Assembly: GCF_026625605.1 (NCBI RefSeq)
Contig: NZ_CP113054.1
Location: 2,728,001-2,792,000, forward strand
Direction: 5' to 3'
Length of the DNA stretch: 64,000 nt
Source of the DNA: Luteolibacter sp. SL250
GTDB taxonomy: Bacteria > Verrucomicrobiota > Verrucomicrobiia > Verrucomicrobiales > Akkermansiaceae
Below, in pieces: positions 1 to 64,000 of the stretch. The position numbers and the translations under genes are program-made. Under the pieces are notes generated by a model that was not told where the DNA came from, did no database searches, and saw only the letters and a program-made list of their open reading frames with translations. The first letter of the stretch is position 1, and each line of letters opens with the position of its first letter.

Positions 1-134
1 TGTTGGCCCAGGGAACGATTGAGTGATTCAGGCGCGTTGGATCCCTGTGGGTTTGCCCTTGGCGGGGAGATCTCCGGATTTTCTCCAGAGCGGAGCGTTG
101 GGAATCCCTGAGTCGTGACTGGGACAAAAACACG

Positions 135-163
135 TTGACAGGGGGGGAGGGTGCTCATTTAAT
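135..163 (+). promoter_or_regulatory. Sigma-70-type promoter of the tonB operon
   Basis: A perfect -35 hexamer TTGACA (135-140) is followed after exactly 17 bases by TTTAAT (158-163), one mismatch from TATAAT. It points toward the tonB gene 60 bases downstream and is the best-looking promoter in the window. Bases 1-134 hold no convincing gene. Confidence 0.6.
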
Positions 164-175
164 TGGTCGGGTAAC

Positions 176-190
176 TGAGACTTGTTCTCA
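176..190. promoter_or_regulatory. Candidate Fur-family operator ahead of tonB
   Basis: TGAGA-N5-TCTCA is an inverted repeat just downstream of the -10 box, where a repressor would block transcription. Aligned to the 7-1-7 Fur consensus (TGATAAT-N-ATTATCA) it matches 10 of 14 positions. Fur control of Ton genes is common; here it is only a suggestion. Confidence 0.25.
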
Positions 191-224
191 ATAATATTTA
201 AGACCTTTGATCGCCGCCACAACG

Positions 225-1025
225 ATGAATCCGCTCCTTTATGCAGCCAGCATCGGCACCTTCGCAGCATGGCTGGGTGTGACCGGGGCCAGCACGGTGG
301 GTATCATGGTTCCGGGAAAGCCCCAGGTCCTGCCGGAGCTGAAAACGGTTGAAATGCCTGACATCGTCATGACGGATGGCGAATTCATGGAGGTGGACAT
401 GATGTCCGGGGGATCCGCGAACACCAGTGAGGTGGCGGAGGAAAACAACATCGAGGAGAATTTCGCCCAGGAAGCTTTCACCCCGGAAGTCCAGGAAGTG
501 GTCCCGGATGTTCCCGAGGTTCCGGAGATCGCCGAAGTGGAACCACTCCCAGAAGTGCCGGAACTGCCCGAGCCGGAGAAGCCCCAACCAAAGCCTTCCG
601 AGAACACTTTCGCCATCGAGAAGAAAAAGGAGCCTGTGGCCCGAAAGCCGATGGTGAGGAAGACCGAGACCAGCCGTCCCGGCTCCAACCGCCCGGTGGC
701 CCGTCGCACGGAATCCGGCACCGGATCCGGAAGTGGCAACGCCAACAACAGCGGTTCCGGAGCGGGTGAGCATGGCAGCGGCCGCATTTCCGGTGGCAGG
801 ACTCCACGCCCCACCTATCCGGCGGCGGCCCGCAAGCAGGGTATCGAGGGAACCGTCAAGGTATCCATCACCTTCGGGGACAGCGGTGAAGTGCTGAGCT
901 GCTCGATCGTCAGTGCCTCCCATCCATCGCTGCACGACCAGTCCATCCTGTCCACCATCCGCCGCTGGAAAGTCCCCGGCCGCCGTGGTACCTGCACGCT
1001 TCCCGTCCGTTTCACGCTCAGATAG
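225..1025 (+). CDS. tonB: TonB family energy transducer
   Basis: TonB carries proton-motive energy from ExbB/ExbD in the inner membrane to TonB-dependent outer membrane receptors. The 266-residue protein has an N-terminal membrane anchor (about residues 5-25) and a long Pro/Glu/Lys-rich periplasmic spacer with repeated E-V-P-E units (about 95-135). A Ser/Gly/Asn-rich linker follows, then a C-terminal TonB domain with the conserved Y-P-A-A-A-R-K-Q-G-I-E-G-T-V motif. It is the first gene of tonB-exbB-exbD, three bases before exbB. I chose the ATG at 225; a TTG at 207 would add six residues. The receptor operon ending at 2588 on the other strand is the obvious local client. Confidence 0.9.
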   Translation: MNPLLYAASIGTFAAWLGVTGASTVGIMVPGKPQVLPELKTVEMPDIVMTDGEFMEVDMMSGGSANTSEVAEENNIEENFAQEAFTPEVQEVVPDVPEVPEIAEVEPLPEVPELPEPEKPQPKPSENTFAIEKKKEPVARKPMVRKTETSRPGSNRPVARRTESGTGSGSGNANNSGSGAGEHGSGRISGGRTPRPTYPAAARKQGIEGTVKVSITFGDSGEVLSCSIVSASHPSLHDQSILSTIRRWKVPGRRGTCTLPVRFTLR

Positions 1026-1028
1026 TTC

Positions 1029-1694
1029 ATGTATACCGCCAATGTTGTTCTGGAAATGTTCCACGAGGGGGGCTGGGTCATGTACCCCATCGTCGCCACC
1101 GCGTTTCTCGCCCTTTGTGTCTTGCTCGAGCGCACCATCTGGTGGCTTGGCTTCAAGAAAAACATCCGCAGCAGGGACCAGATCAAAGCCCGTGAGGCAC
1201 TGGGGACCGGCAACTTCGGCTCCGCATGGGACCTGAGCAACAAGAGCAGCGACCCGTTCGTCAAGAACCTCGGTGACGGCATCTCCCATGCCCACACCTC
1301 CCTGCTTGCCGCCATGCAGCTTGACGCGACGCACTGGATCGAGAGATCCGAGGCCCGCATGTGGGTGCTGGGCACCATCATCACGCTGGCACCTCTTCTC
1401 GGTCTCTTCGGTACGGTGGTCGGTCTGATGGGATCGTTCGCCTCGCTGGGGGACGACCAACTGGCGGTTTCCAAGGTGACCGGGGGTATTGCTGAAGCGC
1501 TCATCGCCACTGCGGCTGGCATCTGCATCGCCATTTCCTGCCTCCTGCCTTTCAACTACTTCCGCAAGCGGGTGTCCGCGCTGCGCGGCGAATTCGAACG
1601 CTGGATCAACCATACCGAGTTGCTGGCCGCGTCCGCCAAGGCGCACGGCCATGACCTGGAGGAATTCTCCACCAAGCTCCACATCTCCCGCTGA
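1029..1694 (+). CDS. exbB: MotA/TolQ/ExbB proton channel protein
   Basis: ExbB forms the pentameric inner-membrane channel that, with ExbD, uses proton flow to energise TonB. The 221-residue product has a first membrane helix near residues 15-35, a cytoplasmic loop, and two C-terminal helices. The family block L-A-P-L-L-G-L-F-G-T-V-V-G-L-M lies near residues 120-134, followed by G-G-I-A-E-A-L-I-A-T-A-A-G. Length and topology match ExbB/TolQ. It starts three bases after tonB and ends eight bases before exbD, so translation is probably coupled. ExbB rather than TolQ or MotA is favoured by the adjacent tonB. Confidence 0.92.
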   Translation: MYTANVVLEMFHEGGWVMYPIVATAFLALCVLLERTIWWLGFKKNIRSRDQIKAREALGTGNFGSAWDLSNKSSDPFVKNLGDGISHAHTSLLAAMQLDATHWIERSEARMWVLGTIITLAPLLGLFGTVVGLMGSFASLGDDQLAVSKVTGGIAEALIATAAGICIAISCLLPFNYFRKRVSALRGEFERWINHTELLAASAKAHGHDLEEFSTKLHISR

Positions 1695-1702
1695 CCGTCC
1701 CG

Positions 1703-2122
1703 ATGCCTGTCAAACTCCAAGGAGGTGCCTCCGGTGAAGAGGAGGAGGCCCGGATCGAGGTCGTCCCGCTGATCGACATCATGTTCTTCCTGCTCGCCAG
1801 TTTCATGATGGTGAGCATCTCCATGACCCAGCTCAACCGGGTGCCGCTCAAACTGCCGACGGTTTCCAACTCACAGCCGGAAATCAAAGCGCCGCCGATC
1901 CACCTGGCGATCGATGCCAACGGAGTGATCTCCTGGGACACCGCCGTCGTCACCGCAACGGAGATCACCGACCGGCTCAAGGCCCTGCCGCCCACTGATG
2001 ATACCGCCGTCATGATCGGCGCGGACGAGGAGGCGAAGCACAAGCAGGTGATGGCGGTGCTGGATGCGGTGAAATCCGCGGGCATCAGCAAGGTGAGTTT
2101 CGAAACGCAGAAACCGAACTGA
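1703..2122 (+). CDS. exbD: ExbD/TolR biopolymer transport protein
   Basis: ExbD is the single-span partner of ExbB. This 139-residue protein has a short cytoplasmic tail and one membrane helix beginning V-V-P-L-I-D-I-M-F-F-L-L. The Asp in that helix (about residue 22) corresponds to the proton-carrying Asp of ExbD/TolR. The remainder is a periplasmic domain of normal family size. It sits between exbB and a coiled-coil gene with gaps of 8 and 2 bases. Confidence 0.92.
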   Translation: MPVKLQGGASGEEEEARIEVVPLIDIMFFLLASFMMVSISMTQLNRVPLKLPTVSNSQPEIKAPPIHLAIDANGVISWDTAVVTATEITDRLKALPPTDDTAVMIGADEEAKHKQVMAVLDAVKSAGISKVSFETQKPN

Positions 2123-2124
2123 TT

Positions 2125-2559
2125 TTGAAAGTCCTTTCCATACTCAATGCCGCGGGCTGTGTGTTCCTGGTCGGCTTCATCTTCATCCAGTGGCATGACG
2201 GCCAGAAGCTCGACAAGGCCCTGCGCGCCGCCCGCCTGAGCGAGCGGAACGTCCAGAATGAGAAAGTTCTCGTCGAGCAACGCGTGGTCCAGATGCAAGT
2301 GGACATCGATACCCTGAAGGGCTCCATCGAATCCCTGAAAGCCGGGGAAGAGATGATGAAGAAGGAGATCGAGGCAGGCAAGGAACTGGCCCACCACCAG
2401 CACACCGGCCTTTCGTTCGCCGCCGCTCACCTCACCGCGCTTGACCAGGCGGTGACCGACCGCAACGCGAAGATCACCGAGCTGAACTCCTCCCTCATCG
2501 CCACCCGCAAGCGGCTGGACGATGCGATCACCGAGCTGAAGAAGGCCGGCGCCCGCTGA
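2125..2559 (+). CDS. Membrane-anchored coiled-coil protein, fourth gene of the ton operon
   Basis: I do not recognise a named family. The 144-residue product starts with one hydrophobic helix (about residues 5-22), followed by a long charged alpha-helical region with heptad character (residues 30-140). It would be an inner-membrane anchored coiled coil projecting into the periplasm. The TTG start lies two bases after the exbD stop, so it is the last gene of tonB-exbB-exbD. Position suggests a structural or stabilising role in the Ton complex, but nothing in the sequence proves it. Confidence 0.75.
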   Translation: MKVLSILNAAGCVFLVGFIFIQWHDGQKLDKALRAARLSERNVQNEKVLVEQRVVQMQVDIDTLKGSIESLKAGEEMMKKEIEAGKELAHHQHTGLSFAAAHLTALDQAVTDRNAKITELNSSLIATRKRLDDAITELKKAGAR

Positions 2560-2562
2560 TGT

Positions 2563-2586
2563 GGAAGGGGGGATAGGTCCCCTCCC
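2563..2586. terminator. Stem-loop between convergent operons
   Basis: GGAAGGGG (2563-2570) pairs with CCCCTCCC (2579-2586) with one mismatch around an 8-base loop. It lies between the end of the ton operon and the end of the opposing receptor operon. There is no T-run, so it is at best a weak shared terminator. Confidence 0.3.
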
Positions 2587-2587
2587 A

Positions 2588-3073
2588 TCACTCCGGCATC
2601 ACCGGTCTGGTGACCACCACACCGGTGATCTGGCGGATCCAGCGGGAGTGGCGCAGGTCGTCTCCGCAGACCAGCATCCGCTTCCCTTCGTGGTCGCTGA
2701 GAGGTTTGCCGTCCACCCTGTCCGCCAGGATGACGTTCTGCTTTCTGAAACTGGCATCAAGTTCCGCGAGTGAGAAGGAAACCTTGTAGCCATCCGCGGC
2801 GGTGATGACCACCACCCGCTCCATTTCCGGTCCCCGCAGGGTTGGTCCTGCCGGCACCGGAACTGCTTTCAGGATCTCCGCCAGCGGCACTCCGGAGTAG
2901 GTGCGCTCCGTATTGTCCCGCGCCATCGACTTGATTTCCGCACGGGGGAGTTTCTCCCAAGAGGAGGCATCGAAATCCCGCCATTCCTTTCCATCATGGA
3001 TCCGGAACACCGGCTCCGCGAGGAGGAGGGAGGTGAGGCAGAAGAAGGCAGGAAGGAGGATACTGGATTTCAT
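2588..3073 (-). CDS. Exported single-domain molybdopterin-fold protein
   Basis: The 161-residue protein has a clear signal peptide (about residues 1-19). The mature part resembles the small stand-alone members of the oxidoreductase molybdopterin-binding (SUOX-like) domain family, with the T-Y-S-G-V-P-L-A-E-I-L block, the A-A-D-G-Y-K-V-S-F-S block, and a final R-W-I-R-Q-I-T-G-V-V segment. Full-size enzymes have further domains, and a catalytic role for this minimal version is unproven. It begins 18 bases after the TonB-dependent receptor and shares its orientation and probably its transcript. With the ModE-like regulator upstream, it could bind a molybdenum or tungsten compound in the periplasm. 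Confidence 0.7.
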   Translation of the reverse strand: MKSSILLPAFFCLTSLLLAEPVFRIHDGKEWRDFDASSWEKLPRAEIKSMARDNTERTYSGVPLAEILKAVPVPAGPTLRGPEMERVVVITAADGYKVSFSLAELDASFRKQNVILADRVDGKPLSDHEGKRMLVCGDDLRHSRWIRQITGVVVTRPVMPE

Positions 3074-3091
3074 GGCGGCGATGGATGGAAT

Positions 3092-5311
3092 TCAGAACGT
3101 GATCCGGGTGGCCAGATGGAAGGTGCGTCCCGGCTCGGGATATCCATCCGCCAGCTCGTAGTGCTTGTCGGAGAGATTGCGGATCCCCACGGAGACGGAG
3201 GTGTGGCTGTTGATCTCATACTCCACGTTGAGGTTGATGATGCTGTAGCCGGAAACACGCGTGAACGTATCCTCGAACCGGTTCGTCGACCAGCTTGAGT
3301 CCGATAGCTCCACGCTGGGGGTGATGGTGAGTTTCTGGAGGGGACGCCAGCGGACGTAGAGGTAGGCCAGTTGCTCCGGAGTCCCCACCGGCTTCAGATT
3401 CGGGCGCTGCGGATCATCGACGCTCCGGTGGAGGTAGGTGTAGTTGCCGCCCAGCGTCAGTGCCGGCATCACATCCCATTCGCCGGAAACCTCGAAGCCA
3501 TGGGTTTCTCCTCTTCCAACGTTTTGGTTCTGCACCAGAGGGGCGCCGATGGAGATCGGTTGGATGGCGTCCTTGATGTCACTGTAGAATACCGCGCCGC
3601 CGATCCGCATCGCTCCGTCGAGAAGCTCGTGGGTTCCGCCGATCTGGTAGTTGACCGCCCTTTCCGGCTTCAGGTCTGGGTTGGGTACCGCATCACCCAT
3701 GCGGGTGCTGTAACGTTCGAACAGGTTCGGGAAGCGCGTGCGGTTGGAGACGCCCGCGTAGAGTTCGGTGATGTCGGTGGGGCGCCAGATCGCCGCCAAC
3801 TGCCAGTTGAAGGCGTCATTGTCGAAGAGCGGATATTCTCCGAAAACGCCGGAGTTGAAAAACTCCGCCTCCTGGGTTTCGTACCAGTCATAGCTGGCAC
3901 CCGCGACGAGATCCAGGTTGTCCGTGGCGTGGAACGTGTCCTCGACGGCGACCGACCAGGTGTCCTCCGTCCTGCGCTGGAAGGGCGATATATTGGCGGG
4001 GGTGAGGCCCGGCGAGTTGTGCTGCCAGCGCCGGTGGGCGTCCCTCCGGTAGTGGACGGCGGTCTTGAGCGTGTTCATCGGGATCAGCTCCGTGCCGCCT
4101 TCCAGGCTGAAGCCGTAGGCGAAGTCATCGTAGTAGCTGTCGAACGCGCGGTTCGTTGCCTGTGTGGCCAATCTCCGGTCATCGAAGGTGGAGAGCAGGT
4201 TTTCGAAGGTGTTGTAGTAGATCCTGGACTTCACGTAGGAGTCCCCGCCGATCTGCGTGTGGGAGTTGAAGGAGGTGGTGGAGATGTTCCACTGCGGCCA
4301 TGTCCAGTCCTGTTGGTAGGATGTTCCGGCTGGCAGCGGACCGGGAGTGATGCCGCGGACCGGCTGCCTGACATGATAGGGGGCGAACTTCTCGCCTTCC
4401 TGAAAGGTATAGCTGACCGCGTATTCATCGGTGGCGTTCGGTGTCAGTCCTGCCTTGATGTTCACCCGCCAATCCTTCACCTCGCTGAAATCCCGTTTGC
4501 CCTTGCCTTGTACGGGACCGCCCGCTCCGACGTTCCGTGGATCGTAGTCGCGTGAGAGATAGTATCCGTCGCTGTCCCGCAGGGAGGCGCTCGCCTGCAG
4601 GTAGAAAAGTTCCTGCCTCTTGCCGGCGGAGCCGAAAAGGGTGTAGGTGGCGGGATCACCCGTGTTTCCGAACTCGGTGCTTGAGCGCAGTTCGCCCTCG
4701 AACTCACGGGTGGGCTTGCGGGTGACGAGGTTGATGGCGCCGCCCATGCCGCCCGGTCCATCCAGCACCGAAGCATGGCCCTTGTGGATCTGAATCTCCG
4801 AGAGATCCGGCGTCAGGAAACGGCCGTAGTCCAGGCGGTTGTCGGCGGGGAGGTAGATGCGCACGCCATCGATGGAAAGCGGCACCTGCCAGCGCTCGAA
4901 GCCCCGCACGTAGATCATCCGCTCATTCCGGGCACCTCCGGAATTCGATGATTGCACACCAGGGGTGGTCCGCAGCGCGTCGTCCAATGTATTGCGGTTC
5001 TGGATGCGGATATCCTCCGAAGTGACCACGCTCTGGGACAGGGCGCGGCCGCTCATGCCCCCGCTGTGCCGTTTCCCGTAGACGGTGAGCTGGCCGAGTT
5101 CGAAGCGATCCGCTGCATTCCCGGCTGTGGCGGGTGGGATGGCGGGCTTCTCCTCCTTTTCATGGCTTTTTGGATCGGCGGTTTCCTCCCGCGCCTGCGC
5201 CGGACATGGCAGGATGATCATGAACCCGGCCGCTGCCAGGGCGAAGCTTCCGGTGAAACGGGACTGGATGGGGTAAGCGGATGGAAAAAAGGGCAGCCGG
5301 CGGAATTTCAT
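3092..5311 (-). CDS. TonB-dependent outer membrane receptor, predicted Mo/W-related substrate
   Basis: The protein has 739 residues: a leader (about 1-40) ending A-Q-A, a low-complexity segment, and the stretch F-E-L-G-Q-L-T-V-Y-G-K-R that could be the Ton box (about 70-81). A plug domain follows with R-N-T-L-D-D-A-L-R-T-T-P-G-V and G-G-M-G-G-A-I-N-L-V-T-R-K-P. The rest is a 22-strand-type barrel ending in aromatic Phe, with the family signature S-N-R-T-R-F-P-N-L-F-E-R-Y and N-P-D-L-K-P-E. Substrate cannot be read from the barrel. The context is a ModE-type regulator directly upstream, a ModE-like palindrome in the 51-base gap, and a molybdopterin-fold protein downstream. These point to molybdate, tungstate or a chelate of them. 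The ATG at 5311 has no obvious Shine-Dalgarno. Confidence 0.88.
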   Translation of the reverse strand: MKFRRLPFFPSAYPIQSRFTGSFALAAAGFMIILPCPAQAREETADPKSHEKEEKPAIPPATAGNAADRFELGQLTVYGKRHSGGMSGRALSQSVVTSEDIRIQNRNTLDDALRTTPGVQSSNSGGARNERMIYVRGFERWQVPLSIDGVRIYLPADNRLDYGRFLTPDLSEIQIHKGHASVLDGPGGMGGAINLVTRKPTREFEGELRSSTEFGNTGDPATYTLFGSAGKRQELFYLQASASLRDSDGYYLSRDYDPRNVGAGGPVQGKGKRDFSEVKDWRVNIKAGLTPNATDEYAVSYTFQEGEKFAPYHVRQPVRGITPGPLPAGTSYQQDWTWPQWNISTTSFNSHTQIGGDSYVKSRIYYNTFENLLSTFDDRRLATQATNRAFDSYYDDFAYGFSLEGGTELIPMNTLKTAVHYRRDAHRRWQHNSPGLTPANISPFQRRTEDTWSVAVEDTFHATDNLDLVAGASYDWYETQEAEFFNSGVFGEYPLFDNDAFNWQLAAIWRPTDITELYAGVSNRTRFPNLFERYSTRMGDAVPNPDLKPERAVNYQIGGTHELLDGAMRIGGAVFYSDIKDAIQPISIGAPLVQNQNVGRGETHGFEVSGEWDVMPALTLGGNYTYLHRSVDDPQRPNLKPVGTPEQLAYLYVRWRPLQKLTITPSVELSDSSWSTNRFEDTFTRVSGYSIINLNVEYEINSHTSVSVGIRNLSDKHYELADGYPEPGRTFHLATRITF

Positions 5312-5333
5312 CGGCGGCGATCCAATAAGATTC

Positions 5334-5357
5334 CGATATACTTTGCAAAATATAACG
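5334..5357. promoter_or_regulatory. ModE-like operator upstream of the TonB-dependent receptor
   Basis: CGATATA-N10-TATAACG spans 24 bases; the arms are inverted repeats with one mismatch. The E. coli ModE site has the same outer sequence (CG-n-TATA ... TATAACG) and, from memory, the same 24-base span. It lies 22 bases before the receptor start and 5 bases after the end of the ModE-like gene, where bound ModE would repress receptor transcription. Confidence 0.6.
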
Positions 5358-5362
5358 AGCCT

Positions 5363-5731
5363 CTAACCGGTCGATCCGGATGAATCCGCATCATGGGGTG
5401 CAAGCAGGGAGTTCATTCGGACCAACACCGGTTCCAGCGCCGCCTCCGCCGTTGCCACCGCTTCATGGTAGAGGGTCAGCACTTCGTGGCCCGCGGGAGT
5501 GAGTCCAGCTCCACCCTGGTCCTTGCCCCCGCGTTGCATGGTGACGAGCGGGCTGCTGAACATGGCGTTCAATCCCTTCACCATCCTCCATGCCTTCATG
5601 TAGGACATGTCCATGGCCGCTGCCGCAGCCTGGAGGCTGCCGGTGCGGGAGATGTGTTCCAGCAACTCCGCCTTTCCCGGTCCGAAGGAGAGCGGCGCGG
5701 GGAGCAGGAGGCGGATGGGGCTGGTGGACAT
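5363..5731 (-). CDS. ModE-type winged-helix regulator lacking the molybdate-binding domain
   Basis: The 122-residue protein matches the N-terminal DNA-binding half of ModE (COG2005-type). Landmarks are an H-I-S-R-T-G-S-L-Q-A-A-A-A-A helix-turn-helix (about residues 26-40), M-S-Y-M-K-A-W-R-M-V (recognition helix) and the wing with G-G-K-D-Q-G-G-A-G-L-T-P. E. coli ModE (about 262 residues) also has two molbindin/TOBE repeats; they are absent, as in other short ModE proteins. Effector sensing must therefore be indirect, through a partner, or lost. The gene starts 3 bases after terC and ends 5 bases before the candidate ModE box. Its likely target is the receptor gene. Confidence 0.85.
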   Translation of the reverse strand: MSTSPIRLLLPAPLSFGPGKAELLEHISRTGSLQAAAAAMDMSYMKAWRMVKGLNAMFSSPLVTMQRGGKDQGGAGLTPAGHEVLTLYHEAVATAEAALEPVLVRMNSLLAPHDADSSGSTG

Positions 5732-5734
5732 GGT

Positions 5735-6538
5735 TCAGATGTTCGGTGATGGGGTCGATCCCCCCTTGCTGCGGAGCTTCAGGTTGAGCATTTCCACTCC
5801 CAGGGAGAAGGCCATGGCGAAGTAGATGTAGCCTTTCGGGATGTGGAAGTGGAGGCCCTCCGCCATCAGCGCCGTGCCAATGAGGATGAGGAAGGACAGC
5901 GCGAGCATCTTCACGGAAGGGTGCTTCGAGACAAAGGCACTGATCGCTCCGGACGACAGCATCATCACCGCCACCGAGATGATGACCGCCAGCGCCATGA
6001 CGGAAAGATCCTTGGCCATGCCAACCGCAGTGATCACGGAATCCAGCGAGAAGATGATATCGATCAGCGCGATCTGCACGAGCACCGCTCCGAAACTGGC
6101 GGCCTTCTTGATGGAACCGGCACTCTCCTCGTCGCCTTCGAACTTGTGGTGGATTTCCTTGGTGGACTTCCAGATCAGGAAGAAGCCGCCGCCGAGAAGA
6201 ATGAGATCCTTGATGGAGATACCCAGCATGCCGGCCGAGGCGATGAGCTTGGTGGTGACATCCGGGCCGAAGAGCGGATCGTGCAGCGCAGGATGGATCG
6301 GGATGTGAAACACCGGATCGACCAAGCCCATGATCCATTTGAGGGTGAAGAGCAGCAGCAGCCGCATGATCATCGCCAGCGCGAGGCCGATGAACCGCGC
6401 CTTCTTCCGCATGGACTCCGGCAACCGGTCCACGAGGATGGAGATGAAGACAATGTTGTCGATACCGAGGACGATCTCAAGCAGCGTCAGCGTCAGCAGT
6501 GCTGCCCAAGCGGTGGGATCATTGAACCAATCGAACAT
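5735..6538 (-). CDS. TerC family membrane protein (metal-ion exporter type)
   Basis: The 267-residue polytopic protein has about seven membrane helices. It carries the family acid motifs E21-I-V-L-G-I-D27-N-I-V-F near the start and I-D-I-I-F-S-L-D-S-V-I in the second half. TerC/YgjT/YkoY proteins include manganese exporters that protect exported metalloenzymes; earlier members were linked to tellurite resistance. It lies between sufE (13-base gap) and the ModE-like gene (3-base gap) in one minus-strand run, consistent with metal homeostasis. The exact ion is unknown. Confidence 0.88.
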   Translation of the reverse strand: MFDWFNDPTAWAALLTLTLLEIVLGIDNIVFISILVDRLPESMRKKARFIGLALAMIMRLLLLFTLKWIMGLVDPVFHIPIHPALHDPLFGPDVTTKLIASAGMLGISIKDLILLGGGFFLIWKSTKEIHHKFEGDEESAGSIKKAASFGAVLVQIALIDIIFSLDSVITAVGMAKDLSVMALAVIISVAVMMLSSGAISAFVSKHPSVKMLALSFLILIGTALMAEGLHFHIPKGYIYFAMAFSLGVEMLNLKLRSKGGSTPSPNI

Positions 6539-6551
6539 GGGGTGATGGGGA

Positions 6552-6971
6552 TCAGAGGTTGGTGGAGAGTTGCAGCGCCCGCTGCTTCATCTGGGTGGCC
6601 ATGAGGTTGAGCGCGTTCGCGCGGGTCGGCGCGAGGTGTTCCTTCAGGCCGGTGCGGTCGATGAAGGACATGTCCGCGGTCAGGATGGCATCCGGGGTCT
6701 CGTCATCGAGGACCCGGACGAAGAGAGCGATCATGCCTTTCGTGATGAGGGAGTCGGAATCCGCCAGGTAGCGCACCTTTCCACCATCCATATGGGCGTC
6801 CAGCCACACCTGGGACTGGCAGCCCTTGATGAGATGCTCCGCGTCCTTCGCTTCCTCGGGCATCGGCGCGAGTTTCTTGCCGAGGCCGATCACGTATTCG
6901 TAGCGTTCGGTCCAGTCTTGGAAAAATCCAAGTTCCTCGAGGAGTTCGTTCTGTTTCTCGGTGATGGTCAT
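6552..6971 (-). CDS. sufE: SufE-like sulfur acceptor
   Basis: SufE takes persulfide sulfur from the cysteine desulfurase SufS and passes it to the Fe-S scaffold. The 139-residue protein has the signature L-I-K-G-C-Q-S-Q-V-W. Its cysteine is residue 51, the same number as the catalytic cysteine of E. coli SufE. Length and the T-P-D-A-I-L and G-L-K-E-H-L-A-P-T-R blocks agree with the family. I chose the ATG at 6971 because upstream residues look like a read-through of another gene. No sufS or sufBCD is in view; the neighbours are a prenyltransferase gene (8 bases upstream) and terC. Confidence 0.92.
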   Translation of the reverse strand: MTITEKQNELLEELGFFQDWTERYEYVIGLGKKLAPMPEEAKDAEHLIKGCQSQVWLDAHMDGGKVRYLADSDSLITKGMIALFVRVLDDETPDAILTADMSFIDRTGLKEHLAPTRANALNLMATQMKQRALQLSTNL

Positions 6972-6979
6972 GATGGAAA

Positions 6980-7951
6980 TCAGGTGGCGGGCGCGAGGCG
7001 TTGCAACAACCTGCCGGCGGTGAATGCAAGCGGCGGGATGATGAGGCAGGCAATCACATAGGGCTGGATCGCCGGCGGGTAGGACAGGGGAGGCATCAAC
7101 AGGCAGTAGGCCAGCAGTGCGATCCAGTCGATGAGCGGGATGCCCGCCAGCAGCGCGGAAACATGGACGGGGATGGGGCGGCGGTACCTCGTCAGGCAGA
7201 CCAGCATCCATACGGCGAATGGAAGGAATCCGATGATCCCTGCCTTCACACTGAGGAAGATCCACAACGCCGCCGCGAGCAGGCCGGAGAATACCAGCGC
7301 TGCCTTGGAGACCGCCAGCGCCGCTGCGGACGGGTGGGGGGATGATTCATGGCGGGCGCCCAGTGAAAGTCCGGCGATGTAGATGAGCAACGCCGCTGCG
7401 TGGTAGGTGATGAACATCGATGGCGGTGGCAGCCCGAACTCCGGAGTGAGACGGAAGCGGACGATGACCGCGAAGCCCACGAACCCCATGACCGGCAGGA
7501 GCGCGCGGCACAGTCCCATCGGGATGACCGCCCAGGCGGCCTTTTTGTGCCAGCGGGTGTAGATGACAATCAGAAGGATGATCAATGCCGCGACCACCGC
7601 GCACTTCCAGCTCACCAGGAGGGCAAGCACCAGACCGGCGGCTCCGCACAGAAGCGCGATCAGCAAATAGGTGGCAGGGGAGAAAAGCCCGGCCGGGAGC
7701 GCGCGTTCCGGACGGTTTTTCGCGTCCCAGTCCCGGTCGTGCCAGTCGTTTAGGAAGTTCCCTCCAATATAGAGGAAGACGCCCGCAAGGATCAGCAGGA
7801 CCGCGTGCAGCCAGACAGGCTGGCCGCCATGCTCCCACCGCTGGACGATCGAGCCGATGGCGATGCCCACCCACACGTTGCTGGCCACGCTCGGCACATT
7901 CGCGATGCGGGCCGTGGCGAGCAGCGGACGGATTCTTCCTTGATGTGACAT
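6980..7951 (-). CDS. UbiA-family prenyltransferase
   Basis: The protein is about 323 residues, with eight or nine membrane helices. The first Asp-rich motif N-D-W-H-D-R-D-W-D-A-K-N-R-P-E-R is the Mg/prenyl diphosphate binding site of UbiA/MenA enzymes. The position of a second Asp-rich site is less clear. MenA-type, UbiA-type or other aromatic-acceptor activity cannot be separated from sequence alone. I prefer the ATG at 7951 (M-S-H-Q-G-R); the open frame extends 31 residues upstream into non-family sequence. It lies 8 bases before sufE and 40 bases after a phosphatase gene, all in one direction. Confidence 0.85.
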   Translation of the reverse strand: MSHQGRIRPLLATARIANVPSVASNVWVGIAIGSIVQRWEHGGQPVWLHAVLLILAGVFLYIGGNFLNDWHDRDWDAKNRPERALPAGLFSPATYLLIALLCGAAGLVLALLVSWKCAVVAALIILLIVIYTRWHKKAAWAVIPMGLCRALLPVMGFVGFAVIVRFRLTPEFGLPPPSMFITYHAAALLIYIAGLSLGARHESSPHPSAAALAVSKAALVFSGLLAAALWIFLSVKAGIIGFLPFAVWMLVCLTRYRRPIPVHVSALLAGIPLIDWIALLAYCLLMPPLSYPPAIQPYVIACLIIPPLAFTAGRLLQRLAPAT

Positions 7952-7991
7952 CTGGGGGCAGGTGTACCCCGGTGCCCTGCCGCGGGCAATC

Positions 7992-8492
7992 TCAACCCGC
8001 CATTTTGACCGGGGCGAAATGCTCCAGGATCCCCTGGCAACCATCCTCCAGCAGATTCATCACGAGATCGAAGCCGCGCTGGCCGCCGTAGTAGGGGTCC
8101 GGAACCCGGAGATCCATCCCGTGGCTGCAGAATTCGACAAACGGACGGATCTTGTGGTGATGGGTGTTGTTCAGGTCGAGCCGCTGCACCGCAGCGAGAT
8201 TGTCCTCATCCATGGTCAGGATCAGGTCGAATTTCTCCAGATCGCGGGTGCTGATCCGGCGTGCCCGTCCGCTGACGGTATAGCCGCGGCGTTGCAGGGT
8301 GGCGGCCATCCGCTCATCCGGCGGGGAGCCGTGGTGATGGCTGATCGTCCCTGCGGAATCGATCTCGAATTCACCGGCACGTCCCGCGTCGGACGCGAGT
8401 TTCCGGAAAATGATCTCTGCTGCGGGGGAACGGCATATGTTGCCCATGCACACGAAAAGAACGTGGTGGGGCTTCTGGAAGCTTTCCATCAT
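7992..8492 (-). CDS. Low-molecular-weight protein-tyrosine phosphatase
   Basis: The P-loop V-L-F-V-C-M-G-N-I-C-R-S contains the C-x5-R-S signature (Cys15, Arg21), and the general-acid loop D-P-Y-Y-G-G is present. The 166-residue length is typical for the family. These enzymes dephosphorylate phosphotyrosine, often on bacterial tyrosine kinases or small-molecule substrates. The start is set at 8492 so that only nine or ten residues precede the P-loop strand. It is the first gene of the seven-gene minus-strand run; the 146-base gap to the next gene on the plus strand must hold divergent promoters. Confidence 0.93.
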   Translation of the reverse strand: MMESFQKPHHVLFVCMGNICRSPAAEIIFRKLASDAGRAGEFEIDSAGTISHHHGSPPDERMAATLQRRGYTVSGRARRISTRDLEKFDLILTMDEDNLAAVQRLDLNNTHHHKIRPFVEFCSHGMDLRVPDPYYGGQRGFDLVMNLLEDGCQGILEHFAPVKMAG

Positions 8493-8638
8493 TGGCGTCA
8501 GGGGGGATTGACGGAGATATCCAATCCCCAAACCTCCCGCATTTCAAGTGGTTCCGTCACCCGGCATCGCGTAAGGTGAAATTTTCCGCAACTTTGTTGA
8601 ACCCTGCCGGTTTCACTGGAAGGATCATCAAAATCACT

Positions 8639-9991
8639 ATGAAAAACCCATGGATTCTCCCTGCCGCCGCCCTCGCACTGGGAGCCGCCGGTGGCTTCAT
8701 CACCGGCAAGGGCTCCAGCTCCCCGGACAACGCGGGTGCCGCCGCATCAGAGGCCGGCCAGAGGGCAAGGGCCTCGCAACGTGCCATCGACGCCGGGGAT
8801 GAGAACAGCCGTGGAGCCGCCCGGATGAAGAATCTGGAAGACGCGATCAACACCCCCGGGCACTCCGCCCGCATCAAAAATCTCCTCGATTTCTACTCCG
8901 GTCTTTCCCCAGAGCAACTGGCCGAGGAGGCCAAGAAACTGGAAGGCATGCCGATGAGCGAACGCATCATGGCGTCTTTCCTCCTTTTCGGACGCTGGGC
9001 GGAGGTGGATCCGACCGCCGCCATGGCGCACGCGAACACCATGGGCTTCGCCGCTGGTTTCGTCCGTCCCACGATTCTCCAGAGCTGGGCCAGCGTGGAC
9101 CCGGAGAACGCGGCGAAGTATTACAACGAGAACCCGCGGGAGTTCGCCATGATGGGCGGGCCTGGTCCGGGTGGTGGCAACGGTGCCTCCATGATCGCGG
9201 CCGAATGGGCCAAGCAGGATCCCCAGGCCGCGCTCGCCTGGGCAAGTTCGCTGCCCGGTGGGGACAAGAACCGCGCCATGACCTCCGTCATCCGGGAGGT
9301 GGCCATGAACGATCCCAAGAAGGCGGCCGAGATGGCCGGGTCGATGGATCCGGCGGAACGGGGGGATGCCTACTCATCCATTGCCCGCAGCTACGGAGCG
9401 AAGAACTTCGCCGAGGCGGAAACCTGGGTCCGCTCCCTGCCGGCGGATGAACAGGGCCGGGCGATGGCATCCGCATTGGAGGGCCTCTCACAGACCAGTC
9501 CTGACCTCGCCTGGACGAAGGCCCAGGCCATGCCGGACGGTGACGACAAGAACCGCGCGCTCCGCAACGTGTTGGAGAATCTGTCGAAGCAGAATTCCAC
9601 GGCAGCCCTCAAACAACTTTCCACGCTGACTCCGGAACAGCAGGAAAGATCCATCGGTCCGGTGATCCAGAACCTCGCCGCCACGGACAATGCCGCCGCC
9701 CTGAACTATGTGCAGGGCTTGGCGCAGGGACCGGTCCGCGACCGCGGGATTCAGGAGATGATCCAGTTTGACCGCAAGAGCGAGCCTTCCACACTCATCG
9801 CCCTCGCGGAAACCATCACGGATGAAGGCGACCGCAACCGCACCGTCGGCATGGCCGCCATGCGCTGGATGCGCGAGGATGAGACCGCGGCGAAGAACTA
9901 CATCCAGAGCTCGGCGTCGATCCCGGACAACATGAAGCAACGCATGTTGGAGGGTGGTGGCCGATGGGGTGGCCGCGGTCCAAGGAGGTGA
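8639..9991 (+). CDS. Exported solenoid protein with D-P-x-A-A helical repeats
   Basis: No named family is recognised. The 450-residue product begins with a membrane anchor or signal segment (about residues 4-23). A linker follows, then roughly eight or nine helical-hairpin units of about 33-38 residues. Typical units read W-A-x-x-D-P-x-A-A-x-x-W-x-x-x-L-P-x-G-x-x-x-x-x-A, seen around D-P-T-A-A-M-A-H-A, D-P-E-N-A-A-K-Y, D-P-Q-A-A-L-A-W-A, D-P-K-K-A-A-E-M and later degenerate copies. The tail is rich in Gly and Arg. The ATG at 8639 follows GGAAGG at some distance; upstream residues in frame lack a signal. A periplasmic scaffold is plausible but unproven. Confidence 0.8.
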   Translation: MKNPWILPAAALALGAAGGFITGKGSSSPDNAGAAASEAGQRARASQRAIDAGDENSRGAARMKNLEDAINTPGHSARIKNLLDFYSGLSPEQLAEEAKKLEGMPMSERIMASFLLFGRWAEVDPTAAMAHANTMGFAAGFVRPTILQSWASVDPENAAKYYNENPREFAMMGGPGPGGGNGASMIAAEWAKQDPQAALAWASSLPGGDKNRAMTSVIREVAMNDPKKAAEMAGSMDPAERGDAYSSIARSYGAKNFAEAETWVRSLPADEQGRAMASALEGLSQTSPDLAWTKAQAMPDGDDKNRALRNVLENLSKQNSTAALKQLSTLTPEQQERSIGPVIQNLAATDNAAALNYVQGLAQGPVRDRGIQEMIQFDRKSEPSTLIALAETITDEGDRNRTVGMAAMRWMREDETAAKNYIQSSASIPDNMKQRMLEGGGRWGGRGPRR

Positions 9992-10204
9992 GGAGGGAGG
10001 ACACTCCTGTCCTCCGGCTGCAATGGCATACAAAGGAGGAGAAGTTTTCAGTGTTCAGTTTTCAGGGAAGAAAACGGAAGACAGATCACCACGAACTTGA
10101 GGAATCCCATTTCCTCTTTGCGCCTCTTTAGCAACCTTTGCGACTTTGCGGTAGATCTTTGATGATTCGCCAATGCCGCCGGAGGACAGGAGTGTCCTCC
10201 CTCC
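9992..10204. repeat. REPIN-like element: two inverted REP palindromes flanking about 160 bases
   Basis: A 27-base arm at 9992-10018 is repeated as its perfect reverse complement at 10178-10204 (28 bases counting one more outer pair). Each arm contains its own palindrome, GGAGGACACTCCTGTCCTCC (9996-10015 in the left copy), an 8-base stem with a 4-base loop. Between them lie a TTTTCAGTGTTCAGTTTTCAG motif and an A-rich CGCAAAG-type tract. The left arm begins one base after the stop codon of the solenoid gene. The arrangement matches REP doublets (REPINs), which RAYT transposases mobilise; no such transposase is present here. The gap 9992-10216 holds no gene. Confidence 0.7.
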
Positions 10205-10216
10205 TTACCGATCTCC

Positions 10217-11182
10217 TTACTTCCCCTGATCCAGCACCAGGAACGCCCCGCCCGGGCCGCTGGGGTCCGCCAGATAGGCGTCCGCCGGTTTGCTTGGATC
10301 GAGAAAGGGGCCCAGGAACTCTCCGAAAGTCCGGAGGGTGGTGTTCTTTGACCACTCCCGCCCCCAGTCACGCAGGTCGGTGAAGTTCACATCCGCCGTG
10401 AGATCCTGTCTTCCCGGATTTCCGTAGATGGCCAGGCCTTCCAGCCGCTGCTGCAGCAGGTAGGCCCTGAGGCAACCTCTGGGGCGGCGGTGGTACAGGT
10501 CGCCCGCTTCCGCGCCGTAGTCGATGGTGAGCATCCGCCCCGCTTTCCAGAGGGGCATCCATCCAGCCAGCCAGTGCTGGTAGGATTCATGGACCTCGAT
10601 CCGCTGGCCGACAGGATGCCCCACAGCGAAGGATGAGGATGAAGGCAGGGCGTCCACATCCAGCAGCACCTCCTCCACCGGTGGCCCCAGTCTTACCGCC
10701 AGTTCTTTCCAGTCACTTTCCGTCTTCTGGAAGCAACGTAAGGGAAAGGCGTCCACCAGTTCGTTGGAGAAAATGACCGCCTTGCCGCCACAGGCTTGCA
10801 GAGCCTCTGCGGGTGTCCGGTACCAGGTGGCGCGGTTTCCCAGCAGTTTCCGCTGGATCTCCGCCAAGGGACGGGACGTCTCGACCAGGTGCAGCTTCGT
10901 CCGCAGGCGGGTGAACCACGGCAGATGCTCCAGCATCGCCGCAGCCAGCTTTCCTTCGCCCGGGCCGATCTCAATCAGATCGAAGCTGCCGCATTCCTTC
11001 ATCGCCGCGGCCGCCCACGCGGCCACTGCCTTTCCAGTGGCTTTGGAAAGGGTGGGGGCGGTGGTGAAGTCTCCGCCGCGGCCCACGCCGGTGATCCGCC
11101 GGGCATAGTATCCCGTCTCCGGATCATGCAGGGCACGATCCATGAACCGGTCGAAGCGGATGAGTGGCTGGTTTCCGGACAT
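10217..11182 (-). CDS. MidA/NDUFAF7-type SAM-dependent methyltransferase
   Basis: The 321-residue protein fits COG1565. It starts with F-M-D-R-A-L-H-D-P-E-T-G-Y-Y, then G-D-F-T-T-A-P, the SAM motif D-L-I-E-I-G-P-G-E-G-K-L-A, and later S-N-E-L-V-D-A-F-P and D-Y-G-A-E-A-G. The mitochondrial homologue NDUFAF7 methylates an arginine of a complex I subunit; bacterial substrates are mostly unknown. It lies downstream of rpsP on the same strand but beyond the rpsP terminator, so it probably has its own promoter. Confidence 0.9.
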   Translation of the reverse strand: MSGNQPLIRFDRFMDRALHDPETGYYARRITGVGRGGDFTTAPTLSKATGKAVAAWAAAAMKECGSFDLIEIGPGEGKLAAAMLEHLPWFTRLRTKLHLVETSRPLAEIQRKLLGNRATWYRTPAEALQACGGKAVIFSNELVDAFPLRCFQKTESDWKELAVRLGPPVEEVLLDVDALPSSSSFAVGHPVGQRIEVHESYQHWLAGWMPLWKAGRMLTIDYGAEAGDLYHRRPRGCLRAYLLQQRLEGLAIYGNPGRQDLTADVNFTDLRDWGREWSKNTTLRTFGEFLGPFLDPSKPADAYLADPSGPGGAFLVLDQGK

Positions 11183-11190
11183 GCGGGGTC

Positions 11191-11230
11191 ACGAAAAGAA
11201 AAAACCGCGATCCCTTTCAGGAACGCGGTT
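11191..11230 (-). terminator. Rho-independent terminator of rpsP
   Basis: AACCGCG (11203-11209) and CGCGGTT (11224-11230) form a 7-base stem with a 14-base loop. Read on the minus strand the stem is followed by a T-rich run (TTTTTTCTTTTC). It lies 38 bases past the rpsP stop. Confidence 0.8.
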
Positions 11231-11268
11231 GATGTAAGAAGGATATGCCGGCGGATGCCAGCGCCCAA

Positions 11269-11520
11269 TCACGCCTTGGAGGCGGTGCGGGCCTTGCGGA
11301 TGATGCTGTTGACGGTCTCGGAAGGCTTCGCGCCGACGCCGAGCCACTTGTCAGCCTTCTCCAGGTCGATGGTGTAGTTCACGCCTTCAAGAAGGGGATC
11401 ATAGGTGCCGACTTGCTCGATATAACGTCCATCGCGGCGCTTGCGGCTGTCCACAGCGACGATTTTGTAATAAGGGCGGTCTTTGGTTCCCTTGCGGTTG
11501 AGACGGAGAGCTACGGCCAT
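11269..11520 (-). CDS. rpsP: 30S ribosomal protein S16
   Basis: The 83-residue basic protein is a component of the small ribosomal subunit. It starts [13 protein letters not shown], followed by [16 protein letters not shown] and G-T-Y-D-P, all characteristic of S16. The start at 11520 is fixed by homology; the open frame continues upstream without family sequence. In many bacteria rpsP precedes rimM, trmD and rplS; here it stands alone between glnD and its own terminator. Confidence 0.96.
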
Positions 11521-11660
11521 GATAGAAGAAGTTTCGGGTTGCCCGGTAGCGGGCGGGCGCGGAAATTGGATCATTTGTTGGCGGATGCCAAGCAGAATCT
11601 TCCGTGATTTCTCATTTTTCTTAAGATTCCTTAAATGATCTCCGGATTCCCGCGGTTGGA

Positions 11661-14414
11661 TCAATCATTCTCGCTGCGTTCCACCAGCTTGGCGAAGTCC
11701 TCGCGGAGGTGCTCGAGCACCACCGGATCGCCCACCTTTTCGCCATTCTGGGTCGTGATGTAGAGGGTATCCATCGCTACACCCTTTTCCGTGCAGATGC
11801 GGGCGTGGGCCGTGTTCAGGCCGTGGCGGTTGATGGTGTGGAAGAGATCGTGCAACAGGCCGATCCGGTCCAGTGCCTGGATCTCCACCGTCGTGCAGGT
11901 GGGGTGGACGTCGTTGGTCACGTGGGCGCGGACCGGGATGGGGAGATCCTGCTCCGGACGCGGCTTCAGGAAATTCACCCTGCGCCGCAGGTAGAGTTCC
12001 GGCTCGTGCTTTTCCGAACGGAGGATTTTCTCGAAAGTCTCGAGGAATCGTCTCCGCAGCCCGGCGTCGGACACCGGCTCGAAGTTGGTGGTGTTGATCC
12101 GGAAGATGTTGACCACGATGCCGTCCGTGCGGGTGAAGAAATCGGCGGAAAGGATGTTGATCTGTTCCGCGGCGAGGGCACAACAGATCTTTTCCAGCAG
12201 CAACGGCTTGTCCCAGGTGGCGAGCACGATTTCCGTGTAACCGCCGTCCGGGTGGTCGATCCATTTGATGCACGTCGCGTTCGGGTCGTTCGAGTCCGCC
12301 TCACGCTGGAGGAAATGGCGGATGGTACGCACCTGGGTGACGATGTGCTGCGGCTGGCGGAAGGTGAAAGCGGCGGCGGGCATCCGTTCGAAATGCCGCT
12401 GCACATCGGGATGGTAGTCCTCCCGCATGATGGAGATGACTTCGTCGCGCAGCGCGGTCCGGTCCTCGTCGAGCTGCCTGGAATACTGCTCGCGGCCGCT
12501 TTTCAGGAAGTTCGTCGTGGATTTGTAGAGCTGGAGCATCAGCGATTCCTTCCAACTGTTCCAGGAATCCGGTGATGTGCCGTTCGAGTCCGCGAAGGTG
12601 AAAAGGAACAGGGCATCCAGACGTGACTGCGTTTTGACGATGGAGGCGAACTCGTCGATCACCTCCGGATCTTCCAGGTTCCGGGTGGTTGCGGTGCGCC
12701 AGAAGGTGAGGTGGTTGTCCACCAGATACATGATGAGGGAGCGGCGTTCCCCGTGGATCTGGAGGCGGTTGCAGAGCCGCGCGGCCAGCATCGCGGATCC
12801 GTCGATGTGCTCGCGTACGTTCTCCGCGCGGCCGGTGTCGTGCAGGATCACGGCGAGGTAGAGGCCGTAGGCGTCCTCGATCTGGTGGAAAAGGCGGCTG
12901 TAGATCGCGCGGGACGGATTCGTCTCACCGACCAGCTTGTCCAGTTCCTCGATGCAGCGGAGCGTGTGCTCGTCCGCAGTGTAGCGGTGGAAAAATTCAT
13001 GCTGCACCAGGCAGTCCAGGGCACCGAACTCCGGCAGATAGCGTCCCAGCACGCCGACCCGGTGCATGCGCCGCAATGCACGGGCCACATCGCCTTTCCG
13101 CTCCAGGATCGCCTGGAAGGTCTGGCGGTTCGCCTTCGAGTAGCGGAAAGGGCGGTCGATGTCCTCCCAGTGGGCCTTCACCAGCTTCCGCATCGGCGGA
13201 CTGAGGCGCAGTCCGCGCACCTGGAGGTGCTGGAAAAGGCGCATCAACCGGTTCGGGTCGTCCTTGAAAATGTCGTTGTTCTCCGGGTAGATCCGGCCAT
13301 CCCGGGCCACGAACCCGTCGAACTCCTCGCGGTTTTTCTTCCGGAAGGTGAGGAAGGAGGTGAGGCGGGTGTCCGCCTTGTGCTCCTGCTCGATCTCGAA
13401 GATTTCCATCAGCGAGGTGGTGTGCTGGTAGATGTTCCGGGTGTGGCGGTAGTAGTCCCGCATGAACTCCTCCGTCCGGCGCAGGATGCCGCGCTGGGGA
13501 TAGCGGAAGGAGGTGGCGACCACGCCCTGGAGCTGGAGGGTGAGCTGGTCCGTGCCCTTGCGGGTGTGGTAGTGCAGCTCGTTGCGGACCCGGTGCAGGA
13601 AATCGTAGGCTTCCTCGATTTCCTTGTAGGCGGTGGAGGTCAGCAGTCGGTCATCCACCAGTGACCGGAGGTCGGAGTTCCCCCGCTTCACACGGGAAAC
13701 CCAGAGGATGTTCTGGTAGTCCCGCAGACCGCCGCAGCTTTCCTTCACGTTCGGCTCCTGGAGGAAGACGGTGTAGGAATACTTCTGGTGGCGGCTGCGG
13801 AGGTCCTGCCTCCGCAGGTCGAAAAACTCATCCTTCTTCTTGTCCAGGCAGTCCGTGGCGAAGCGTTTCTCGAACTCGGCGAAAAGGCCCGCGTCGCCGG
13901 CCACCAACCGGGCATCGATCAAAGCCGTCTTGTTGAGCTGGTCGTTCGCGGCTTCCTGGATGCACTCGGCGATGGAGCGGCAGGCGTGCCCGACTTTGAA
14001 GCCCACGTCCCACAGGAGATACAGCACTTCCTGCAACAGCTCCTGCTGGGCTTTGGGGAGCTTCGAGGAGGCCCGTGGGAGGAGGAAGAGGATATCGACA
14101 TCCGAGCGCGGGTTGAGCGTTCCGCGGCCATAACCGCCGATCGCCACCACCGCCATCGGCAGCTCGCTGCCACCACGGTTGTTCAGTGCTGCCTGGTAGA
14201 TGGAGCCGACCACCGTATCGATCAGCCCGGCCCGGGCGCGGGCGATCTCCAGCCCGCCGGCTCCGGCCCGGTGGCGGAGGTAGATGCGGTGTTGCTCGAT
14301 CTTCAGGAAACGCTTGTAGAGGGAGATCCGTTCCGCGGGGGACAGTTGTCCGTTCAACGCCGGTTCGAGAGCCTTCCGGGCGTGGGTTTCGAGCGTTTTC
14401 AGGTGGGTGGGCAT
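11661..14414 (-). CDS. glnD: [Protein-PII] uridylyltransferase / uridylyl-removing enzyme
   Basis: GlnD senses glutamine and adds or removes UMP on PII proteins, controlling glutamine synthetase and nitrogen genes. The 917-residue protein has the nucleotidyltransferase motif G-G-Y-G-R-G (93-98) with catalytic D105-V-D107. A GlnD-type linker with [12 protein letters not shown] follows. The HD domain has Y-T-A-D-E-H-T-L-R and I-L-H-D-T-G-R, where the usual text is H-D-I-x-K-G. Two ACT domains end the protein. The start M-P-T-H-L-K (14414) is preferred; a much longer open frame reads antisense to psd. No PII gene is in view, but gltB is in this window. Confidence 0.94.
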
Positions 14415-14457
14415 GGAAAGTCGGGGCGGATGAAAACTGCGCCTTTCCGGCCGAAGG

Positions 14458-15351
14458 TCAAGACGCGTAGCCCATGCGGGTGCCGATCTTCGCGTAGAGT
14501 TCCACCTGTTTCGCGGAGTGGTGCCGCAGGTCGTTCTCCAGCAACACGGAACCCGGCTCGAAAATCGTGATCGTCGAGGAGCCGCCAAAGGCGAAGTAGC
14601 CCTTCTCCGCACCCTTGTCCACCGGACTGCCCGGTGCGAAGGTCTGCGCGATGGTGCCCACGCAGGTCGCGCCGATCTCCAGGCACAGCACGGTGCCCAG
14701 GTTCGGCGTCTCCAGCCGGGTGAGCGTGCGCTTGTTCTCCCACAGGTAGCCCAGGTTCTTCCGCAGGGCGATGGGGGAGACGGAGAACAGGGGGCCGTTG
14801 AGGACCACCGTTTCCGACGGGATGCCCGCGGCGGGGAAGTGGAACCGGTGGTAATCCACCGGGCACAGGCGCGACAGCACCAGCGCGCCGTCCGCATACT
14901 TCTCCGCCAGCGCGGCGTCACCCAGCAGTGCGGGTAGATCGAACTTCTGGCCCTTCACGAACACACCTTCGATGGCCGACGCTTTCTGGAAGCCCAGGTG
15001 CCGGCCGTCCGCCGGGAAGACCACGCTGTTCGCATCCCGGTCGATGGGCCGGGCTTCCGGCTTCAGCTTGCGGTAGAAAAACTCGTTGAAGCTCCCATAG
15101 GCGTCCGGGGATTCCGCGAAATCGGCGGGATCCAGCCCGTATTCCGCGATGAAAGGCGCGACGCGGGACTTCGACTCCGGCGTGCTCATCCGCTTCCCAT
15201 ACCACGCGGAGAAGAACGGCTTCTTGATGAAGGAGTTCAGCGCGAGCGGTCCCAGCGGGTTCCCGTAAGCCCAGCGCAGGAAGGATTCTCCGTAGACTTT
15301 CTCCGTTTCGAGGGCGCCGGTTTCGCGGTTATGGTACTGGATGGATTCCAC
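14458..15351 (-). CDS. psd: Phosphatidylserine decarboxylase
   Basis: The enzyme converts phosphatidylserine to phosphatidylethanolamine. The 297-residue proenzyme contains G-S-F-N-E-F-F-Y-R-K-L-K-P (class II-like), F-P-A-D-G-R, P-V-D-Y-H-R-F-H-F-P, and the processing site F-A-F-G-G-S-S-T near residues 254-260. Cleavage before a Ser there creates the pyruvoyl cofactor. The exact processing tetrapeptide is G-G-S-S rather than L-G-S-T, which is seen in part of the family. It lies 43 bases upstream of glnD on the same strand. Confidence 0.95.
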   Translation of the reverse strand: MESIQYHNRETGALETEKVYGESFLRWAYGNPLGPLALNSFIKKPFFSAWYGKRMSTPESKSRVAPFIAEYGLDPADFAESPDAYGSFNEFFYRKLKPEARPIDRDANSVVFPADGRHLGFQKASAIEGVFVKGQKFDLPALLGDAALAEKYADGALVLSRLCPVDYHRFHFPAAGIPSETVVLNGPLFSVSPIALRKNLGYLWENKRTLTRLETPNLGTVLCLEIGATCVGTIAQTFAPGSPVDKGAEKGYFAFGGSSTITIFEPGSVLLENDLRHHSAKQVELYAKIGTRMGYAS

Positions 15352-15440
15352 GGCGCGCTTCTAGACCGGGAAGCGGACAAGGGCAAGAGGGACTCACCGT
15401 AGATTGATGTGATGGCTTCCGGGGCCGTTTCCGCCGGGTC

Positions 15441-16307
15441 TCACTTCCTGCGGCGGAGAAAGAGCAGGAATCCCGCCGCCCCCAGAAATGCGGACGCCGG
15501 TTCCGGAACCTGGACGATCTGCACCATGTTCAGGAAACCGCGGTTCTCGGAACCCGTGCCATCGACCGCAAGGAAGAGGGAGGTATTGTCGGCGATGGTG
15601 ATGTCGATCACCACATAGTTTCCGCCATTCACAAAATGGGTGTATTGGTCGGTGTAGCCCGAGGTCGCATAGGTGATGTTGCTCTGGCTGAACGCCGACA
15701 GGGAGCTGAAATCGAAGGATCCGCCACTCTCTCCCGAAACCTCCGCCGTATTCGCGTAAATGTTCATCGCCGCGCCGGGGCTGGCATTGGAGTTCGTGTT
15801 TCTCGCCATCACGTAGATCAGGTACTGGCCGGATGCCAGTCCGTCCACCCGGAGGCCGACGGCGGAACCAACGGAGCCGGTGCCACCGCCGAAGAACCCA
15901 TCCCTGGAAACCGCGGTGCTGCTCGAGTTGTTGCCATAGATCGAGCCGGTGGTGAGCAGGTTCTGCCTTCCGGCGGTGCCTCCTCCGGTGCCTGCCAGAG
16001 CCTGGTTGGTGATGGGGGTGAAGAAATCGACCGTATTGCTGCCGGGGGTGCTTTCCTGCCCCATCGTGAGGGTTAACGCGGCTGCCGCGGTTCCATCTCC
16101 GTAGAACAGGGACGGCGGGGTCGTGGAACTGATCTGGTTCCATGTCACCTGGCTGGTGGGAACCGTGCCGGAATTGTGTCCCGGGCTCAGGGTCTGGTAG
16201 TCGGAGCCGACCGCGGTCGGTCCGAAATCGAGCATGAGATTTGCGGCGGATGAAAGTCCGCCGGCCAAGCCCAGGACCGCGATGGCCAAGGATGGGATTC
16301 TTTTCAT
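15441..16307 (-). CDS. PEP-CTERM sorting-domain protein
   Basis: The 288-residue secreted protein starts M-K-R-I-P-S with a signal peptide ending near residue 21. It has a Gly/Ser/Thr/Asn-rich beta-type body and ends with V-P-E-P-A-S, a hydrophobic helix and R-R-R-K. That tripartite tail is the PEP-CTERM signal, processed by an exosortase (none in view). The start at 16307 is chosen because the 12 residues upstream are not signal-like. It is divergent from a sigma factor/FecR-LamG pair, which may regulate it. The body has no assigned function; exopolysaccharide or surface association is usual for the class. Confidence 0.88.
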   Translation of the reverse strand: MKRIPSLAIAVLGLAGGLSSAANLMLDFGPTAVGSDYQTLSPGHNSGTVPTSQVTWNQISSTTPPSLFYGDGTAAAALTLTMGQESTPGSNTVDFFTPITNQALAGTGGGTAGRQNLLTTGSIYGNNSSSTAVSRDGFFGGGTGSVGSAVGLRVDGLASGQYLIYVMARNTNSNASPGAAMNIYANTAEVSGESGGSFDFSSLSAFSQSNITYATSGYTDQYTHFVNGGNYVVIDITIADNTSLFLAVDGTGSENRGFLNMVQIVQVPEPASAFLGAAGFLLFLRRRK

Positions 16308-16326
16308 TGGGTTTGGTTTTTTGACG

Positions 16327-16345
16327 GCATGGATTGTTCCCATGC
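16327..16345. promoter_or_regulatory. Small palindrome in the PEP-CTERM/sigma factor intergenic region
   Basis: GCATGG (16327-16332) and CCATGC (16340-16345) form a perfect inverted repeat around 7 bases. It lies 20 bases upstream of the PEP-CTERM start. A second, more widely spaced pair, ACTTAGCA (16377-16384) and TGCTAAGT (16431-16438), lies closer to the sigma factor. Either may be a regulator site; no consensus is known to me. Confidence 0.25.
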
Positions 16346-16480
16346 GTTATGGTAAAATGAGTTGCGACCCCTCCCGACTTAGCATGACTGGACGAAATTT
16401 TTGCCAGTTCGCACGAAAATGAGGCTGGCGTGCTAAGTTTCGCGGCTCCTGGAATCATTCTTGATAAGAGCCTTTGCAAA

Positions 16481-17026
16481 ATGTCCGAGAATTCCGAAAT
16501 CCATGAAGCAGCCCACACGGAGGCGGTCCAGAGGCTGTATCTGCAGCACCAGCCCGCGATACGGAGTTACATCCTCTCGATGATTCCGGATTTTTCCCTC
16601 GCGGATGACGTGATGCAGGAGGTGTTTCTGGTGATCACCAGGAAAGCCGGCAGCTTCACCCTCGGGTCGAGTTTTCCGGCATGGGTCAAAGTCATCGCCC
16701 GGTTCAAGGCACTGGAGACGATCCGGACGTCGGTCGGTGGCCGGTTCGAAACGCTCTCGGAAGAGGTTCTCGAAGCGTTGGGTGCGGAACAGAGGGAGTT
16801 CCCCCTCCAGACGGACGAACGTCTGTGCCTTCTGGCCGCCTGCCTTTCCGAACTCGCGCCGCAGGCAAGGCGTTCGATCATCCTCCGTTACCAGAACGAC
16901 CATCTGCCCCCTGAAATTTCGAATCTCATGGGATGCACCGTTCAATCGGTGAATGTCACCCTCTCACGGGCGCGCGCTTTCCTCAGGGAATGTGTGACCC
17001 GGAAGATGTCCACCAGCACGCCTTGA
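16481..17026 (+). CDS. ECF-like sigma factor, Rhodopirellula/Verrucomicrobium family
   Basis: The 181-residue protein has sigma region 2 (I-P-D-F-S-L-A-D-D-V-M-Q-E-V-F-L-V-I and F-P-A-W-V-K-V-I-A-R-F-K-A-L-E) and region 4 (L-S-E-L-A-P-Q-A-R-R-S-I-I-L-R-Y, then an HTH and V-N-V-T-L-S-R-A-R-A-F-L). The W-V-K/R-x-I-A-R text is typical of the planctomycete/verrucomicrobial family. The start at 16481 (M-S-E-N-S) follows the family start. The FecR-LamG gene begins seven bases later, the usual pairing, and may act as its regulator. Confidence 0.92.
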   Translation: MSENSEIHEAAHTEAVQRLYLQHQPAIRSYILSMIPDFSLADDVMQEVFLVITRKAGSFTLGSSFPAWVKVIARFKALETIRTSVGGRFETLSEEVLEALGAEQREFPLQTDERLCLLAACLSELAPQARRSIILRYQNDHLPPEISNLMGCTVQSVNVTLSRARAFLRECVTRKMSTSTP

Positions 17027-17032
17027 TCCCCG

Positions 17033-18655
17033 ATGTTCGACGAAGCCAGACTGAACCACCTCATTGAATCCTATTTCGACCAAAGGCTGACGCCGGACGA
17101 GAAAAAGGAGTTCGAAGCGATGTTGCTCGGCTCATCGCGGGCAAGGGAGATCTTTCTCGATCATACCAACTGGCATGGCCTCACGCGCGAATGGGCGTTG
17201 AGGGAAATGTCGCTGGAATCTCCGCCTGAGAGCGTCACACCCGTGCCCCGGCCACCGCGGCGGTTGCTGAAGCTCCTTTGTGCGGGGGCTGGTATCGCCG
17301 CCTGCCTGTTTCTGGCATGGCAGGGTTTCCATCGCCCTGTAGATCCTCCGGCGACCGTGCTGGAGAAAACGCCGGAGATACCCCGGATCTCCGCGCAGCC
17401 GCGGAAGTATCCACTGCATGCGGATGTCGCGATGCTGGGCCAGACCACGGGGGTGGACTGGAGTGACGGCACTCCGCGCCAGGTGGCGGGAAGCCCGCTG
17501 CCGAAGGGGTGGCTGCATTTCAGAAAGGGGACCCTCCGCCTGGATTTCTACAGCGGAGCCACCGTGATCGTGGAGGGGCCCGCCTCGCTCGAATTGCTGT
17601 CTCCGTTTCGCATGAGGCTCGACAAGGGCAAGCTGACGGCGAACGTGCCGCCCCCCGCGGAAGGCTTCACCATCGTGAGCGCGGATCTCCAGGTGGTGGA
17701 CAGGGGGACCGAGTTCGGCATGAACGTCGGAAAGCCAGGGGATTGCGAGGTCCACGTCTTCAAGGGGGAGGTGGAGCTCCAGGGAAGTGTGCCCGTCTCC
17801 GCCCCGCGCAAACTCCGGCAGGGGGACGCATTGGCGATCCGGGAGGGAACCGTGGTCAACCTGAGGGCGGACCGTGGTTCGTTCATGGATCCCGCCGTGC
17901 TTTACAAGGAGGAGGCGCTCGAAAGCGAGGCGCAATGGAAGACATGGAGGGAGGCGTCGGATTCGTTCCGTTCGACTCCGGGCCTCCTGGTCTATTTCGA
18001 TTTTGAGAACCGTGAGCCGGGCAGCTCCATCCTTCCCAACCGGGCGGCCAAGGCGGACATCGGAAGTTCCGGGACGGTGGTCGGTTGCGAAGCGCTCTCG
18101 GGGCGCTGGCCGGGAAAAAGTGCCATCGGCTTCACCAAGACCAGCGACCGGGTCCGCTTCCGGACTTCCGGGAGTATGCCCTCCCTCACGCTGATGGCCT
18201 GGGTGCGCGTGGACAGCATCCTTCTTGAACACAGCTCGCTCCTCACGATGAGTCCGGAGGAAGTCGGGGAACTTCACTGGAAACTGGGGAAATCCGGTCG
18301 GATCATCATTGGAATGCGCGCTTCGAAAGAGCTCAAGTACAGCTCATGGGAGCGTCTTGAAAGTCCCGTGGTGGTGACGCGGAGGGATCTCGGCCGCTGG
18401 ATGCACATCGCCACCGTCATTGATGGCGATGCGAAGGTGATGAGGCATTTCGTCAACGGCGAGCAGGTCGCCTCCGGCCCCATCAGCCGCCCGACTCCGG
18501 TCCGGCTGGGTCTTGCGAATCTCGGGAACTTCGACGCGCCTCCCGGTGAACGGGTCAAGTACGGGGAGAGCCGGAGTTTCAACGGCCGCATCGACGAATT
18601 CGCCATGATCAACCGCAGCCTGAGCAACGAGGAAATCCGCCGGGCCGCGCGCTGA
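17033..18655 (+). CDS. FecR-domain protein with C-terminal LamG domain (putative sigma regulator)
   Basis: The protein has 540 residues. The cytoplasmic N-terminal region (1-78) has L-I-E-S-Y-F-D-Q-R-L-T-P-D-E typical of verrucomicrobial anti-sigma-like proteins. A membrane helix follows at about 80-98. A periplasmic FecR domain (about 165-275) contains G-A-T-V-I-V-E-G-P-A and V-D-R-G-T-E-F-G-M-N-V. A LamG/concanavalin-like domain (about 320-535) contains L-T-L-M-A-W-V-R-V and G-R-I-D-E-F-A-M-I-N-R-S-L-S. It is co-transcribed with the sigma factor. FecR proteins relay envelope signals to their sigma factor; a LamG sensor suggests a carbohydrate or surface ligand. Confidence 0.9.
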   Translation: MFDEARLNHLIESYFDQRLTPDEKKEFEAMLLGSSRAREIFLDHTNWHGLTREWALREMSLESPPESVTPVPRPPRRLLKLLCAGAGIAACLFLAWQGFHRPVDPPATVLEKTPEIPRISAQPRKYPLHADVAMLGQTTGVDWSDGTPRQVAGSPLPKGWLHFRKGTLRLDFYSGATVIVEGPASLELLSPFRMRLDKGKLTANVPPPAEGFTIVSADLQVVDRGTEFGMNVGKPGDCEVHVFKGEVELQGSVPVSAPRKLRQGDALAIREGTVVNLRADRGSFMDPAVLYKEEALESEAQWKTWREASDSFRSTPGLLVYFDFENREPGSSILPNRAAKADIGSSGTVVGCEALSGRWPGKSAIGFTKTSDRVRFRTSGSMPSLTLMAWVRVDSILLEHSSLLTMSPEEVGELHWKLGKSGRIIIGMRASKELKYSSWERLESPVVVTRRDLGRWMHIATVIDGDAKVMRHFVNGEQVASGPISRPTPVRLGLANLGNFDAPPGERVKYGESRSFNGRIDEFAMINRSLSNEEIRRAAR

Positions 18656-18729
18656 AATTCCGGCTTTGGGATTGCCCTTCGTCGGACTATCCTGAAATTC
18701 GTGTGTCCCTGCATCCGGGAACATCCGCC

Positions 18730-19485
18730 ATGAACTCCATCCTGTGTCCGCTTCTGCTGATTCCGCTTTTTGTGGCCCCGGTGCGGGCGCAGGACTCGAC
18801 CGCCTGGCTGGAGAAGCACGCCACCTTGGTCTTCCACGACGCCTTCGACCGCGAGGAGCAGGGCAATCTGGCCAAGGCGATCGGCAACGGTTGGAACAGC
18901 GCCACGGCGGATCGCGTGCCGGAGATCAAGCAGGCGGATCTGGATGACGGGATCCTCAAGGTGGCCAGCGCGACGAAGGAAGCGGGCCATGCGGCCCACA
19001 TCCACCACGAGGCCGGATTCACGGATGGGGGAGCCGTCATTCGCTTCCGTTTCCCGGAAATGAATCGGGATGAGGTGCTGCAACTCGGCTTTGTGGACCG
19101 CGCGACCCAAGGCGTGCACGCGGGCCATCTCTGCTACGGTCTTGTCCGCCAAGGCACGGTGACGCTGGTGGATCACAAGACGGGGATCATGAACCTGGAG
19201 AACCGCCGCCGCCGGGACGAAGCTCTGGCGAAGGGGGGAAAGATCCCGGCCGATCTGGAAGCGCTGCTGAAAACCAAGAGTGTCACCGTTCCATTCAAGG
19301 CGGACACGGAGTGGCATGAACTCATCCTCCTCACCGTCGGCGACGAGATGCGTCTGACGCTCGACGGCAACCTCGTCGCCACGCACCGCTCCGCAGGCTT
19401 CGCCCATCCGATGAAACGATGGTTCAGCTTTCTGATCCCCCACACCGTCTGGATCGACGACGTGAGGATCTGGAAAATCCGGTGA
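18730..19485 (+). CDS. Exported concanavalin-like (DUF1080-type) protein
   Basis: The 251-residue product has a signal peptide (about 1-19, ending R-A-Q). The beta-rich body opens with L-V-F-H-D-A-F-D-R-E-E, then G-G-A-V-I-R-F-R-F and E-W-H-E-L-I-L-L-T-V-G-D-E-M-R-L-T-L-D-G. This layout resembles the LamG-like fold of DUF1080/3-keto-disaccharide hydrolase proteins, abundant in Verrucomicrobia and Planctomycetes. The ligand or substrate is unknown. The ATG at 18730 is preferred to 18703 because the signal peptide begins there. It follows the FecR-LamG gene by 74 bases on the same strand. Confidence 0.75.
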   Translation: MNSILCPLLLIPLFVAPVRAQDSTAWLEKHATLVFHDAFDREEQGNLAKAIGNGWNSATADRVPEIKQADLDDGILKVASATKEAGHAAHIHHEAGFTDGGAVIRFRFPEMNRDEVLQLGFVDRATQGVHAGHLCYGLVRQGTVTLVDHKTGIMNLENRRRRDEALAKGGKIPADLEALLKTKSVTVPFKADTEWHELILLTVGDEMRLTLDGNLVATHRSAGFAHPMKRWFSFLIPHTVWIDDVRIWKIR

Positions 19486-19632
19486 CGGGCAGCGGAAAGG
19501 CCGGAGGCAGGGCAAGTGGGGGCATCGTTGATTTATTCCAATAACTTTCAAAAGAATCATCCCACGATCAGGCGGATGCTTCCTGCCGGATTCCTCTTGC
19601 ACGGACTTCCCCGCGAGACTAACCCCGCAGGC

Positions 19633-20238
19633 ATGAGAAATGTCCCGATCTGCCTGTCCGCCGGTCTGCTGTTCCTTTCCGGCTGCGACAAGAAGCCGGA
19701 GGCCTTCGAGGATCTGACGGTCACCGAGACACGCCGCATCACCACCGCGGACGAGAAGCTCAAGCTCTTTGCGACCAGCGACGAACGCTTCCGTGACACG
19801 AAGCCCAGCCCGGTGCAGGCGGATCTCCCGGAAGGCTGGCGCAGCGTGGCGGCCACGCAGTTCCGGAGCCTCAACTACCGTTTCGGTGACAGCGGAAAGG
19901 GGGAGGCATGGGTCTCCCTGGTCGGCGGCAGCGTGCTGGACAACGTCAACCGCTGGCTGGGTGAGTTTGCCAAGGAACACGTTGACCAGGCCGGGCTGGA
20001 TGCCCTGGAACATGCGGATGCCGCCGGTGGTCATGGCGTGTGGGTCACCGCGGAAGGGACCTACAGCGGTGCCATGGGGGCGGCGCCACAATCCGATTTC
20101 GCCCTCGCAGGGGTGGTCGTCTCGGTGAACGGACAGATCCTCACCGTGAAAATGGTCGGTCCGAAGGATGAGGTCGCCAACGCCCAACCCCAACTCAAGC
20201 AGCTCGTCTCCTCGCTGCGCCTCACCGGCGCTGAATGA
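19633..20238 (+). CDS. Small lipoprotein of unknown function
   Basis: The 201-residue product begins M-R-N-V-P-I-C with a hydrophobic segment and the lipobox L-F-L-S-G-C (Cys about 18), so it is predicted to be acylated and membrane-attached. The mature part is a mixed alpha/beta domain with W-V-S-L-V-G-G-S-V and Q-P-Q-L-K-Q-L-V-S-S-L-R, without a family I can name. It is immediately upstream of resB (40-base gap, same strand), so a role in cytochrome c assembly or electron transport is possible but only by position. Confidence 0.75.
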   Translation: MRNVPICLSAGLLFLSGCDKKPEAFEDLTVTETRRITTADEKLKLFATSDERFRDTKPSPVQADLPEGWRSVAATQFRSLNYRFGDSGKGEAWVSLVGGSVLDNVNRWLGEFAKEHVDQAGLDALEHADAAGGHGVWVTAEGTYSGAMGAAPQSDFALAGVVVSVNGQILTVKMVGPKDEVANAQPQLKQLVSSLRLTGAE

Positions 20239-20278
20239 TCCGCGCATTCCGCACCGTATCCAACTTTCCCGCCAACCC

Positions 20279-21553
20279 ATGATGGAATCCTCCGAATCGC
20301 TCCCGCCCGTCCGGAAATCCGGCAACGCCGGGATGCGTGTCATCAACTTCCTGTCCAGCCTCGGGCTGGCCACCGTCCTCCTCATCCTGCTGGGCATCCT
20401 GACCTGGCTGGCCACCCTGGAGCAGATCCACAACGGCCTCTATCCCACGCTGAGGAAATACTTCGACTACCGCGCGTTCTACGTCCTGCCGGACGCGGTC
20501 TCCCCGGAGAACACCTGGTACCCGCGCGTGAACGGCAACCCGCTGACCATCCCGCTTCCCGGCGGCTACTACGTCTGCGCCCTCCTCACCCTCAACCTGC
20601 TGCTCGGTGGCATCCTCCGCATCCGCAAGGGCTGGAAGCAGGCTGGGGTGCTCATCTCCCACTTCGGCATCATCCTTATGCTCATCGGCGGTGGAGTGAC
20701 CGACCATTTCTCCAGGCGAGGCAACATGGCCATCCATGAAGGAAAGGTGAGCGATGTGGCCCAGGACTACTTCGAGTGGGTGATCGAAGCGGCGGAGATC
20801 AAGGACAACAAGCCGGAGAACATCCGGGTCATCGGCAGCGAGCACCTCAAGCCGCTGGAGGGCGAGAGCCGCCGCATCTTCCGCCTGCCGGACATGCCCT
20901 TTGACCTGGAGATCACCGGCTACTATCCCTATGCCGTCCCGATCGCCGCCACCGAGCGCGCGCCGCGGAACGGCGAACCGGTCTTCGACGGATACTTCCT
21001 GGAACAACAGGAAGAGCAGGTCGGCGGCAAGGCGGTCGAGGAAGAGCGGAAAATGGCCGGCTGCCATGCGAGGCTCCTTTACAAGAACGGGGAGAAATCC
21101 ACCCCCTTCATCCTCACCGGCGCCTCCCTCTATCCCTACACCGTCCGCGTGGACGACCGGGTGTTCACCATCGACATGAGGAAGCGTCTGTGGCCGATGC
21201 CCTTCGAGGTGAGACTGGACAAGTTCACCGCGGACTTCCACCCGGGAACCCGGCGGGCTTCCAAATTCATCAGCGACATCACCCGCATCGAGAATGGCGC
21301 GGAGGCCAAGGTCCGCATCGAGATGAACGAGCCGATGCGCTATGAGGGACTCACTTTCTTCCAGGCCAGCTACGGTCCGGATGGCGCGGGACCGGGAGAC
21401 AAGCTGTTTTCGGTCTTCGAAGTCGTGAAAAACCCGGCGGACAAGTGGCCGGAATACAGCCTCTACATCGTCACCTTCGGCCTGTTGGTGCACTTCATCA
21501 TGAAACTTGCCGGCTTCATTGGCGGAACCACATCCAAGAAACGCAATGTCTGA
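20279..21553 (+). CDS. resB: Cytochrome c biogenesis protein ResB (Ccs1)
   Basis: In system II, ResB and CcsA deliver haem to apocytochromes c. The 424-residue protein has membrane helices near 20-42, 84-105 and 120-140. A large periplasmic domain carries M-P-F-D-L-E-I-T-G-Y-Y and the conserved E-P-M-R-Y-E-G-L-T-F-F-Q-A-S-Y. A final helix near 395-412 closes the protein. The ATG ATG at 20279 gives the family-like start. The downstream ccsA start overlaps its stop by eight bases, so the two are translationally coupled. Confidence 0.92.
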   Translation: MMESSESLPPVRKSGNAGMRVINFLSSLGLATVLLILLGILTWLATLEQIHNGLYPTLRKYFDYRAFYVLPDAVSPENTWYPRVNGNPLTIPLPGGYYVCALLTLNLLLGGILRIRKGWKQAGVLISHFGIILMLIGGGVTDHFSRRGNMAIHEGKVSDVAQDYFEWVIEAAEIKDNKPENIRVIGSEHLKPLEGESRRIFRLPDMPFDLEITGYYPYAVPIAATERAPRNGEPVFDGYFLEQQEEQVGGKAVEEERKMAGCHARLLYKNGEKSTPFILTGASLYPYTVRVDDRVFTIDMRKRLWPMPFEVRLDKFTADFHPGTRRASKFISDITRIENGAEAKVRIEMNEPMRYEGLTFFQASYGPDGAGPGDKLFSVFEVVKNPADKWPEYSLYIVTFGLLVHFIMKLAGFIGGTTSKKRNV

Positions 21554-23585
21554 GAAAAAACCCACCGTGGGACGCTGGATCGCCGCCGGACTCGCTTTCG
21601 GCGCGGTCGTGCTCGTCCTCCTCCAGGTCGCCAAGGACAACCGCCCGAAGGGCGAGGTCCGTGAGATCCCTGCCTATGTGCCGTGGAGCGACGAAACCGT
21701 GAGACTTTTCGAGACCCTGCCGGTCCAGGAAGGCGGGCGGATCAAGCCGCTGTCCTCCCAGGCGGGCTTCACCATGATGTCGCTCCACCAGGCGCGGTCG
21801 ATGGAGATCAAGGGCAAGAGCGGAAAGAATATCACCATTTCACCCACCGAATGGATGATGGACTCGATCTTTCGCCCGAAGCTGGCGGTAGATCTGCCGA
21901 CCTTCGGCATCGACAACTCGGAGATCCTCTCCAACGCGGGCATCAAGATCCGCGGCAAGCGTGACCGCTACAGCTACGCGGACATCGAGAAAGGCCGGGA
22001 GAAGATCATCGAGCTGGCGCTTTCCTACGAGAAGATCGCCGACGAAAAGCGCGACCCGGTCCAGAAGCAGACCATCACGCTGGCCTACAACATCCGGAAC
22101 TATGAGGCGATCCTCGGCTACATGAGTTTCGCCCGGTCCGGAGTGACCCTTGCAGGAACGGCCGTGGATGGAAAGCCGGACCGCCGCGCGGACATCAGCG
22201 ACATCATGCTCACCGCTCCCGTCATCAAGCGGAAGCTCGCGGAGGACCAGCAGGCTGGCCTGCCGATGAACCCGCAGATGCAGAACCTGCTCCAGCAGGT
22301 GGTGGATCTGGCGAATTTCTCCAAGTTCGGCCTCTTCATGGTGCCTCCGTCCGAAAGGTCGCAGACCACCTGGAACACCGCAGGAAACTTGATCTGGACC
22401 GTGATGCAGCAGGAAGCGGGGGATTCCAAGACGGCCATCGAGGACATCAAGGCCATCGAGAAGCTTGTCCGCGCCGTGGAGCCTGACGATGACAAGGCTT
22501 TCCGCAAGGAGCTGTCCGCCGTGCACGACCGCTTCGTGAAGCGGGCCGAGGAACGTGGGCAATACAAGCGCATCGGCCTGGAGGCGCACTACTACCGTGC
22601 CGACTGGTTCTACTGGACGATGGTCTGCTTCGTCCTGGGGATGGTCTGCGCGCTGGTGATGTGGGCCACCGGCCGCAGCACCGGGGGCAAAATATTCGCC
22701 GGACTCACCGGCCTGCTGACGACGACGGGCGGCGTGCTTTGCACCATCGCCATCGTCGAACGCTGCCTCATCATGCGCCGGCCGCCGGTCGGCAACCTTT
22801 ACGACACCATCATCTTTATCTGTGCCGTCGTGGTGTTCCTCTGCCTGATCACGGAGCTGATGACGAAGCGGCGTTTCGCCCTCGGCCTCGCGCCCATCGC
22901 TGGCACCCTGCTCATCATCCTTTCCCGCCGTTATGAACTCGGGGAAGGGAAGGACCACATGGACCCGCTGGTGGCCGTGCTGGACTCGAAATTCTGGCTC
23001 GCCACCCATGTCATCACCATCGCTCTGGGCTACTGCGGCGGTCTGGCGTCCGCGGTCCTTTCGTCCGCCTATGTCCTCATGCGTGGTCTGGGGCTGGACA
23101 ACGGGGAAAAGGACATGCGCCGCTCCCTGACCCGGGCGGTCTATGGCATGATCTGCCTCACCCTCTTCCTGTCGCTGGTGGGGACCGTCCTCGGTGGCAT
23201 CTGGGCCAACTACTCCTGGGGCCGCTTCTGGGGATGGGACCCGAAGGAAAATGGCGCGCTGATGATCGTTCTCTGGACGCTGGCCATCCTGCATGCCCGC
23301 CTCGGCGGCTACATCAAGGAGTGGGGTCTCCACTTCGCCTCCCTGTTCACCGCCTGCGTGGTCGTCTTCTCCTGGTGGCACGTGAATTTCCTCGGAGTGG
23401 GTCTCCACAACTACGGCTTCACCGCCGGAAAGGGATCCATCTGGGTGTTCTACCTGGTGGTAGTGGCCGTGATGATCTTCGGCGCGGTGATGATGTTCAT
23501 CGACCGTCACCAGAAGCAGGCGTCCGCGACGACAGGGCGCAAGGCTCCGGAAACATCGGATGAAGTGTCTCTTGAATCCCGCTGA
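21546..23585 (+). CDS. ccsA: Cytochrome c assembly protein CcsA/ResC with N-terminal extension
   Basis: The 679-residue protein has one N-terminal helix and a long soluble region (about 45-350) not present in short CcsA proteins. The CcsA core follows, with about eight helices. The haem-handling WWD motif W-G-R-F-W-G-W-D-P-K-E-N-G lies near residues 557-570. Conserved histidines occur at A-T-H-V-I-T-I-A, H-A-R-L-G and S-W-W-H-V-N-F-L-G-V-G-L-H. It exports and presents haem with ResB. The extended periplasmic part is common in Verrucomicrobia/Bacteroidetes-type ResBC proteins. It starts inside the resB end and precedes purB by 21 bases. Confidence 0.94.
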   Translation: MSEKKPTVGRWIAAGLAFGAVVLVLLQVAKDNRPKGEVREIPAYVPWSDETVRLFETLPVQEGGRIKPLSSQAGFTMMSLHQARSMEIKGKSGKNITISPTEWMMDSIFRPKLAVDLPTFGIDNSEILSNAGIKIRGKRDRYSYADIEKGREKIIELALSYEKIADEKRDPVQKQTITLAYNIRNYEAILGYMSFARSGVTLAGTAVDGKPDRRADISDIMLTAPVIKRKLAEDQQAGLPMNPQMQNLLQQVVDLANFSKFGLFMVPPSERSQTTWNTAGNLIWTVMQQEAGDSKTAIEDIKAIEKLVRAVEPDDDKAFRKELSAVHDRFVKRAEERGQYKRIGLEAHYYRADWFYWTMVCFVLGMVCALVMWATGRSTGGKIFAGLTGLLTTTGGVLCTIAIVERCLIMRRPPVGNLYDTIIFICAVVVFLCLITELMTKRRFALGLAPIAGTLLIILSRRYELGEGKDHMDPLVAVLDSKFWLATHVITIALGYCGGLASAVLSSAYVLMRGLGLDNGEKDMRRSLTRAVYGMICLTLFLSLVGTVLGGIWANYSWGRFWGWDPKENGALMIVLWTLAILHARLGGYIKEWGLHFASLFTACVVVFSWWHVNFLGVGLHNYGFTAGKGSIWVFYLVVVAVMIFGAVMMFIDRHQKQASATTGRKAPETSDEVSLESR

Positions 23586-23606
23586 GCGGCCCGCCAGACT
23601 CGGCGC

Positions 23607-25025
23607 GTGATTCCAAACGTCCTCGCCGAACGCTACGCTTCCTCCGCCATCCAATCCATCTGGTCCGCCGAAGGCCGGATCATCCTCGAACGCGAATTCT
23701 GGATCGCGGTGATGAAGGCCCAGAAGGATCTGGGCCTGGACATCCCGCAGGAAGCGATCGACGCCTATGAAAAGGCGAAGGACAGCGTGGATCCCGGCTC
23801 CATCATGGCGCGGGAGCGCGTGACCCGCCACGATGTGAAGGCCCGCATCGAGGAGTTCAACGACCTCGCCGGGCATGAGCAGATCCACAAGGGCATGACC
23901 TCCCGGGATCTCACGGAAAACGTCGAGCAGCTCCAGGTTTTCCGCTCGCTGCTGATCATCCGCGACAAGACCGTCTCCGCGCTCCGCCGCTTCCGTGAGC
24001 GTTCGGAAGCATGGAGCGAACTGATCCTGACCGCCCGCACCCACAACGTCGCCGCCCAGCCGACCACCCTCGGCAAGCGCGTCGCCATGTTCGGTGAGGA
24101 ACTGCTTTCCGCCCTCGCCGCGCTGGATGCCGTCATCGCCGGATACGCCGTGCGCGGCCTGAAAGGCGCCGTCGGCACGCAGATGGACCAGCTTTCCCTG
24201 TTCGAAGGGGACGCCGCCAAGGTCGCGGAACTGGAGCAACGCGTCGTCGCCCACCTCGGCATGCCCGCCGTCTGGACGAATGTCGGCCAGGTCTACCCGC
24301 GGTCCCTTGACTTCCGCGTGGTTGCCGCCCTCACGGACCTCGCTTCCGGACCGTCCTCGCTCTGCAAGACCCTGCGCCTGATGGCCGGCCATGAAACCGC
24401 CAGCGAGGGCTTCGCTCCGGGCCAGACCGGCTCCAGCGCCATGCCGCACAAGATGAACTCCCGCTCCTGTGAGCGCGTGAACGGCTTCCATGTCATCCTC
24501 AAGGGCCACCTCGCCATGGCGGCGGGTCTGGCAGGGGACCAATGGAACGAAGGCGACGTTTCCTGCTCCGTGGTCCGCCGCGTCATGCTGCCGGACGCCT
24601 TCTTCACCATCGACGGACTCTTCGAAACCTTCCTCACCGTGCTCGATCAGATGGACGCCTACCCGGCGGTCATCGCCGCGGAGACCGCGCACTATCTGCC
24701 GTTCCTGATGACCACCACCATCATGATGGAAGCCGTGAAAGCCGGTGTCGGCCGCGAGACCGCGCACAAGGCGATCAAGGAGCACGCCGTCGCCACGGTC
24801 GCCGACCTGCGCACCGGCAAGGTGGAGAAAAATAACCTCATCGAGCGCCTCGCCGGGGACTCCCGCCTCGGTCTCGACCGCGCCGCGCTGGATGCGATCC
24901 TCTCGAAAGGCGACCGCGAAAGCGGCGCCGCAAAGGCCCAGATCGCCGCCTTCGCTGCGGAAGTCCGCAAGCTGGAGCAAGCCAGTCCGGAAGCCGCCGC
25001 CTACGGGCCGGGGTCGATTCTGTGA
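23607..25025 (+). CDS. purB: Adenylosuccinate lyase
   Basis: PurB catalyses two steps of purine synthesis (SAICAR to AICAR, adenylosuccinate to AMP). The 472-residue protein carries T-R-H-D-V-K-A-R-I-E-E-F, M-T-S-R-D-L-T-E-N-V, T-A-R-T-H-N-V-A-A-Q-P-T-T and the lyase signature G-S-S-A-M-P-H-K-M-N (about residues 275-284). Argininosuccinate lyase and fumarase share the fold, but these texts are typical of PurB. It uses a GTG start at 23607 and is followed by a strong bidirectional terminator. Confidence 0.96.
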   Translation: MIPNVLAERYASSAIQSIWSAEGRIILEREFWIAVMKAQKDLGLDIPQEAIDAYEKAKDSVDPGSIMARERVTRHDVKARIEEFNDLAGHEQIHKGMTSRDLTENVEQLQVFRSLLIIRDKTVSALRRFRERSEAWSELILTARTHNVAAQPTTLGKRVAMFGEELLSALAALDAVIAGYAVRGLKGAVGTQMDQLSLFEGDAAKVAELEQRVVAHLGMPAVWTNVGQVYPRSLDFRVVAALTDLASGPSSLCKTLRLMAGHETASEGFAPGQTGSSAMPHKMNSRSCERVNGFHVILKGHLAMAAGLAGDQWNEGDVSCSVVRRVMLPDAFFTIDGLFETFLTVLDQMDAYPAVIAAETAHYLPFLMTTTIMMEAVKAGVGRETAHKAIKEHAVATVADLRTGKVEKNNLIERLAGDSRLGLDRAALDAILSKGDRESGAAKAQIAAFAAEVRKLEQASPEAAAYGPGSIL

Positions 25026-25039
25026 AGACATATGAAATG

Positions 25040-25070
25040 AAAACGGCGTGGCAGATCACCACGCCGTTTT
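25040..25070. terminator. Bidirectional terminator of purB and the opposing coiled-coil gene
   Basis: AAAACGGCGTGG (25040-25051) pairs perfectly with CCACGCCGTTTT (25059-25070), a 12-base stem with a 7-base loop ending in T4 on both strands. It sits between two convergent genes. Confidence 0.88.
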
Positions 25071-25116
25071 CCGAATGACTGGATCCAAGGGCCGCGCGGG
25101 TCCGCCAGATTCGGGC

Positions 25117-25656
25117 TTATTTCTTCATCTCCGCCTGAATCTCATCATTGATCTTGGCGAGGCGCGCCGCCAGATCCTTGGTTTCCGGGTGTGAGGCGAG
25201 AATCTCCTTTTCCCGGGTGAAATAGGCGGATCCCGCCTGGTTGCTTTCTTCCGCCAGTTTTGCGAGTTCAGGGATTTTCGCCGCTTCATCGGAGCGGCGG
25301 TGTTGCAGTTCCTGGAGCTTTGTCTGGACCGCCTGTTTTGCGGCGTCGTCCTTGGCGGTGATCGCCTGGATCAGGGCGTTGTTCTCCTTTTCCAGTTCGG
25401 CGTTCACTTCCTTCAGGGCGGGATGCCCTTCCATCGCCTGCAGGTGCGCCTTGCTGGCATCAATCGATGCCCTCTGGAGTTTTGCCAGTTCCGGATCAAT
25501 CTTCGTGGCATCGGGGATGGCCTTGCGGATGGCACGGTTGATCTCGGTCCGCTCTTTCCGCAGTTCCACCAACTTCCCGCTCGCAGCCCCGGCTTGGGGA
25601 ATCAGAGAAAACAGACAACCCAATGAGGCGGCGATAAGTCGGAATTTTTTCATCAC
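25117..25656 (-). CDS. Exported coiled-coil protein
   Basis: No family is recognised. The 179-residue protein begins M-M-K-K-F-R with a signal peptide ending near A-G-A-A (residue 25). The rest is almost wholly charged alpha-helix rich in Glu, Lys, Ala and Leu, consistent with a long coiled coil. Skp/OmpH-like periplasmic chaperones have this appearance, but diagnostic motifs are missing. It stands alone, convergent with purB and divergent from the AI-2E transporter gene, with 160 bases of non-coding DNA upstream. Confidence 0.72.
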   Translation of the reverse strand: MMKKFRLIAASLGCLFSLIPQAGAASGKLVELRKERTEINRAIRKAIPDATKIDPELAKLQRASIDASKAHLQAMEGHPALKEVNAELEKENNALIQAITAKDDAAKQAVQTKLQELQHRRSDEAAKIPELAKLAEESNQAGSAYFTREKEILASHPETKDLAARLAKINDEIQAEMKK

Positions 25657-25816
25657 CTCACTTTATGATCTCCCGGCACGTGAGGTCGAGTTTCTTTGAC
25701 GATACGGGATATGTCGGGTCTGGTGAGGGTATTGCCGCCAAAACCAAGAAAAGAAATAAATCCCTCCATTTTTTCCTCTCCCGGCACAGGGGACGGTCCT
25801 ACTATTCCGCTGTCAG

Positions 25817-27061
25817 ATGGAACAAGGCGCACGGCGGACGGGATTTAAGATCGAACCTTTGTTGGGTGGACTCGCTCTGCTCTTGCTGCTGGTCGGCTGC
25901 GTGGTGGTTTTGAAGCCATTCCTGTCGTCCCTGATGTGGGCCATCGTGCTGTCCTATTCGCTGTATCCTCTCCAACGGCGGTTCACCATCTGGTTCCGCG
26001 GCTCCCGCACGCTGGCGGCGTGCCTGGTGACCCTCACTCTGACCGTCATCCTGGCGGGACCCATCGTGCTCATCGGCATGAGCCTGGTCCAGGACGGGAA
26101 GGACCTGGCGGGTGCAACGAAGAAATGGTTCCTCGCCGCACCGGAGGAGGCTCCTCCGTGGGTCCACCGCCTGCCGATCGTCGGTGACGAGGCTGCGGCC
26201 TACTGGACGGAGTTCAGCGAGGACCGGAAGCGCTGGATGGAGGACGTGGAGAAGGCTGCGGAGGCGGACAGCCGTAAAAAGCGGGCGCGGCAGGAGGAGG
26301 AAATGGTGGACGAAACCATCCCGGTGCCACTGCCGGTCGAGCCTGAGGATGAGATCACCGTGGAGAGGCCGGACAGTTCCCGGTTGGTCGTCTTGCTGGG
26401 GCAGACGCTCGGAATGGCGCGGAAAGCCCTCGTCACCGCAGGTGTGGCGGTCGGCCAGGGAGTCACCCAGGTGATGATCAGCGCGTTCCTCGCCTTTTTC
26501 TTCCTGCGGGACGCTTCCTTGCTCGCGGACCGGCTGCAGGTGGCCGTGGAACGGCTGGCGGGTGACCGCGGCAAGCACCTCCTGAAAGTGGCGGGCGACA
26601 CCGTGCGCGGGGTCATCTACGGCTTCCTCGGGACGGCGCTGATCCAGGCCATCGTCGCCGGCACGGGTTTCTGGATCGCCGATGTTCCCGGCGCGATCCT
26701 GCTCGGAGTGCTGACGTTCTTTTTCGCGGTGGTGCCCTTCGGTCCTCCGATCGTATGGGTTCCCGCCACGCTCTGGTTGTTCGCGCAGGGACGGCCCGGG
26801 TGGGGTATTTTCATGATGATATGGGGTTTCTTCGGCATCAGCGGAGTCGATAACGTCGTGCGTCCGCTCATCATCAGCCAAGGGAGCAAGATGCCGTTCG
26901 TGCTGATCTTCTGCGGCGTCATCGGCGGGGCGCTGGCCTTCGGGTTGGTGGGGCTGTTCCTCGGCCCTACGCTGCTCGCGGTCGCCTACAGGCTCATTGA
27001 CGAATGGTCCACCAATCCGGTGTTGGCAGGTCCCAAGGAAGGTGGGAACTACGAGATCTGA
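25817..27061 (+). CDS. AI-2E family (PerM/YdiK-like) transporter
   Basis: The 414-residue protein has an N-terminal pair of helices with S-L-M-W-A-I-V-L-S-Y. A large charged cytoplasmic segment (about residues 130-185) contains K-K-R-A-R-Q-E-E-E. Five or six C-terminal helices follow, with V-V-P-F-G-P-P-I-V-W-V-P-A and S-G-V-D-N-V-V-R-P-L-I-I-S. These are the conserved blocks of the AI-2E/UPF0118 family, whose members range from autoinducer export to Na+/H+ exchange. The substrate is unknown. The next gene starts four bases after its stop. Confidence 0.9.
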   Translation: MEQGARRTGFKIEPLLGGLALLLLLVGCVVVLKPFLSSLMWAIVLSYSLYPLQRRFTIWFRGSRTLAACLVTLTLTVILAGPIVLIGMSLVQDGKDLAGATKKWFLAAPEEAPPWVHRLPIVGDEAAAYWTEFSEDRKRWMEDVEKAAEADSRKKRARQEEEMVDETIPVPLPVEPEDEITVERPDSSRLVVLLGQTLGMARKALVTAGVAVGQGVTQVMISAFLAFFFLRDASLLADRLQVAVERLAGDRGKHLLKVAGDTVRGVIYGFLGTALIQAIVAGTGFWIADVPGAILLGVLTFFFAVVPFGPPIVWVPATLWLFAQGRPGWGIFMMIWGFFGISGVDNVVRPLIISQGSKMPFVLIFCGVIGGALAFGLVGLFLGPTLLAVAYRLIDEWSTNPVLAGPKEGGNYEI

Positions 27062-27065
27062 CCGC

Positions 27066-28196
27066 ATGTCCGTGGCTCCTTCGGTTTTGGGTGAGGTGGT
27101 GGAGGTTTTTGAGAGAAACTTCCGGGAAAGAGGGGAGATCGGCGCGTCCGTCAGTGTCTGGTGGGATGGGGTGGAGTGCCTCTCGATAGGGCAGGGATGG
27201 TGCGAAAAGGAACACCTGCGGCCATGGACCAAGGATACACTGGTTCCGGTCTATTCCGCCACCAAAGGACCTGCCGCTGCCACGCTGCTGATGGCGCTGG
27301 AGGCGAATGGGATGGGTCCTGAAACACCCGTCCGCGCGGTGTGGGACCGCTTTCCGCTGGCGGATGCGACTTTCGCTCACCTGCTCTCCCACCAATGCGG
27401 CCTCCCCGCGCTGGACCAGGCGGCGGATGTGCTGGACCATGATGCCGTGGTGGCTGCCATCGAGGCGCAGCAACCCGCCTGGCAGTTGGGGGAGGGGCAT
27501 GGCTACCATCCCCGTACCTTCGGCACGCTGGTGGATCATCCCGTGCGCCTGCTCACCGGCATGACGCTGGGCGGCTACTGGAGGAAGGTCATCGCCGTCC
27601 CGCTGGGGCTGGACTTCTGGATCGGGCTGCCGGAGGAGGAATGGCCGCGCGTGACGAAGTTGTATCCCGGGAAAGCCGCGCCATCGGACATCGAGGCGGG
27701 CTTCTACAAGGAGTTCAACACACCCGGCGCGCTCACCCGCCGGGCATTCACCTCCCCGCGTGGTTTGCACGCCGTCCATGAAATGAACCATCCCGAACCC
27801 TGGGCGGCCGGTCTGCCCGCGATGGGGGGCATCGGCACCGCATCCGCTCTCGCCAAATTCTATCAAGCCGCTGCCGGTTCGATGCCGGGGCCGATCCCGG
27901 AGTCCATAAGAAGGGCTCTGGCGGGACCACGGAGCGCAGCCGATGACAAGGTGCTCCTGAAGCCGACGGTCTTCACCTGCGGTTGCCAACAGGATCCCGT
28001 GGATGTGGACGGGCGGAAGATCCGCCAGCTCTATGGCCCGTCCACGGCCGCCTTCGGCCACCCTGGTGCCGGCGGCAGTCATGCTTTCGCGGATCCTCTT
28101 TCCGGTGTTTCCTTCGCCTATGTGATGAACCAGATGGAGATGAGCGTGATGCCAGGCGCGAAGTGCGTCGATATGGTGACGGCACTGTTCTCCTGA
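27066..28196 (+). CDS. Serine beta-lactamase-fold hydrolase (EstB/LACTB-like)
   Basis: The 376-residue protein has the S-x-x-K nucleophile motif V-Y-S64-A-T-K67-G and the Tyr motif G-Y147-H-P-R-T-F-G of class C/EstB esterases. Near the end it has H-P-G-A-G-G-S-H-A-F-A-D-P, equivalent to the H/K-T-G triad element. No signal peptide is visible, so it is probably a cytoplasmic esterase rather than a secreted beta-lactamase. The start at 27066 excludes 23 residues that overlap the upstream gene. It is likely co-transcribed with the AI-2E transporter. Confidence 0.9.
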   Translation: MSVAPSVLGEVVEVFERNFRERGEIGASVSVWWDGVECLSIGQGWCEKEHLRPWTKDTLVPVYSATKGPAAATLLMALEANGMGPETPVRAVWDRFPLADATFAHLLSHQCGLPALDQAADVLDHDAVVAAIEAQQPAWQLGEGHGYHPRTFGTLVDHPVRLLTGMTLGGYWRKVIAVPLGLDFWIGLPEEEWPRVTKLYPGKAAPSDIEAGFYKEFNTPGALTRRAFTSPRGLHAVHEMNHPEPWAAGLPAMGGIGTASALAKFYQAAAGSMPGPIPESIRRALAGPRSAADDKVLLKPTVFTCGCQQDPVDVDGRKIRQLYGPSTAAFGHPGAGGSHAFADPLSGVSFAYVMNQMEMSVMPGAKCVDMVTALFS

Positions 28197-28253
28197 GGCG
28201 TGTTCTTTCGGCATTTACGCCCAGCGAAAATCGCCTAACTTCGGCACGGCACA

Positions 28254-28982
28254 ATGGTGGTGGAGAAACTGGATACCCTGCAGACCGTGGAACTCGCGGA
28301 AGGAATCGAGATCCGCCTGCGCATCGCCGGGCCGCTTGTCAGGGCGGGAGCCTATCTGGTGGATCTGGTGATCCGCAGCGCCATCCTCACGGTCATTTCC
28401 TTGGCCATGGCCATCAGTGGGATTGCCATTGGAGGAAAGGTAGCCATGGGATTGTTCCTCTTGGCCTGGTTTCTTTTGGATTGGTTCTACCCGGTGATTT
28501 TCGAAGCGGGGAAACGTGGAGCCACACCCGGAAAACGTGTCGCGGGGCTTCGCGTGGTGCAGGCCACCGGTTCCCCCATCACGCTCGGGCAGGCGGTGGT
28601 GCGGAATTTCCTCCGCTTCATCGATGGCATGCCGTTCTTCACGTATGGCATCGGCCTGGGGAGCTGTCTGGCATCGCGGCGTTTCCAACGGCTGGGTGAT
28701 CTGGCGGCGGGGACGGTGGTGGTCTACACGAAGACCGCCCCGGAGATCATCATCGCAGCTCCTCCCCCCATGCAATCGGTGCCGATTTCGGTCGGTCTCA
28801 CGGCGGATGAAACCAGGGCGTTGGTTCTTTTCCGGGAACGGGCCGGATTGTGGTCGGAGGGACGGCGCGCGGAGATCGGCGATCATGTCAGCGCGCTCAG
28901 CGGAGCTTCCGGCACCGCCGGGGTCAACCGGCTGATGTCGATGGCCCACTGGGTGCAGGAAAAGCGGGAGGGAGGGACGTGA
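28254..28982 (+). CDS. RDD family membrane protein
   Basis: The 242-residue protein holds an RDD domain: A-G-P-L-V-R-A-G-A-Y-L-V-D-L-V-I-R near the first helix, Y-P-V-I-F-E-A-G-K-R-G-A-T-P-G-K-R after the second, and R-R-F-Q-R-L-G-D-L-A-A-G-T-V-V. The soluble C-terminus is of unknown role. It opens a tight cluster with spoIIM, DUF4129 and DUF4350 genes (1-base gap, then overlaps). This set usually accompanies MoxR and DUF58 genes; both are missing here. Confidence 0.9.
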   Translation: MVVEKLDTLQTVELAEGIEIRLRIAGPLVRAGAYLVDLVIRSAILTVISLAMAISGIAIGGKVAMGLFLLAWFLLDWFYPVIFEAGKRGATPGKRVAGLRVVQATGSPITLGQAVVRNFLRFIDGMPFFTYGIGLGSCLASRRFQRLGDLAAGTVVVYTKTAPEIIIAAPPPMQSVPISVGLTADETRALVLFRERAGLWSEGRRAEIGDHVSALSGASGTAGVNRLMSMAHWVQEKREGGT

Positions 28983-28983
28983 G

Positions 28984-29955
28984 ATGACGGTGGGGGATTT
29001 CGAGTCGAAGAATGCGGAACGATGGCGCGAGTACGAGCGTCTCGTGGAGTCGTTGGAAAAGGGGAAACCGAACGAGCATGCGGACCAACTGCCAAGACGG
29101 TTCCGCGAACTCTGCGTGGATCTTTCCCTGGCGGAGTGCCGGATGTATGGCTCCCGCCTGACCGGGCGGCTCAATGCTCTGGTGATCCGCGGTTATGAAA
29201 TCATCTACCGCACGCGCCGCGGCGGCTGGAGGGCGTTCGCGGAATTCGCCGCGGTTGGGTTCCCCCGGGCGGTGCGCGGGGACTGGAAACTGTTCTGGCT
29301 GTGCAGCATCATGTTCTGGCTGCCGTTCTTTGCCATGATGCTTTCCGCCCACCATGACATCAGTTGGGTGCAGGCCGCACTGGGACCGGAGGGAATGGCC
29401 TCGATGGATGACATGTATGGTGGCCGTGAACAACAGATCGCCCACCTGAGGTCCGAGTATGGATCGAACTTCATGATGTTCTGTTTCTACATCTACAACA
29501 ATGTCGCCATTGATTTCCGGATCTTCGCCGGTGGCATGGCTGCCGGTGTGGGGACGTTGTTCTTCCTTCTCTTCAACGGGGTGCACATCGGGGCGGCGGC
29601 GGGCTACGTGAATGTGGCCGGAAATCCGGAATCCTTCTGGACCTTCGTCGCCGGGCACTCGTCGTTCGAGCTGCTGGGCATGGTGGTGGCGGGCATGGCG
29701 GGCATGCGCCTCGGACTGGCCATCCTCAAGCCGGGGAGGCTGCCCCGCGTGAGGGCGCTTGCGGAGACGACGAAGCACACGCTGCCGCTGATCTATGGTG
29801 CCGCACTCCTGACCACCCTGGCTGCGGTTGTGGAGGGCTTCTGGTCCGCCCAGCCGGTTCCCTCCATGCTGAAGTACGCCGTCGGCATTTTCTTCTGGCT
29901 GCTGCACGCCGCCTACTTTCTTTTCGCGGGGAGGGGCGTGAAGCATGCGCCTTGA
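28984..29955 (+). CDS. SpoIIM-like (stage II sporulation protein M family) membrane protein
   Basis: The 323-residue protein has a cytoplasmic N-terminus with R-W-R-E-Y-E-R-L, then six or so helices. The family block N-N-V-A-I-D-F-R-I-F-A-G-G-M-A-A-G-V-G is followed by F-N-G-V-H-I-G-A-A-A-G-Y and G-H-S-S-F-E-L-L-G. In spore formers SpoIIM works in engulfment; in non-sporulating Gram-negatives the family occurs in MoxR-type clusters of unknown function. It lies between the RDD gene and the DUF4129 gene, overlapping the latter by 11 bases. Confidence 0.9.
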   Translation: MTVGDFESKNAERWREYERLVESLEKGKPNEHADQLPRRFRELCVDLSLAECRMYGSRLTGRLNALVIRGYEIIYRTRRGGWRAFAEFAAVGFPRAVRGDWKLFWLCSIMFWLPFFAMMLSAHHDISWVQAALGPEGMASMDDMYGGREQQIAHLRSEYGSNFMMFCFYIYNNVAIDFRIFAGGMAAGVGTLFFLLFNGVHIGAAAGYVNVAGNPESFWTFVAGHSSFELLGMVVAGMAGMRLGLAILKPGRLPRVRALAETTKHTLPLIYGAALLTTLAAVVEGFWSAQPVPSMLKYAVGIFFWLLHAAYFLFAGRGVKHAP

Positions 29956-31387
29956 GGATGTCACCGCGGAGATCCGTCCCCGGAGTGATTGGGAGGCGGT
30001 GGACCTGGGATTCGCCATGATCCGCAGGGATTTCTGGCGCTGCTTCACCGTCTGGTGGCTGGCGTTGCTGGCACCGGTGCTCATCGCCGGCTGGTTCCTG
30101 CGGGAGATGCCGCTGGTCCTGGCCGCTCTGTTCTGGTGGTGGAAGCCCGTCGGCTCGCGGATGGTGTTGTTCGATCTCAGCCGTCGCCTTTTCGGAGAGA
30201 AGCCGGGTTGGAAAGCGGTTTTCCGGGAGATCCCGCGTGCCTGGATCCGCCGGTTCTTCTACCGCATGATCTTCGCGAGGTTCTCACCCTGGCTGCCGGT
30301 CACGCTGGCAGTGGAGGATCTGGAGGGGCTGCGTGGAAAGCCCTACCGCCAGCGGGCGAAGCAGCTTGCGCGACGCGGGGATGGAGTGGTGATGTGGTTG
30401 TATTTCGCCGCGGATCTCACCGCCGCGTGGCTCGCGCTGAGCGTCTTCGCCATTGTCATCATGATGATGCCGGAGGGTGAAAGCGGCCCGTGGCAGGCGG
30501 CGCTGGAATCCTTTGACCAGAGCAATCCATTCGACATTCCATTGGTCATTTCATGGACCGCCGCCGGTTGTGCGATGCTGGGGATGGCTCTGGTGGACAT
30601 CTTCGTCACGGGAGCCGGCTTCGGCGTCTACGTGAATAACCGGACGTGGCTGGAGGGCTGGGATGTCGAACTGGCATTCAAGCGTCTGGGACAACGCCTC
30701 GGCAAACTCGCTGCCGTGCTGGTGCTCGCGGCGTCTCTCTTTTTCCCGCTGTCCTCTCATGCGCAGGAGACCGGCCCGGATCCGGAGATCATCCGCGAGG
30801 TCAAATCCCATGAGGATTTCAAGGTCCACTCGGAAACCTACAAGGTGCCGGTCTCGAAATCGAAATCCAGTTCATCATCGGGTGGATTTGGCGCCGTTCC
30901 CGCCTACGTGGCGTTGATCTTCGGCTACACGGCTCTTGCCGCGTTGCTCGGCTTTTTGATCTGGGTGATCTGGAACAACCGCCATGCATTCCGGCTGGCG
31001 TACTCAGGGGGAGGTGCATTGAAGGAAGCACCATCCGCACGGATGGTGATGGGCATGGAAGTCACCGCGGAGTCACTGCCGAAGGACATTCCGACGGCGG
31101 CATGGGCGCTATGGACCGCTGGACGGCGGCACGAGGCGCTCGCCTTGCTCTACCGTGGGACGATTTCGAAGGTGATCGATGTCGCAAGGGTGGAGATCCA
31201 GGAGTCGGACACGGAAGGGGACTGCCTCCGTCGGGTGGAGGATGCCGGAAGCTCCGCGCACCCGGACTATTTCAAAGGCCTCACGGGGGCATGGATGCGC
31301 CTGGCGTATGCCGCGCAGGATCCTCCGGAAATGGAGGTCCGTGCCTTGTGTGAAAGCTGGCCGTTCAGGGAAGGGAGGGTTGGATGA
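29945..31387 (+). CDS. DUF4129-type membrane protein
   Basis: The 480-residue protein has several N-terminal helices (about 30-60, 160-180, 200-230), a helix near 253-270 ending S-S-H-A-Q, and a Ser-rich linker. One more helix follows (about 317-340), and then the cytoplasmic DUF4129 region. That region carries P-T-A-A-W-A-L-W-T-A-G-R-R-H-E-A-L-A-L-L-Y-R-G and the S-D-T-E-G-D-C-L-R-R-V motif. The family is predicted to support assembly or processing of envelope proteins with MoxR ATPases. It overlaps both neighbours (11 and 4 bases), so the cluster is one transcript. Confidence 0.85.
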   Translation: MRLEDVTAEIRPRSDWEAVDLGFAMIRRDFWRCFTVWWLALLAPVLIAGWFLREMPLVLAALFWWWKPVGSRMVLFDLSRRLFGEKPGWKAVFREIPRAWIRRFFYRMIFARFSPWLPVTLAVEDLEGLRGKPYRQRAKQLARRGDGVVMWLYFAADLTAAWLALSVFAIVIMMMPEGESGPWQAALESFDQSNPFDIPLVISWTAAGCAMLGMALVDIFVTGAGFGVYVNNRTWLEGWDVELAFKRLGQRLGKLAAVLVLAASLFFPLSSHAQETGPDPEIIREVKSHEDFKVHSETYKVPVSKSKSSSSSGGFGAVPAYVALIFGYTALAALLGFLIWVIWNNRHAFRLAYSGGGALKEAPSARMVMGMEVTAESLPKDIPTAAWALWTAGRRHEALALLYRGTISKVIDVARVEIQESDTEGDCLRRVEDAGSSAHPDYFKGLTGAWMRLAYAAQDPPEMEVRALCESWPFREGRVG

Positions 31388-32490
31388 CCCGTCATCTCCT
31401 CAGGTGCTGCCTGCTGCTCTTCGCCCTCTTGTCCGCAGGTTGCGAGTTCGAGGAAGTGACCCGCGAAACGGGTTACAAGGGGAAGGCACGGCTCAATCCC
31501 TGGCTCGCTGCTGAAAGGTTCGTGGAGCGCAAGGGGCATGAGGTCCGCGCATCCGGAAGCTGGCTGAAGCCGGAGTGGAATCACAGCGTCTACTTCGTTC
31601 CCGTCGGTGTGCTGAACAATGCCGGGGTGGTGTCTCCGATGAAGGAGTGGGTCTCCAACGGCGGACATCTGGTGCTGCTGGTGGAGTACTCGGATTCCGA
31701 GTGGAATGACTGGGGGCACTTCCAGCGCAATGTTCCCGAGCTCCAATCACCGCTGGTCGAATTCCTGAAACAGACCGGGATGACCATCGACCGGGCAGGC
31801 TCGGGCAAACCTGATGGAACAGAGGTCACCTTCGGTGAACAAAAATATAAGGTCGAAACCTCCTCCAGCGCGTCTGTTTCGACACAGTCGGTGAAGGACG
31901 GGAATTTCGCTTCGGTGGAGTACGACTACGGCCGCGTGACCGTCATCCCGGATGCGAGGATCTTCCGCAACCGCAAGATCGGGGATCAGGAGCACGCCGC
32001 GCTGCTTTCCGCCCTCATCGAATCATCTCCGATGGAGGGAACGGTCGTGTTCCTGCGTGGAGCGGGCATCTCGCTCTGGAGGATGCTTGCACGCCATCTC
32101 TGGCCGGTGCTGGTGGGCCTGGGCGTGGCCCTCATCATCTGGCTGTGGAAGAGTTTCACCCGCTTCGGTCCCATGGAATCCGCTGCCACCGCATCCCCGT
32201 TGCGGGGATATGACCATCACCTGGAGGCGTTGGGGGATTACCAATGGAGGCTGGACAGAGGTTCCGCACTGCTGGCTCCCATCCGGGAGCGGATCATCGA
32301 GGGTGGGCAGAAAGCCGCCGCTGCCGCCGGCAGAAAGGATGCGGACTTCTTCCAGTTCCTCGCCGAACGTGCCGGCATTCCCAGGGAACGTGTGAACCGT
32401 GCCCTGACGGAGAACGCTCCGGCGGATGGCAGCGTGATGACCCGGACGACGGCGGATCTGCAGAAGCTGCTCTCGGTGCTGCGGTCGTGA
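31384..32490 (+). CDS. DUF4350-type lipoprotein/membrane protein
   Basis: The 368-residue protein starts with a lipobox-like leader (L-L-S-A-G-C, Cys about 20). A Rossmann-like extracytoplasmic domain follows with E-W-V-S-N-G-G-H-L-V-L-L-V-E and D-Y-G-R-V-T-V-I-P-D-A, then a membrane helix (about 238-256) and a helical tail. This layout matches DUF4350 proteins that end RDD-SpoIIM-DUF4129-DUF4350 clusters. The usual next genes, a MoxR AAA ATPase and a DUF58 protein, do not follow; a broken PEP-CTERM gene does. Confidence 0.85.
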   Translation: MTRHLLRCCLLLFALLSAGCEFEEVTRETGYKGKARLNPWLAAERFVERKGHEVRASGSWLKPEWNHSVYFVPVGVLNNAGVVSPMKEWVSNGGHLVLLVEYSDSEWNDWGHFQRNVPELQSPLVEFLKQTGMTIDRAGSGKPDGTEVTFGEQKYKVETSSSASVSTQSVKDGNFASVEYDYGRVTVIPDARIFRNRKIGDQEHAALLSALIESSPMEGTVVFLRGAGISLWRMLARHLWPVLVGLGVALIIWLWKSFTRFGPMESAATASPLRGYDHHLEALGDYQWRLDRGSALLAPIRERIIEGGQKAAAAAGRKDADFFQFLAERAGIPRERVNRALTENAPADGSVMTRTTADLQKLLSVLRS

Positions 32491-32575
32491 CGATTTGCCG
32501 GAATAGGGCCGGGGGAAATCTTCCAACGATTTACTGGTTGAAAATTTTCCCGGAAGATGATAGCGCGTTTGGAGA

Positions 32576-33455
32576 GTGAAAACCCAGTCCCCCATTTTCG
32601 CAGGGTTCACTGTCATTGGATTCCTCGCATCGGCGGGGATTGCGTCCGCTGTGACAGTGATTGATGACGGATTCGAAACGGCGACCCATCCCACCGGTTT
32701 CCGGACGGTTGCGACGTCTCCGGGCAGTCCCTATTACGGATCGTCCTCACCGGCGGCGTCCATCACTGATGATACGACATTTGGCAGCAAGGCACTCACC
32801 GTCACCGCCGGTGCGAACTACCACCTGATAACCCCTCTGGGAGGAACCGTTTCGCTTGCGAATGTCAATGATACCCTGACGCTGAGCTTCAAGTTCCGGT
32901 TCACAAACTCCCCGACGGCGGATGGAGCGGCGTTCCGGTTCGGTATTTTCAACTCCAACGGCACACCGGTCGTGTCCGATAATTTCGGAACCGGGATTTC
33001 TGACAATGACAGGGGTTATTATGCGGTGGTGGGAGCGACGACAGTTCCTGCGGCGAGTGCGATCCTGTTCAATGAGAATGGAGGCACCAGCCCCATCCTC
33101 GGCGGAGCGGACCGTTCTTCGCTGGCGGCGAGTTCCACTGGTCCCACCGTGGCATCCGGAAATATGGCCGCGCATTCGGTTTCACTGACCCATCACGCGG
33201 ACCAGCCTCACCCAGATGTCGCTCTCCTATGTGTTCGACGGAGGCACCCCCATCACCGCGGTGGACAGCAGCGCGAACATTCGCACCTCCTTCGACCAGA
33301 TTGCCATCTCGAACGGATTCACGACCACCTTTGCCCAATACAACGTTGACGATGTGTTGCTGACGGCAACAAATTTCACCCCCATTCCCGAACCGGCCGC
33401 CGCATTGCTTGGAAGCATGGCGGCGATTGGGATGCTGATCCGCCGACGGAAGTGA
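32576..33455 (+). pseudogene. PEP-CTERM protein gene broken by a one-base insertion
   Basis: The 5' frame (32576 to about 33190, GTG start) encodes a signal peptide (about residues 1-25) and a beta-rich secreted domain with N-D-T-L-T-L-S-F-K-F-R-F, then loses sense after H-S-V-S-L-T. The +1-shifted frame continues I-T-R-T-S-L-T-Q-M-S-L-S-Y-V-F-D-G-G and ends with P-I-P-E-P-A-A, a hydrophobic helix and R-R-R-K. Removing one C from the CCC at 33189-33191 rejoins both into a 292-residue PEP-CTERM protein. It may be a true recent inactivation, a phase-variable run or a sequencing error. Its stop codon abuts the polX stop codon. Confidence 0.8.
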
Positions 33456-35201
33456 TCATCGTTCCGACTTCGGTGTTCTCAGGAAGGCCTCCACTTCCTT
33501 CACCGGGCGGGTGTTCAGGACATCTTCCCGGCGCAGCCAGCCCTTGCGGGCGATCCTCACGCCCAGGCCGATGTGGTGGATGCGGGCGGTGGAATGGGCA
33601 TCCGGATTGATGGAGCAGAGGACGCCCTTGTCTCGTGCCTTTTTCCACCAGCGCCAGTCCATGTCCATCCGCTTCGGGCTGCAGTTCAGCTCGATGATGG
33701 TCCGCGTTTCCGCCGCGCAGTCGATGATCTTCGCATGATTGACCTTGTACTCGTCACGGCGGAGCAGCAGCCTGCCGGTGACGTGCCCCAGCATGGTCAC
33801 ATGCTCGTTCTCCATCGCGCGGCAGATCCGGCGGGTCATCGTGTCCTCATCAAGGTTGAAGACTGAATGGACCGATGCCACACAGTAGTCCAGTTTGGAG
33901 AGGATGGAGTCGTCGAAGTCCAGTGAACCGTCCTTCAGGATGTCCACTTCCGTTCCTGAAAACAGGCGGAAATGCTCCCAGCCGGCATTCAGTTCCTTGA
34001 TCCGGGCGATCTGTTCAAGGAGACGGATTTCATCCAGTCCGTTTGCCTGGAAGGAGGACTTCGAGTGGTCCGCGATGCCGAGATACTGGAGACCCAGATC
34101 GATCGCTTCCTCCGCCATTTCCTCCAGCGTGTTGTGCCCGTCGGAAGCGGTCGTGTGGTTGTGGAAGGTGCCGCGGAGGTTCTCCAGTTGGATCAGGCGG
34201 GGAAGGGTGCGCTCCGCCGCCGCCTCGATCTCGCCGCGATTCTCCCGCAGTTCCGGCGGGATGAACTGCAGGCCCAGCGCCTCGTATATGTCGCCTTCCT
34301 CGTTCACCTCCGGAATGGCGGCGGGGGCATCGGAATTCACCGCTGTGAAGCCATATTCATTGAGGGAGAGTCCTTTTTTCAGGGCCAACGAGCGGATGGC
34401 CACGTTGTGTTCCTTTGAGCCGGAGAAATATTGGAGGGCGAATGGGAACTGCTTGTTGGAAACCGCCCGCAGGTCCGCCTGGATCCCGTTCTTCAGGCGG
34501 ATGGACGTTTTCGTGTCGCCGCAGGCGATGATGGACTCCATCTGCGGCAGGGTGGTGAAGTCCTCGCAGACCAGCGCGGGTTCCTTCGTGGCGACGAGGA
34601 AATCGATGTCATGCACGGTTTCCTTTCCGCGCCGGAAGGATCCCGCCACCGCCACACGGGTGACTTCCGGATGCATGCGCAGCAACTCGAGGATCTCCTC
34701 CACCAACGGGTTGATGGAACCCAGCAGAAACGTGTCCGCCACGGTGCTCCGGAGGGCGATCGCCTCCAGGATCTTGGTCTGGGTCTTCTCGCCGAAGCCC
34801 GGGAGCCTGGCCACAGTGCCGCTCTCACAAAGAGCCTTCAGGTCCGCAACCGATCCGACCCCCAGCGTTTCGTGGAGAACCTTGATCTTCTTCGGACCGA
34901 GACCCTGGAGATCGAACAGTTCGAACAGGCCGGCCGGAAATTCCGCGCGGAGCTTCTGGTGGAATTGGAGGGTGCCGGTGGCGGCCAGCTCATGAAGCTT
35001 GTCGCGCAACGCATCACCGATGCCCTTGATGCCGGTGAGTTCGTTGTCGGTGGCCAGTTGTACGATGTCTCCGTCGAATCCGCGAACCGCTTCCGCGCCC
35101 TGCCGGTAGGCGCGGACCTTGAAGGGGTTCTCTCCCTTCAGTTCGAGCAACAGGGCGATTTCGTCGAGGACTTCGGCCAGATTTTCACGGGTTGCGGGCA
35201 T
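33456..35201 (-). CDS. polX: DNA polymerase/3'-5' exonuclease PolX
   Basis: PolX fills short gaps in repair and has a PHP exonuclease. The 581-residue protein has helix-hairpin-helix repeats (G-I-K-G-I-G-D-A-L near 57-65; L-P-G-F-G-E-K-T near 133-140). The polymerase motif is G187-S-F-R-R-G with D198-I-D200, and the C-terminal PHP domain has F-H-N-H-T-T-A-S-D-G, G-I-A-D-H-S and N-P-D-A-H-S. Length and order are those of bacterial PolX. It starts 13 bases after the exo/endonuclease-fold gene's stop, both on the minus strand with ybaB and dnaX upstream. Confidence 0.95.
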   Translation of the reverse strand: MPATRENLAEVLDEIALLLELKGENPFKVRAYRQGAEAVRGFDGDIVQLATDNELTGIKGIGDALRDKLHELAATGTLQFHQKLRAEFPAGLFELFDLQGLGPKKIKVLHETLGVGSVADLKALCESGTVARLPGFGEKTQTKILEAIALRSTVADTFLLGSINPLVEEILELLRMHPEVTRVAVAGSFRRGKETVHDIDFLVATKEPALVCEDFTTLPQMESIIACGDTKTSIRLKNGIQADLRAVSNKQFPFALQYFSGSKEHNVAIRSLALKKGLSLNEYGFTAVNSDAPAAIPEVNEEGDIYEALGLQFIPPELRENRGEIEAAAERTLPRLIQLENLRGTFHNHTTASDGHNTLEEMAEEAIDLGLQYLGIADHSKSSFQANGLDEIRLLEQIARIKELNAGWEHFRLFSGTEVDILKDGSLDFDDSILSKLDYCVASVHSVFNLDEDTMTRRICRAMENEHVTMLGHVTGRLLLRRDEYKVNHAKIIDCAAETRTIIELNCSPKRMDMDWRWWKKARDKGVLCSINPDAHSTARIHHIGLGVRIARKGWLRREDVLNTRPVKEVEAFLRTPKSER

Positions 35202-35214
35202 GATCAGAAGAGGG

Positions 35215-36210
35215 TCAGCGCATCAGGAAATCCGCCACCACGAAACGGTGGTCGGAATGCCGCGTCTCCACCACCCGGCAGCGGACCGGAGTGAGGTGAC
35301 GAGTGGAGTAGATATGGTCGATGCGCAGGATCGGGAAGCGGCGGTGGAAGGTATTTCCCCAGCCGATGCCGGTTTCGGAGAACGCGTCGATGAAGTCGCG
35401 GGAAAGCTGGCGGTGGACGACATCCGTGGCCGGTGCGTTGAAATCCCCTCCCAGAATGGTGGGGACGGTGGGAAAGTCCGTGGTCTGGCTGAGGATCTGG
35501 AGTGCGACCGACATTTCCTGGCGGCGCAGCTTCCGGTTCTGGCTGTGTTCCCGCCAGGCGGAGCGCCTCCACAGGCGGAGATCCGTGGCTGCGGTCGCCA
35601 GGTGGATGTTGACGACCTGGAGGGCGGAGCCATCCGGTGTCACCACTTCCAGTTGCTGGCTGCGGATCACGCGGTTCTTGTCCTCCCTGCGGATCTTCCA
35701 GCGGGTGATCACGCCGTTGAACATGTTCGTCCGGAAGTCGCCTTTCCCCTGGTAAAGCCGGGCGGCGATCTTCGCCGTGTGGGCGGGGTTGGTCTGCTGC
35801 AACAGGACGATGTCCGGATCCCACGCGAGGATCTCGTCGGTGGGATCACCGAAGTAGAAGTTCCCGGTGTTGATGGTCAGAACCCGGAGGACCTTCCGGG
35901 ACTGGAATGGCGCTGCAGGGCCGGGTTGCGGTGCTGGCTTCCCGATGTGGCCGAGCGCCCTCGCCTCATCAGACCCGATGAGGAGTGTGAGCGCCCAGAT
36001 GCCGGACAGCACCAGTGAGAGCGGGGCCCGCATGAAATAGAAGGCACCCGCCGACAAAAGCAGCCCGATGGCCCCCCACAGCCAGATCGGCATCACGGTG
36101 AATGCCGCCAAGGCATCCGGCTGGGTGGAATAACAGCCGATCGTGAACAGGTGCAGGAAAAGCGACAGGGTCACCAGGGTCCAACCTAGCCTGCGGCGGA
36201 GGGGAGACAT
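35215..36210 (-). CDS. Membrane-anchored endonuclease/exonuclease/phosphatase-family protein
   Basis: The 331-residue protein has three N-terminal helices (about residues 8-28, 40-62, 65-78). An EEP domain follows with L-T-I-N-T-G-N-F, D-P-D-I-V-L-L-Q-Q-T, L-G-G-D-F-N-A-P-A and the ending S-D-H-R-F-V-V-A. The catalytic H/D/N residues of the fold are visible, but the usual Glu of motif 2 is Gln (L-L-Q-Q). The membrane part suggests an extracytoplasmic phosphodiesterase or lipid phosphatase rather than a DNA repair enzyme. The ATG at 36210 is preferred over 36246. Confidence 0.82.
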   Translation of the reverse strand: MSPLRRRLGWTLVTLSLFLHLFTIGCYSTQPDALAAFTVMPIWLWGAIGLLLSAGAFYFMRAPLSLVLSGIWALTLLIGSDEARALGHIGKPAPQPGPAAPFQSRKVLRVLTINTGNFYFGDPTDEILAWDPDIVLLQQTNPAHTAKIAARLYQGKGDFRTNMFNGVITRWKIRREDKNRVIRSQQLEVVTPDGSALQVVNIHLATAATDLRLWRRSAWREHSQNRKLRRQEMSVALQILSQTTDFPTVPTILGGDFNAPATDVVHRQLSRDFIDAFSETGIGWGNTFHRRFPILRIDHIYSTRHLTPVRCRVVETRHSDHRFVVADFLMR

Positions 36211-36262
36211 GATGACCTTGGGGGAGAGGGGGTGAACGGACGGCATCCGCCCTGGCCGGGAC

Positions 36263-36568
36263 TCACATTCCGGGGAGGCCCATGCCGCCGGTGAGTTTCT
36301 TCATTTCCGCTGCTGCGGTGTCCTTGCCTTTGGTGATGGCTTCCTGGACGCCCTTGAGGACCAGATCCTCCAGGAATTCGACATCGGAGGCATCCACCAC
36401 GGATGGGTCGATTTTGATGGAGAGGACGTCCCCCGCGCAGGTGGCGGTGACGTTGACCTTTCCGCCACCCACGGAGGCTTCGACGGTGCGGGCGGAGAGT
36501 TCTTCCTGCTTTGCGGCGAGCCCGGCCTGCATCTGCTGGGCTTGTTTCATCAGTTTGGCGATGTTCAT
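36263..36568 (-). CDS. ybaB: YbaB/EbfC family nucleoid-associated protein
   Basis: The 101-residue protein starts M-N-I-A-K-L-M-K-Q-A-Q-Q-M-Q and continues with G-G-G-K-V-N-V-T-A-T-C-A-G-D and I-D-P-S-V-V. Both are hallmarks of the small dimeric DNA-binding YbaB proteins. It follows dnaX by 18 bases, the widely conserved dnaX-ybaB pair. The third common member, recR, is absent and an EEP-fold gene takes its place. Confidence 0.94.
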   Translation of the reverse strand: MNIAKLMKQAQQMQAGLAAKQEELSARTVEASVGGGKVNVTATCAGDVLSIKIDPSVVDASDVEFLEDLVLKGVQEAITKGKDTAAAEMKKLTGGMGLPGM

Positions 36569-36586
36569 AAGGGGTATGGTTGGTGG

Positions 36587-38092
36587 TTACCTGAGCACTT
36601 TGCCCTCGAATTTCTCAAGGGCGGACTTGATCAGCGGATCATCGTAGAAACTTTCGTCGAGCGTCGGTTGGGGGGCGGCGGCCGGTGGTGCCTCCGCTGC
36701 GGGCTTCGGCTTCGCTTCCTCCCATGGCGGCGGCTCGGGGGCGGGCGGGGCTTCGCTGATCTCCGGCGCGGCTTCGATCAGGGAATCCAGCGCACTGATC
36801 GCGCTCAATCCGGGTTTCCGCACTGGAGTGACTGCGGGCTTCTCGGGTTCCGGAGCGGGGATTGGAGGAGTCACCACCGCGGGAATGGAGGGGCGGGGTG
36901 GGAGCTCCGCTTCCGTCGCCACGGGTTCCGGCGCGGTGGGAGGAGCCTGCGGGATGAAATCCGCACCACGGGTCAGCACCTTGATGACATCCGCGATTCT
37001 CACTTCCCCGAGGGATTGGATGGCTTTGATCACGCCCAGCTCGAAGTGCAGGCGCTTGTTCGTCGCCCACTTCATCCTGCCTTCGGTCTCCGCGAAGACA
37101 TCGATGGCCGCGAGAATCCGGTCAGGGGCGTATTCGTCGGCGGCACCGATCAGCTTGCTCCAAAGCTCGGCGGGAATACCGTCGCCGTCCGCCGTGGGAT
37201 CAAGCTTCGCGACCAGCAGAGCGCGCAGGCAACCGATCAGTTCGCCCAGCAGTTGGGACAGTTCCCGACCGCTCTCCGCTTCCTTCTGGATGAGTGAAAG
37301 CGCGGCCGGTGTCGCGCGTTCAAGCAGGGCGGAGGTGAGTGTTGCCACCTTTTCCCGGGAGGTGAAACCGAAGACATCCAGCACGTTCGCCTCCGTGATA
37401 TGGTCGCCGCAGAAAGCCACGAGCTGGTCGAGCATGGACTGAGCGTCGCGCATGCCGCCGTCCGCTCCCTTGGCGATCGCCCAGGCGGCGGTTTCGTCCA
37501 GAGCGATGCCTTCCTGGCCGGCGATGTGCTGGAGATGGCGGGCGATCGTTTCGGTGGGGATCGGCCGCAGGTCGAACCGCTGGCAGCGGGAAAGGATCGT
37601 CGGCAGGATCTTGTTCGCCTCCGTGGTGGCGAAGATGAATTTCACGTGCGGAGGAGGCTCTTCCAGCGTCTTGAGCAGCGCGTTGAACGCGGCGTTCGAG
37701 AGCATGTGCACCTCGTCGATGTAGTAGATCTTGAACTGGCCGCGCGCCGGGGCGAAGCGGACGGACTCCCGCAGGTCGCGGACCTGTTCGACGCCGTTGT
37801 TGGAAGCACCGTCGATCTCCAGCACATCGAGCGAGCGGCCTTCGGCGATTTCCACGCAGATATCATCATCCGGATCGAAATCCGCCTTCGGGCCGCCGGG
37901 GCAGTTCAGCGCCTTTGCCAGGATCCGGGCGGTGGAGGTCTTGCCGGTGCCGCGCGGCCCGACGAAAAGATAGGCGTGGGCCAGCCGCTTCTGGGCGATG
38001 GCGTTGCGCAGGGTGCGCACCACATGGTCCTGTCCAAGGACATCGTCGAAAGTTTTGGGCCGGTATTTCCGGGCGAAGACCTGATAGCTCAC
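36587..38092 (-). CDS. dnaX: DNA polymerase III gamma/tau subunit
   Basis: DnaX is the clamp-loader ATPase. The 501-residue protein has Walker A G45-P-R-G-T-G-K51-T, Walker B Y-I-D-E-V-H-M-L, sensor text F-A-T-T-E-A-N-K-I and the S-R-C finger. A Pro/Ala/Glu-rich linker (about 370-480) leads to a short tail. The zinc module normally has four cysteines; here only Cys64 and Cys79 remain, and the middle two positions fall in an Asp-rich stretch D-F-D-P-D-D-D. I see no slippery sequence for a separate gamma product. It leads the dnaX-ybaB pair. Confidence 0.95.
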
Positions 38093-38197
38093 ACGGGCGA
38101 GTGTAGGTGGCCGCGCGGGTTTGTCATCGCTCAGTTTCAGCGACTGTCAAAAAACGCGGGGTTGATGGTCCTGACAGGGCTGCTAGAGTCCCGGGAA

Positions 38198-39745
38198 ATG
38201 GATGACAAAGGATCTCAGAATCAGCGCAGGACGAAAGGATTTCCGTGGTTTGGCGCGGGTTTTTTCGTGTTGATTTGCGGCGGATTTGGCCTCCTTTTTA
38301 CTCCAATTCCGGGCCGTTTGAAGCAAAGTCTGAAGGATCTGGTCAAACCCGAGAAGGTCCTGATCAAGACGGACACAACGGATATCGAACGCCAGATCCG
38401 GGCCAGGTATGAGGCGGAGATGCAGGAACTCCGGGAAAATCAGGAAAAGGAACTGGCTGCCCTGAAAAAAGCCCAGGTGGAGACCCCCAGGGAGGCACCC
38501 GAGGAACCTGCCCCCACGGACATGACCCTCGGTTCCGTGTCGGACGTGCGTGAGTTGCGGTCGGGGATCCCATTCAAGACGGAAGTGACCGTCACCAAAG
38601 GCGGAATCGCTTCCATCGAACGGAAGGATGCGGCCAGCTATGCGGCTTCCTACCAACTCACGATCAAGGCTCCCACGCCCGCGAAGACGATCACCGAGCT
38701 GGAGACATCGAACAAGAGCCTGTCGAAGGTGCTGCCCGGGTTGCCGGCACTGGTGGAGAAAGCCGAGGTTTCCCCGTGGTTCTACCGGCTTTACGATGAG
38801 AAGACCACCCGCATACGCAGGAGTGCGAACACCCTCAACGAGTTGCTGACCAAGCACAATCTCTACGACTGTGAGACCATGCTGCATCTCCAGGCTCCGA
38901 CCGGACGGAAGATCTTTTTCCTGCAGGCGGAGATGGATGTGGTTTCCGATGGCTCGGACGGAGATCGCCTTCCGACGATGCCGGAGGAGATCGTCAACTC
39001 CACCCATTACCAGCCCTACACCAGCTACGGTTGGCCGAAGAAAACCCGCACTCCGAATCCGCTGATCGCCGGTTTCGAGCGCAGGATCGCGGCCGGCCAG
39101 AAAGAACTGGAGGAGAAAGGGACGCCTGCGGAGCGGAAGACCTGGCTGCGTGACCGGATCGCGATGCTGAAGCGCGGGATCGAGGACATGAAGGCGCGCA
39201 GCTTTCTCATCGCGGAATACGATCCTTTCATCGTCATTCCGGTGAGCATCATCACCGCGAACAGCAGCCGTGATCCGTTCGCCCCCAGGGTGGGTGACTA
39301 TGCGGTCGTCGTCCACGGGGAGAAAATCTACCCCGCCATCGTCGGTGATGGTGGTCCGACCTTCAAGGTCGGCGAAGCTTCGCTGCGGATGGCCCGCGAG
39401 ATCAATCCGAAGTCATCGCCCTACAGCCGACCCATTTCTGATCTGACGGTGAGTTACCTCGTGTTCTCCGGTAGCCGTGAAGAGGAACGTCAGCCCCCGG
39501 ACTACGTGAAATGGCGGCAGAAATGCCATGAACTGCTCGGTGAGATGGGCGGGGTGGGAGAGGGATATTCGCTCCACGAATGGCAGGATCTTTTGCCAAA
39601 GCCTGCTCCTCCGGAACCCGCGCCCGCAGCCCCCGGGGCAACTCCCGGGCCACCCGGTCCCGCCGTGCCGGGAGCGCCTGACGCACCAACCGCTCCGGTC
39701 ACACCGGCAGCACCCGTGTCGCCGCCTGCCGCGCCGGGACAGTGA
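38198..39745 (+). CDS. GH75 chitosanase-like membrane-anchored protein
   Basis: The protein is 515 residues, with a membrane anchor (about 18-38), a coiled-coil segment (about 60-95) and a linker. The C-terminal part resembles glycoside hydrolase family 75: [19 protein letters not shown], then G-D384-G-G-P-T-F-K-V-G-E393-A-S-L-R-M-A. The Asp-x8-Glu spacing agrees with the catalytic pair reported for fungal GH75 enzymes, as I recall it. The end is Pro/Ala-rich (about 460-515). It would cleave chitosan-like or related amino-sugar polymers at the cell surface. The ATG at 38198 excludes a longer open frame that is antisense to dnaX. Confidence 0.75.
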
Positions 39746-39790
39746 AGCATTTTCGAACGGTGCAAGACACCGGCATTCGTGCATGCCAGT

Positions 39791-40192
39791 CTACGAAGGT
39801 GGCATAAGGACAGGGATCATCTCGCGCTGATGCCTGCGGTAAATGTGGAAATCGCCGTCCACGGTGATCACAGGGAGGTGCGGAAAGCGTTCACTCAAAC
39901 AGATGAGGCACAGATCCGCCAGATCGGGTGAACGGTCGGCGTAGCGCTTCGCGAAAATCTCCAACCGTGGCTGGCAAATGGAAAAATCCAGTTCCACACG
40001 CAGAAGGCCAGCCTGCACCAATGCCAGCACTTTCTCCGCGGATCCGGTGTGGAAAACCGCTTCGGCCAGCACCGCTTCACAGGTTGCCAGCGGCGCATCC
40101 ACCTGCTCAGCCAACCGCACGGCCCATGAGTGAAAGGAATCCCGTCTGTTCAGAAATGCGACGACAAAGCCTGTGTCCGCAATCCCGGTCAT
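39791..40192 (-). CDS. vapC: PIN-domain toxin (VapC-like ribonuclease)
   Basis: The 133-residue protein has the PIN acidic residues: I-A-D5-T-G-F-V-V-A-F near the start, the E in A-V-L-A-E-A-V-F, D-L-A-D-L-C in the middle, and I-T-V-D-G-D-F near the end. VapC toxins cut tRNA or rRNA. Its ATG overlaps the antitoxin stop by four bases (ATGA), the standard toxin-antitoxin layout. Confidence 0.9.
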   Translation of the reverse strand: MTGIADTGFVVAFLNRRDSFHSWAVRLAEQVDAPLATCEAVLAEAVFHTGSAEKVLALVQAGLLRVELDFSICQPRLEIFAKRYADRSPDLADLCLICLSERFPHLPVITVDGDFHIYRRHQREMIPVLMPPS

Positions 40193-40401
40193 GGCCGAGA
40201 GAATCCTTTGCGGCGGGAAAGATCCTCCGGCCCTTCCAAGCTGCCAGCCAGTTTCATGAATGGCTTGGCTTGCTCCGCCTGCCGCACTTTCTCCAATGCT
40301 TCCTTGACCAGACTCCCTTGGGAACGACCGGTGGCACGAGCCTGTTCTTCCACCCAGCGTGCCAGATCTTCACCCAAGCGGATGCTCAGTGTCGTACTCA
40401 T
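40189..40401 (-). CDS. Ribbon-helix-helix antitoxin
   Basis: The 70-residue protein begins M-S-T-T-L-S-I-R-L-G-E-D-L-A, followed by A-T-G-R-S-Q-G-S-L-V-K-E-A-L, a CopG/Arc-type ribbon-helix-helix DNA-binding domain. The C-terminal 25 residues would wrap the PIN toxin. It should repress its own operon, probably through the inverted repeat just upstream. Confidence 0.88.
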   Translation of the reverse strand: MSTTLSIRLGEDLARWVEEQARATGRSQGSLVKEALEKVRQAEQAKPFMKLAGSLEGPEDLSRRKGFSRP

Positions 40402-40405
40402 GTGG

Positions 40406-40432
40406 CAAAGGTGTATGACGCGCTTTCCTTTG
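40406..40432. promoter_or_regulatory. Candidate operator/promoter of the toxin-antitoxin pair
   Basis: CAAAGG (40406-40411) and CCTTTG (40427-40432) are inverted repeats immediately before the antitoxin start. A minus-strand TTGACA lies at 40431-40436. This is where an autoregulating RHH antitoxin would bind. Confidence 0.35.
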
Positions 40433-40810
40433 TCAATTCGCCTCCAGCATCCTCCTGGTCCTTTCCGCCTGCAATGCTTTGAGCACCCGCAGCAGGAGAA
40501 CCACGCAGAGGATGGTGATGCCGAGTTCCAGCAGCGGGGCGATACCCCGTGAGCGGTCGCCGGTGAACCAATCCGCCACTCCCTTGATGCCCATCAGCCC
40601 TTTGCCGGTGCCGATGAGCGAGACGATCCCCGCGCCGATGATGCCGTGCCAATACATACTGAAGGTGAAGATGCCACAGATGAGGAGCGCACCGCCCAGG
40701 GTCAGGCCTCCGCGCAGAAACTCGAAACCGGGCATCTTCGGCAGGATGAACATCGCGGAGATGCCGGCGGCCAGGATCAGGATGCCGGTGAGGAGAATGT
40801 GGGCGCGCAT
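40433..40810 (-). CDS. Small integral membrane protein of unknown function
   Basis: The 125-residue protein has four predicted membrane helices (about residues 5-24, 36-56, 58-70, 90-108) and a basic C-terminal tail R-T-R-R-M-L. No family is recognised. It stands between the toxin-antitoxin pair and the metzincin gene, all on the minus strand, without clear coupling. Confidence 0.65.
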   Translation of the reverse strand: MRAHILLTGILILAAGISAMFILPKMPGFEFLRGGLTLGGALLICGIFTFSMYWHGIIGAGIVSLIGTGKGLMGIKGVADWFTGDRSRGIAPLLELGITILCVVLLLRVLKALQAERTRRMLEAN

Positions 40811-40858
40811 GGCGGAAAGGGAAACGCAACTCGGCCCGCTGGCAAGCCGCGCGTTACT

Positions 40859-42673
40859 TCAGAGTGAAAGCTCCGGCTCGAACCAGCAGCCCCAATCGGA
40901 TTGGATGCCATCCCCGGCGTCCTCCACGGTGAACTCCAGCTCTTTCACCCCGTCCATCGCCAGTTCATAGCTGCGGAGGGTTCCGGGGGTGGTTTTCCCG
41001 GAGCGCCACAGTTCCTTGCCGTCGCCCTTGATCACGAACTCGCACGATCCACTGGAGATGCCATCGGGAAAACCGGCGTGGCCCTTCAGCGTCTTCCATT
41101 TTCCGCCCAGGTCCCAACGGTGGCTGGCAGGTGCGTGGGCATAGATCCCCCGTGAGAACAGTCTGGCTCCGCAGGAAAGCAGTAGAGCGTCATCTGGCAG
41201 CCGGTTCGGTTTGGCCTTCCCGTAGCCGACCTTGGATCCGGTCATTGATGCTTCGGAAAGCAGACAGGGGTTGCCGGATTCATCGGCGGGGGCTTTCCCC
41301 GCGCGGAATCCGAGGGAGGCGGCGATGACTTCGCCTGCCTCGAGAACCTTCGGATCAGGTTTTGCATCGGCGATTTTCCGCAGGCTGTCCCGGGCGGCCA
41401 TGGTGGAGGCCGCGGCGACCTCCGCCAACAGCGGGCGCAGGATGACGGCTGCCTCTGCGGCGGACGTGTTCACGGTTCCATCCTTCTCCAGCCGGTAGGG
41501 GAAGATAAACCGGGCCGTCGGGGAGGCAAAGGAACTGGCGGCTCCATTCGCCTGGAGCATCACCACGCGGAAGACTCCGGCTTTCCCGGGAGTCAGGGCG
41601 TCGGCTTCCAGGGTGAAGTTTCCGCTGGAATCCGGTACCGCCGTGCAGGTGGTGGCGTCATAGTCACCGCCACCCGCCGGGTCCATGTAGCCGACGACCG
41701 CATAAACCGGTGGATCCGCCACCACGTTTGCGGAGAAGCTGAAACTTTTGCCATGGTTGGTGATCCGGATGTCGGTCGGCGTGGCGTTGGCCGGGGTATC
41801 GATCCCTTTCGCGGAGCCGGAGAAAATAGGGTGGGAAGCCAGCCTCAGGCCGTGGGCGAGCGTCAGAAATGAACCCTTCCCTTCACCCCGCAACTGGTCC
41901 CCATAGGAGCGGTTGCCGGAACCCATCAGCGCGGTGCCGAACGCTTCCTTTTCGTCCGGCCGTTCGCAGTTGTGGGGAAGGCCCAGCGCATGCCCGAGTT
42001 CATGGCAGATGCCGCCGATGAAGATGGAGTTGTACTTGCCGACGGAGATGTCGCCATACTGCCCGTCCTTCACGCGTGGCTCCTTCTTGTCCAGGAAGGC
42101 GAGGTTGAGGATGGGAGAGTCCACCTGCCAGGCGGTTCCGTTGCAGTTCGTGCCGCTGGCGTAGTAGGGGCTGTTCTGGGTGATGGTGCGGGTGGCCTGG
42201 TCCCAGTTGGCCATGTTGCAGAAGATGACGATCGTTTCCTTCTCCGGATCCAGCCCGGCGGCGTTCAGGGTGGGCAGGCATTCCTTGCGGATGTCGCCAC
42301 CGGATTCCCGCCCATAGGAGGCGTAGGGCTTCTCGCCCTTCACCACATGGATGACCGGCCTGCCGTCCTTGCCCTTGTCGAACTGGATGCTGCGTGGACC
42401 GAACCCGAGCCGGACCATCTCCCGGCCATAGAATTTCCGGATATCCTCCATGATCGCCGACAGCCTCACCACGTATCCAGTGGGTGGCTCACGGTCCGCG
42501 GGCGACCAATACACGAGGTGGACCTTCTTTTCCGCTTTCACCGGATCCACGGCTTGCCAATTGCCGAGGATGGAGACGGCGCGGGGTACCTGGTCGGAGA
42601 TCCTATCCTGTGGGGCATTTGCTGCCAGCATCGCAGGGAGGATGAGGAGCGGAAGAAGGGCGGGTTTTGTCAT
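40859..42673 (-). CDS. Secreted metzincin-type zinc metallopeptidase with C-terminal NPCBM domain
   Basis: The protein has 604 residues, with a signal peptide (about 1-19). The zinc site is H224-E-L-G-H228-A-L-G-L-P-H234, the H-E-x-x-H-x-x-G-x-x-H signature of metzincins, followed by A-L-M-G-S-G-N-R, a likely Met-turn. A beta-sandwich middle region follows. The C-terminus has an NPCBM-like domain: R-G-I-Y-A-H-A-P-A-S-H-R-W, G-K-W-K-T-L-K-G, V-K-E-L-E-F-T-V-E-D-A-G-D-G, with carbohydrate-binding character. A secreted glycoprotein-directed protease is suggested. It lies nine bases after the secreted propeller-like gene and is probably co-transcribed with it. Confidence 0.85.
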   Translation of the reverse strand: MTKPALLPLLILPAMLAANAPQDRISDQVPRAVSILGNWQAVDPVKAEKKVHLVYWSPADREPPTGYVVRLSAIMEDIRKFYGREMVRLGFGPRSIQFDKGKDGRPVIHVVKGEKPYASYGRESGGDIRKECLPTLNAAGLDPEKETIVIFCNMANWDQATRTITQNSPYYASGTNCNGTAWQVDSPILNLAFLDKKEPRVKDGQYGDISVGKYNSIFIGGICHELGHALGLPHNCERPDEKEAFGTALMGSGNRSYGDQLRGEGKGSFLTLAHGLRLASHPIFSGSAKGIDTPANATPTDIRITNHGKSFSFSANVVADPPVYAVVGYMDPAGGGDYDATTCTAVPDSSGNFTLEADALTPGKAGVFRVVMLQANGAASSFASPTARFIFPYRLEKDGTVNTSAAEAAVILRPLLAEVAAASTMAARDSLRKIADAKPDPKVLEAGEVIAASLGFRAGKAPADESGNPCLLSEASMTGSKVGYGKAKPNRLPDDALLLSCGARLFSRGIYAHAPASHRWDLGGKWKTLKGHAGFPDGISSGSCEFVIKGDGKELWRSGKTTPGTLRSYELAMDGVKELEFTVEDAGDGIQSDWGCWFEPELSL

Positions 42674-42682
42674 TCGGAATGG

Positions 42683-44053
42683 CTACTTGCGGGCTGGCAC
42701 CAGCTTGGGATCGTCGAGATCCAGGCGGTAGAGGATCTGGTTGTAATTGAAACGCGGAGTGGCGGCCGCTTTGTCTGCGAATTCCGCCGTGTACGTTCCC
42801 TCGAACAGGATGAATGGTGCATCCGGGGCGGTGAGTTCGTGTTGGATCCGTGGATTGTAGAAGGTGTAGTTGCGGTGCGACAGCACCTTCACTGCGGTGC
42901 TCCATGGTCCCAGCGGTGAATCCGCCTCCGCATACCAGATCTCTCCGAAACCGGACGGCTTTCCATGGTTCTGGGTGAAAATGGTGATCCAGCGCTGCCG
43001 GTGGGCGTTCCAGCAGACAGAGCCGCGGTGGGGGGTGATTTCATTTTCCCCCGCATCACGCGGGGAGGAGGGTGCGGGAATCTCCTGCCACTTCGACGGA
43101 TCCTCCCATCCCTCATAGGTGGCGGGACATTTCATCGAGGGAAAGGGGTCTCCGAACAGCAGCCAATCGCTGCCGTCCTGATCCTTCCACGGGAAGGGAT
43201 GCCCGCGCGGAATGAGCGGCTTTTTCCCATCCCCCTTCTTCCAGATGCGGTGAACGGAGGTGAAGATCCCGCGCTCATCATCGAAGGCGCACAGGCCGAC
43301 ATCGTATTCGTCCAGGTGGTTCTCGATCTTGGAGTAGGTGGCGACCAGCCGCTCACTGCCGCTGCGGTCCTTCACGCTTGTCATCGCCCCCAGCCAGGTC
43401 GGTCCGGGACCTTCCAAAGGGGAGACACCCCGCAGCTTGCCATCCGTCTTCAGGTAGTCGTAGCGGAGTGCGAGGGGGGGCTGAAATTTCGCCAGCGGCA
43501 GGAGAGGGGATGTGGCCGCCGTCGAGTTGAAGTTCCCGAGCGGATACTCCGGAATGCTGGTGTCCCCCCACAGCCAAAAAAGCCGGTCCCGGTAGCGGCT
43601 CAACAGCACGGAATCACTGCCCATGACCCCGGACTCCCCGATGGGTGCCGTCTCCCCGAGCTTCTCCAGATGGTTGAAAAGTCCCGCCCCCGTCAGCCGT
43701 CCCAGCCGCTTGGCGACCATCGTCCGCTCGACCTCGACGCGGGCTTTCTTCCCACGTTCCACCTGCACCCGCACTCCTGCGCTGCCAAAGCCGTCCGCCT
43801 TCACCTGATAGCCGTCGGAGGAAACGCCGAGCCAGATCTCCCGGCCGAACAGGTCCGGTTCATCGATGGCGGCGAGGCCCGCATTGTCCGTGAAAATGGA
43901 AAGGTGGTGCGTGGTGCGCAGCTCCACCAGCGGCACCGGCCAGCCGTTCTCCCGGTCCACCACCTCGATCCGGAAGGGCTGCTCCGCACCGGCGGCGGGC
44001 AGCGCGCACAGCGCCCATGCTGCGGCCTTGCAGGTCAGCAGGACACGGATCAT
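42683..44053 (-). CDS. Secreted beta-propeller-like glycan enzyme or binding protein
   Basis: The 456-residue protein has a signal peptide (about 1-23). A short carboxypeptidase-regulatory-like domain follows with V-P-L-V-E-L-R-T-T-H. The large repeat-rich region looks like a five-bladed propeller: S-D-S-V-L-L-S-R-Y-R-D-R-L-F-W-L-W-G-D-T-S, W-L-L-F-G-D-P-F, F-G-E-I-W-Y-A-E-A-D-S-P-L-G-P-W. Such text resembles DUF4185/GH43-type folds, but I cannot name the family or the catalytic residues. It starts only 10 bases from the divergent aminotransferase gene and precedes the metzincin gene. Confidence 0.7.
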   Translation of the reverse strand: MIRVLLTCKAAAWALCALPAAGAEQPFRIEVVDRENGWPVPLVELRTTHHLSIFTDNAGLAAIDEPDLFGREIWLGVSSDGYQVKADGFGSAGVRVQVERGKKARVEVERTMVAKRLGRLTGAGLFNHLEKLGETAPIGESGVMGSDSVLLSRYRDRLFWLWGDTSIPEYPLGNFNSTAATSPLLPLAKFQPPLALRYDYLKTDGKLRGVSPLEGPGPTWLGAMTSVKDRSGSERLVATYSKIENHLDEYDVGLCAFDDERGIFTSVHRIWKKGDGKKPLIPRGHPFPWKDQDGSDWLLFGDPFPSMKCPATYEGWEDPSKWQEIPAPSSPRDAGENEITPHRGSVCWNAHRQRWITIFTQNHGKPSGFGEIWYAEADSPLGPWSTAVKVLSHRNYTFYNPRIQHELTAPDAPFILFEGTYTAEFADKAAATPRFNYNQILYRLDLDDPKLVPARK

Positions 44054-44063
44054 CGTCCGCCTG

Positions 44064-44891
44064 ATGTCGGATTTCTGGTGCAATGGCGGATGGATCGGGG
44101 CAGAGGAATTCACGCTCCCTCCTACGGACCGTGGAGTCATTCTTGGTCTGGCTATTTTTGAAACCATGCTCGCCGTGGATGGAAGGCCGAAATTCATCCC
44201 GGCGCACCTGAAACGGTGGGAGGAAAGCTGCCACCGGTTGGGCTGGAAGTTCCCGGACATCGGTCTGGAAGCCATCGGCACGGAGCTGCTGGCGCGGAAT
44301 GGACTGACGCAGGGCAGGGGCAGGCTCCGCCTGACGATGACCTCCGGTTCCGGGTCGGTCTTCACCAAGGACGCCGGCACTGATGCCCTCACCTGGATCA
44401 CCGCCACCCCGGTGGATGCCCCGCCTGACAGCGTCTCCGTCCTCCTATCCCCATGGCGGCGGAATGAGAGATCGCCGTTGGCCGGGCTGAAAACGGCGTC
44501 CTACGCGGAGAACATCCTGGCGCTGGACCATGCCCGCGCCGCCGGGTTCGACGAGACGCTATTCCTCAACACCACGGGCCAACTCTGCGAGGCGGGCACT
44601 TCGAATGTCTTCATCGTCCGGGGAGGGCGTGTGCTGACCCCATCGCTCGACAGCGGCTGCCTGCCGGGGGTGATGCGCTCCGTCATCATCGGTCTGATCG
44701 GAAAGATGGACCTGACCTGTGTGGAAACGTCCCTCGGAAGCACGGATCTGGAGGAGGCGGACGAAATTTTCCTCACCTCCGCCATCCGCGGACCGGTGCC
44801 GGTTTCCCGGTTCGGGCAGCGGGCATTTCCGGCCACTCCGGTGGCGGATTCCGTCCGGGCCGCGTGGCGGGACGAAATTTGCCGCCGCTGA
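44064..44891 (+). CDS. Class IV aminotransferase (BCAT / aminodeoxychorismate lyase-like)
   Basis: The 275-residue PLP enzyme has D-R-G-V-I-L-G-L-A-I-F-E-T near the start. The PLP-lysine block is G-L-K-T-A-S-Y-A-E-N-I-L-A, followed by D-E-T-L-F-L-N and G-Q-L-C-E-A-G-T-S-N-V-F-I-V. These are diagnostic of fold-type IV aminotransferases. The short length and F-E-T start favour a PabC-like lyase or D-amino acid aminotransferase over IlvE, but this is not decisive. The ATG at 44064 is set by homology; the gap to the divergent gene is 10 bases. Confidence 0.85.
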   Translation: MSDFWCNGGWIGAEEFTLPPTDRGVILGLAIFETMLAVDGRPKFIPAHLKRWEESCHRLGWKFPDIGLEAIGTELLARNGLTQGRGRLRLTMTSGSGSVFTKDAGTDALTWITATPVDAPPDSVSVLLSPWRRNERSPLAGLKTASYAENILALDHARAAGFDETLFLNTTGQLCEAGTSNVFIVRGGRVLTPSLDSGCLPGVMRSVIIGLIGKMDLTCVETSLGSTDLEEADEIFLTSAIRGPVPVSRFGQRAFPATPVADSVRAAWRDEICRR

Positions 44892-44964
44892 GCGGATGTT
44901 TTTGCTTTCTCCACCGTAATCGTTCCCCTCAACCTAGCCGGGCAAACCCCGACTCCATTCAACC

Positions 44965-46005
44965 ATGTCACGTCCTGTCACTCTCTTCACCGGTCAATGG
45001 GCAGATCTGCCGCTTGAGAAACTCGCGGCTCTCGCCAATGAAATGGGCTACGATGGCCTGGAACTCGCCTGTTGGGGCGACCACTTCGATGTGGAAGCCG
45101 CGCTCGGCAGCAAATCCTACGTGAAGGAAAAGTGGGAGCTGCTCGCCGACCACGGACTGACCTCCTACGCGATCTCCAACCACCTCGTCGGCCAGGCGAT
45201 CTGCGACAACGTGGATGAGCGGCACAAGTCCATCCTGCCGGAAAGCGTCTGGGGAAATGGTGATCCGGAAGGTGTCCGCAAGCGCGCCGCCAAACACATG
45301 GCGAACGCCGCCAAGGCTTGCCGCAAATTCATCGACGCGAAGCCGAAGGGCGACGACTTTGATTTCCCCGCCGTGGTCAACGGCTTTACCGGATCCTCCA
45401 TCTGGCACTCCATTTACGCCTTCCCTCCGACCAATCAGGCCTACTACGAGAAGGGCTTCAAGGATTTCGCGAAGCGCTTCGGCCCGATCCTCGAGGCCTT
45501 CGAGAAAGCGAACGTCAACTTCGGTCTGGAAGTCCACCCGACGGAGATCGCCTTCGACATCGTGTCCGCCCGCCGCGCGCTGGAAGCGGTCGGCAACCAC
45601 AAGCGCTTCGGCTTCAACTTCGACCCGTCCCATCTCGGCTATCAGGGTGTGGACTACGTCCGGTTCATCCGTGAATTCGGCGACCGCATCTATCACTGCC
45701 ACATCAAGGACGCATGGTGGGGCCATGGCGACGGCACCGTCGGTGTCTTCGGCGGCCACACCGACTTCGGCGACCCGCGCCGCTACTGGGACTTCCGCTC
45801 CCCGGGCCGTGGAGATGTCGATTTCGAGGACGTAATCGTCGCCCTCAACGACGTCAAATACCGTGGACCGCTCTCCGTCGAGTGGGAGGACGGCCGCATG
45901 GACCGCGTCCATGGCGGTGCGGAGGCATGCGCCTTCGTCCGTGGCCTCGACTTCCCCGGCAGCGACGTCATTTTCGACGCGGCCTTCGACCGCAAGAACC
46001 AATGA
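44965..46005 (+). CDS. Sugar phosphate isomerase/epimerase (xylose isomerase-like TIM barrel)
   Basis: The 346-residue protein is an AP-endonuclease 2/xylose isomerase-type barrel. It has [10 protein letters not shown] near strand 1 and metal ligands in [17 protein letters not shown] and Y-H-C-H-I-K-D, plus a final S-V-E-W-E-D. Such enzymes act on keto-inositols, ketoses or related sugars, usually beside Gfo/Idh/MocA dehydrogenases, as here. The exact substrate is unknown. An interspersed hairpin repeat follows in the gap before the next gene. Confidence 0.9.
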
Positions 46006-46013
46006 TTCAATCA

Positions 46014-46085
46014 AACCGCGAATGCACGCGAATCAACGCGAATAAGAAACTCTTCATTCGTGTCTATTCGCGTTAATTCGCGGTT
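46014..46085. repeat. 72-base GCGAAT-type interspersed hairpin
   Basis: The arms pair as AACCGCGAAT/ATTCGCGGTT (46014-46023 with 46076-46085), then ACGCGAAT/ATTCGCGT. A third block follows, ACGCGAAT with ATTCGTGT, the last with one mismatch. Two-base bulges separate the blocks and an AAG...CTT apex closes the loop. It fills most of the 116-base gap between the epimerase and first oxidoreductase genes. It looks like a mobile or dispersed palindromic repeat, not a terminator (no T-run). Confidence 0.75.
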
Positions 46086-46121
46086 GAAATACTTCAAGCA
46101 ACCCATCTAACAGAACACATC

Positions 46122-47204
46122 ATGTCCATCAAAGTAGGAGTCATCGGAGCGGGCGGAATGCTCAAATACCACGCCGCGGGTTTCCGCGCCGCGGGTGCTG
46201 AAATCGTGGCTGTCGCCGACCCGGCGCCGGGTGCCGCCGAACGTGCGGCCCAGACCTGGGGCATCGCGAAGCAGTTCGACTCCGTCGACAAGATGCTCGC
46301 GGAGTGTCCGGAGCTGGATGCCATCAGCATCATCGTCCCGAACAAATTCCACGCGCCGCTCGCGCTGCAGGGCCTGAAGGCCGGCAAGCACGTCTTCTGC
46401 GAAAAGCCCCCGGCCCTCAACGCCACGGAGATGAAGGAACTCATCGCCGCCGCGGAGGCCTCCGGCAAGCGCTTGATGTTCAACTTCAACAACCGCGCCC
46501 GTCCGGAGTCGCAGGCGATGAAGAAGTATTGCGAGGACGGTACCGTCGGCACCATCAACTCCGCCCAGGCGAAGTGGATCCGCCGCACCGGCATCCCCGG
46601 CTTCGGCGGCTGGTTCACCAGCAAGGCATTCTCCGGTGGTGGCGCGGTCATCGACCTCTGCCACATGATCGACCTGTCCATGTATTTCATGGGCTATCCG
46701 GAACCCGCCCATGTGCTCGCCAACACCTTCGACACCTTCATCACAGACAAGGGCTTCAAGGGCCCATGGGGCATCCCTGACCGTGCCGATGGTGTGAACG
46801 ACGTGGAGGCGGCCGCACACGGCTTCGTCACCTTCAAGACCGGCCAGGTCCTTTCCCTCCAGGTTTCCTGGGCGGAGATGGTCAAGCGCGAGGAAGTCTC
46901 CGTCGTGTTCCAAGGCACCAAGGCGGGCGGCAAGGTCGAGCGTCTCTTCGGCCGTGACGGTCTGGATGAAACCGCCATCGACACCTGCGAACTCTACGTC
47001 CAGGAGAACGGCAACAGCGTGAACCGCACCATCGTCACCACGGAGTGCGAGGACATGGGCCGCAGCGGCTCCGCCCAGAACTTCATCGAAGCCATCGAAG
47101 GCAAGGCCGAGCCGTTCAACGAGCCGGTCCAGGCCCTCCGACTGATGCAGATCATCGACGCGATCTACGAGTCGGCGAAGACCGGTGCTCCTGTCGCGAT
47201 CTGA
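46122..47204 (+). CDS. Gfo/Idh/MocA family NAD(P)-dependent oxidoreductase
   Basis: The 360-residue protein opens V-G-V-I-G-A-G-G-M-L-K-Y-H (Rossmann nucleotide loop). It then has H-V-F-C-E-K-P-P-A-L, containing the conserved E-K-P catalytic motif, and a C-terminal Gfo/Idh domain with G-G-A-V-I-D-L-C-H-M-I-D. Family members oxidise sugars, inositols or biliverdin-like substrates. Together with the epimerase upstream and a second paralogue downstream it forms a probable sugar or cyclitol conversion pathway. A strong terminator follows, 11 bases after its stop. Confidence 0.92.
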   Translation: MSIKVGVIGAGGMLKYHAAGFRAAGAEIVAVADPAPGAAERAAQTWGIAKQFDSVDKMLAECPELDAISIIVPNKFHAPLALQGLKAGKHVFCEKPPALNATEMKELIAAAEASGKRLMFNFNNRARPESQAMKKYCEDGTVGTINSAQAKWIRRTGIPGFGGWFTSKAFSGGGAVIDLCHMIDLSMYFMGYPEPAHVLANTFDTFITDKGFKGPWGIPDRADGVNDVEAAAHGFVTFKTGQVLSLQVSWAEMVKREEVSVVFQGTKAGGKVERLFGRDGLDETAIDTCELYVQENGNSVNRTIVTTECEDMGRSGSAQNFIEAIEGKAEPFNEPVQALRLMQIIDAIYESAKTGAPVAI

Positions 47205-47215
47205 TATGGATCACA

Positions 47216-47252
47216 AAGGCCGGGACTTCATCGTCCCGGCCTTCTTCTTTTA
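47216..47252 (+). terminator. Rho-independent terminator between two oxidoreductase genes
   Basis: AAGGCCGGGAC (47216-47226) pairs with GTCCCGGCCTT (47233-47243), an 11-base stem with a 6-base loop, followed by CTTCTTTT. It lies between two same-strand paralogues and should end or attenuate transcription before the second. Confidence 0.85.
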
Positions 47253-47271
47253 CCCCAACGTCATTTTTCCT

Positions 47272-48426
47272 ATGAACCGCAAACTCCGCATGGGCATGGT
47301 CGGCGGCGGCCGTGGCGCCTTCATCGGCGCCGTCCACCGCATGGCCGCGAACCTCGACGGCCAGATCGAACTGATTGCCGGAAATTTTTCCTCCGACCCG
47401 GAGAAGTCGAAACTTTCCGGCGGGGACTTCTACCTAGATCCATCCCGCGTCTATTCGTCCTACGAAGAGATGGCGAAAAGGGAGGGCGCGAAGCCTCCCG
47501 GCGAGCGCATCGACTTCGTCAGCATCGTCGCCAGCAACAACCTCCATTTTCCGGTGGCGAAGACGTTTCTGGAGAACGGCATCCATGTGGTGTGCGAGAA
47601 GCCGATGACCCTTTCGCTGGAGGAAGCGAAGGAACTGAAAGCGATCGTGGAGAAGTCCGGACTCGTCTTCGCGCTCACGCACAACTACACCGGCTACCCC
47701 ATGGTGAAGGAAGCCCGTGCCATGGTGAAAGCCGGCAAGCTGGGCCGTTTGCTCAAGGTCGTCGCCGAGTATCCGCAGGGCTACGCGGTCACCAACCTCA
47801 AGGAGCAGGAGAACACCAAGATCGGCAGTTGGCGCGCCGACCCAAAGAAAGCCGGTGTTTCGAACTGCATGGCGGACATCGGCATCCATGCGGAGAACCT
47901 CGCGCGCTACATCAGCGGACTCCATCTGGAGGAAGTCGCCGCGGATCTCAACACCTTCATCCCCGGCCGTGTGCTGGATGACGATGGCAGCGTGCTGCTG
48001 CGCTATGAAGGCGGCGTCCGCGGTGTCCTCTACGCGTCCCAGATTTCCACAGGTGATGAGAATGCGCTCCACGTCCGCATCTACGGCACGGAGGCATCCG
48101 TCGAGTGGCACCAGGAACACCCGAACGAGCTGATCGTGAAATTCGCCGACCAACCGCGCCAGGTCTGGCGTCGTGGCAACAGCTACAACGGCCCTGAGGC
48201 GCAGAAGAACACCCGCATTCCGTTCGGCCATCCGGAAGGGTTCATCGAGGGCTTCGCCAACATCTACGCCGCGGTGACCGAAGCGGTGCGGGATTCGCTC
48301 AAGGGCGAGTTCAAGCCGGGCACCTATGATTTCCCAAGCGTGGATGACGGGGTGGAAGGTCTCGCGTTCATCGAAGCAACGGTGAAATCCTCCGCCGCCA
48401 ACGCGGCCTGGACGAAGCTGCACTGA
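47272..48426 (+). CDS. Gfo/Idh/MocA family oxidoreductase (second paralogue)
   Basis: The 384-residue protein has M-G-M-V-G-G-G-R-G-A-F-I-G near the start, then F-V-S-I-V-A-S-N-N-L-H-F and H-V-V-C-E-K-P-M-T-L (catalytic E-K-P). The C-terminal domain has N-C-M-A-D-I-G-I-H-A-E-N-L-A. It is longer than the upstream paralogue and clearly diverged from it. The start at 47272 excludes 29 residues that would read through the terminator hairpin. The terminator upstream implies its own promoter or read-through expression. It converges with the EamA gene, seven bases away. Confidence 0.92.
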   Translation: MNRKLRMGMVGGGRGAFIGAVHRMAANLDGQIELIAGNFSSDPEKSKLSGGDFYLDPSRVYSSYEEMAKREGAKPPGERIDFVSIVASNNLHFPVAKTFLENGIHVVCEKPMTLSLEEAKELKAIVEKSGLVFALTHNYTGYPMVKEARAMVKAGKLGRLLKVVAEYPQGYAVTNLKEQENTKIGSWRADPKKAGVSNCMADIGIHAENLARYISGLHLEEVAADLNTFIPGRVLDDDGSVLLRYEGGVRGVLYASQISTGDENALHVRIYGTEASVEWHQEHPNELIVKFADQPRQVWRRGNSYNGPEAQKNTRIPFGHPEGFIEGFANIYAAVTEAVRDSLKGEFKPGTYDFPSVDDGVEGLAFIEATVKSSAANAAWTKLH

Positions 48427-48433
48427 ACCAATT

Positions 48434-49348
48434 TCATGCCACCGGTTTGCGTGTCATCCGCACGCAGACCGGATGGGCGATGTTCGCGATGAGGATCGTC
48501 CCCAGTCCCACGTAATACATCGGCGTGAGCTGCTTGTATTCGCCGAACAGCAGTGCGGCGGCGATGATGCCGTAGAGCGGCTCGAAGCTGATGGCGAGGT
48601 TCACCGTGTAGGCGCTCAGGGTTTTGAGCAGCCGGATGTGGAAGCTGTGGGCGAACACCGTGCAGCCGAGCGCCAGTGTCAGCAGCCACAGCCAGTCGGC
48701 ACCCTGCCACTGGAGCAGGGATCTTCCCTCTCCCAGCAAGGGGAGCAGGACGAGGGCGGCGGACAGCGCGCCGAGCATCTCCCACATGACCATTGTCAGG
48801 GGATCACCACCGGTGGTCACCAACCGTCGGTTCAGCACCGGAAACACGGCCGCGAGGAAGGCACTGAAAAGCGCGACCGCGAGTCCCGCCAGATCCTGCC
48901 GCTGGATCGCTCCGGCGATGGTGCCAACGCCGGCGAGGATGAGCAGTCCGAGCAAGACCTCGAACGGGCGCACGCGGCGCTTCTCCAGCCAGGGTTCCGT
49001 GAGGGCGGTGAAGAGAGGCATCGCCGCGAGTCCGGCGAGACTGATGGACACGTTTGTCATCTTCACCGCCTGGAAGAAGCTGATCCAGTGAATGCCGACG
49101 ATCACACCGACTCCGAGCAACGCTCCGGCAGAGGCTTTGCCCGGCCACAATGACTGCCGCCTGACGATGGCCACCCAGGCCGCTGCTCCCAGTGCGGCGA
49201 TGGAGGTTCTCCAGATGACCACCCCAACTGCAGGGAGCGAAATCACCTCACCCAGCAGCGCGGTGGCTGCCAGCAGGAGGACGAGCAGATGGAGTTGGAC
49301 GTAGTTCTTCACGGCGGTCGGACCAACCCGTCCGCGGGAACGCGACAT
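48434..49348 (-). CDS. EamA/DMT-superfamily permease
   Basis: The 304-residue protein has ten predicted helices in two EamA repeats. The first has V-V-I-W-R-T-S-I-A-A-L and the second L-A-I-S-F-E-P-L-Y-G-I-I-A-A-A-L-L-F-G-E, the family signature at helix 9. DMT permeases export or import small metabolites. Its ATG overlaps the stop of the zinc-binding protein gene (TGATG), so both are coupled; a link to metal or metallophore traffic is possible. Confidence 0.9.
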   Translation of the reverse strand: MSRSRGRVGPTAVKNYVQLHLLVLLLAATALLGEVISLPAVGVVIWRTSIAALGAAAWVAIVRRQSLWPGKASAGALLGVGVIVGIHWISFFQAVKMTNVSISLAGLAAMPLFTALTEPWLEKRRVRPFEVLLGLLILAGVGTIAGAIQRQDLAGLAVALFSAFLAAVFPVLNRRLVTTGGDPLTMVMWEMLGALSAALVLLPLLGEGRSLLQWQGADWLWLLTLALGCTVFAHSFHIRLLKTLSAYTVNLAISFEPLYGIIAAALLFGEYKQLTPMYYVGLGTILIANIAHPVCVRMTRKPVA

Positions 49349-50232
49349 CACTCCGGCTTCAGCGCGGTGACGATCACCGTGACGTTATGCTTCACCATTT
49401 CCTCGTAGCTGGCAACACCGGTGCCATCGGCGATGAGAGGCCCAGCCAGCTTGATGCCGGTGTCCTTGGTCAGGGTTTGGAGGATCTTGGGGTTGGATTC
49501 CTTTTCGGGGAAGATTGCGGCGACCTGGTGTTCCTTCAGGTCGGAGATCAGCTTGGACAGTTCCTTCGGCCCAGGCATCTGCTCGCGGTTGATGCCTTGG
49601 ACAGGGTGGGCGGTGAACCCGAAGTCCTTGCAGAAGTAATTGAAAGCGGCGTGGGCGGTGGCGAGATGGCGGCGTTCCCTGGGCACTCTCGCGACCTCTT
49701 TTTTGGTCCAGCGTTCCAGTTCATCCAGTTTGCCGCGGTAGGCGGCGGCATTCTTCCGGAAATCTTCCGCACCCGCAGGATCCGCCGTGGAGAGGGAGTC
49801 CGCGACGACATTCGTAGCCCGCCTGAAGAGATCGATGGAGTGCCACCAATGCGGGTCCAGGCCATGCTTGTGGTCATGGTCGTGGCCGTCATGGTCATGG
49901 TCGCATTCACCTTCCAGCGCGGGGAGGGTGGCACCGACTTCCACCACGGTGGCCTTGCCGCCGACGATGGTTTTCAGCTTGGGCAGGTAGCCCTCCAGGC
50001 CCATGCCCGCGACGAGGTAGAGCTTCGCGCCGTCGGACTGGGTCAGGCTTTCCGTGCTCGGTTCGAAATGATGGGGATCCCCGTTGGGACCGATCAGGTC
50101 GATGACCTCCACCCGTTCACCGCCGACGCTTTTGGTGATGTCCGCCAGCAGGGGATGCAGGACGGCCACCTTGAGTTCGGCGGCGGTCGCCGACGCGAGC
50201 GAAAACAGCAGTGAGAGGAGCAACGGGCGCAT
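49348..50232 (-). CDS. znuA: ZnuA-type metal ABC transporter substrate-binding protein
   Basis: The 294-residue periplasmic protein has a signal peptide (about 1-18). The ligand region is D-P-H54-H55-F-E-P, followed by a His/Asp-rich loop (about 110-124, C-D-H-D-H-D-G-H-D-H-D-H-K-H), then D-P-H-W-W-H and A-T-A-H-A-A-F. This His-rich loop is a mark of zinc-binding cluster A-I proteins, though manganese relatives exist. No ABC ATPase or permease gene is beside it. Two palindromes upstream may bind a Zur-like repressor. Confidence 0.9.
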   Translation of the reverse strand: MRPLLLSLLFSLASATAAELKVAVLHPLLADITKSVGGERVEVIDLIGPNGDPHHFEPSTESLTQSDGAKLYLVAGMGLEGYLPKLKTIVGGKATVVEVGATLPALEGECDHDHDGHDHDHKHGLDPHWWHSIDLFRRATNVVADSLSTADPAGAEDFRKNAAAYRGKLDELERWTKKEVARVPRERRHLATAHAAFNYFCKDFGFTAHPVQGINREQMPGPKELSKLISDLKEHQVAAIFPEKESNPKILQTLTKDTGIKLAGPLIADGTGVASYEEMVKHNVTVIVTALKPE

Positions 50233-50251
50233 GGCTGGCCCAGTTTCGCGC

Positions 50252-50281
50252 AGAATAGGTATTCTCGCAAGTAGATTGCGA
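50252..50281. promoter_or_regulatory. Tandem palindromes upstream of the ZnuA-type gene
   Basis: AGAAT-AGGT-ATTCT (50252-50265) abuts TCGCAA-GTAGA-TTGCGA (50265-50281), both perfect inverted repeats, 20-49 bases before the start codon. This is operator-like and suggests control by a metal sensor such as Zur, although it does not match the classical Zur consensus. Confidence 0.4.
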
Positions 50282-50350
50282 TAGTGTTTCTGGGCTGTGA
50301 TGGCAGGGACCGCATTCCATGCGGTCAGTGCCTAATAGAACGGTCCCTGC

Positions 50351-51361
50351 CTAACGGAAGACCGCCAGCACCGCCCTGTGGTCGGAGGCTTTCGCCCATT
50401 CCGGGTCATCCAGAACCTTCGCCTTCGGGAAAAGGGTGTCCGGCTTGAGGCTTTTGCTCACCGCGATGAAGTCGATCCGGGAGTAGATGTCGTGCAACGC
50501 CCAATGGTGGGTCCAGCGGGTGCCGGCCGAGTCCTCCGCCGGGATGGCCGTCAGATACCCTGGATCATTGTAGCTGCCTGTGATGTTCTTTCCGGATACG
50601 CTGGAACGGGTGTCATTGAAGTCCCCATAGACCACCAGGCGCTCCTGTGGATTCTTCGCGAAGATCGAGTCCACATGCTGCCGCAGCAGCAGTGATTCCG
50701 CCCGCCGCATCTCCTCCTCGTCACCCTCCTCGACCTCCCGTTTGGATTTGAGGTGGCAACCCAGGAAACGGAAATTCCGGCCATGGATGTCCACGGTGAC
50801 GTCCAGCACGCTCCGGTTCCAGAAGTAGAGCTTGTTCTGGAGGTGATACTCCGTCTTCTCCGGCTTGCCGGTGGCGGAGATGGGGTAGCGGGAAAGGAAT
50901 CCCAGATGCCTCACGGGGTCGGCGCCTCCTGTGAAATGGGAGTGGGGGAGATCGACTCCAGCTTCCTTCAGCAGTTGCTGGATCTCCGCCAGATCCCCCG
51001 CGGTCCCGATCTCGCAAAGCCCGATGATGTCCGGCGAATGGCGCGCCAGGATGGAGATCACCGCCGCCTTTTCTTCATCGGGCTTTGGCTTGGACTCAAG
51101 CGTCTTGCCATTGGCGTAGCGGTTCGTCACCAGCCAGTTCTTCACGTTGTAGGCGATGAAGCGGATGTCCTGGCGTTGTCCCCGGGAAACCGGCTCCGTT
51201 GCCACCGGAGTCGCAACCGGGGCGGGGGAGGTGTCGGTGGCCGTTTTTCCCCATTCCGGGGTCTGCTGGTGGTCGCAGGATACCGCTCCAAAAAGAAGCA
51301 CCGCCAGCAGCGAACGGCTGGCGGTGCCTGTGAGAATGATATTCAGGAAACGGGAGATCAC
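50351..51361 (-). CDS. Endonuclease/exonuclease/phosphatase-fold lipoprotein
   Basis: The 336-residue protein has a leader with lipobox F-G-A-V-S-C (Cys about 29). The EEP domain has F-I-A-Y-N-V-K-N-W, D-I-I-G-L-C-E-I-G (catalytic Glu), V-V-Y-G-D-F-N-D-T and the C-terminal S-D-H-R-A-V-L-A. The catalytic set Asn, Glu, Asp, His is complete, so an active phosphodiesterase or phosphatase at the envelope is likely. It starts 13 bases after the tatA stop, on the same strand. Confidence 0.9.
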   Translation of the reverse strand: MISRFLNIILTGTASRSLLAVLLFGAVSCDHQQTPEWGKTATDTSPAPVATPVATEPVSRGQRQDIRFIAYNVKNWLVTNRYANGKTLESKPKPDEEKAAVISILARHSPDIIGLCEIGTAGDLAEIQQLLKEAGVDLPHSHFTGGADPVRHLGFLSRYPISATGKPEKTEYHLQNKLYFWNRSVLDVTVDIHGRNFRFLGCHLKSKREVEEGDEEEMRRAESLLLRQHVDSIFAKNPQERLVVYGDFNDTRSSVSGKNITGSYNDPGYLTAIPAEDSAGTRWTHHWALHDIYSRIDFIAVSKSLKPDTLFPKAKVLDDPEWAKASDHRAVLAVFR

Positions 51362-51374
51362 GTTTCCTGGTGGG

Positions 51375-51689
51375 TCAGACGTCCCGTGGCTCTTTGCCGG
51401 AGGCTTCCTTGACGGCGGCTTCGGATTTCAGCTTGGCGATCTCGGCTTCGAGTTCTTCCTTGCTCTTGCCTTCCGGCTTCGCGGCGGCGGCGCGGCGGCT
51501 GTCAGCTTCCGAGCGGGTGATTTCGTATTCGAAATCCTCACGGGCCTTCTTGAATTCGCCCATGCTCTTGCCGATGCCCCGGGCCAGTTCGGGAAGTTTC
51601 TTCGCTCCAAAGAGAAGCAGGATCACGACGAAAATCATGATCATTTCAGGACCACCGATCGGTCCGAGGAAGGCAAGTGTTGCGTTCAT
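51375..51689 (-). CDS. tatA: Twin-arginine translocase TatA/TatE subunit
   Basis: The 104-residue protein has an N-terminal membrane helix (E-M-I-M-I-F-V-V-I-L-L-L-F-G). The hinge A-K-K-L-P-E-L-A-R-G-I-G-K-S-M-G-E-F follows, then a charged helical tail, all typical of TatA. It builds the pore for folded proteins. No tatB or tatC is adjacent. It precedes the EEP-fold lipoprotein gene by 13 bases. Confidence 0.92.
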   Translation of the reverse strand: MNATLAFLGPIGGPEMIMIFVVILLLFGAKKLPELARGIGKSMGEFKKAREDFEYEITRSEADSRRAAAAKPEGKSKEELEAEIAKLKSEAAVKEASGKEPRDV

Positions 51690-51779
51690 AGGTTCAGCGT
51701 AAGCGCCCGCTTGCGGGCATGCAAAGGAATATACTGGGATGGTGGGAAACTCTTTCGGGTGATTTTGGAACGCCGGAAA

Positions 51780-52988
51780 CTATTTGGTGATCGAAACCGT
51801 GCCGAGTCCCGCGAAGAACCAAGCACTGCTTTGGTAGCTGTATCCACAGAGTTTGTGGGTCCCCAGATTCGTGGTGGGTGTGGAACCTGTGAGCGATGCA
51901 CTGATCTTGAGTGGGACGAGCCCGGGGATCTCGACAATCAGGTCGTAGGGGGAATGGGATTCATAGACATGGTCGATCTCCCTGGGCGTCGTCTCACCGT
52001 TGAAAACTGCCGTGCCGCCATCGCCGGCCGCGTTGAATGTGAGTATCAGGGAATTCCCCGGCCAGTTCACCGTGAGGGTTTTCCCGGAAAGCGATGCGGG
52101 GATGAAGGCGTCGCTGTTCACGGCATCGGCGAACCGGTAGAACTGCTTCTCCGGATACTGGCCGAAGCCGTATGGAACTGCGATGGGGAACGGCACATTG
52201 CCGGGGCCACCCAGGCCGGCGTAGTCCTGTGTGGCGAGTTCCCAAGTCTCGAGATCTTCCGAAACGTAGGTGGAGGTCGTCACTCGTTCGTCGCGTGGCA
52301 TTCGCGGAACCGCCTGCACCAAGGTAGGGAGATCCAGATCCAGATCGTAGGGCGTGGGCTGGAGCTCCGGAAGATTCTGCCCATGGACGTCGAATGCGGT
52401 GGCTGCGGTGCCGACCCTCCGGATCGTGACGGACTGGAGGACCACGGGCGTGTTCGGTTTCCACGCAGTGACCGCCACGGCGTTGATCTGGTCCACGACA
52501 TCCCTTCCGGAGGTCACCACACCGAATACCGTGTGCATGCCGTCCAAGTGCTCGAAATTGTCCGTCGGGTTGCGGGGAACGGTGACAAAGAACTGTGAGC
52601 CGTTGGTGTAGCCGCTGGCATTCGCCATCGAAATGACATAGGGGGAGTGAACGGGGCCACCGACGGTTTCGTCAGGGAAATTGTAGCCTGGTCCGCCTCC
52701 GCCGGTGCCGAGTGGGCAGCCCGCCTGATTCATGAAATTGGCGACGACCCGGTGGAAGATCAGCCCGTTGTAGAATGGCTTGTTCTCCTGGATCACTCCC
52801 GCAGGCGATACCCATTTCCGTGTGCCTTCCGCCAGGGTCACGAAATTCGCCACCGTTTTCGGGGCAACGGTATAGTTCAGTTCACACGTGAAATCCCCCA
52901 TGCTGGTGGAGAAATCCGCATAGATCTGCGCCTTGGCGGCGGAGGAACAGAGAAAAATCGCGGCGGAGGTGAGGGTGAACCACTTCAT
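51780..52988 (-). CDS. Secreted cyclophilin-type peptidyl-prolyl isomerase with extra C-terminal domain
   Basis: The protein is 402 residues, with a signal peptide (about 1-20, ending A-K-A-Q). The cyclophilin domain (about 25-190) has F-H-R-V-V-A-N-F-M-N-Q-A-G, G-S-Q-F-F-V-T-V and L-D-G-M-H-T-V-F-G-V-V. The second half (about 200-402) is a beta-rich region without a family I can name. It would assist folding of exported proteins. It starts 21 bases after the malQ stop, on the same strand. Confidence 0.9.
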   Translation of the reverse strand: MKWFTLTSAAIFLCSSAAKAQIYADFSTSMGDFTCELNYTVAPKTVANFVTLAEGTRKWVSPAGVIQENKPFYNGLIFHRVVANFMNQAGCPLGTGGGGPGYNFPDETVGGPVHSPYVISMANASGYTNGSQFFVTVPRNPTDNFEHLDGMHTVFGVVTSGRDVVDQINAVAVTAWKPNTPVVLQSVTIRRVGTAATAFDVHGQNLPELQPTPYDLDLDLPTLVQAVPRMPRDERVTTSTYVSEDLETWELATQDYAGLGGPGNVPFPIAVPYGFGQYPEKQFYRFADAVNSDAFIPASLSGKTLTVNWPGNSLILTFNAAGDGGTAVFNGETTPREIDHVYESHSPYDLIVEIPGLVPLKISASLTGSTPTTNLGTHKLCGYSYQSSAWFFAGLGTVSITK

Positions 52989-53009
52989 GAACGCAGGCAG
53001 GAAAGCAGA

Positions 53010-54731
53010 TCATCCCCGCCGTGTCACCCCGATGATGGAGGTGAGTTTACTGCCGATTTCGACCAACTTCGGATCTTGCCTGATCTCCTCGATGGTCCAT
53101 GGCAGGCGGAATTTCCAGTTCTGTCCCCCGTGGCTGCCCGGGCGGTTGATCCGGGCCTCGATCCCGAACAGCTCGGCCACCGAGAGGACGGCGTAGCGGG
53201 AGTTCGACGCAAACAGGGCCTTGATGAGCCGCCAGTGCACACCGTCGGTAAATGGCGGGAAAACCCCGTTCGCCGGGATCGGAATGCCAGCGAACTCCGA
53301 GAGCAATCTCAAGGTGTGGCGGGCGTGGTCCGCATCCCGGTGGTGGTCGTGGTTTGGTTCGTAGAGGCTGCGGTGGACGGCCTCGTGGCACCAACGCCAC
53401 ACCGTGTTGACCGGATCATGGTCATGGGTCGAGTAGGTGGCGAAGCTGCACTCCGGAAAGCGGTCGCCCGTGACGGCATGGCCGTGGTCACTGTCCCAGT
53501 GGGGGATCCGGAATCCGGCGATGCCCAGGCTGGCCAGGTGGGGGCGGACATAGCCGGGAACCCAGCCGAGATCTTCCGCGATCACTTCGGCATCCCCGAT
53601 CCCGGCCAGGATGTTGCGGAGTCTCAGGTCTCCGTCCAGACGATTGGCCTCTTCGTTCTCCGGGCTGTCATCCGGTCGCCGGGACCAACGCGGGAGCCGG
53701 CCTCCAGTCAGTTCAGCCGCTTGCTCGATGCTGGCATCAATGAACTCATGGTTCCGCGAAGGCGGCCACGGGAAGGAGTAGATGCGGTAGAAGCCGAGGA
53801 TGTGGTCGATGCGGAAGATCCGGAAAATGTCCGTCATGCGGTGGACCCGCGCCTTCCACCAGGAAAAGCCGTCTTTCTCCATCCGGTCCCAGCGGTAGAG
53901 GGGGATGCCCCAGTTCTGTCCCCACTGCTGGAAGAATTTGTCATCCGGGACCATTGGCTCCGGAGGGGAGCCGCCGCAGAGATCCAGATGGAACTGGTTC
54001 CGGTCGAAGAACGTGTCCGTGGAATGCCAGCTCACCCCGATGGGGATGTCACCCATCAGTTTCACCCCCCGTCCGTCCGCATGTCGGCGGAGCGCCCGCC
54101 ATTGCCGGAAGCAGAGCCACTGGACGAAGGAGAAGTATCCCAGTCTGTCATCCGCGTCAGGTCCCTTTGACCGTTCCACCGCCAGAAAGCGGCGGGCACC
54201 TTCCGGGCTCTGGCAGCCGGTCGGCCAGAAGTTCCAGGAGAGAGATTCGCCGTGGATCTCCATCAGCCACCGGAAGAGGGAGTAGTCCTCCAGCCAGGCT
54301 TTCTCGGCTTCCCTGAACTCAGCAAACTCCGCTGACTCTGGGACTGTCCATTCGTGGCGCCGTTCCCATCCTGCCTCCAGAAGCTTTCGCTTCAATCGTC
54401 TGATTGAAGAATATTCAACTTCATCAGAATGAGATGATTCAGTTAATTTTTCCTGAATATCAGAAAAATCTGAATTTTGTAATCCCGGGACCTCTTCAGG
54501 AGAAATGGTGAGGTAGATGGGATCAAGGGCGATGGATGAGATCGCACTGTAGGGACTCTCATCCGGGCCGTTCTCGTGGATCGGCAGGAGCTGGATGAAG
54601 CCGACATGATGGTCGGCGCACCAATCGACCCAGTGCCGGAGGGCCAGGGTGTCGCCCACGCCGAGGTCGCCTTCGCGCCTTGCGGAGAAGGCGGGAAGCA
54701 GGATGCCGGAGGTGCGACGATGTGTTTCCAA
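53010..54731 (-). CDS. malQ: 4-alpha-glucanotransferase
   Basis: MalQ (GH77, amylomaltase) transfers maltodextrin segments. The 573-residue protein starts with R-R-T-S-G-I-L-L-P. It carries S-P-Y-S-A-I-S-S-I-A-L-D-P, then F-R-I-D-H-I-L-G-F-Y-R (nucleophile Asp), A-E-D-L-G-W-V-P (acid/base Glu) and Y-S-T-H-D-H-D (third acid). These are the three catalytic elements of GH77. A hairpin that may end gltB transcription separates it from gltB upstream. Confidence 0.94.
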   Translation of the reverse strand: METHRRTSGILLPAFSARREGDLGVGDTLALRHWVDWCADHHVGFIQLLPIHENGPDESPYSAISSIALDPIYLTISPEEVPGLQNSDFSDIQEKLTESSHSDEVEYSSIRRLKRKLLEAGWERRHEWTVPESAEFAEFREAEKAWLEDYSLFRWLMEIHGESLSWNFWPTGCQSPEGARRFLAVERSKGPDADDRLGYFSFVQWLCFRQWRALRRHADGRGVKLMGDIPIGVSWHSTDTFFDRNQFHLDLCGGSPPEPMVPDDKFFQQWGQNWGIPLYRWDRMEKDGFSWWKARVHRMTDIFRIFRIDHILGFYRIYSFPWPPSRNHEFIDASIEQAAELTGGRLPRWSRRPDDSPENEEANRLDGDLRLRNILAGIGDAEVIAEDLGWVPGYVRPHLASLGIAGFRIPHWDSDHGHAVTGDRFPECSFATYSTHDHDPVNTVWRWCHEAVHRSLYEPNHDHHRDADHARHTLRLLSEFAGIPIPANGVFPPFTDGVHWRLIKALFASNSRYAVLSVAELFGIEARINRPGSHGGQNWKFRLPWTIEEIRQDPKLVEIGSKLTSIIGVTRRG

Positions 54732-54750
54732 GGGGTTTTATTGGAAATGA

Positions 54751-54782
54751 AGCGGAGGAGCACTCGTCGTGGCTCCTCCGCT
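54751..54782 (-). terminator. Probable terminator of gltB
   Basis: AGCGGAGGAGC (54751-54761) and GCTCCTCCGCT (54772-54782) form an 11-base stem with a 10-base loop just past the gltB stop. The following bases on the minus strand (TCATTTCC) are only weakly T-rich. Confidence 0.55.
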
Positions 54783-54800
54783 CTTGGGTGAATCAGGATC

Positions 54801-59474
<4,674 letters not shown>

Positions 59475-59494
59475 CTGGGATTCTCTAAATCAAA

Positions 59495-59537
59495 GAGGTA
59501 GAAGCCGGAGAGGGGACAGGTGGTCCCTACCTCCGGC
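59495..59537 (-). promoter_or_regulatory. Structured gltB leader with two competing stems
   Basis: In plus-strand coordinates, GCCGGAG (59504-59510) pairs with CTCCGGC (59531-59537) and GGGAC (59513-59517) with GTCCC (59523-59527). Alternatively GAGGTAG (59495-59501) pairs with CTACCTC (59527-59533). The two folds exclude each other, as in attenuators or riboswitches. It lies 21-63 bases before the gltB start. The rest of the 140-base gap holds nothing I can name. Confidence 0.4.
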
Positions 59538-59614
59538 GCTGGCCGAATAAAAGCGACCGGGGAAGGTCTGCCAAGCAGGAATTGTGCCCGGAATGTGGTG
59601 GGCACCGCTGGAAT

Positions 59615-60475
59615 TCACAAAACCGGGCCTTCGTCCGGAGTCCCGGACTCCGGACCCAACAGCCCGTGCTTGACCAGAAAGCGGTCCATCGCCCCGATGG
59701 TCAGTTCGAAGTTCAGGTGGCTGACATTGAAGTTGAAGAAGCTGTGGTCAGCCCGTTCGAAATCAACCAGTTCAATAGAATTCCGTCTCCAGCGCAGCCG
59801 ACGGCGGAATTTGTCCACCTCATCGAATGGGGCGATCCGGTCGGCCCGGCCGTGGAAAACCAGCATGGGAGGAAGTTTGCCCCGAACCAGTGACGTGGGA
59901 CTCAGCCGTTTGGCGGTCTTGGTATCCGGGAAGCGGGCGGCGTGAGGGGATCTCGGCCCGGTGTTCACGGTCGCGCTGAAAAGGACCAGGGCCTGGGGCC
60001 GGCAGTCCACGCCTTCCACCGTCGGGAGATCCTTCTCCTTCGGCATGGTGGTCAGGAGTGCCAGATAGGCGCCACCCGCGGCACCGCCGATGGTGATGCG
60101 GGCCGGATCGATGTTGAGTGTCTCCGCATTCAGGCGGATCCAGCGGATCAGTTCGCGGGCGTCCTCGATCGCTTCCACGGGACCGGTGCCATGGCGGGAT
60201 GCCGTGCGGGTCTCCGCTGCCACAGCGACCGCGCCCCGGCTGGCAAAGTGGAGGCAGTGAGGGACGAACTGGGTGGGCATGGGGGTGTCCCAGAAGCCAC
60301 CATGGAAGAATACCACCGCGGGCCTGGGGGTGGTGCTGACACCCTCAGGCTGGAAAACGTGCGCGAGAATTTCACCCTGTGGGGTGGAGTGATAGGCATA
60401 GGAGGCGGAATCCTTGAGCATCTCACGTTCCCGCGCCTCTCCGATAGGTGCCACCTTCTGCAAAATGCTGCTCAT
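59615..60475 (-). CDS. Alpha/beta-hydrolase-fold protein lacking the nucleophile serine
   Basis: The 286-residue protein resembles the HSL/BD-FAE-type hydrolases. It has F-F-H-G-G-F-W (oxyanion loop, about 57-62), V-F-H-G-R-A-D-R-I-A-P (Asp) and E-R-A-D-H-S-F-F (His). The nucleophile elbow, however, reads I-G130-G-A132-A-G-G-A, where family members have G-G-S-A-G-G; Ala132 replaces the serine. It is therefore probably not a classical esterase. The start at 60475 (M-S-S-I) is preferred. It lies 140 bases upstream of gltB on the same strand and is divergent from an exported-protein gene. Confidence 0.85.
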   Translation of the reverse strand: MSSILQKVAPIGEAREREMLKDSASYAYHSTPQGEILAHVFQPEGVSTTPRPAVVFFHGGFWDTPMPTQFVPHCLHFASRGAVAVAAETRTASRHGTGPVEAIEDARELIRWIRLNAETLNIDPARITIGGAAGGAYLALLTTMPKEKDLPTVEGVDCRPQALVLFSATVNTGPRSPHAARFPDTKTAKRLSPTSLVRGKLPPMLVFHGRADRIAPFDEVDKFRRRLRWRRNSIELVDFERADHSFFNFNVSHLNFELTIGAMDRFLVKHGLLGPESGTPDEGPVL

Positions 60476-60564
60476 ACCAATAAAAATGCGGCTCTCCCAG
60501 ACAAGTGGGGAGCGGCGCGATTTGTTTGTTGTGGAAAGGTGCCTCTTGTCCAATCTTTTGCCGC

Positions 60565-61443
60565 ATGATCCGTGCATTTTTTACGATTTTCTTCTCGCTT
60601 ACCTTGATCGCCGCAGCCCAGGAGGATCTCCGTCCGGCCCTGGAAACGACGTATAGCACCTGGCGGCAGGCAATCATCAGCCGTGACTACGCGGCGTGGG
60701 AGCGGGCCACCGCCAGCAACCGTCGGATCGAGGTGCGGAACCTCATCTACTCCGAGAAGCGGCCATTTCCGGGGAGCATTTTCAATATCCCGGGGGCTCC
60801 GCCCGCCTTGCAGGGGCTCAAGTTCCTGGAAGCCACCCAGAGCGGGCCGACAGCGAAGGCATCGTATTTCGGGAAGATCGATTTCCAGGTGGATGGTACC
60901 CCCACGGACAACCTGTTGGTGCTTTCCTTCATCCGTGAGGGGAACTCCTGGCTCTATGATCGGGCGGACTTCGTGAACCTGGTGGCCCTGCCCGAAGTAA
61001 GGCGGGAACTGGCTGAGGGAAATCTGGAATACCTGAAGGAAACCCCCGAGGCGCGTGCGTCCGGGCAGTTGCCCCCACCAGCGATCCCGGTCAATCCTGC
61101 GAAGTACATCGCGAAGGTGTACGTCTTCTCTCCCGGGCGTGAGGTGCACGTGCAGGTCAACAAGGTCAGCCGCCACCGCTTTGCCAATGCGAAGGACGCG
61201 CAGATCGTCATTGGCGGGCTGAAGGACGGAGCGAACGAGGTCCAGTTCTCCGTGAAGAAACTGGAGGGTGGCAAGGGCACTGAGGCGATGACGATCCGTG
61301 TCTACCTGTTTTCCGAGGTCGAGGGCGTGAAGCCGGTCAAGGCATTCGAATACCAGCTTGCGGAAGGGGAACAGCCGAAGGATTTCGGCACCCAGATCTT
61401 CAACGTGGACGACATGATGGTCCGCCAGATCACGGGCAAGTGA
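60565..61443 (+). CDS. Exported protein of unknown function
   Basis: The 292-residue product has a signal peptide (about 1-18, ending A-A-A-Q). The start resembles a SnoaL/NTF2-like helix-rich domain, L-E-T-T-Y-S-T-W-R-Q-A-I-I-S-R-D-Y-A-A-W. A linker and a beta-sandwich half follow with Y-I-A-K-V-Y-V-F-S-P-G-R-E-V-H-V and G-A-N-E-V-Q-F-S-V-K-K-L. No family name can be given with confidence. The ATG at 60565 excludes 20 non-signal residues. The 176-base gap after it shows no gene or clear terminator. Confidence 0.75.
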   Translation: MIRAFFTIFFSLTLIAAAQEDLRPALETTYSTWRQAIISRDYAAWERATASNRRIEVRNLIYSEKRPFPGSIFNIPGAPPALQGLKFLEATQSGPTAKASYFGKIDFQVDGTPTDNLLVLSFIREGNSWLYDRADFVNLVALPEVRRELAEGNLEYLKETPEARASGQLPPPAIPVNPAKYIAKVYVFSPGREVHVQVNKVSRHRFANAKDAQIVIGGLKDGANEVQFSVKKLEGGKGTEAMTIRVYLFSEVEGVKPVKAFEYQLAEGEQPKDFGTQIFNVDDMMVRQITGK

Positions 61444-61619
61444 TTTGACCCGGACGGGTATTTTCAGTGGGGAGAGAGATTTTTGCGAAAAAATCGGGGA
61501 AGGATGTCCTCGATTTCGGATGCCGTTCGTCGTGATATTGGAAAGGGGGAAGTTGCGGATTCATCGATGCCACCGGCATCATCGGAGCGCTTTTTCCCCG
61601 AGCCGAAATTCCGATCATC

Positions 61620-62150
61620 ATGACCAAGAAAATCCTCGCCGCAGTTGCCCTCCTCATCGCTGTCTTCGTGATCTACGTGGCCAGCCTCCCGGACGAGTTC
61701 CGGGTCTCCCGCAGCACCACGATCAACGCCCCGCCATCCACCGTTTTCCCGCTCGTCAGTGATCTGCGGGCATTCCAGACATGGTCTCCCTGGGCGAAGA
61801 TGGATCCTCAATCCAAGGTCACCTACGAAGGCCCGGCGTCCGGGGTGGGTTCCTCCTTTTCCTGGCAGGGCGGCAAGATCGGAGAGGGGACGATGGCGAC
61901 TTCCGAGATCAGGCAGGATGAATTCATCCGGTTCATGCTGATTTTCCGCAAACCGTTCAGTGCCACGAACACCGCAGAGTTCACTTTCAAGCCGGAAGGG
62001 GACGGTACGGTGGTGACCTGGTCGATGGAAGGCAGGAACAACTTCCTGGCGAAGATCTTCAGTGTTTTCATGGACTGCGAGAAGATGATTGGGGGACCGT
62101 TCGAGCAGGGGCTGGCGGATCTCAAAACCCTTTCCGAAGCGAAACCATGA
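61620..62150 (+). CDS. SRPBCC (START/polyketide cyclase-like) protein with N-terminal anchor
   Basis: The 176-residue protein has an N-terminal membrane helix (about 5-22). An SRPBCC domain follows with R-S-T-T-I-N-A-P-P-S-T-V-F-P-L-V, W-S-P-W-A-K-M-D-P and T-V-V-T-W-S-M-E-G. Such domains bind hydrophobic ligands. It opens a six-gene cluster; its stop overlaps the next start (ATGA). Confidence 0.85.
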   Translation: MTKKILAAVALLIAVFVIYVASLPDEFRVSRSTTINAPPSTVFPLVSDLRAFQTWSPWAKMDPQSKVTYEGPASGVGSSFSWQGGKIGEGTMATSEIRQDEFIRFMLIFRKPFSATNTAEFTFKPEGDGTVVTWSMEGRNNFLAKIFSVFMDCEKMIGGPFEQGLADLKTLSEAKP

Positions 62151-62584
62151 GTGCGGAAGGGATCCACAGCAGCCGCTCCTTCGCCGTTTCCCGGGAGCGC
62201 CTCTATGCTGCCTTCGCCGATCCTGAACAGGTGGCCATCTGGTGGGGACCGGCAGGGTTCACCAATACCATCCAAGAGTTCGATCTCCGGCCCGGCGGTC
62301 ACTGGCGTTTCACGATGCACGGCCCGGATGGCCAGACCTATGAGCAGGACAAGACGTTCACGGAACTGATCCCAAATGAGAAAGTCGCTTTGCGCCACCA
62401 CGGACCGGTGCATGGTTTCCTGATGGAGATTTCCTTCCACGACGAAGGGGCGGGCAGCCGGTTCGACTGGCTCATGCGCTTCGATGATCCCGCTGAGGAG
62501 GCGAATCTCCGTTCCTTCATCACGAAAGCCAACGAAGAGAACTTCGACCGCCTCCAATCCCACCTCAACTCCCACTCCGCATGA
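62147..62584 (+). CDS. AHSA1/SRPBCC domain protein
   Basis: The 145-residue protein has R-S-F-A-V-S-R-E-R-L-Y-A-A-F-A-D-P-E-Q-V-A and W-W-G-P-A-G-F, then D-L-R-P-G-G-H-W-R-F-T-M-H-G-P-D-G. This text is typical of the activator-of-Hsp90-like (YndB/CalC) branch. It overlaps both neighbours by four bases (ATGA), so it is made with the preceding SRPBCC protein and the VOC protein. Confidence 0.9.
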   Translation: MSAEGIHSSRSFAVSRERLYAAFADPEQVAIWWGPAGFTNTIQEFDLRPGGHWRFTMHGPDGQTYEQDKTFTELIPNEKVALRHHGPVHGFLMEISFHDEGAGSRFDWLMRFDDPAEEANLRSFITKANEENFDRLQSHLNSHSA

Positions 62585-62988
62585 ACCGCCTCATCTTCAT
62601 CAATCTGCCGGTCAAAGATCTCCAGCGATCCATGGATTTCTTCAAGGCCCTCGGCTTCGACCTCAACCCCCAGTTCACCGACGAAACCGCCGCCTGTGTC
62701 GTCATCAGCGATGTCATCCATGTGATGTTGCTGACGCACGACAAGTTCAACGGCTTTGCCCCGAACCCCATCAGCGACGCCCGCTCCGTCACGGAGGTTC
62801 TCAACGCGCTTTCCTGCTCCAGCCGGGAGGAGGTGGACGACCTCGTCCGCAAGGCGGTCTCCGCCGGAGGCAACACCTACAACGAGCCGCAGGACCACGG
62901 CTTCATGTATGGCCACGGCTTCCAGGATCCGGACGGCCACGTCTGGGAGGTGTACCACATGGACATGTCCGCCATCCCGCAATCCTGA
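62581..62988 (+). CDS. VOC family (glyoxalase/bleomycin-resistance-like) protein
   Basis: The 135-residue protein starts M-N-R-L-I-F-I-N-L-P-V-K-D-L-Q-R-S-M-D-F-F and ends with Y-G-H-G-F-Q-D-P-D-G-H-V-W-E-V-Y-H-M-D. It has one betaalphabetabetabeta repeat pair with the usual metal-site region. The PhnB/YaeR-like lactoylglutathione lyase relatives have this length. Substrate unknown. It is the third gene of the cluster. Confidence 0.9.
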   Translation: MNRLIFINLPVKDLQRSMDFFKALGFDLNPQFTDETAACVVISDVIHVMLLTHDKFNGFAPNPISDARSVTEVLNALSCSSREEVDDLVRKAVSAGGNTYNEPQDHGFMYGHGFQDPDGHVWEVYHMDMSAIPQS

Positions 62989-63003
62989 ACTCTCCATAAT
63001 GCC

Positions 63004-63390
63004 ATGAAACATATCCCCAACATTGTCGGAGGCCTGCTTGGCCTGATGTTTGTCTTCGCCGCTTCGATGGTTCTCTTCAAACTGGGACCCACCCCTCCGG
63101 CGCCACCGGAGGGTTCTCCGCCAGCCCATTTCATGGCGGCGTTCGGGCCGACCGGCTACCTGACCTTCGTCAAGGTGTGCGAACTGGTCGGAGGTATCCT
63201 GGTGGCGATCCCGAGAACCAGAAACTTCGGCCTGCTGATCCTGGGGCCGATCATCATCAATATCATCGCGTTCCACGGCTTTGTGACCGCAGGGGTGGGG
63301 TTGCTTTCTCCCATGCTCATCCTGATCTGCCTCGCCGCACTCTACCTGCTGTGGGTGGGACGCCGCCAATTCCTCGCATTGAAAAACTGA
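63004..63390 (+). CDS. DoxX-like small membrane protein
   Basis: The 128-residue protein has four membrane helices (about residues 7-27, 55-70, 76-92, 95-115). Between them lies P-P-A-H-F-M-A-A-F-G-P-T-G-Y-L, and F-V-K-V-C-E-L-V-G-G-I-L-V-A-I-P follows; the latter resembles DoxX/SURF4-like membrane proteins. It starts 15 bases after the VOC gene in the same cluster. Confidence 0.75.
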   Translation: MKHIPNIVGGLLGLMFVFAASMVLFKLGPTPPAPPEGSPPAHFMAAFGPTGYLTFVKVCELVGGILVAIPRTRNFGLLILGPIIINIIAFHGFVTAGVGLLSPMLILICLAALYLLWVGRRQFLALKN

Positions 63391-63421
63391 CACACCACCA
63401 AACCACGAACCCACCACGATC

Positions 63422-63772
63422 ATGGAAACCTACGTTGACGGATTCGTCCTGCCGCTGCCAAAGGACGGGATTGAGAAATACAAGGAGATGGCCACCACCG
63501 CAGCCACCGTCTGGCTCGACCATGGGGCATTGGAATACCGCGAGTGCCTGCTGGATGACGCCACCTGCCATGACATGGTCAGCTTTCCCGCACTGGCCGG
63601 TGCCAAGGATGGGGAGACGGTCGTCTTCGCTTACGTCGTCTATAAATCCCGGGAGGACCGCGACGCGGTGAACGCGAAGGTGATGGCGGATCCCCGCCTC
63701 AACTGCGAGGGCTGCCCGTTCGACTACAAACGCATGGCCTATGGTGGTTTCAAAACCATCGTCTCCGCCTGA
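63422..63772 (+). CDS. DUF1428 family protein
   Basis: The 116-residue protein begins M-E-T-Y-V-D-G-F-V-L-P-L-P. It then has A-A-T-V-W-L-D-H-G-A-L-E-Y-R-E-C and F-A-Y-V-V-Y-K-S-R-E-D-R-D, and ends G-C-P-F-D-Y-K-R-M-A-Y-G-G-F. These are the fixed blocks of the small dimeric alpha/beta-barrel DUF1428 (YbaA) family, function unknown. It is fifth in the cluster. Confidence 0.93.
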   Translation: METYVDGFVLPLPKDGIEKYKEMATTAATVWLDHGALEYRECLLDDATCHDMVSFPALAGAKDGETVVFAYVVYKSREDRDAVNAKVMADPRLNCEGCPFDYKRMAYGGFKTIVSA

Positions 63773-63789
63773 ATCAAACCACCGACATC

Positions 63790-64000
63790 ATGAGCAAGTC
63801 CCAATACCTGCTGTTGTTCCGCGACACGAACTGGCATCGTGAGCTCTCGCTCAACGAGATCCAGGAGATCATGAGCCGCACGAACGCGTGGTTCGAAAGC
63901 CTGGCCCAACAGGGCATCATGAAAGCCGGCCAGCCTCTGGACGGGGTGGGGGCGGAGGTTTCCTACCAGTCCGGCGTGGTGGTGGATGGTCCGTTCACGG
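63790..64000 (+). CDS. YCII-related (DGPF domain) protein, cut by the window end
   Basis: Seventy codons are visible: M-S-K-S-Q-Y-L-L-L-F-R-D-T-N-W, then I-M-K-A-G-Q-P-L-D-G and V-V-V-D-G-P-F-T. This matches the YCII/DGPF family, whose D-G-P-F motif is seen at the very end. It begins 17 bases after the DUF1428 gene and continues past the window. In many genomes such genes precede an ECF42-type sigma factor, which may lie just outside. Confidence 0.88.
   Translation, partial: MSKSQYLLLFRDTNWHRELSLNEIQEIMSRTNAWFESLAQQGIMKAGQPLDGVGAEVSYQSGVVVDGPFT

Follow-up and report, generated by a model that had tools for sequence, protein, structure and literature searches.

In the RavA-ViaA system, a MoxR AAA+ ATPase is paired with a vWA-type partner. 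The same pairing of a MoxR AAA+ ATPase with a vWA-type protein is described for NorQ-NorD (PMC9976466). A conserved gene neighbourhood has been outlined by Makarova et al. (2015, PMC5898192), in which SpoIIM homologs occur with an AAA+ ATPase of COG0714 and with a vWA protein, DUF4350 (arCOG01314) is linked to MoxR and vWA genes, and an archaeal DUF4350 member is likened by profile search to GldG and to a beta-galactosidase domain. In Bacillus subtilis, SpoIIM belongs to the DMP complex of forespore engulfment (PMC5898192). In the literature collection that was searched, no paper treats MoxR, DUF58 and SpoIIM together.

The six-gene system considered here (RDD, SpoIIM, DUF4129, DUF4350, MoxR and DUF58) resembles the neighbourhood of PMC5898192 in combining a SpoIIM-family protein, a MoxR-type ATPase and a vWA-type partner. 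It differs from that neighbourhood, as outlined there, by the inclusion of RDD and DUF4129, by a gene order that is kept over several phyla and, in the genome that is the subject of this report, by the detachment of the ATPase/DUF58 half. Compared with both RavA-ViaA and NorQ-NorD, the partner is a membrane-anchored DUF58 protein without the DxSxS motif, and four more membrane proteins are present. The likeness to B. subtilis SpoIIM consists in a common Pfam family, and neither SpoIID nor SpoIIP is among the six conserved genes; sporulation is not known in the host lineage. The main reading, that the operon is split in this genome and that the six genes still form one unit, is given a probability of roughly 0.8.

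The window is the whole stretch of DNA that was analysed, 64,000 nucleotides (G000:C1:2728001-2792000) from a genome that consists of one 4.92 Mb contig and is 98.9% complete. Its closest relatives among named genomes, in a comparison that may omit records of the genome itself, are Akkermansiaceae and Luteolibacter-like Verrucomicrobiales, and the host probably belongs to these. Four membrane protein genes, referred to as the front block, lie in the window in the expected order on one strand:

28254-28982, plus strand: RDD membrane protein gene, first in the block (Pfam PF06271, E 2.7e-20)
28984-29955, plus strand: SpoIIM-family membrane protein gene (Pfam PF01944, E 7.4e-28)
29945-31387, plus strand: DUF4129 membrane protein gene (Pfam PF13559, E 4.3e-6, residues 403-472)
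31384-32490, plus strand: DUF4350 gene (Pfam PF14258, E 5.8e-9)

All four exceed the Pfam cut-offs (for DUF4129, 27.1 bits against 24.8), and the reading frames are packed, with intergenic distances of +1, -11 and -4 bases. Upstream of the block are adenylosuccinate lyase (purB), an AI-2E transporter and beta-lactamase-fold genes. MoxR and DUF58 do not follow DUF4350: searches of the whole genome placed none of its eight MoxR matches and none of its ten DUF58 matches inside the window. The four genes are members of the six-gene system, and the window locus is not an intact operon. The cluster was described in an earlier note as lacking a MoxR ATPase and DUF58, which holds for the locus and fails for the genome, where both are present.

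Gene order in relatives confirms that MoxR and DUF58 are the usual companions of these genes. In a genus sample of 37 genomes, the window genome included, SpoIIM is found in 19, operon-type MoxR in 19 and operon-type DUF58 in 20. The gene directly after DUF4350 is moxR in all 18 other congeners that have the cluster, with a broken copy in G036, and moxR also follows at operon spacing in G107 and G164. The possibility that most relatives lack the ATPase at this place is contradicted by the same 18 of 18. Among the best 80 of at least 560 matched loci from named genomes, moxR follows DUF4350 in 65, 13 end too soon, and two are without it despite room; DUF58 comes next in 59 of those 65, is absent in two and has no room in four. 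SpoIIM and DUF4129 are adjacent in all 78 named loci that match both, and an RDD match is present in 69 of the 80 named loci and, in another set of 37 loci from relatives, in 36, some of the others being cut by contig ends. The system is found in phyla that include Verrucomicrobiota, Planctomycetota, Pseudomonadota, Aquificota and Myxococcota. These counts in the genus and in the named loci show the six-gene order to be ancestral and the window arrangement to be derived.

Some loci depart from this order in other ways. A reversed arrangement, MoxR-DUF58-SpoIIM-RDD, is present in some genomes of the same taxonomic order (L088, L090, L091 and L092); neither DUF4129 nor DUF4350 is matched there. 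A Pseudomonas alliivorans locus (L184) reaches its contig end 2.6 kb after DUF4350 with no moxR match, and two other loci, from Competibacteraceae and Parabeggiatoa (L156, L175), likewise have no moxR match; all three are possible splits.

The suggestion that the ATPase is elsewhere is borne out, as the genome-wide search for MoxR and DUF58 identified an orthologous pair about 0.54 Mb from the front block and on the opposite strand:

G000:C1:3304063-3305052, minus strand: moxR (moxR_3304), ortholog of the moxR that follows DUF4350 in relatives
G000:C1:3302749-3304056, minus strand: DUF58 gene (DUF58_3302), 435 aa, membrane-anchored product, ortholog of the operon DUF58 in relatives

Nine of the ten DUF58 matches in the genome are above the cut-off, and five of the eight MoxR genes adjoin a short DUF58 (293-309 residues), the other three being near other kinds. 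In one further MoxR locus of the genome (L019 7156-15191), a 290-aa DUF58 is accompanied by permease-like and BatA-like genes, the names being assigned by eye. Within the genome, moxR_3304 and DUF58_3302 are the best queries for the respective genes after DUF4350 in relatives, with identities to the congener operon proteins of 76-82% for MoxR (71% for one short contig-end piece) and 65-71% for DUF58. In a tree built from 33 of 113 collected MoxR rows, moxR_3304 clusters with the operon MoxRs of the genus, apart from seven paralogs of its own genome; ten of the 30 inner branches are well supported, and the nine-row group with moxR_3304 has support of 100/96. Both remote genes have full-length open reading frames, and the Walker A and Walker B motifs of MoxR are intact. 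Because the pair is retained in the genome, a simple excision, one of the events that the earlier note had raised for 32490-32576, is excluded.

The place of the break can be narrowed to the following interval, which contains a gene that is not part of the system:

32491-33455: interval with the rearrangement junction, where moxR occupies the place after DUF4350 in relatives
32576-33455, plus strand: frameshifted gene, called from its reading frames, which we take to be PEP-CTERM-like; flush against polX

The breakpoint is between the DUF4350 stop (32490) and polX; a break near 32490-32576 had been raised as a possibility, and it falls at or just beyond 32490. The reading frames confirm a broken gene followed by polX on the opposite strand: there is one frameshift near 33190, one frame has its stop at 33347-33349, and the C-terminus, with a PEP motif and a basic tail, is in the other frame and ends at 33453-33455. 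None of the family models matched this gene, and its frameshift is either a sequencing error or the mark of a pseudogene. Beyond it and polX lie an endonuclease/phosphatase-family gene, ybaB and dnaX. In relatives, polX was detected in 17 of 17 searched and accompanies dnaX in seven of 17 loci; none of the stretches examined has it near DUF4350, and in all 16 checked relatives that have the cluster, polX and the cluster are on different contigs or at least 59 kb apart.

These observations bear on whether the 32490-33455 junction might be a misjoin, which would reduce the split to an assembly artefact. The junction does hold a frameshifted gene, and its arrangement is absent from all congener loci examined. 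It lies, however, in a single contig of 4.92 Mb (98.9% complete), the 981 bases across it match nothing else in the genome, and similar splits are present in other genomes. Among the matches listed there is no long repeat common to the remote side, the longest exact match to it being 17 bases inside coding DNA, and exact-match and copy-number searches gave no sign of a repeat or of mobile DNA at the window junction. A misjoin is accordingly very improbable. Scans for promoters and terminators returned none of either at the remote junction; the window junction gave one of each, both in minus-strand orientation, compared with 0.3 and 0.9 in shuffles.

The operon split is thus almost certainly real, derived and specific to the lineage, with its breakpoint between 32490 and polX. 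A chromosomal rearrangement in this lineage very probably moved the back block of MoxR and DUF58 away, and since all parts are still present, the case appears to be one of ordinary genome rearrangement, with no motor missing. The reversed orientation of the remote pair would fit an inversion of about 0.54 Mb. A single inversion should also have exchanged neighbours, and the second adjacency that this predicts was not found in the relative loci: the gene that precedes the remote moxR occurs in four of 17 relatives (five of 18 with the window genome), and in none of 17 loci does a gene of the remote flank lie 3' of polX, with one 41% match on the other side (L216).

The fate of split systems was followed in an order-wide sample of 151 genomes (90% completeness requested), using strict cut-offs that leave out diverged variants of the system occurring among the relative loci. 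SpoIIM is present in 68 genomes, the operon MoxR in 69 and the operon DUF58 in 68, and all three coincide in the same 68; G160 has MoxR alone, with no SpoIIM or DUF58 partner. The association of SpoIIM with DUF58 has a Fisher value of 1e-44, a statistic that ignores shared ancestry. The six-gene locus is contiguous in 53 of the 68. Among the 15 non-contiguous cases, two (G151, G175) are explained by contig breaks and one (G120) is uncertain, so that 12-13 splits remain; 12 of these were accepted as real from the space available on their contigs. Splits between DUF4350 and MoxR occur in the window genome (G000), G043, G047, G050, G066, G070 and G109, and splits between MoxR and DUF58 in G009, G055, G065, G070, G102 and G145; those among the g8 genus genomes may come from a shared event. 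In the genus sample, DUF58 is apart from moxR in G035 and probably also in G010.

Two further ideas about these loci were considered and set aside. Long open frames round moxR in G120 and G145 suggested a DUF4350-MoxR fusion, but separate DUF4350 matches lie upstream and none is recognisable in the extended frame. A split common to another family was suggested by the MFS gene beside the remote pair, since 64% identical copies (L098 13392-14615, L100 4082-5323) lie within a few kb of the detached pair in G043 and G050, but the orientation is different. No such gene was seen near the detached pair in G047, and the likeness is regarded as coincidence because the MoxR tree puts moxR_3304 inside its genus.

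The pattern of co-retention also addresses the idea that the membrane block functions alone, the remote MoxR-DUF58 pair having some other client. In favour of this, the pair lies far off and has diverged somewhat more. When the window genome is compared with eight chosen from the 18 congeners, with identity among those eight as reference, MoxR has 79.1% against 85.5%, DUF4350 50.7% against 58.5%, DUF58 69.1% against 73.9%, DUF4129 58.6% against 61.2%, RDD 70.2% against 72.5% and SpoIIM 74.5% against 75.4%. All six proteins are therefore more diverged in the window genome, most of all MoxR and DUF4350, which lie beside the break, and as far as sequences can tell, there may be a mild relaxation of constraint on them. 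A second point in favour comes from G036 (L068 / L106), a 96% complete genome that seems to keep its front block even though its moxR is broken after about 211-216 residues, inside a contig, and in which no DUF58 of the operon type was found; this genome may have lost its motor half naturally. Against these points, SpoIIM is always accompanied by both MoxR and DUF58 in the 151 genomes even though 12-13 loci are split, and in the genus sample 18 genomes have all three, 16 have none and three are discordant. Besides G036, the discordant genomes are G029, where DUF58 is on a contig whose end falls inside moxR, and G025, a 57% complete genome with DUF58 and no moxR within 990 bases upstream of it. 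The proposal that the membrane part works alone is hence unsupported across the 151 genomes, with G036 of the genus sample as a possible exception, and it is judged unlikely. The six genes probably constitute one functional unit; in the window genome, the ATPase is probably supplied to the membrane block in trans.

The predicted proteins are consistent with a membrane-based assembly. Hydrophobic segments number two in RDD, five each in SpoIIM and DUF4129, two in DUF4350, two at the N-terminus of DUF58 and none in MoxR. The SpoIIM model is all-helical (mean pLDDT 91), with no fold match in the PDB at E<=0.001 and no sequence-profile match at E<=0.1; 18 columns are invariant in an alignment of 55 sequences (the window and 54 of 80 loci). 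DUF4350, aligned for the window together with 56 loci out of 62 that were usable, has an N-terminal hydrophobic segment, an alpha/beta domain, a transmembrane segment near 231-258 and a C-terminal helical tail (model pLDDT 89). Its eight fold matches (E 5e-5 to 7e-4), to GH42 beta-galactosidases and the IFT52 N-terminal domain, are weak, with TM-scores on the query of 0.19-0.31, and agree with the beta-galactosidase likeness given for the archaeal member in PMC5898192.

The earlier note had linked the system to a metal-insertion or envelope-assembly machine; a machine for metal insertion would here be of the NorQ-NorD or chelatase kind. The general layout, MoxR with a vWA-type protein, speaks for this, and MoxR has weak matches to chelatase ATPase models that fall far short of the cut-offs. 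The operon DUF58 of the window genome, however, has DTGRR in place of the vWA DxSxS motif. Among 90 aligned DUF58 rows covering more than 380 query residues (89 from relatives and one from the window genome; some genomes probably occur twice, and the rows are not independent), DxSxS is found in none, DxGRR in 81 and other forms in nine, and Arg replaces the last MIDAS Ser in all 90. Six of eight DUF58 proteins of the window genome have DxSxS, and the two without it are those with hydrophobic segments (the second motif was read by eye). In the NorD mutants described in PMC9976466, changes of other MIDAS residues, T534 and D562, abolish activity and not NorQ binding. The metal-insertion reading is weakened because DUF58 lacks DxSxS; taken with the NorD mutants, this means that the NorQD label should therefore not be carried over, and such a function is improbable here. 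Offered tentatively instead, DUF58 would be a distinct vWA-derived partner, with D-x-G-x-R replacing the first part of the metal site, and MoxR would grip the assembly in a metal-independent way.

A working scheme for the six-gene unit can be put forward. RDD, SpoIIM, DUF4129 and DUF4350 would form an inner-membrane assembly, with the alpha/beta domain of DUF4350 outside and its helical tail inside. The MoxR ring would dock on the membrane-anchored DUF58 and act on the assembly from the cytoplasm, the MoxR-DUF58 motor half being supplied in trans in the window genome. The output would be remodelling or secretion at the cell envelope; a role in ATP-driven remodelling of an envelope complex is plausible, at slightly less than even odds.

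The split in the window genome is a lineage-specific one with all parts kept, an ordinary and mildly useful natural experiment. Co-retention despite split operons gives good grounds for regarding six little-understood genes as one unit. In split genomes, either half, ATPase or membrane, can be deleted or regulated independently of the other and free of polar effects. If the proposed contact of MoxR with its partner is correct, the system would represent a branch of MoxR whose task is to move components of the membrane or envelope, without metal insertion, and the naturally split genomes would be a test bed for metal-independent MoxR contact.
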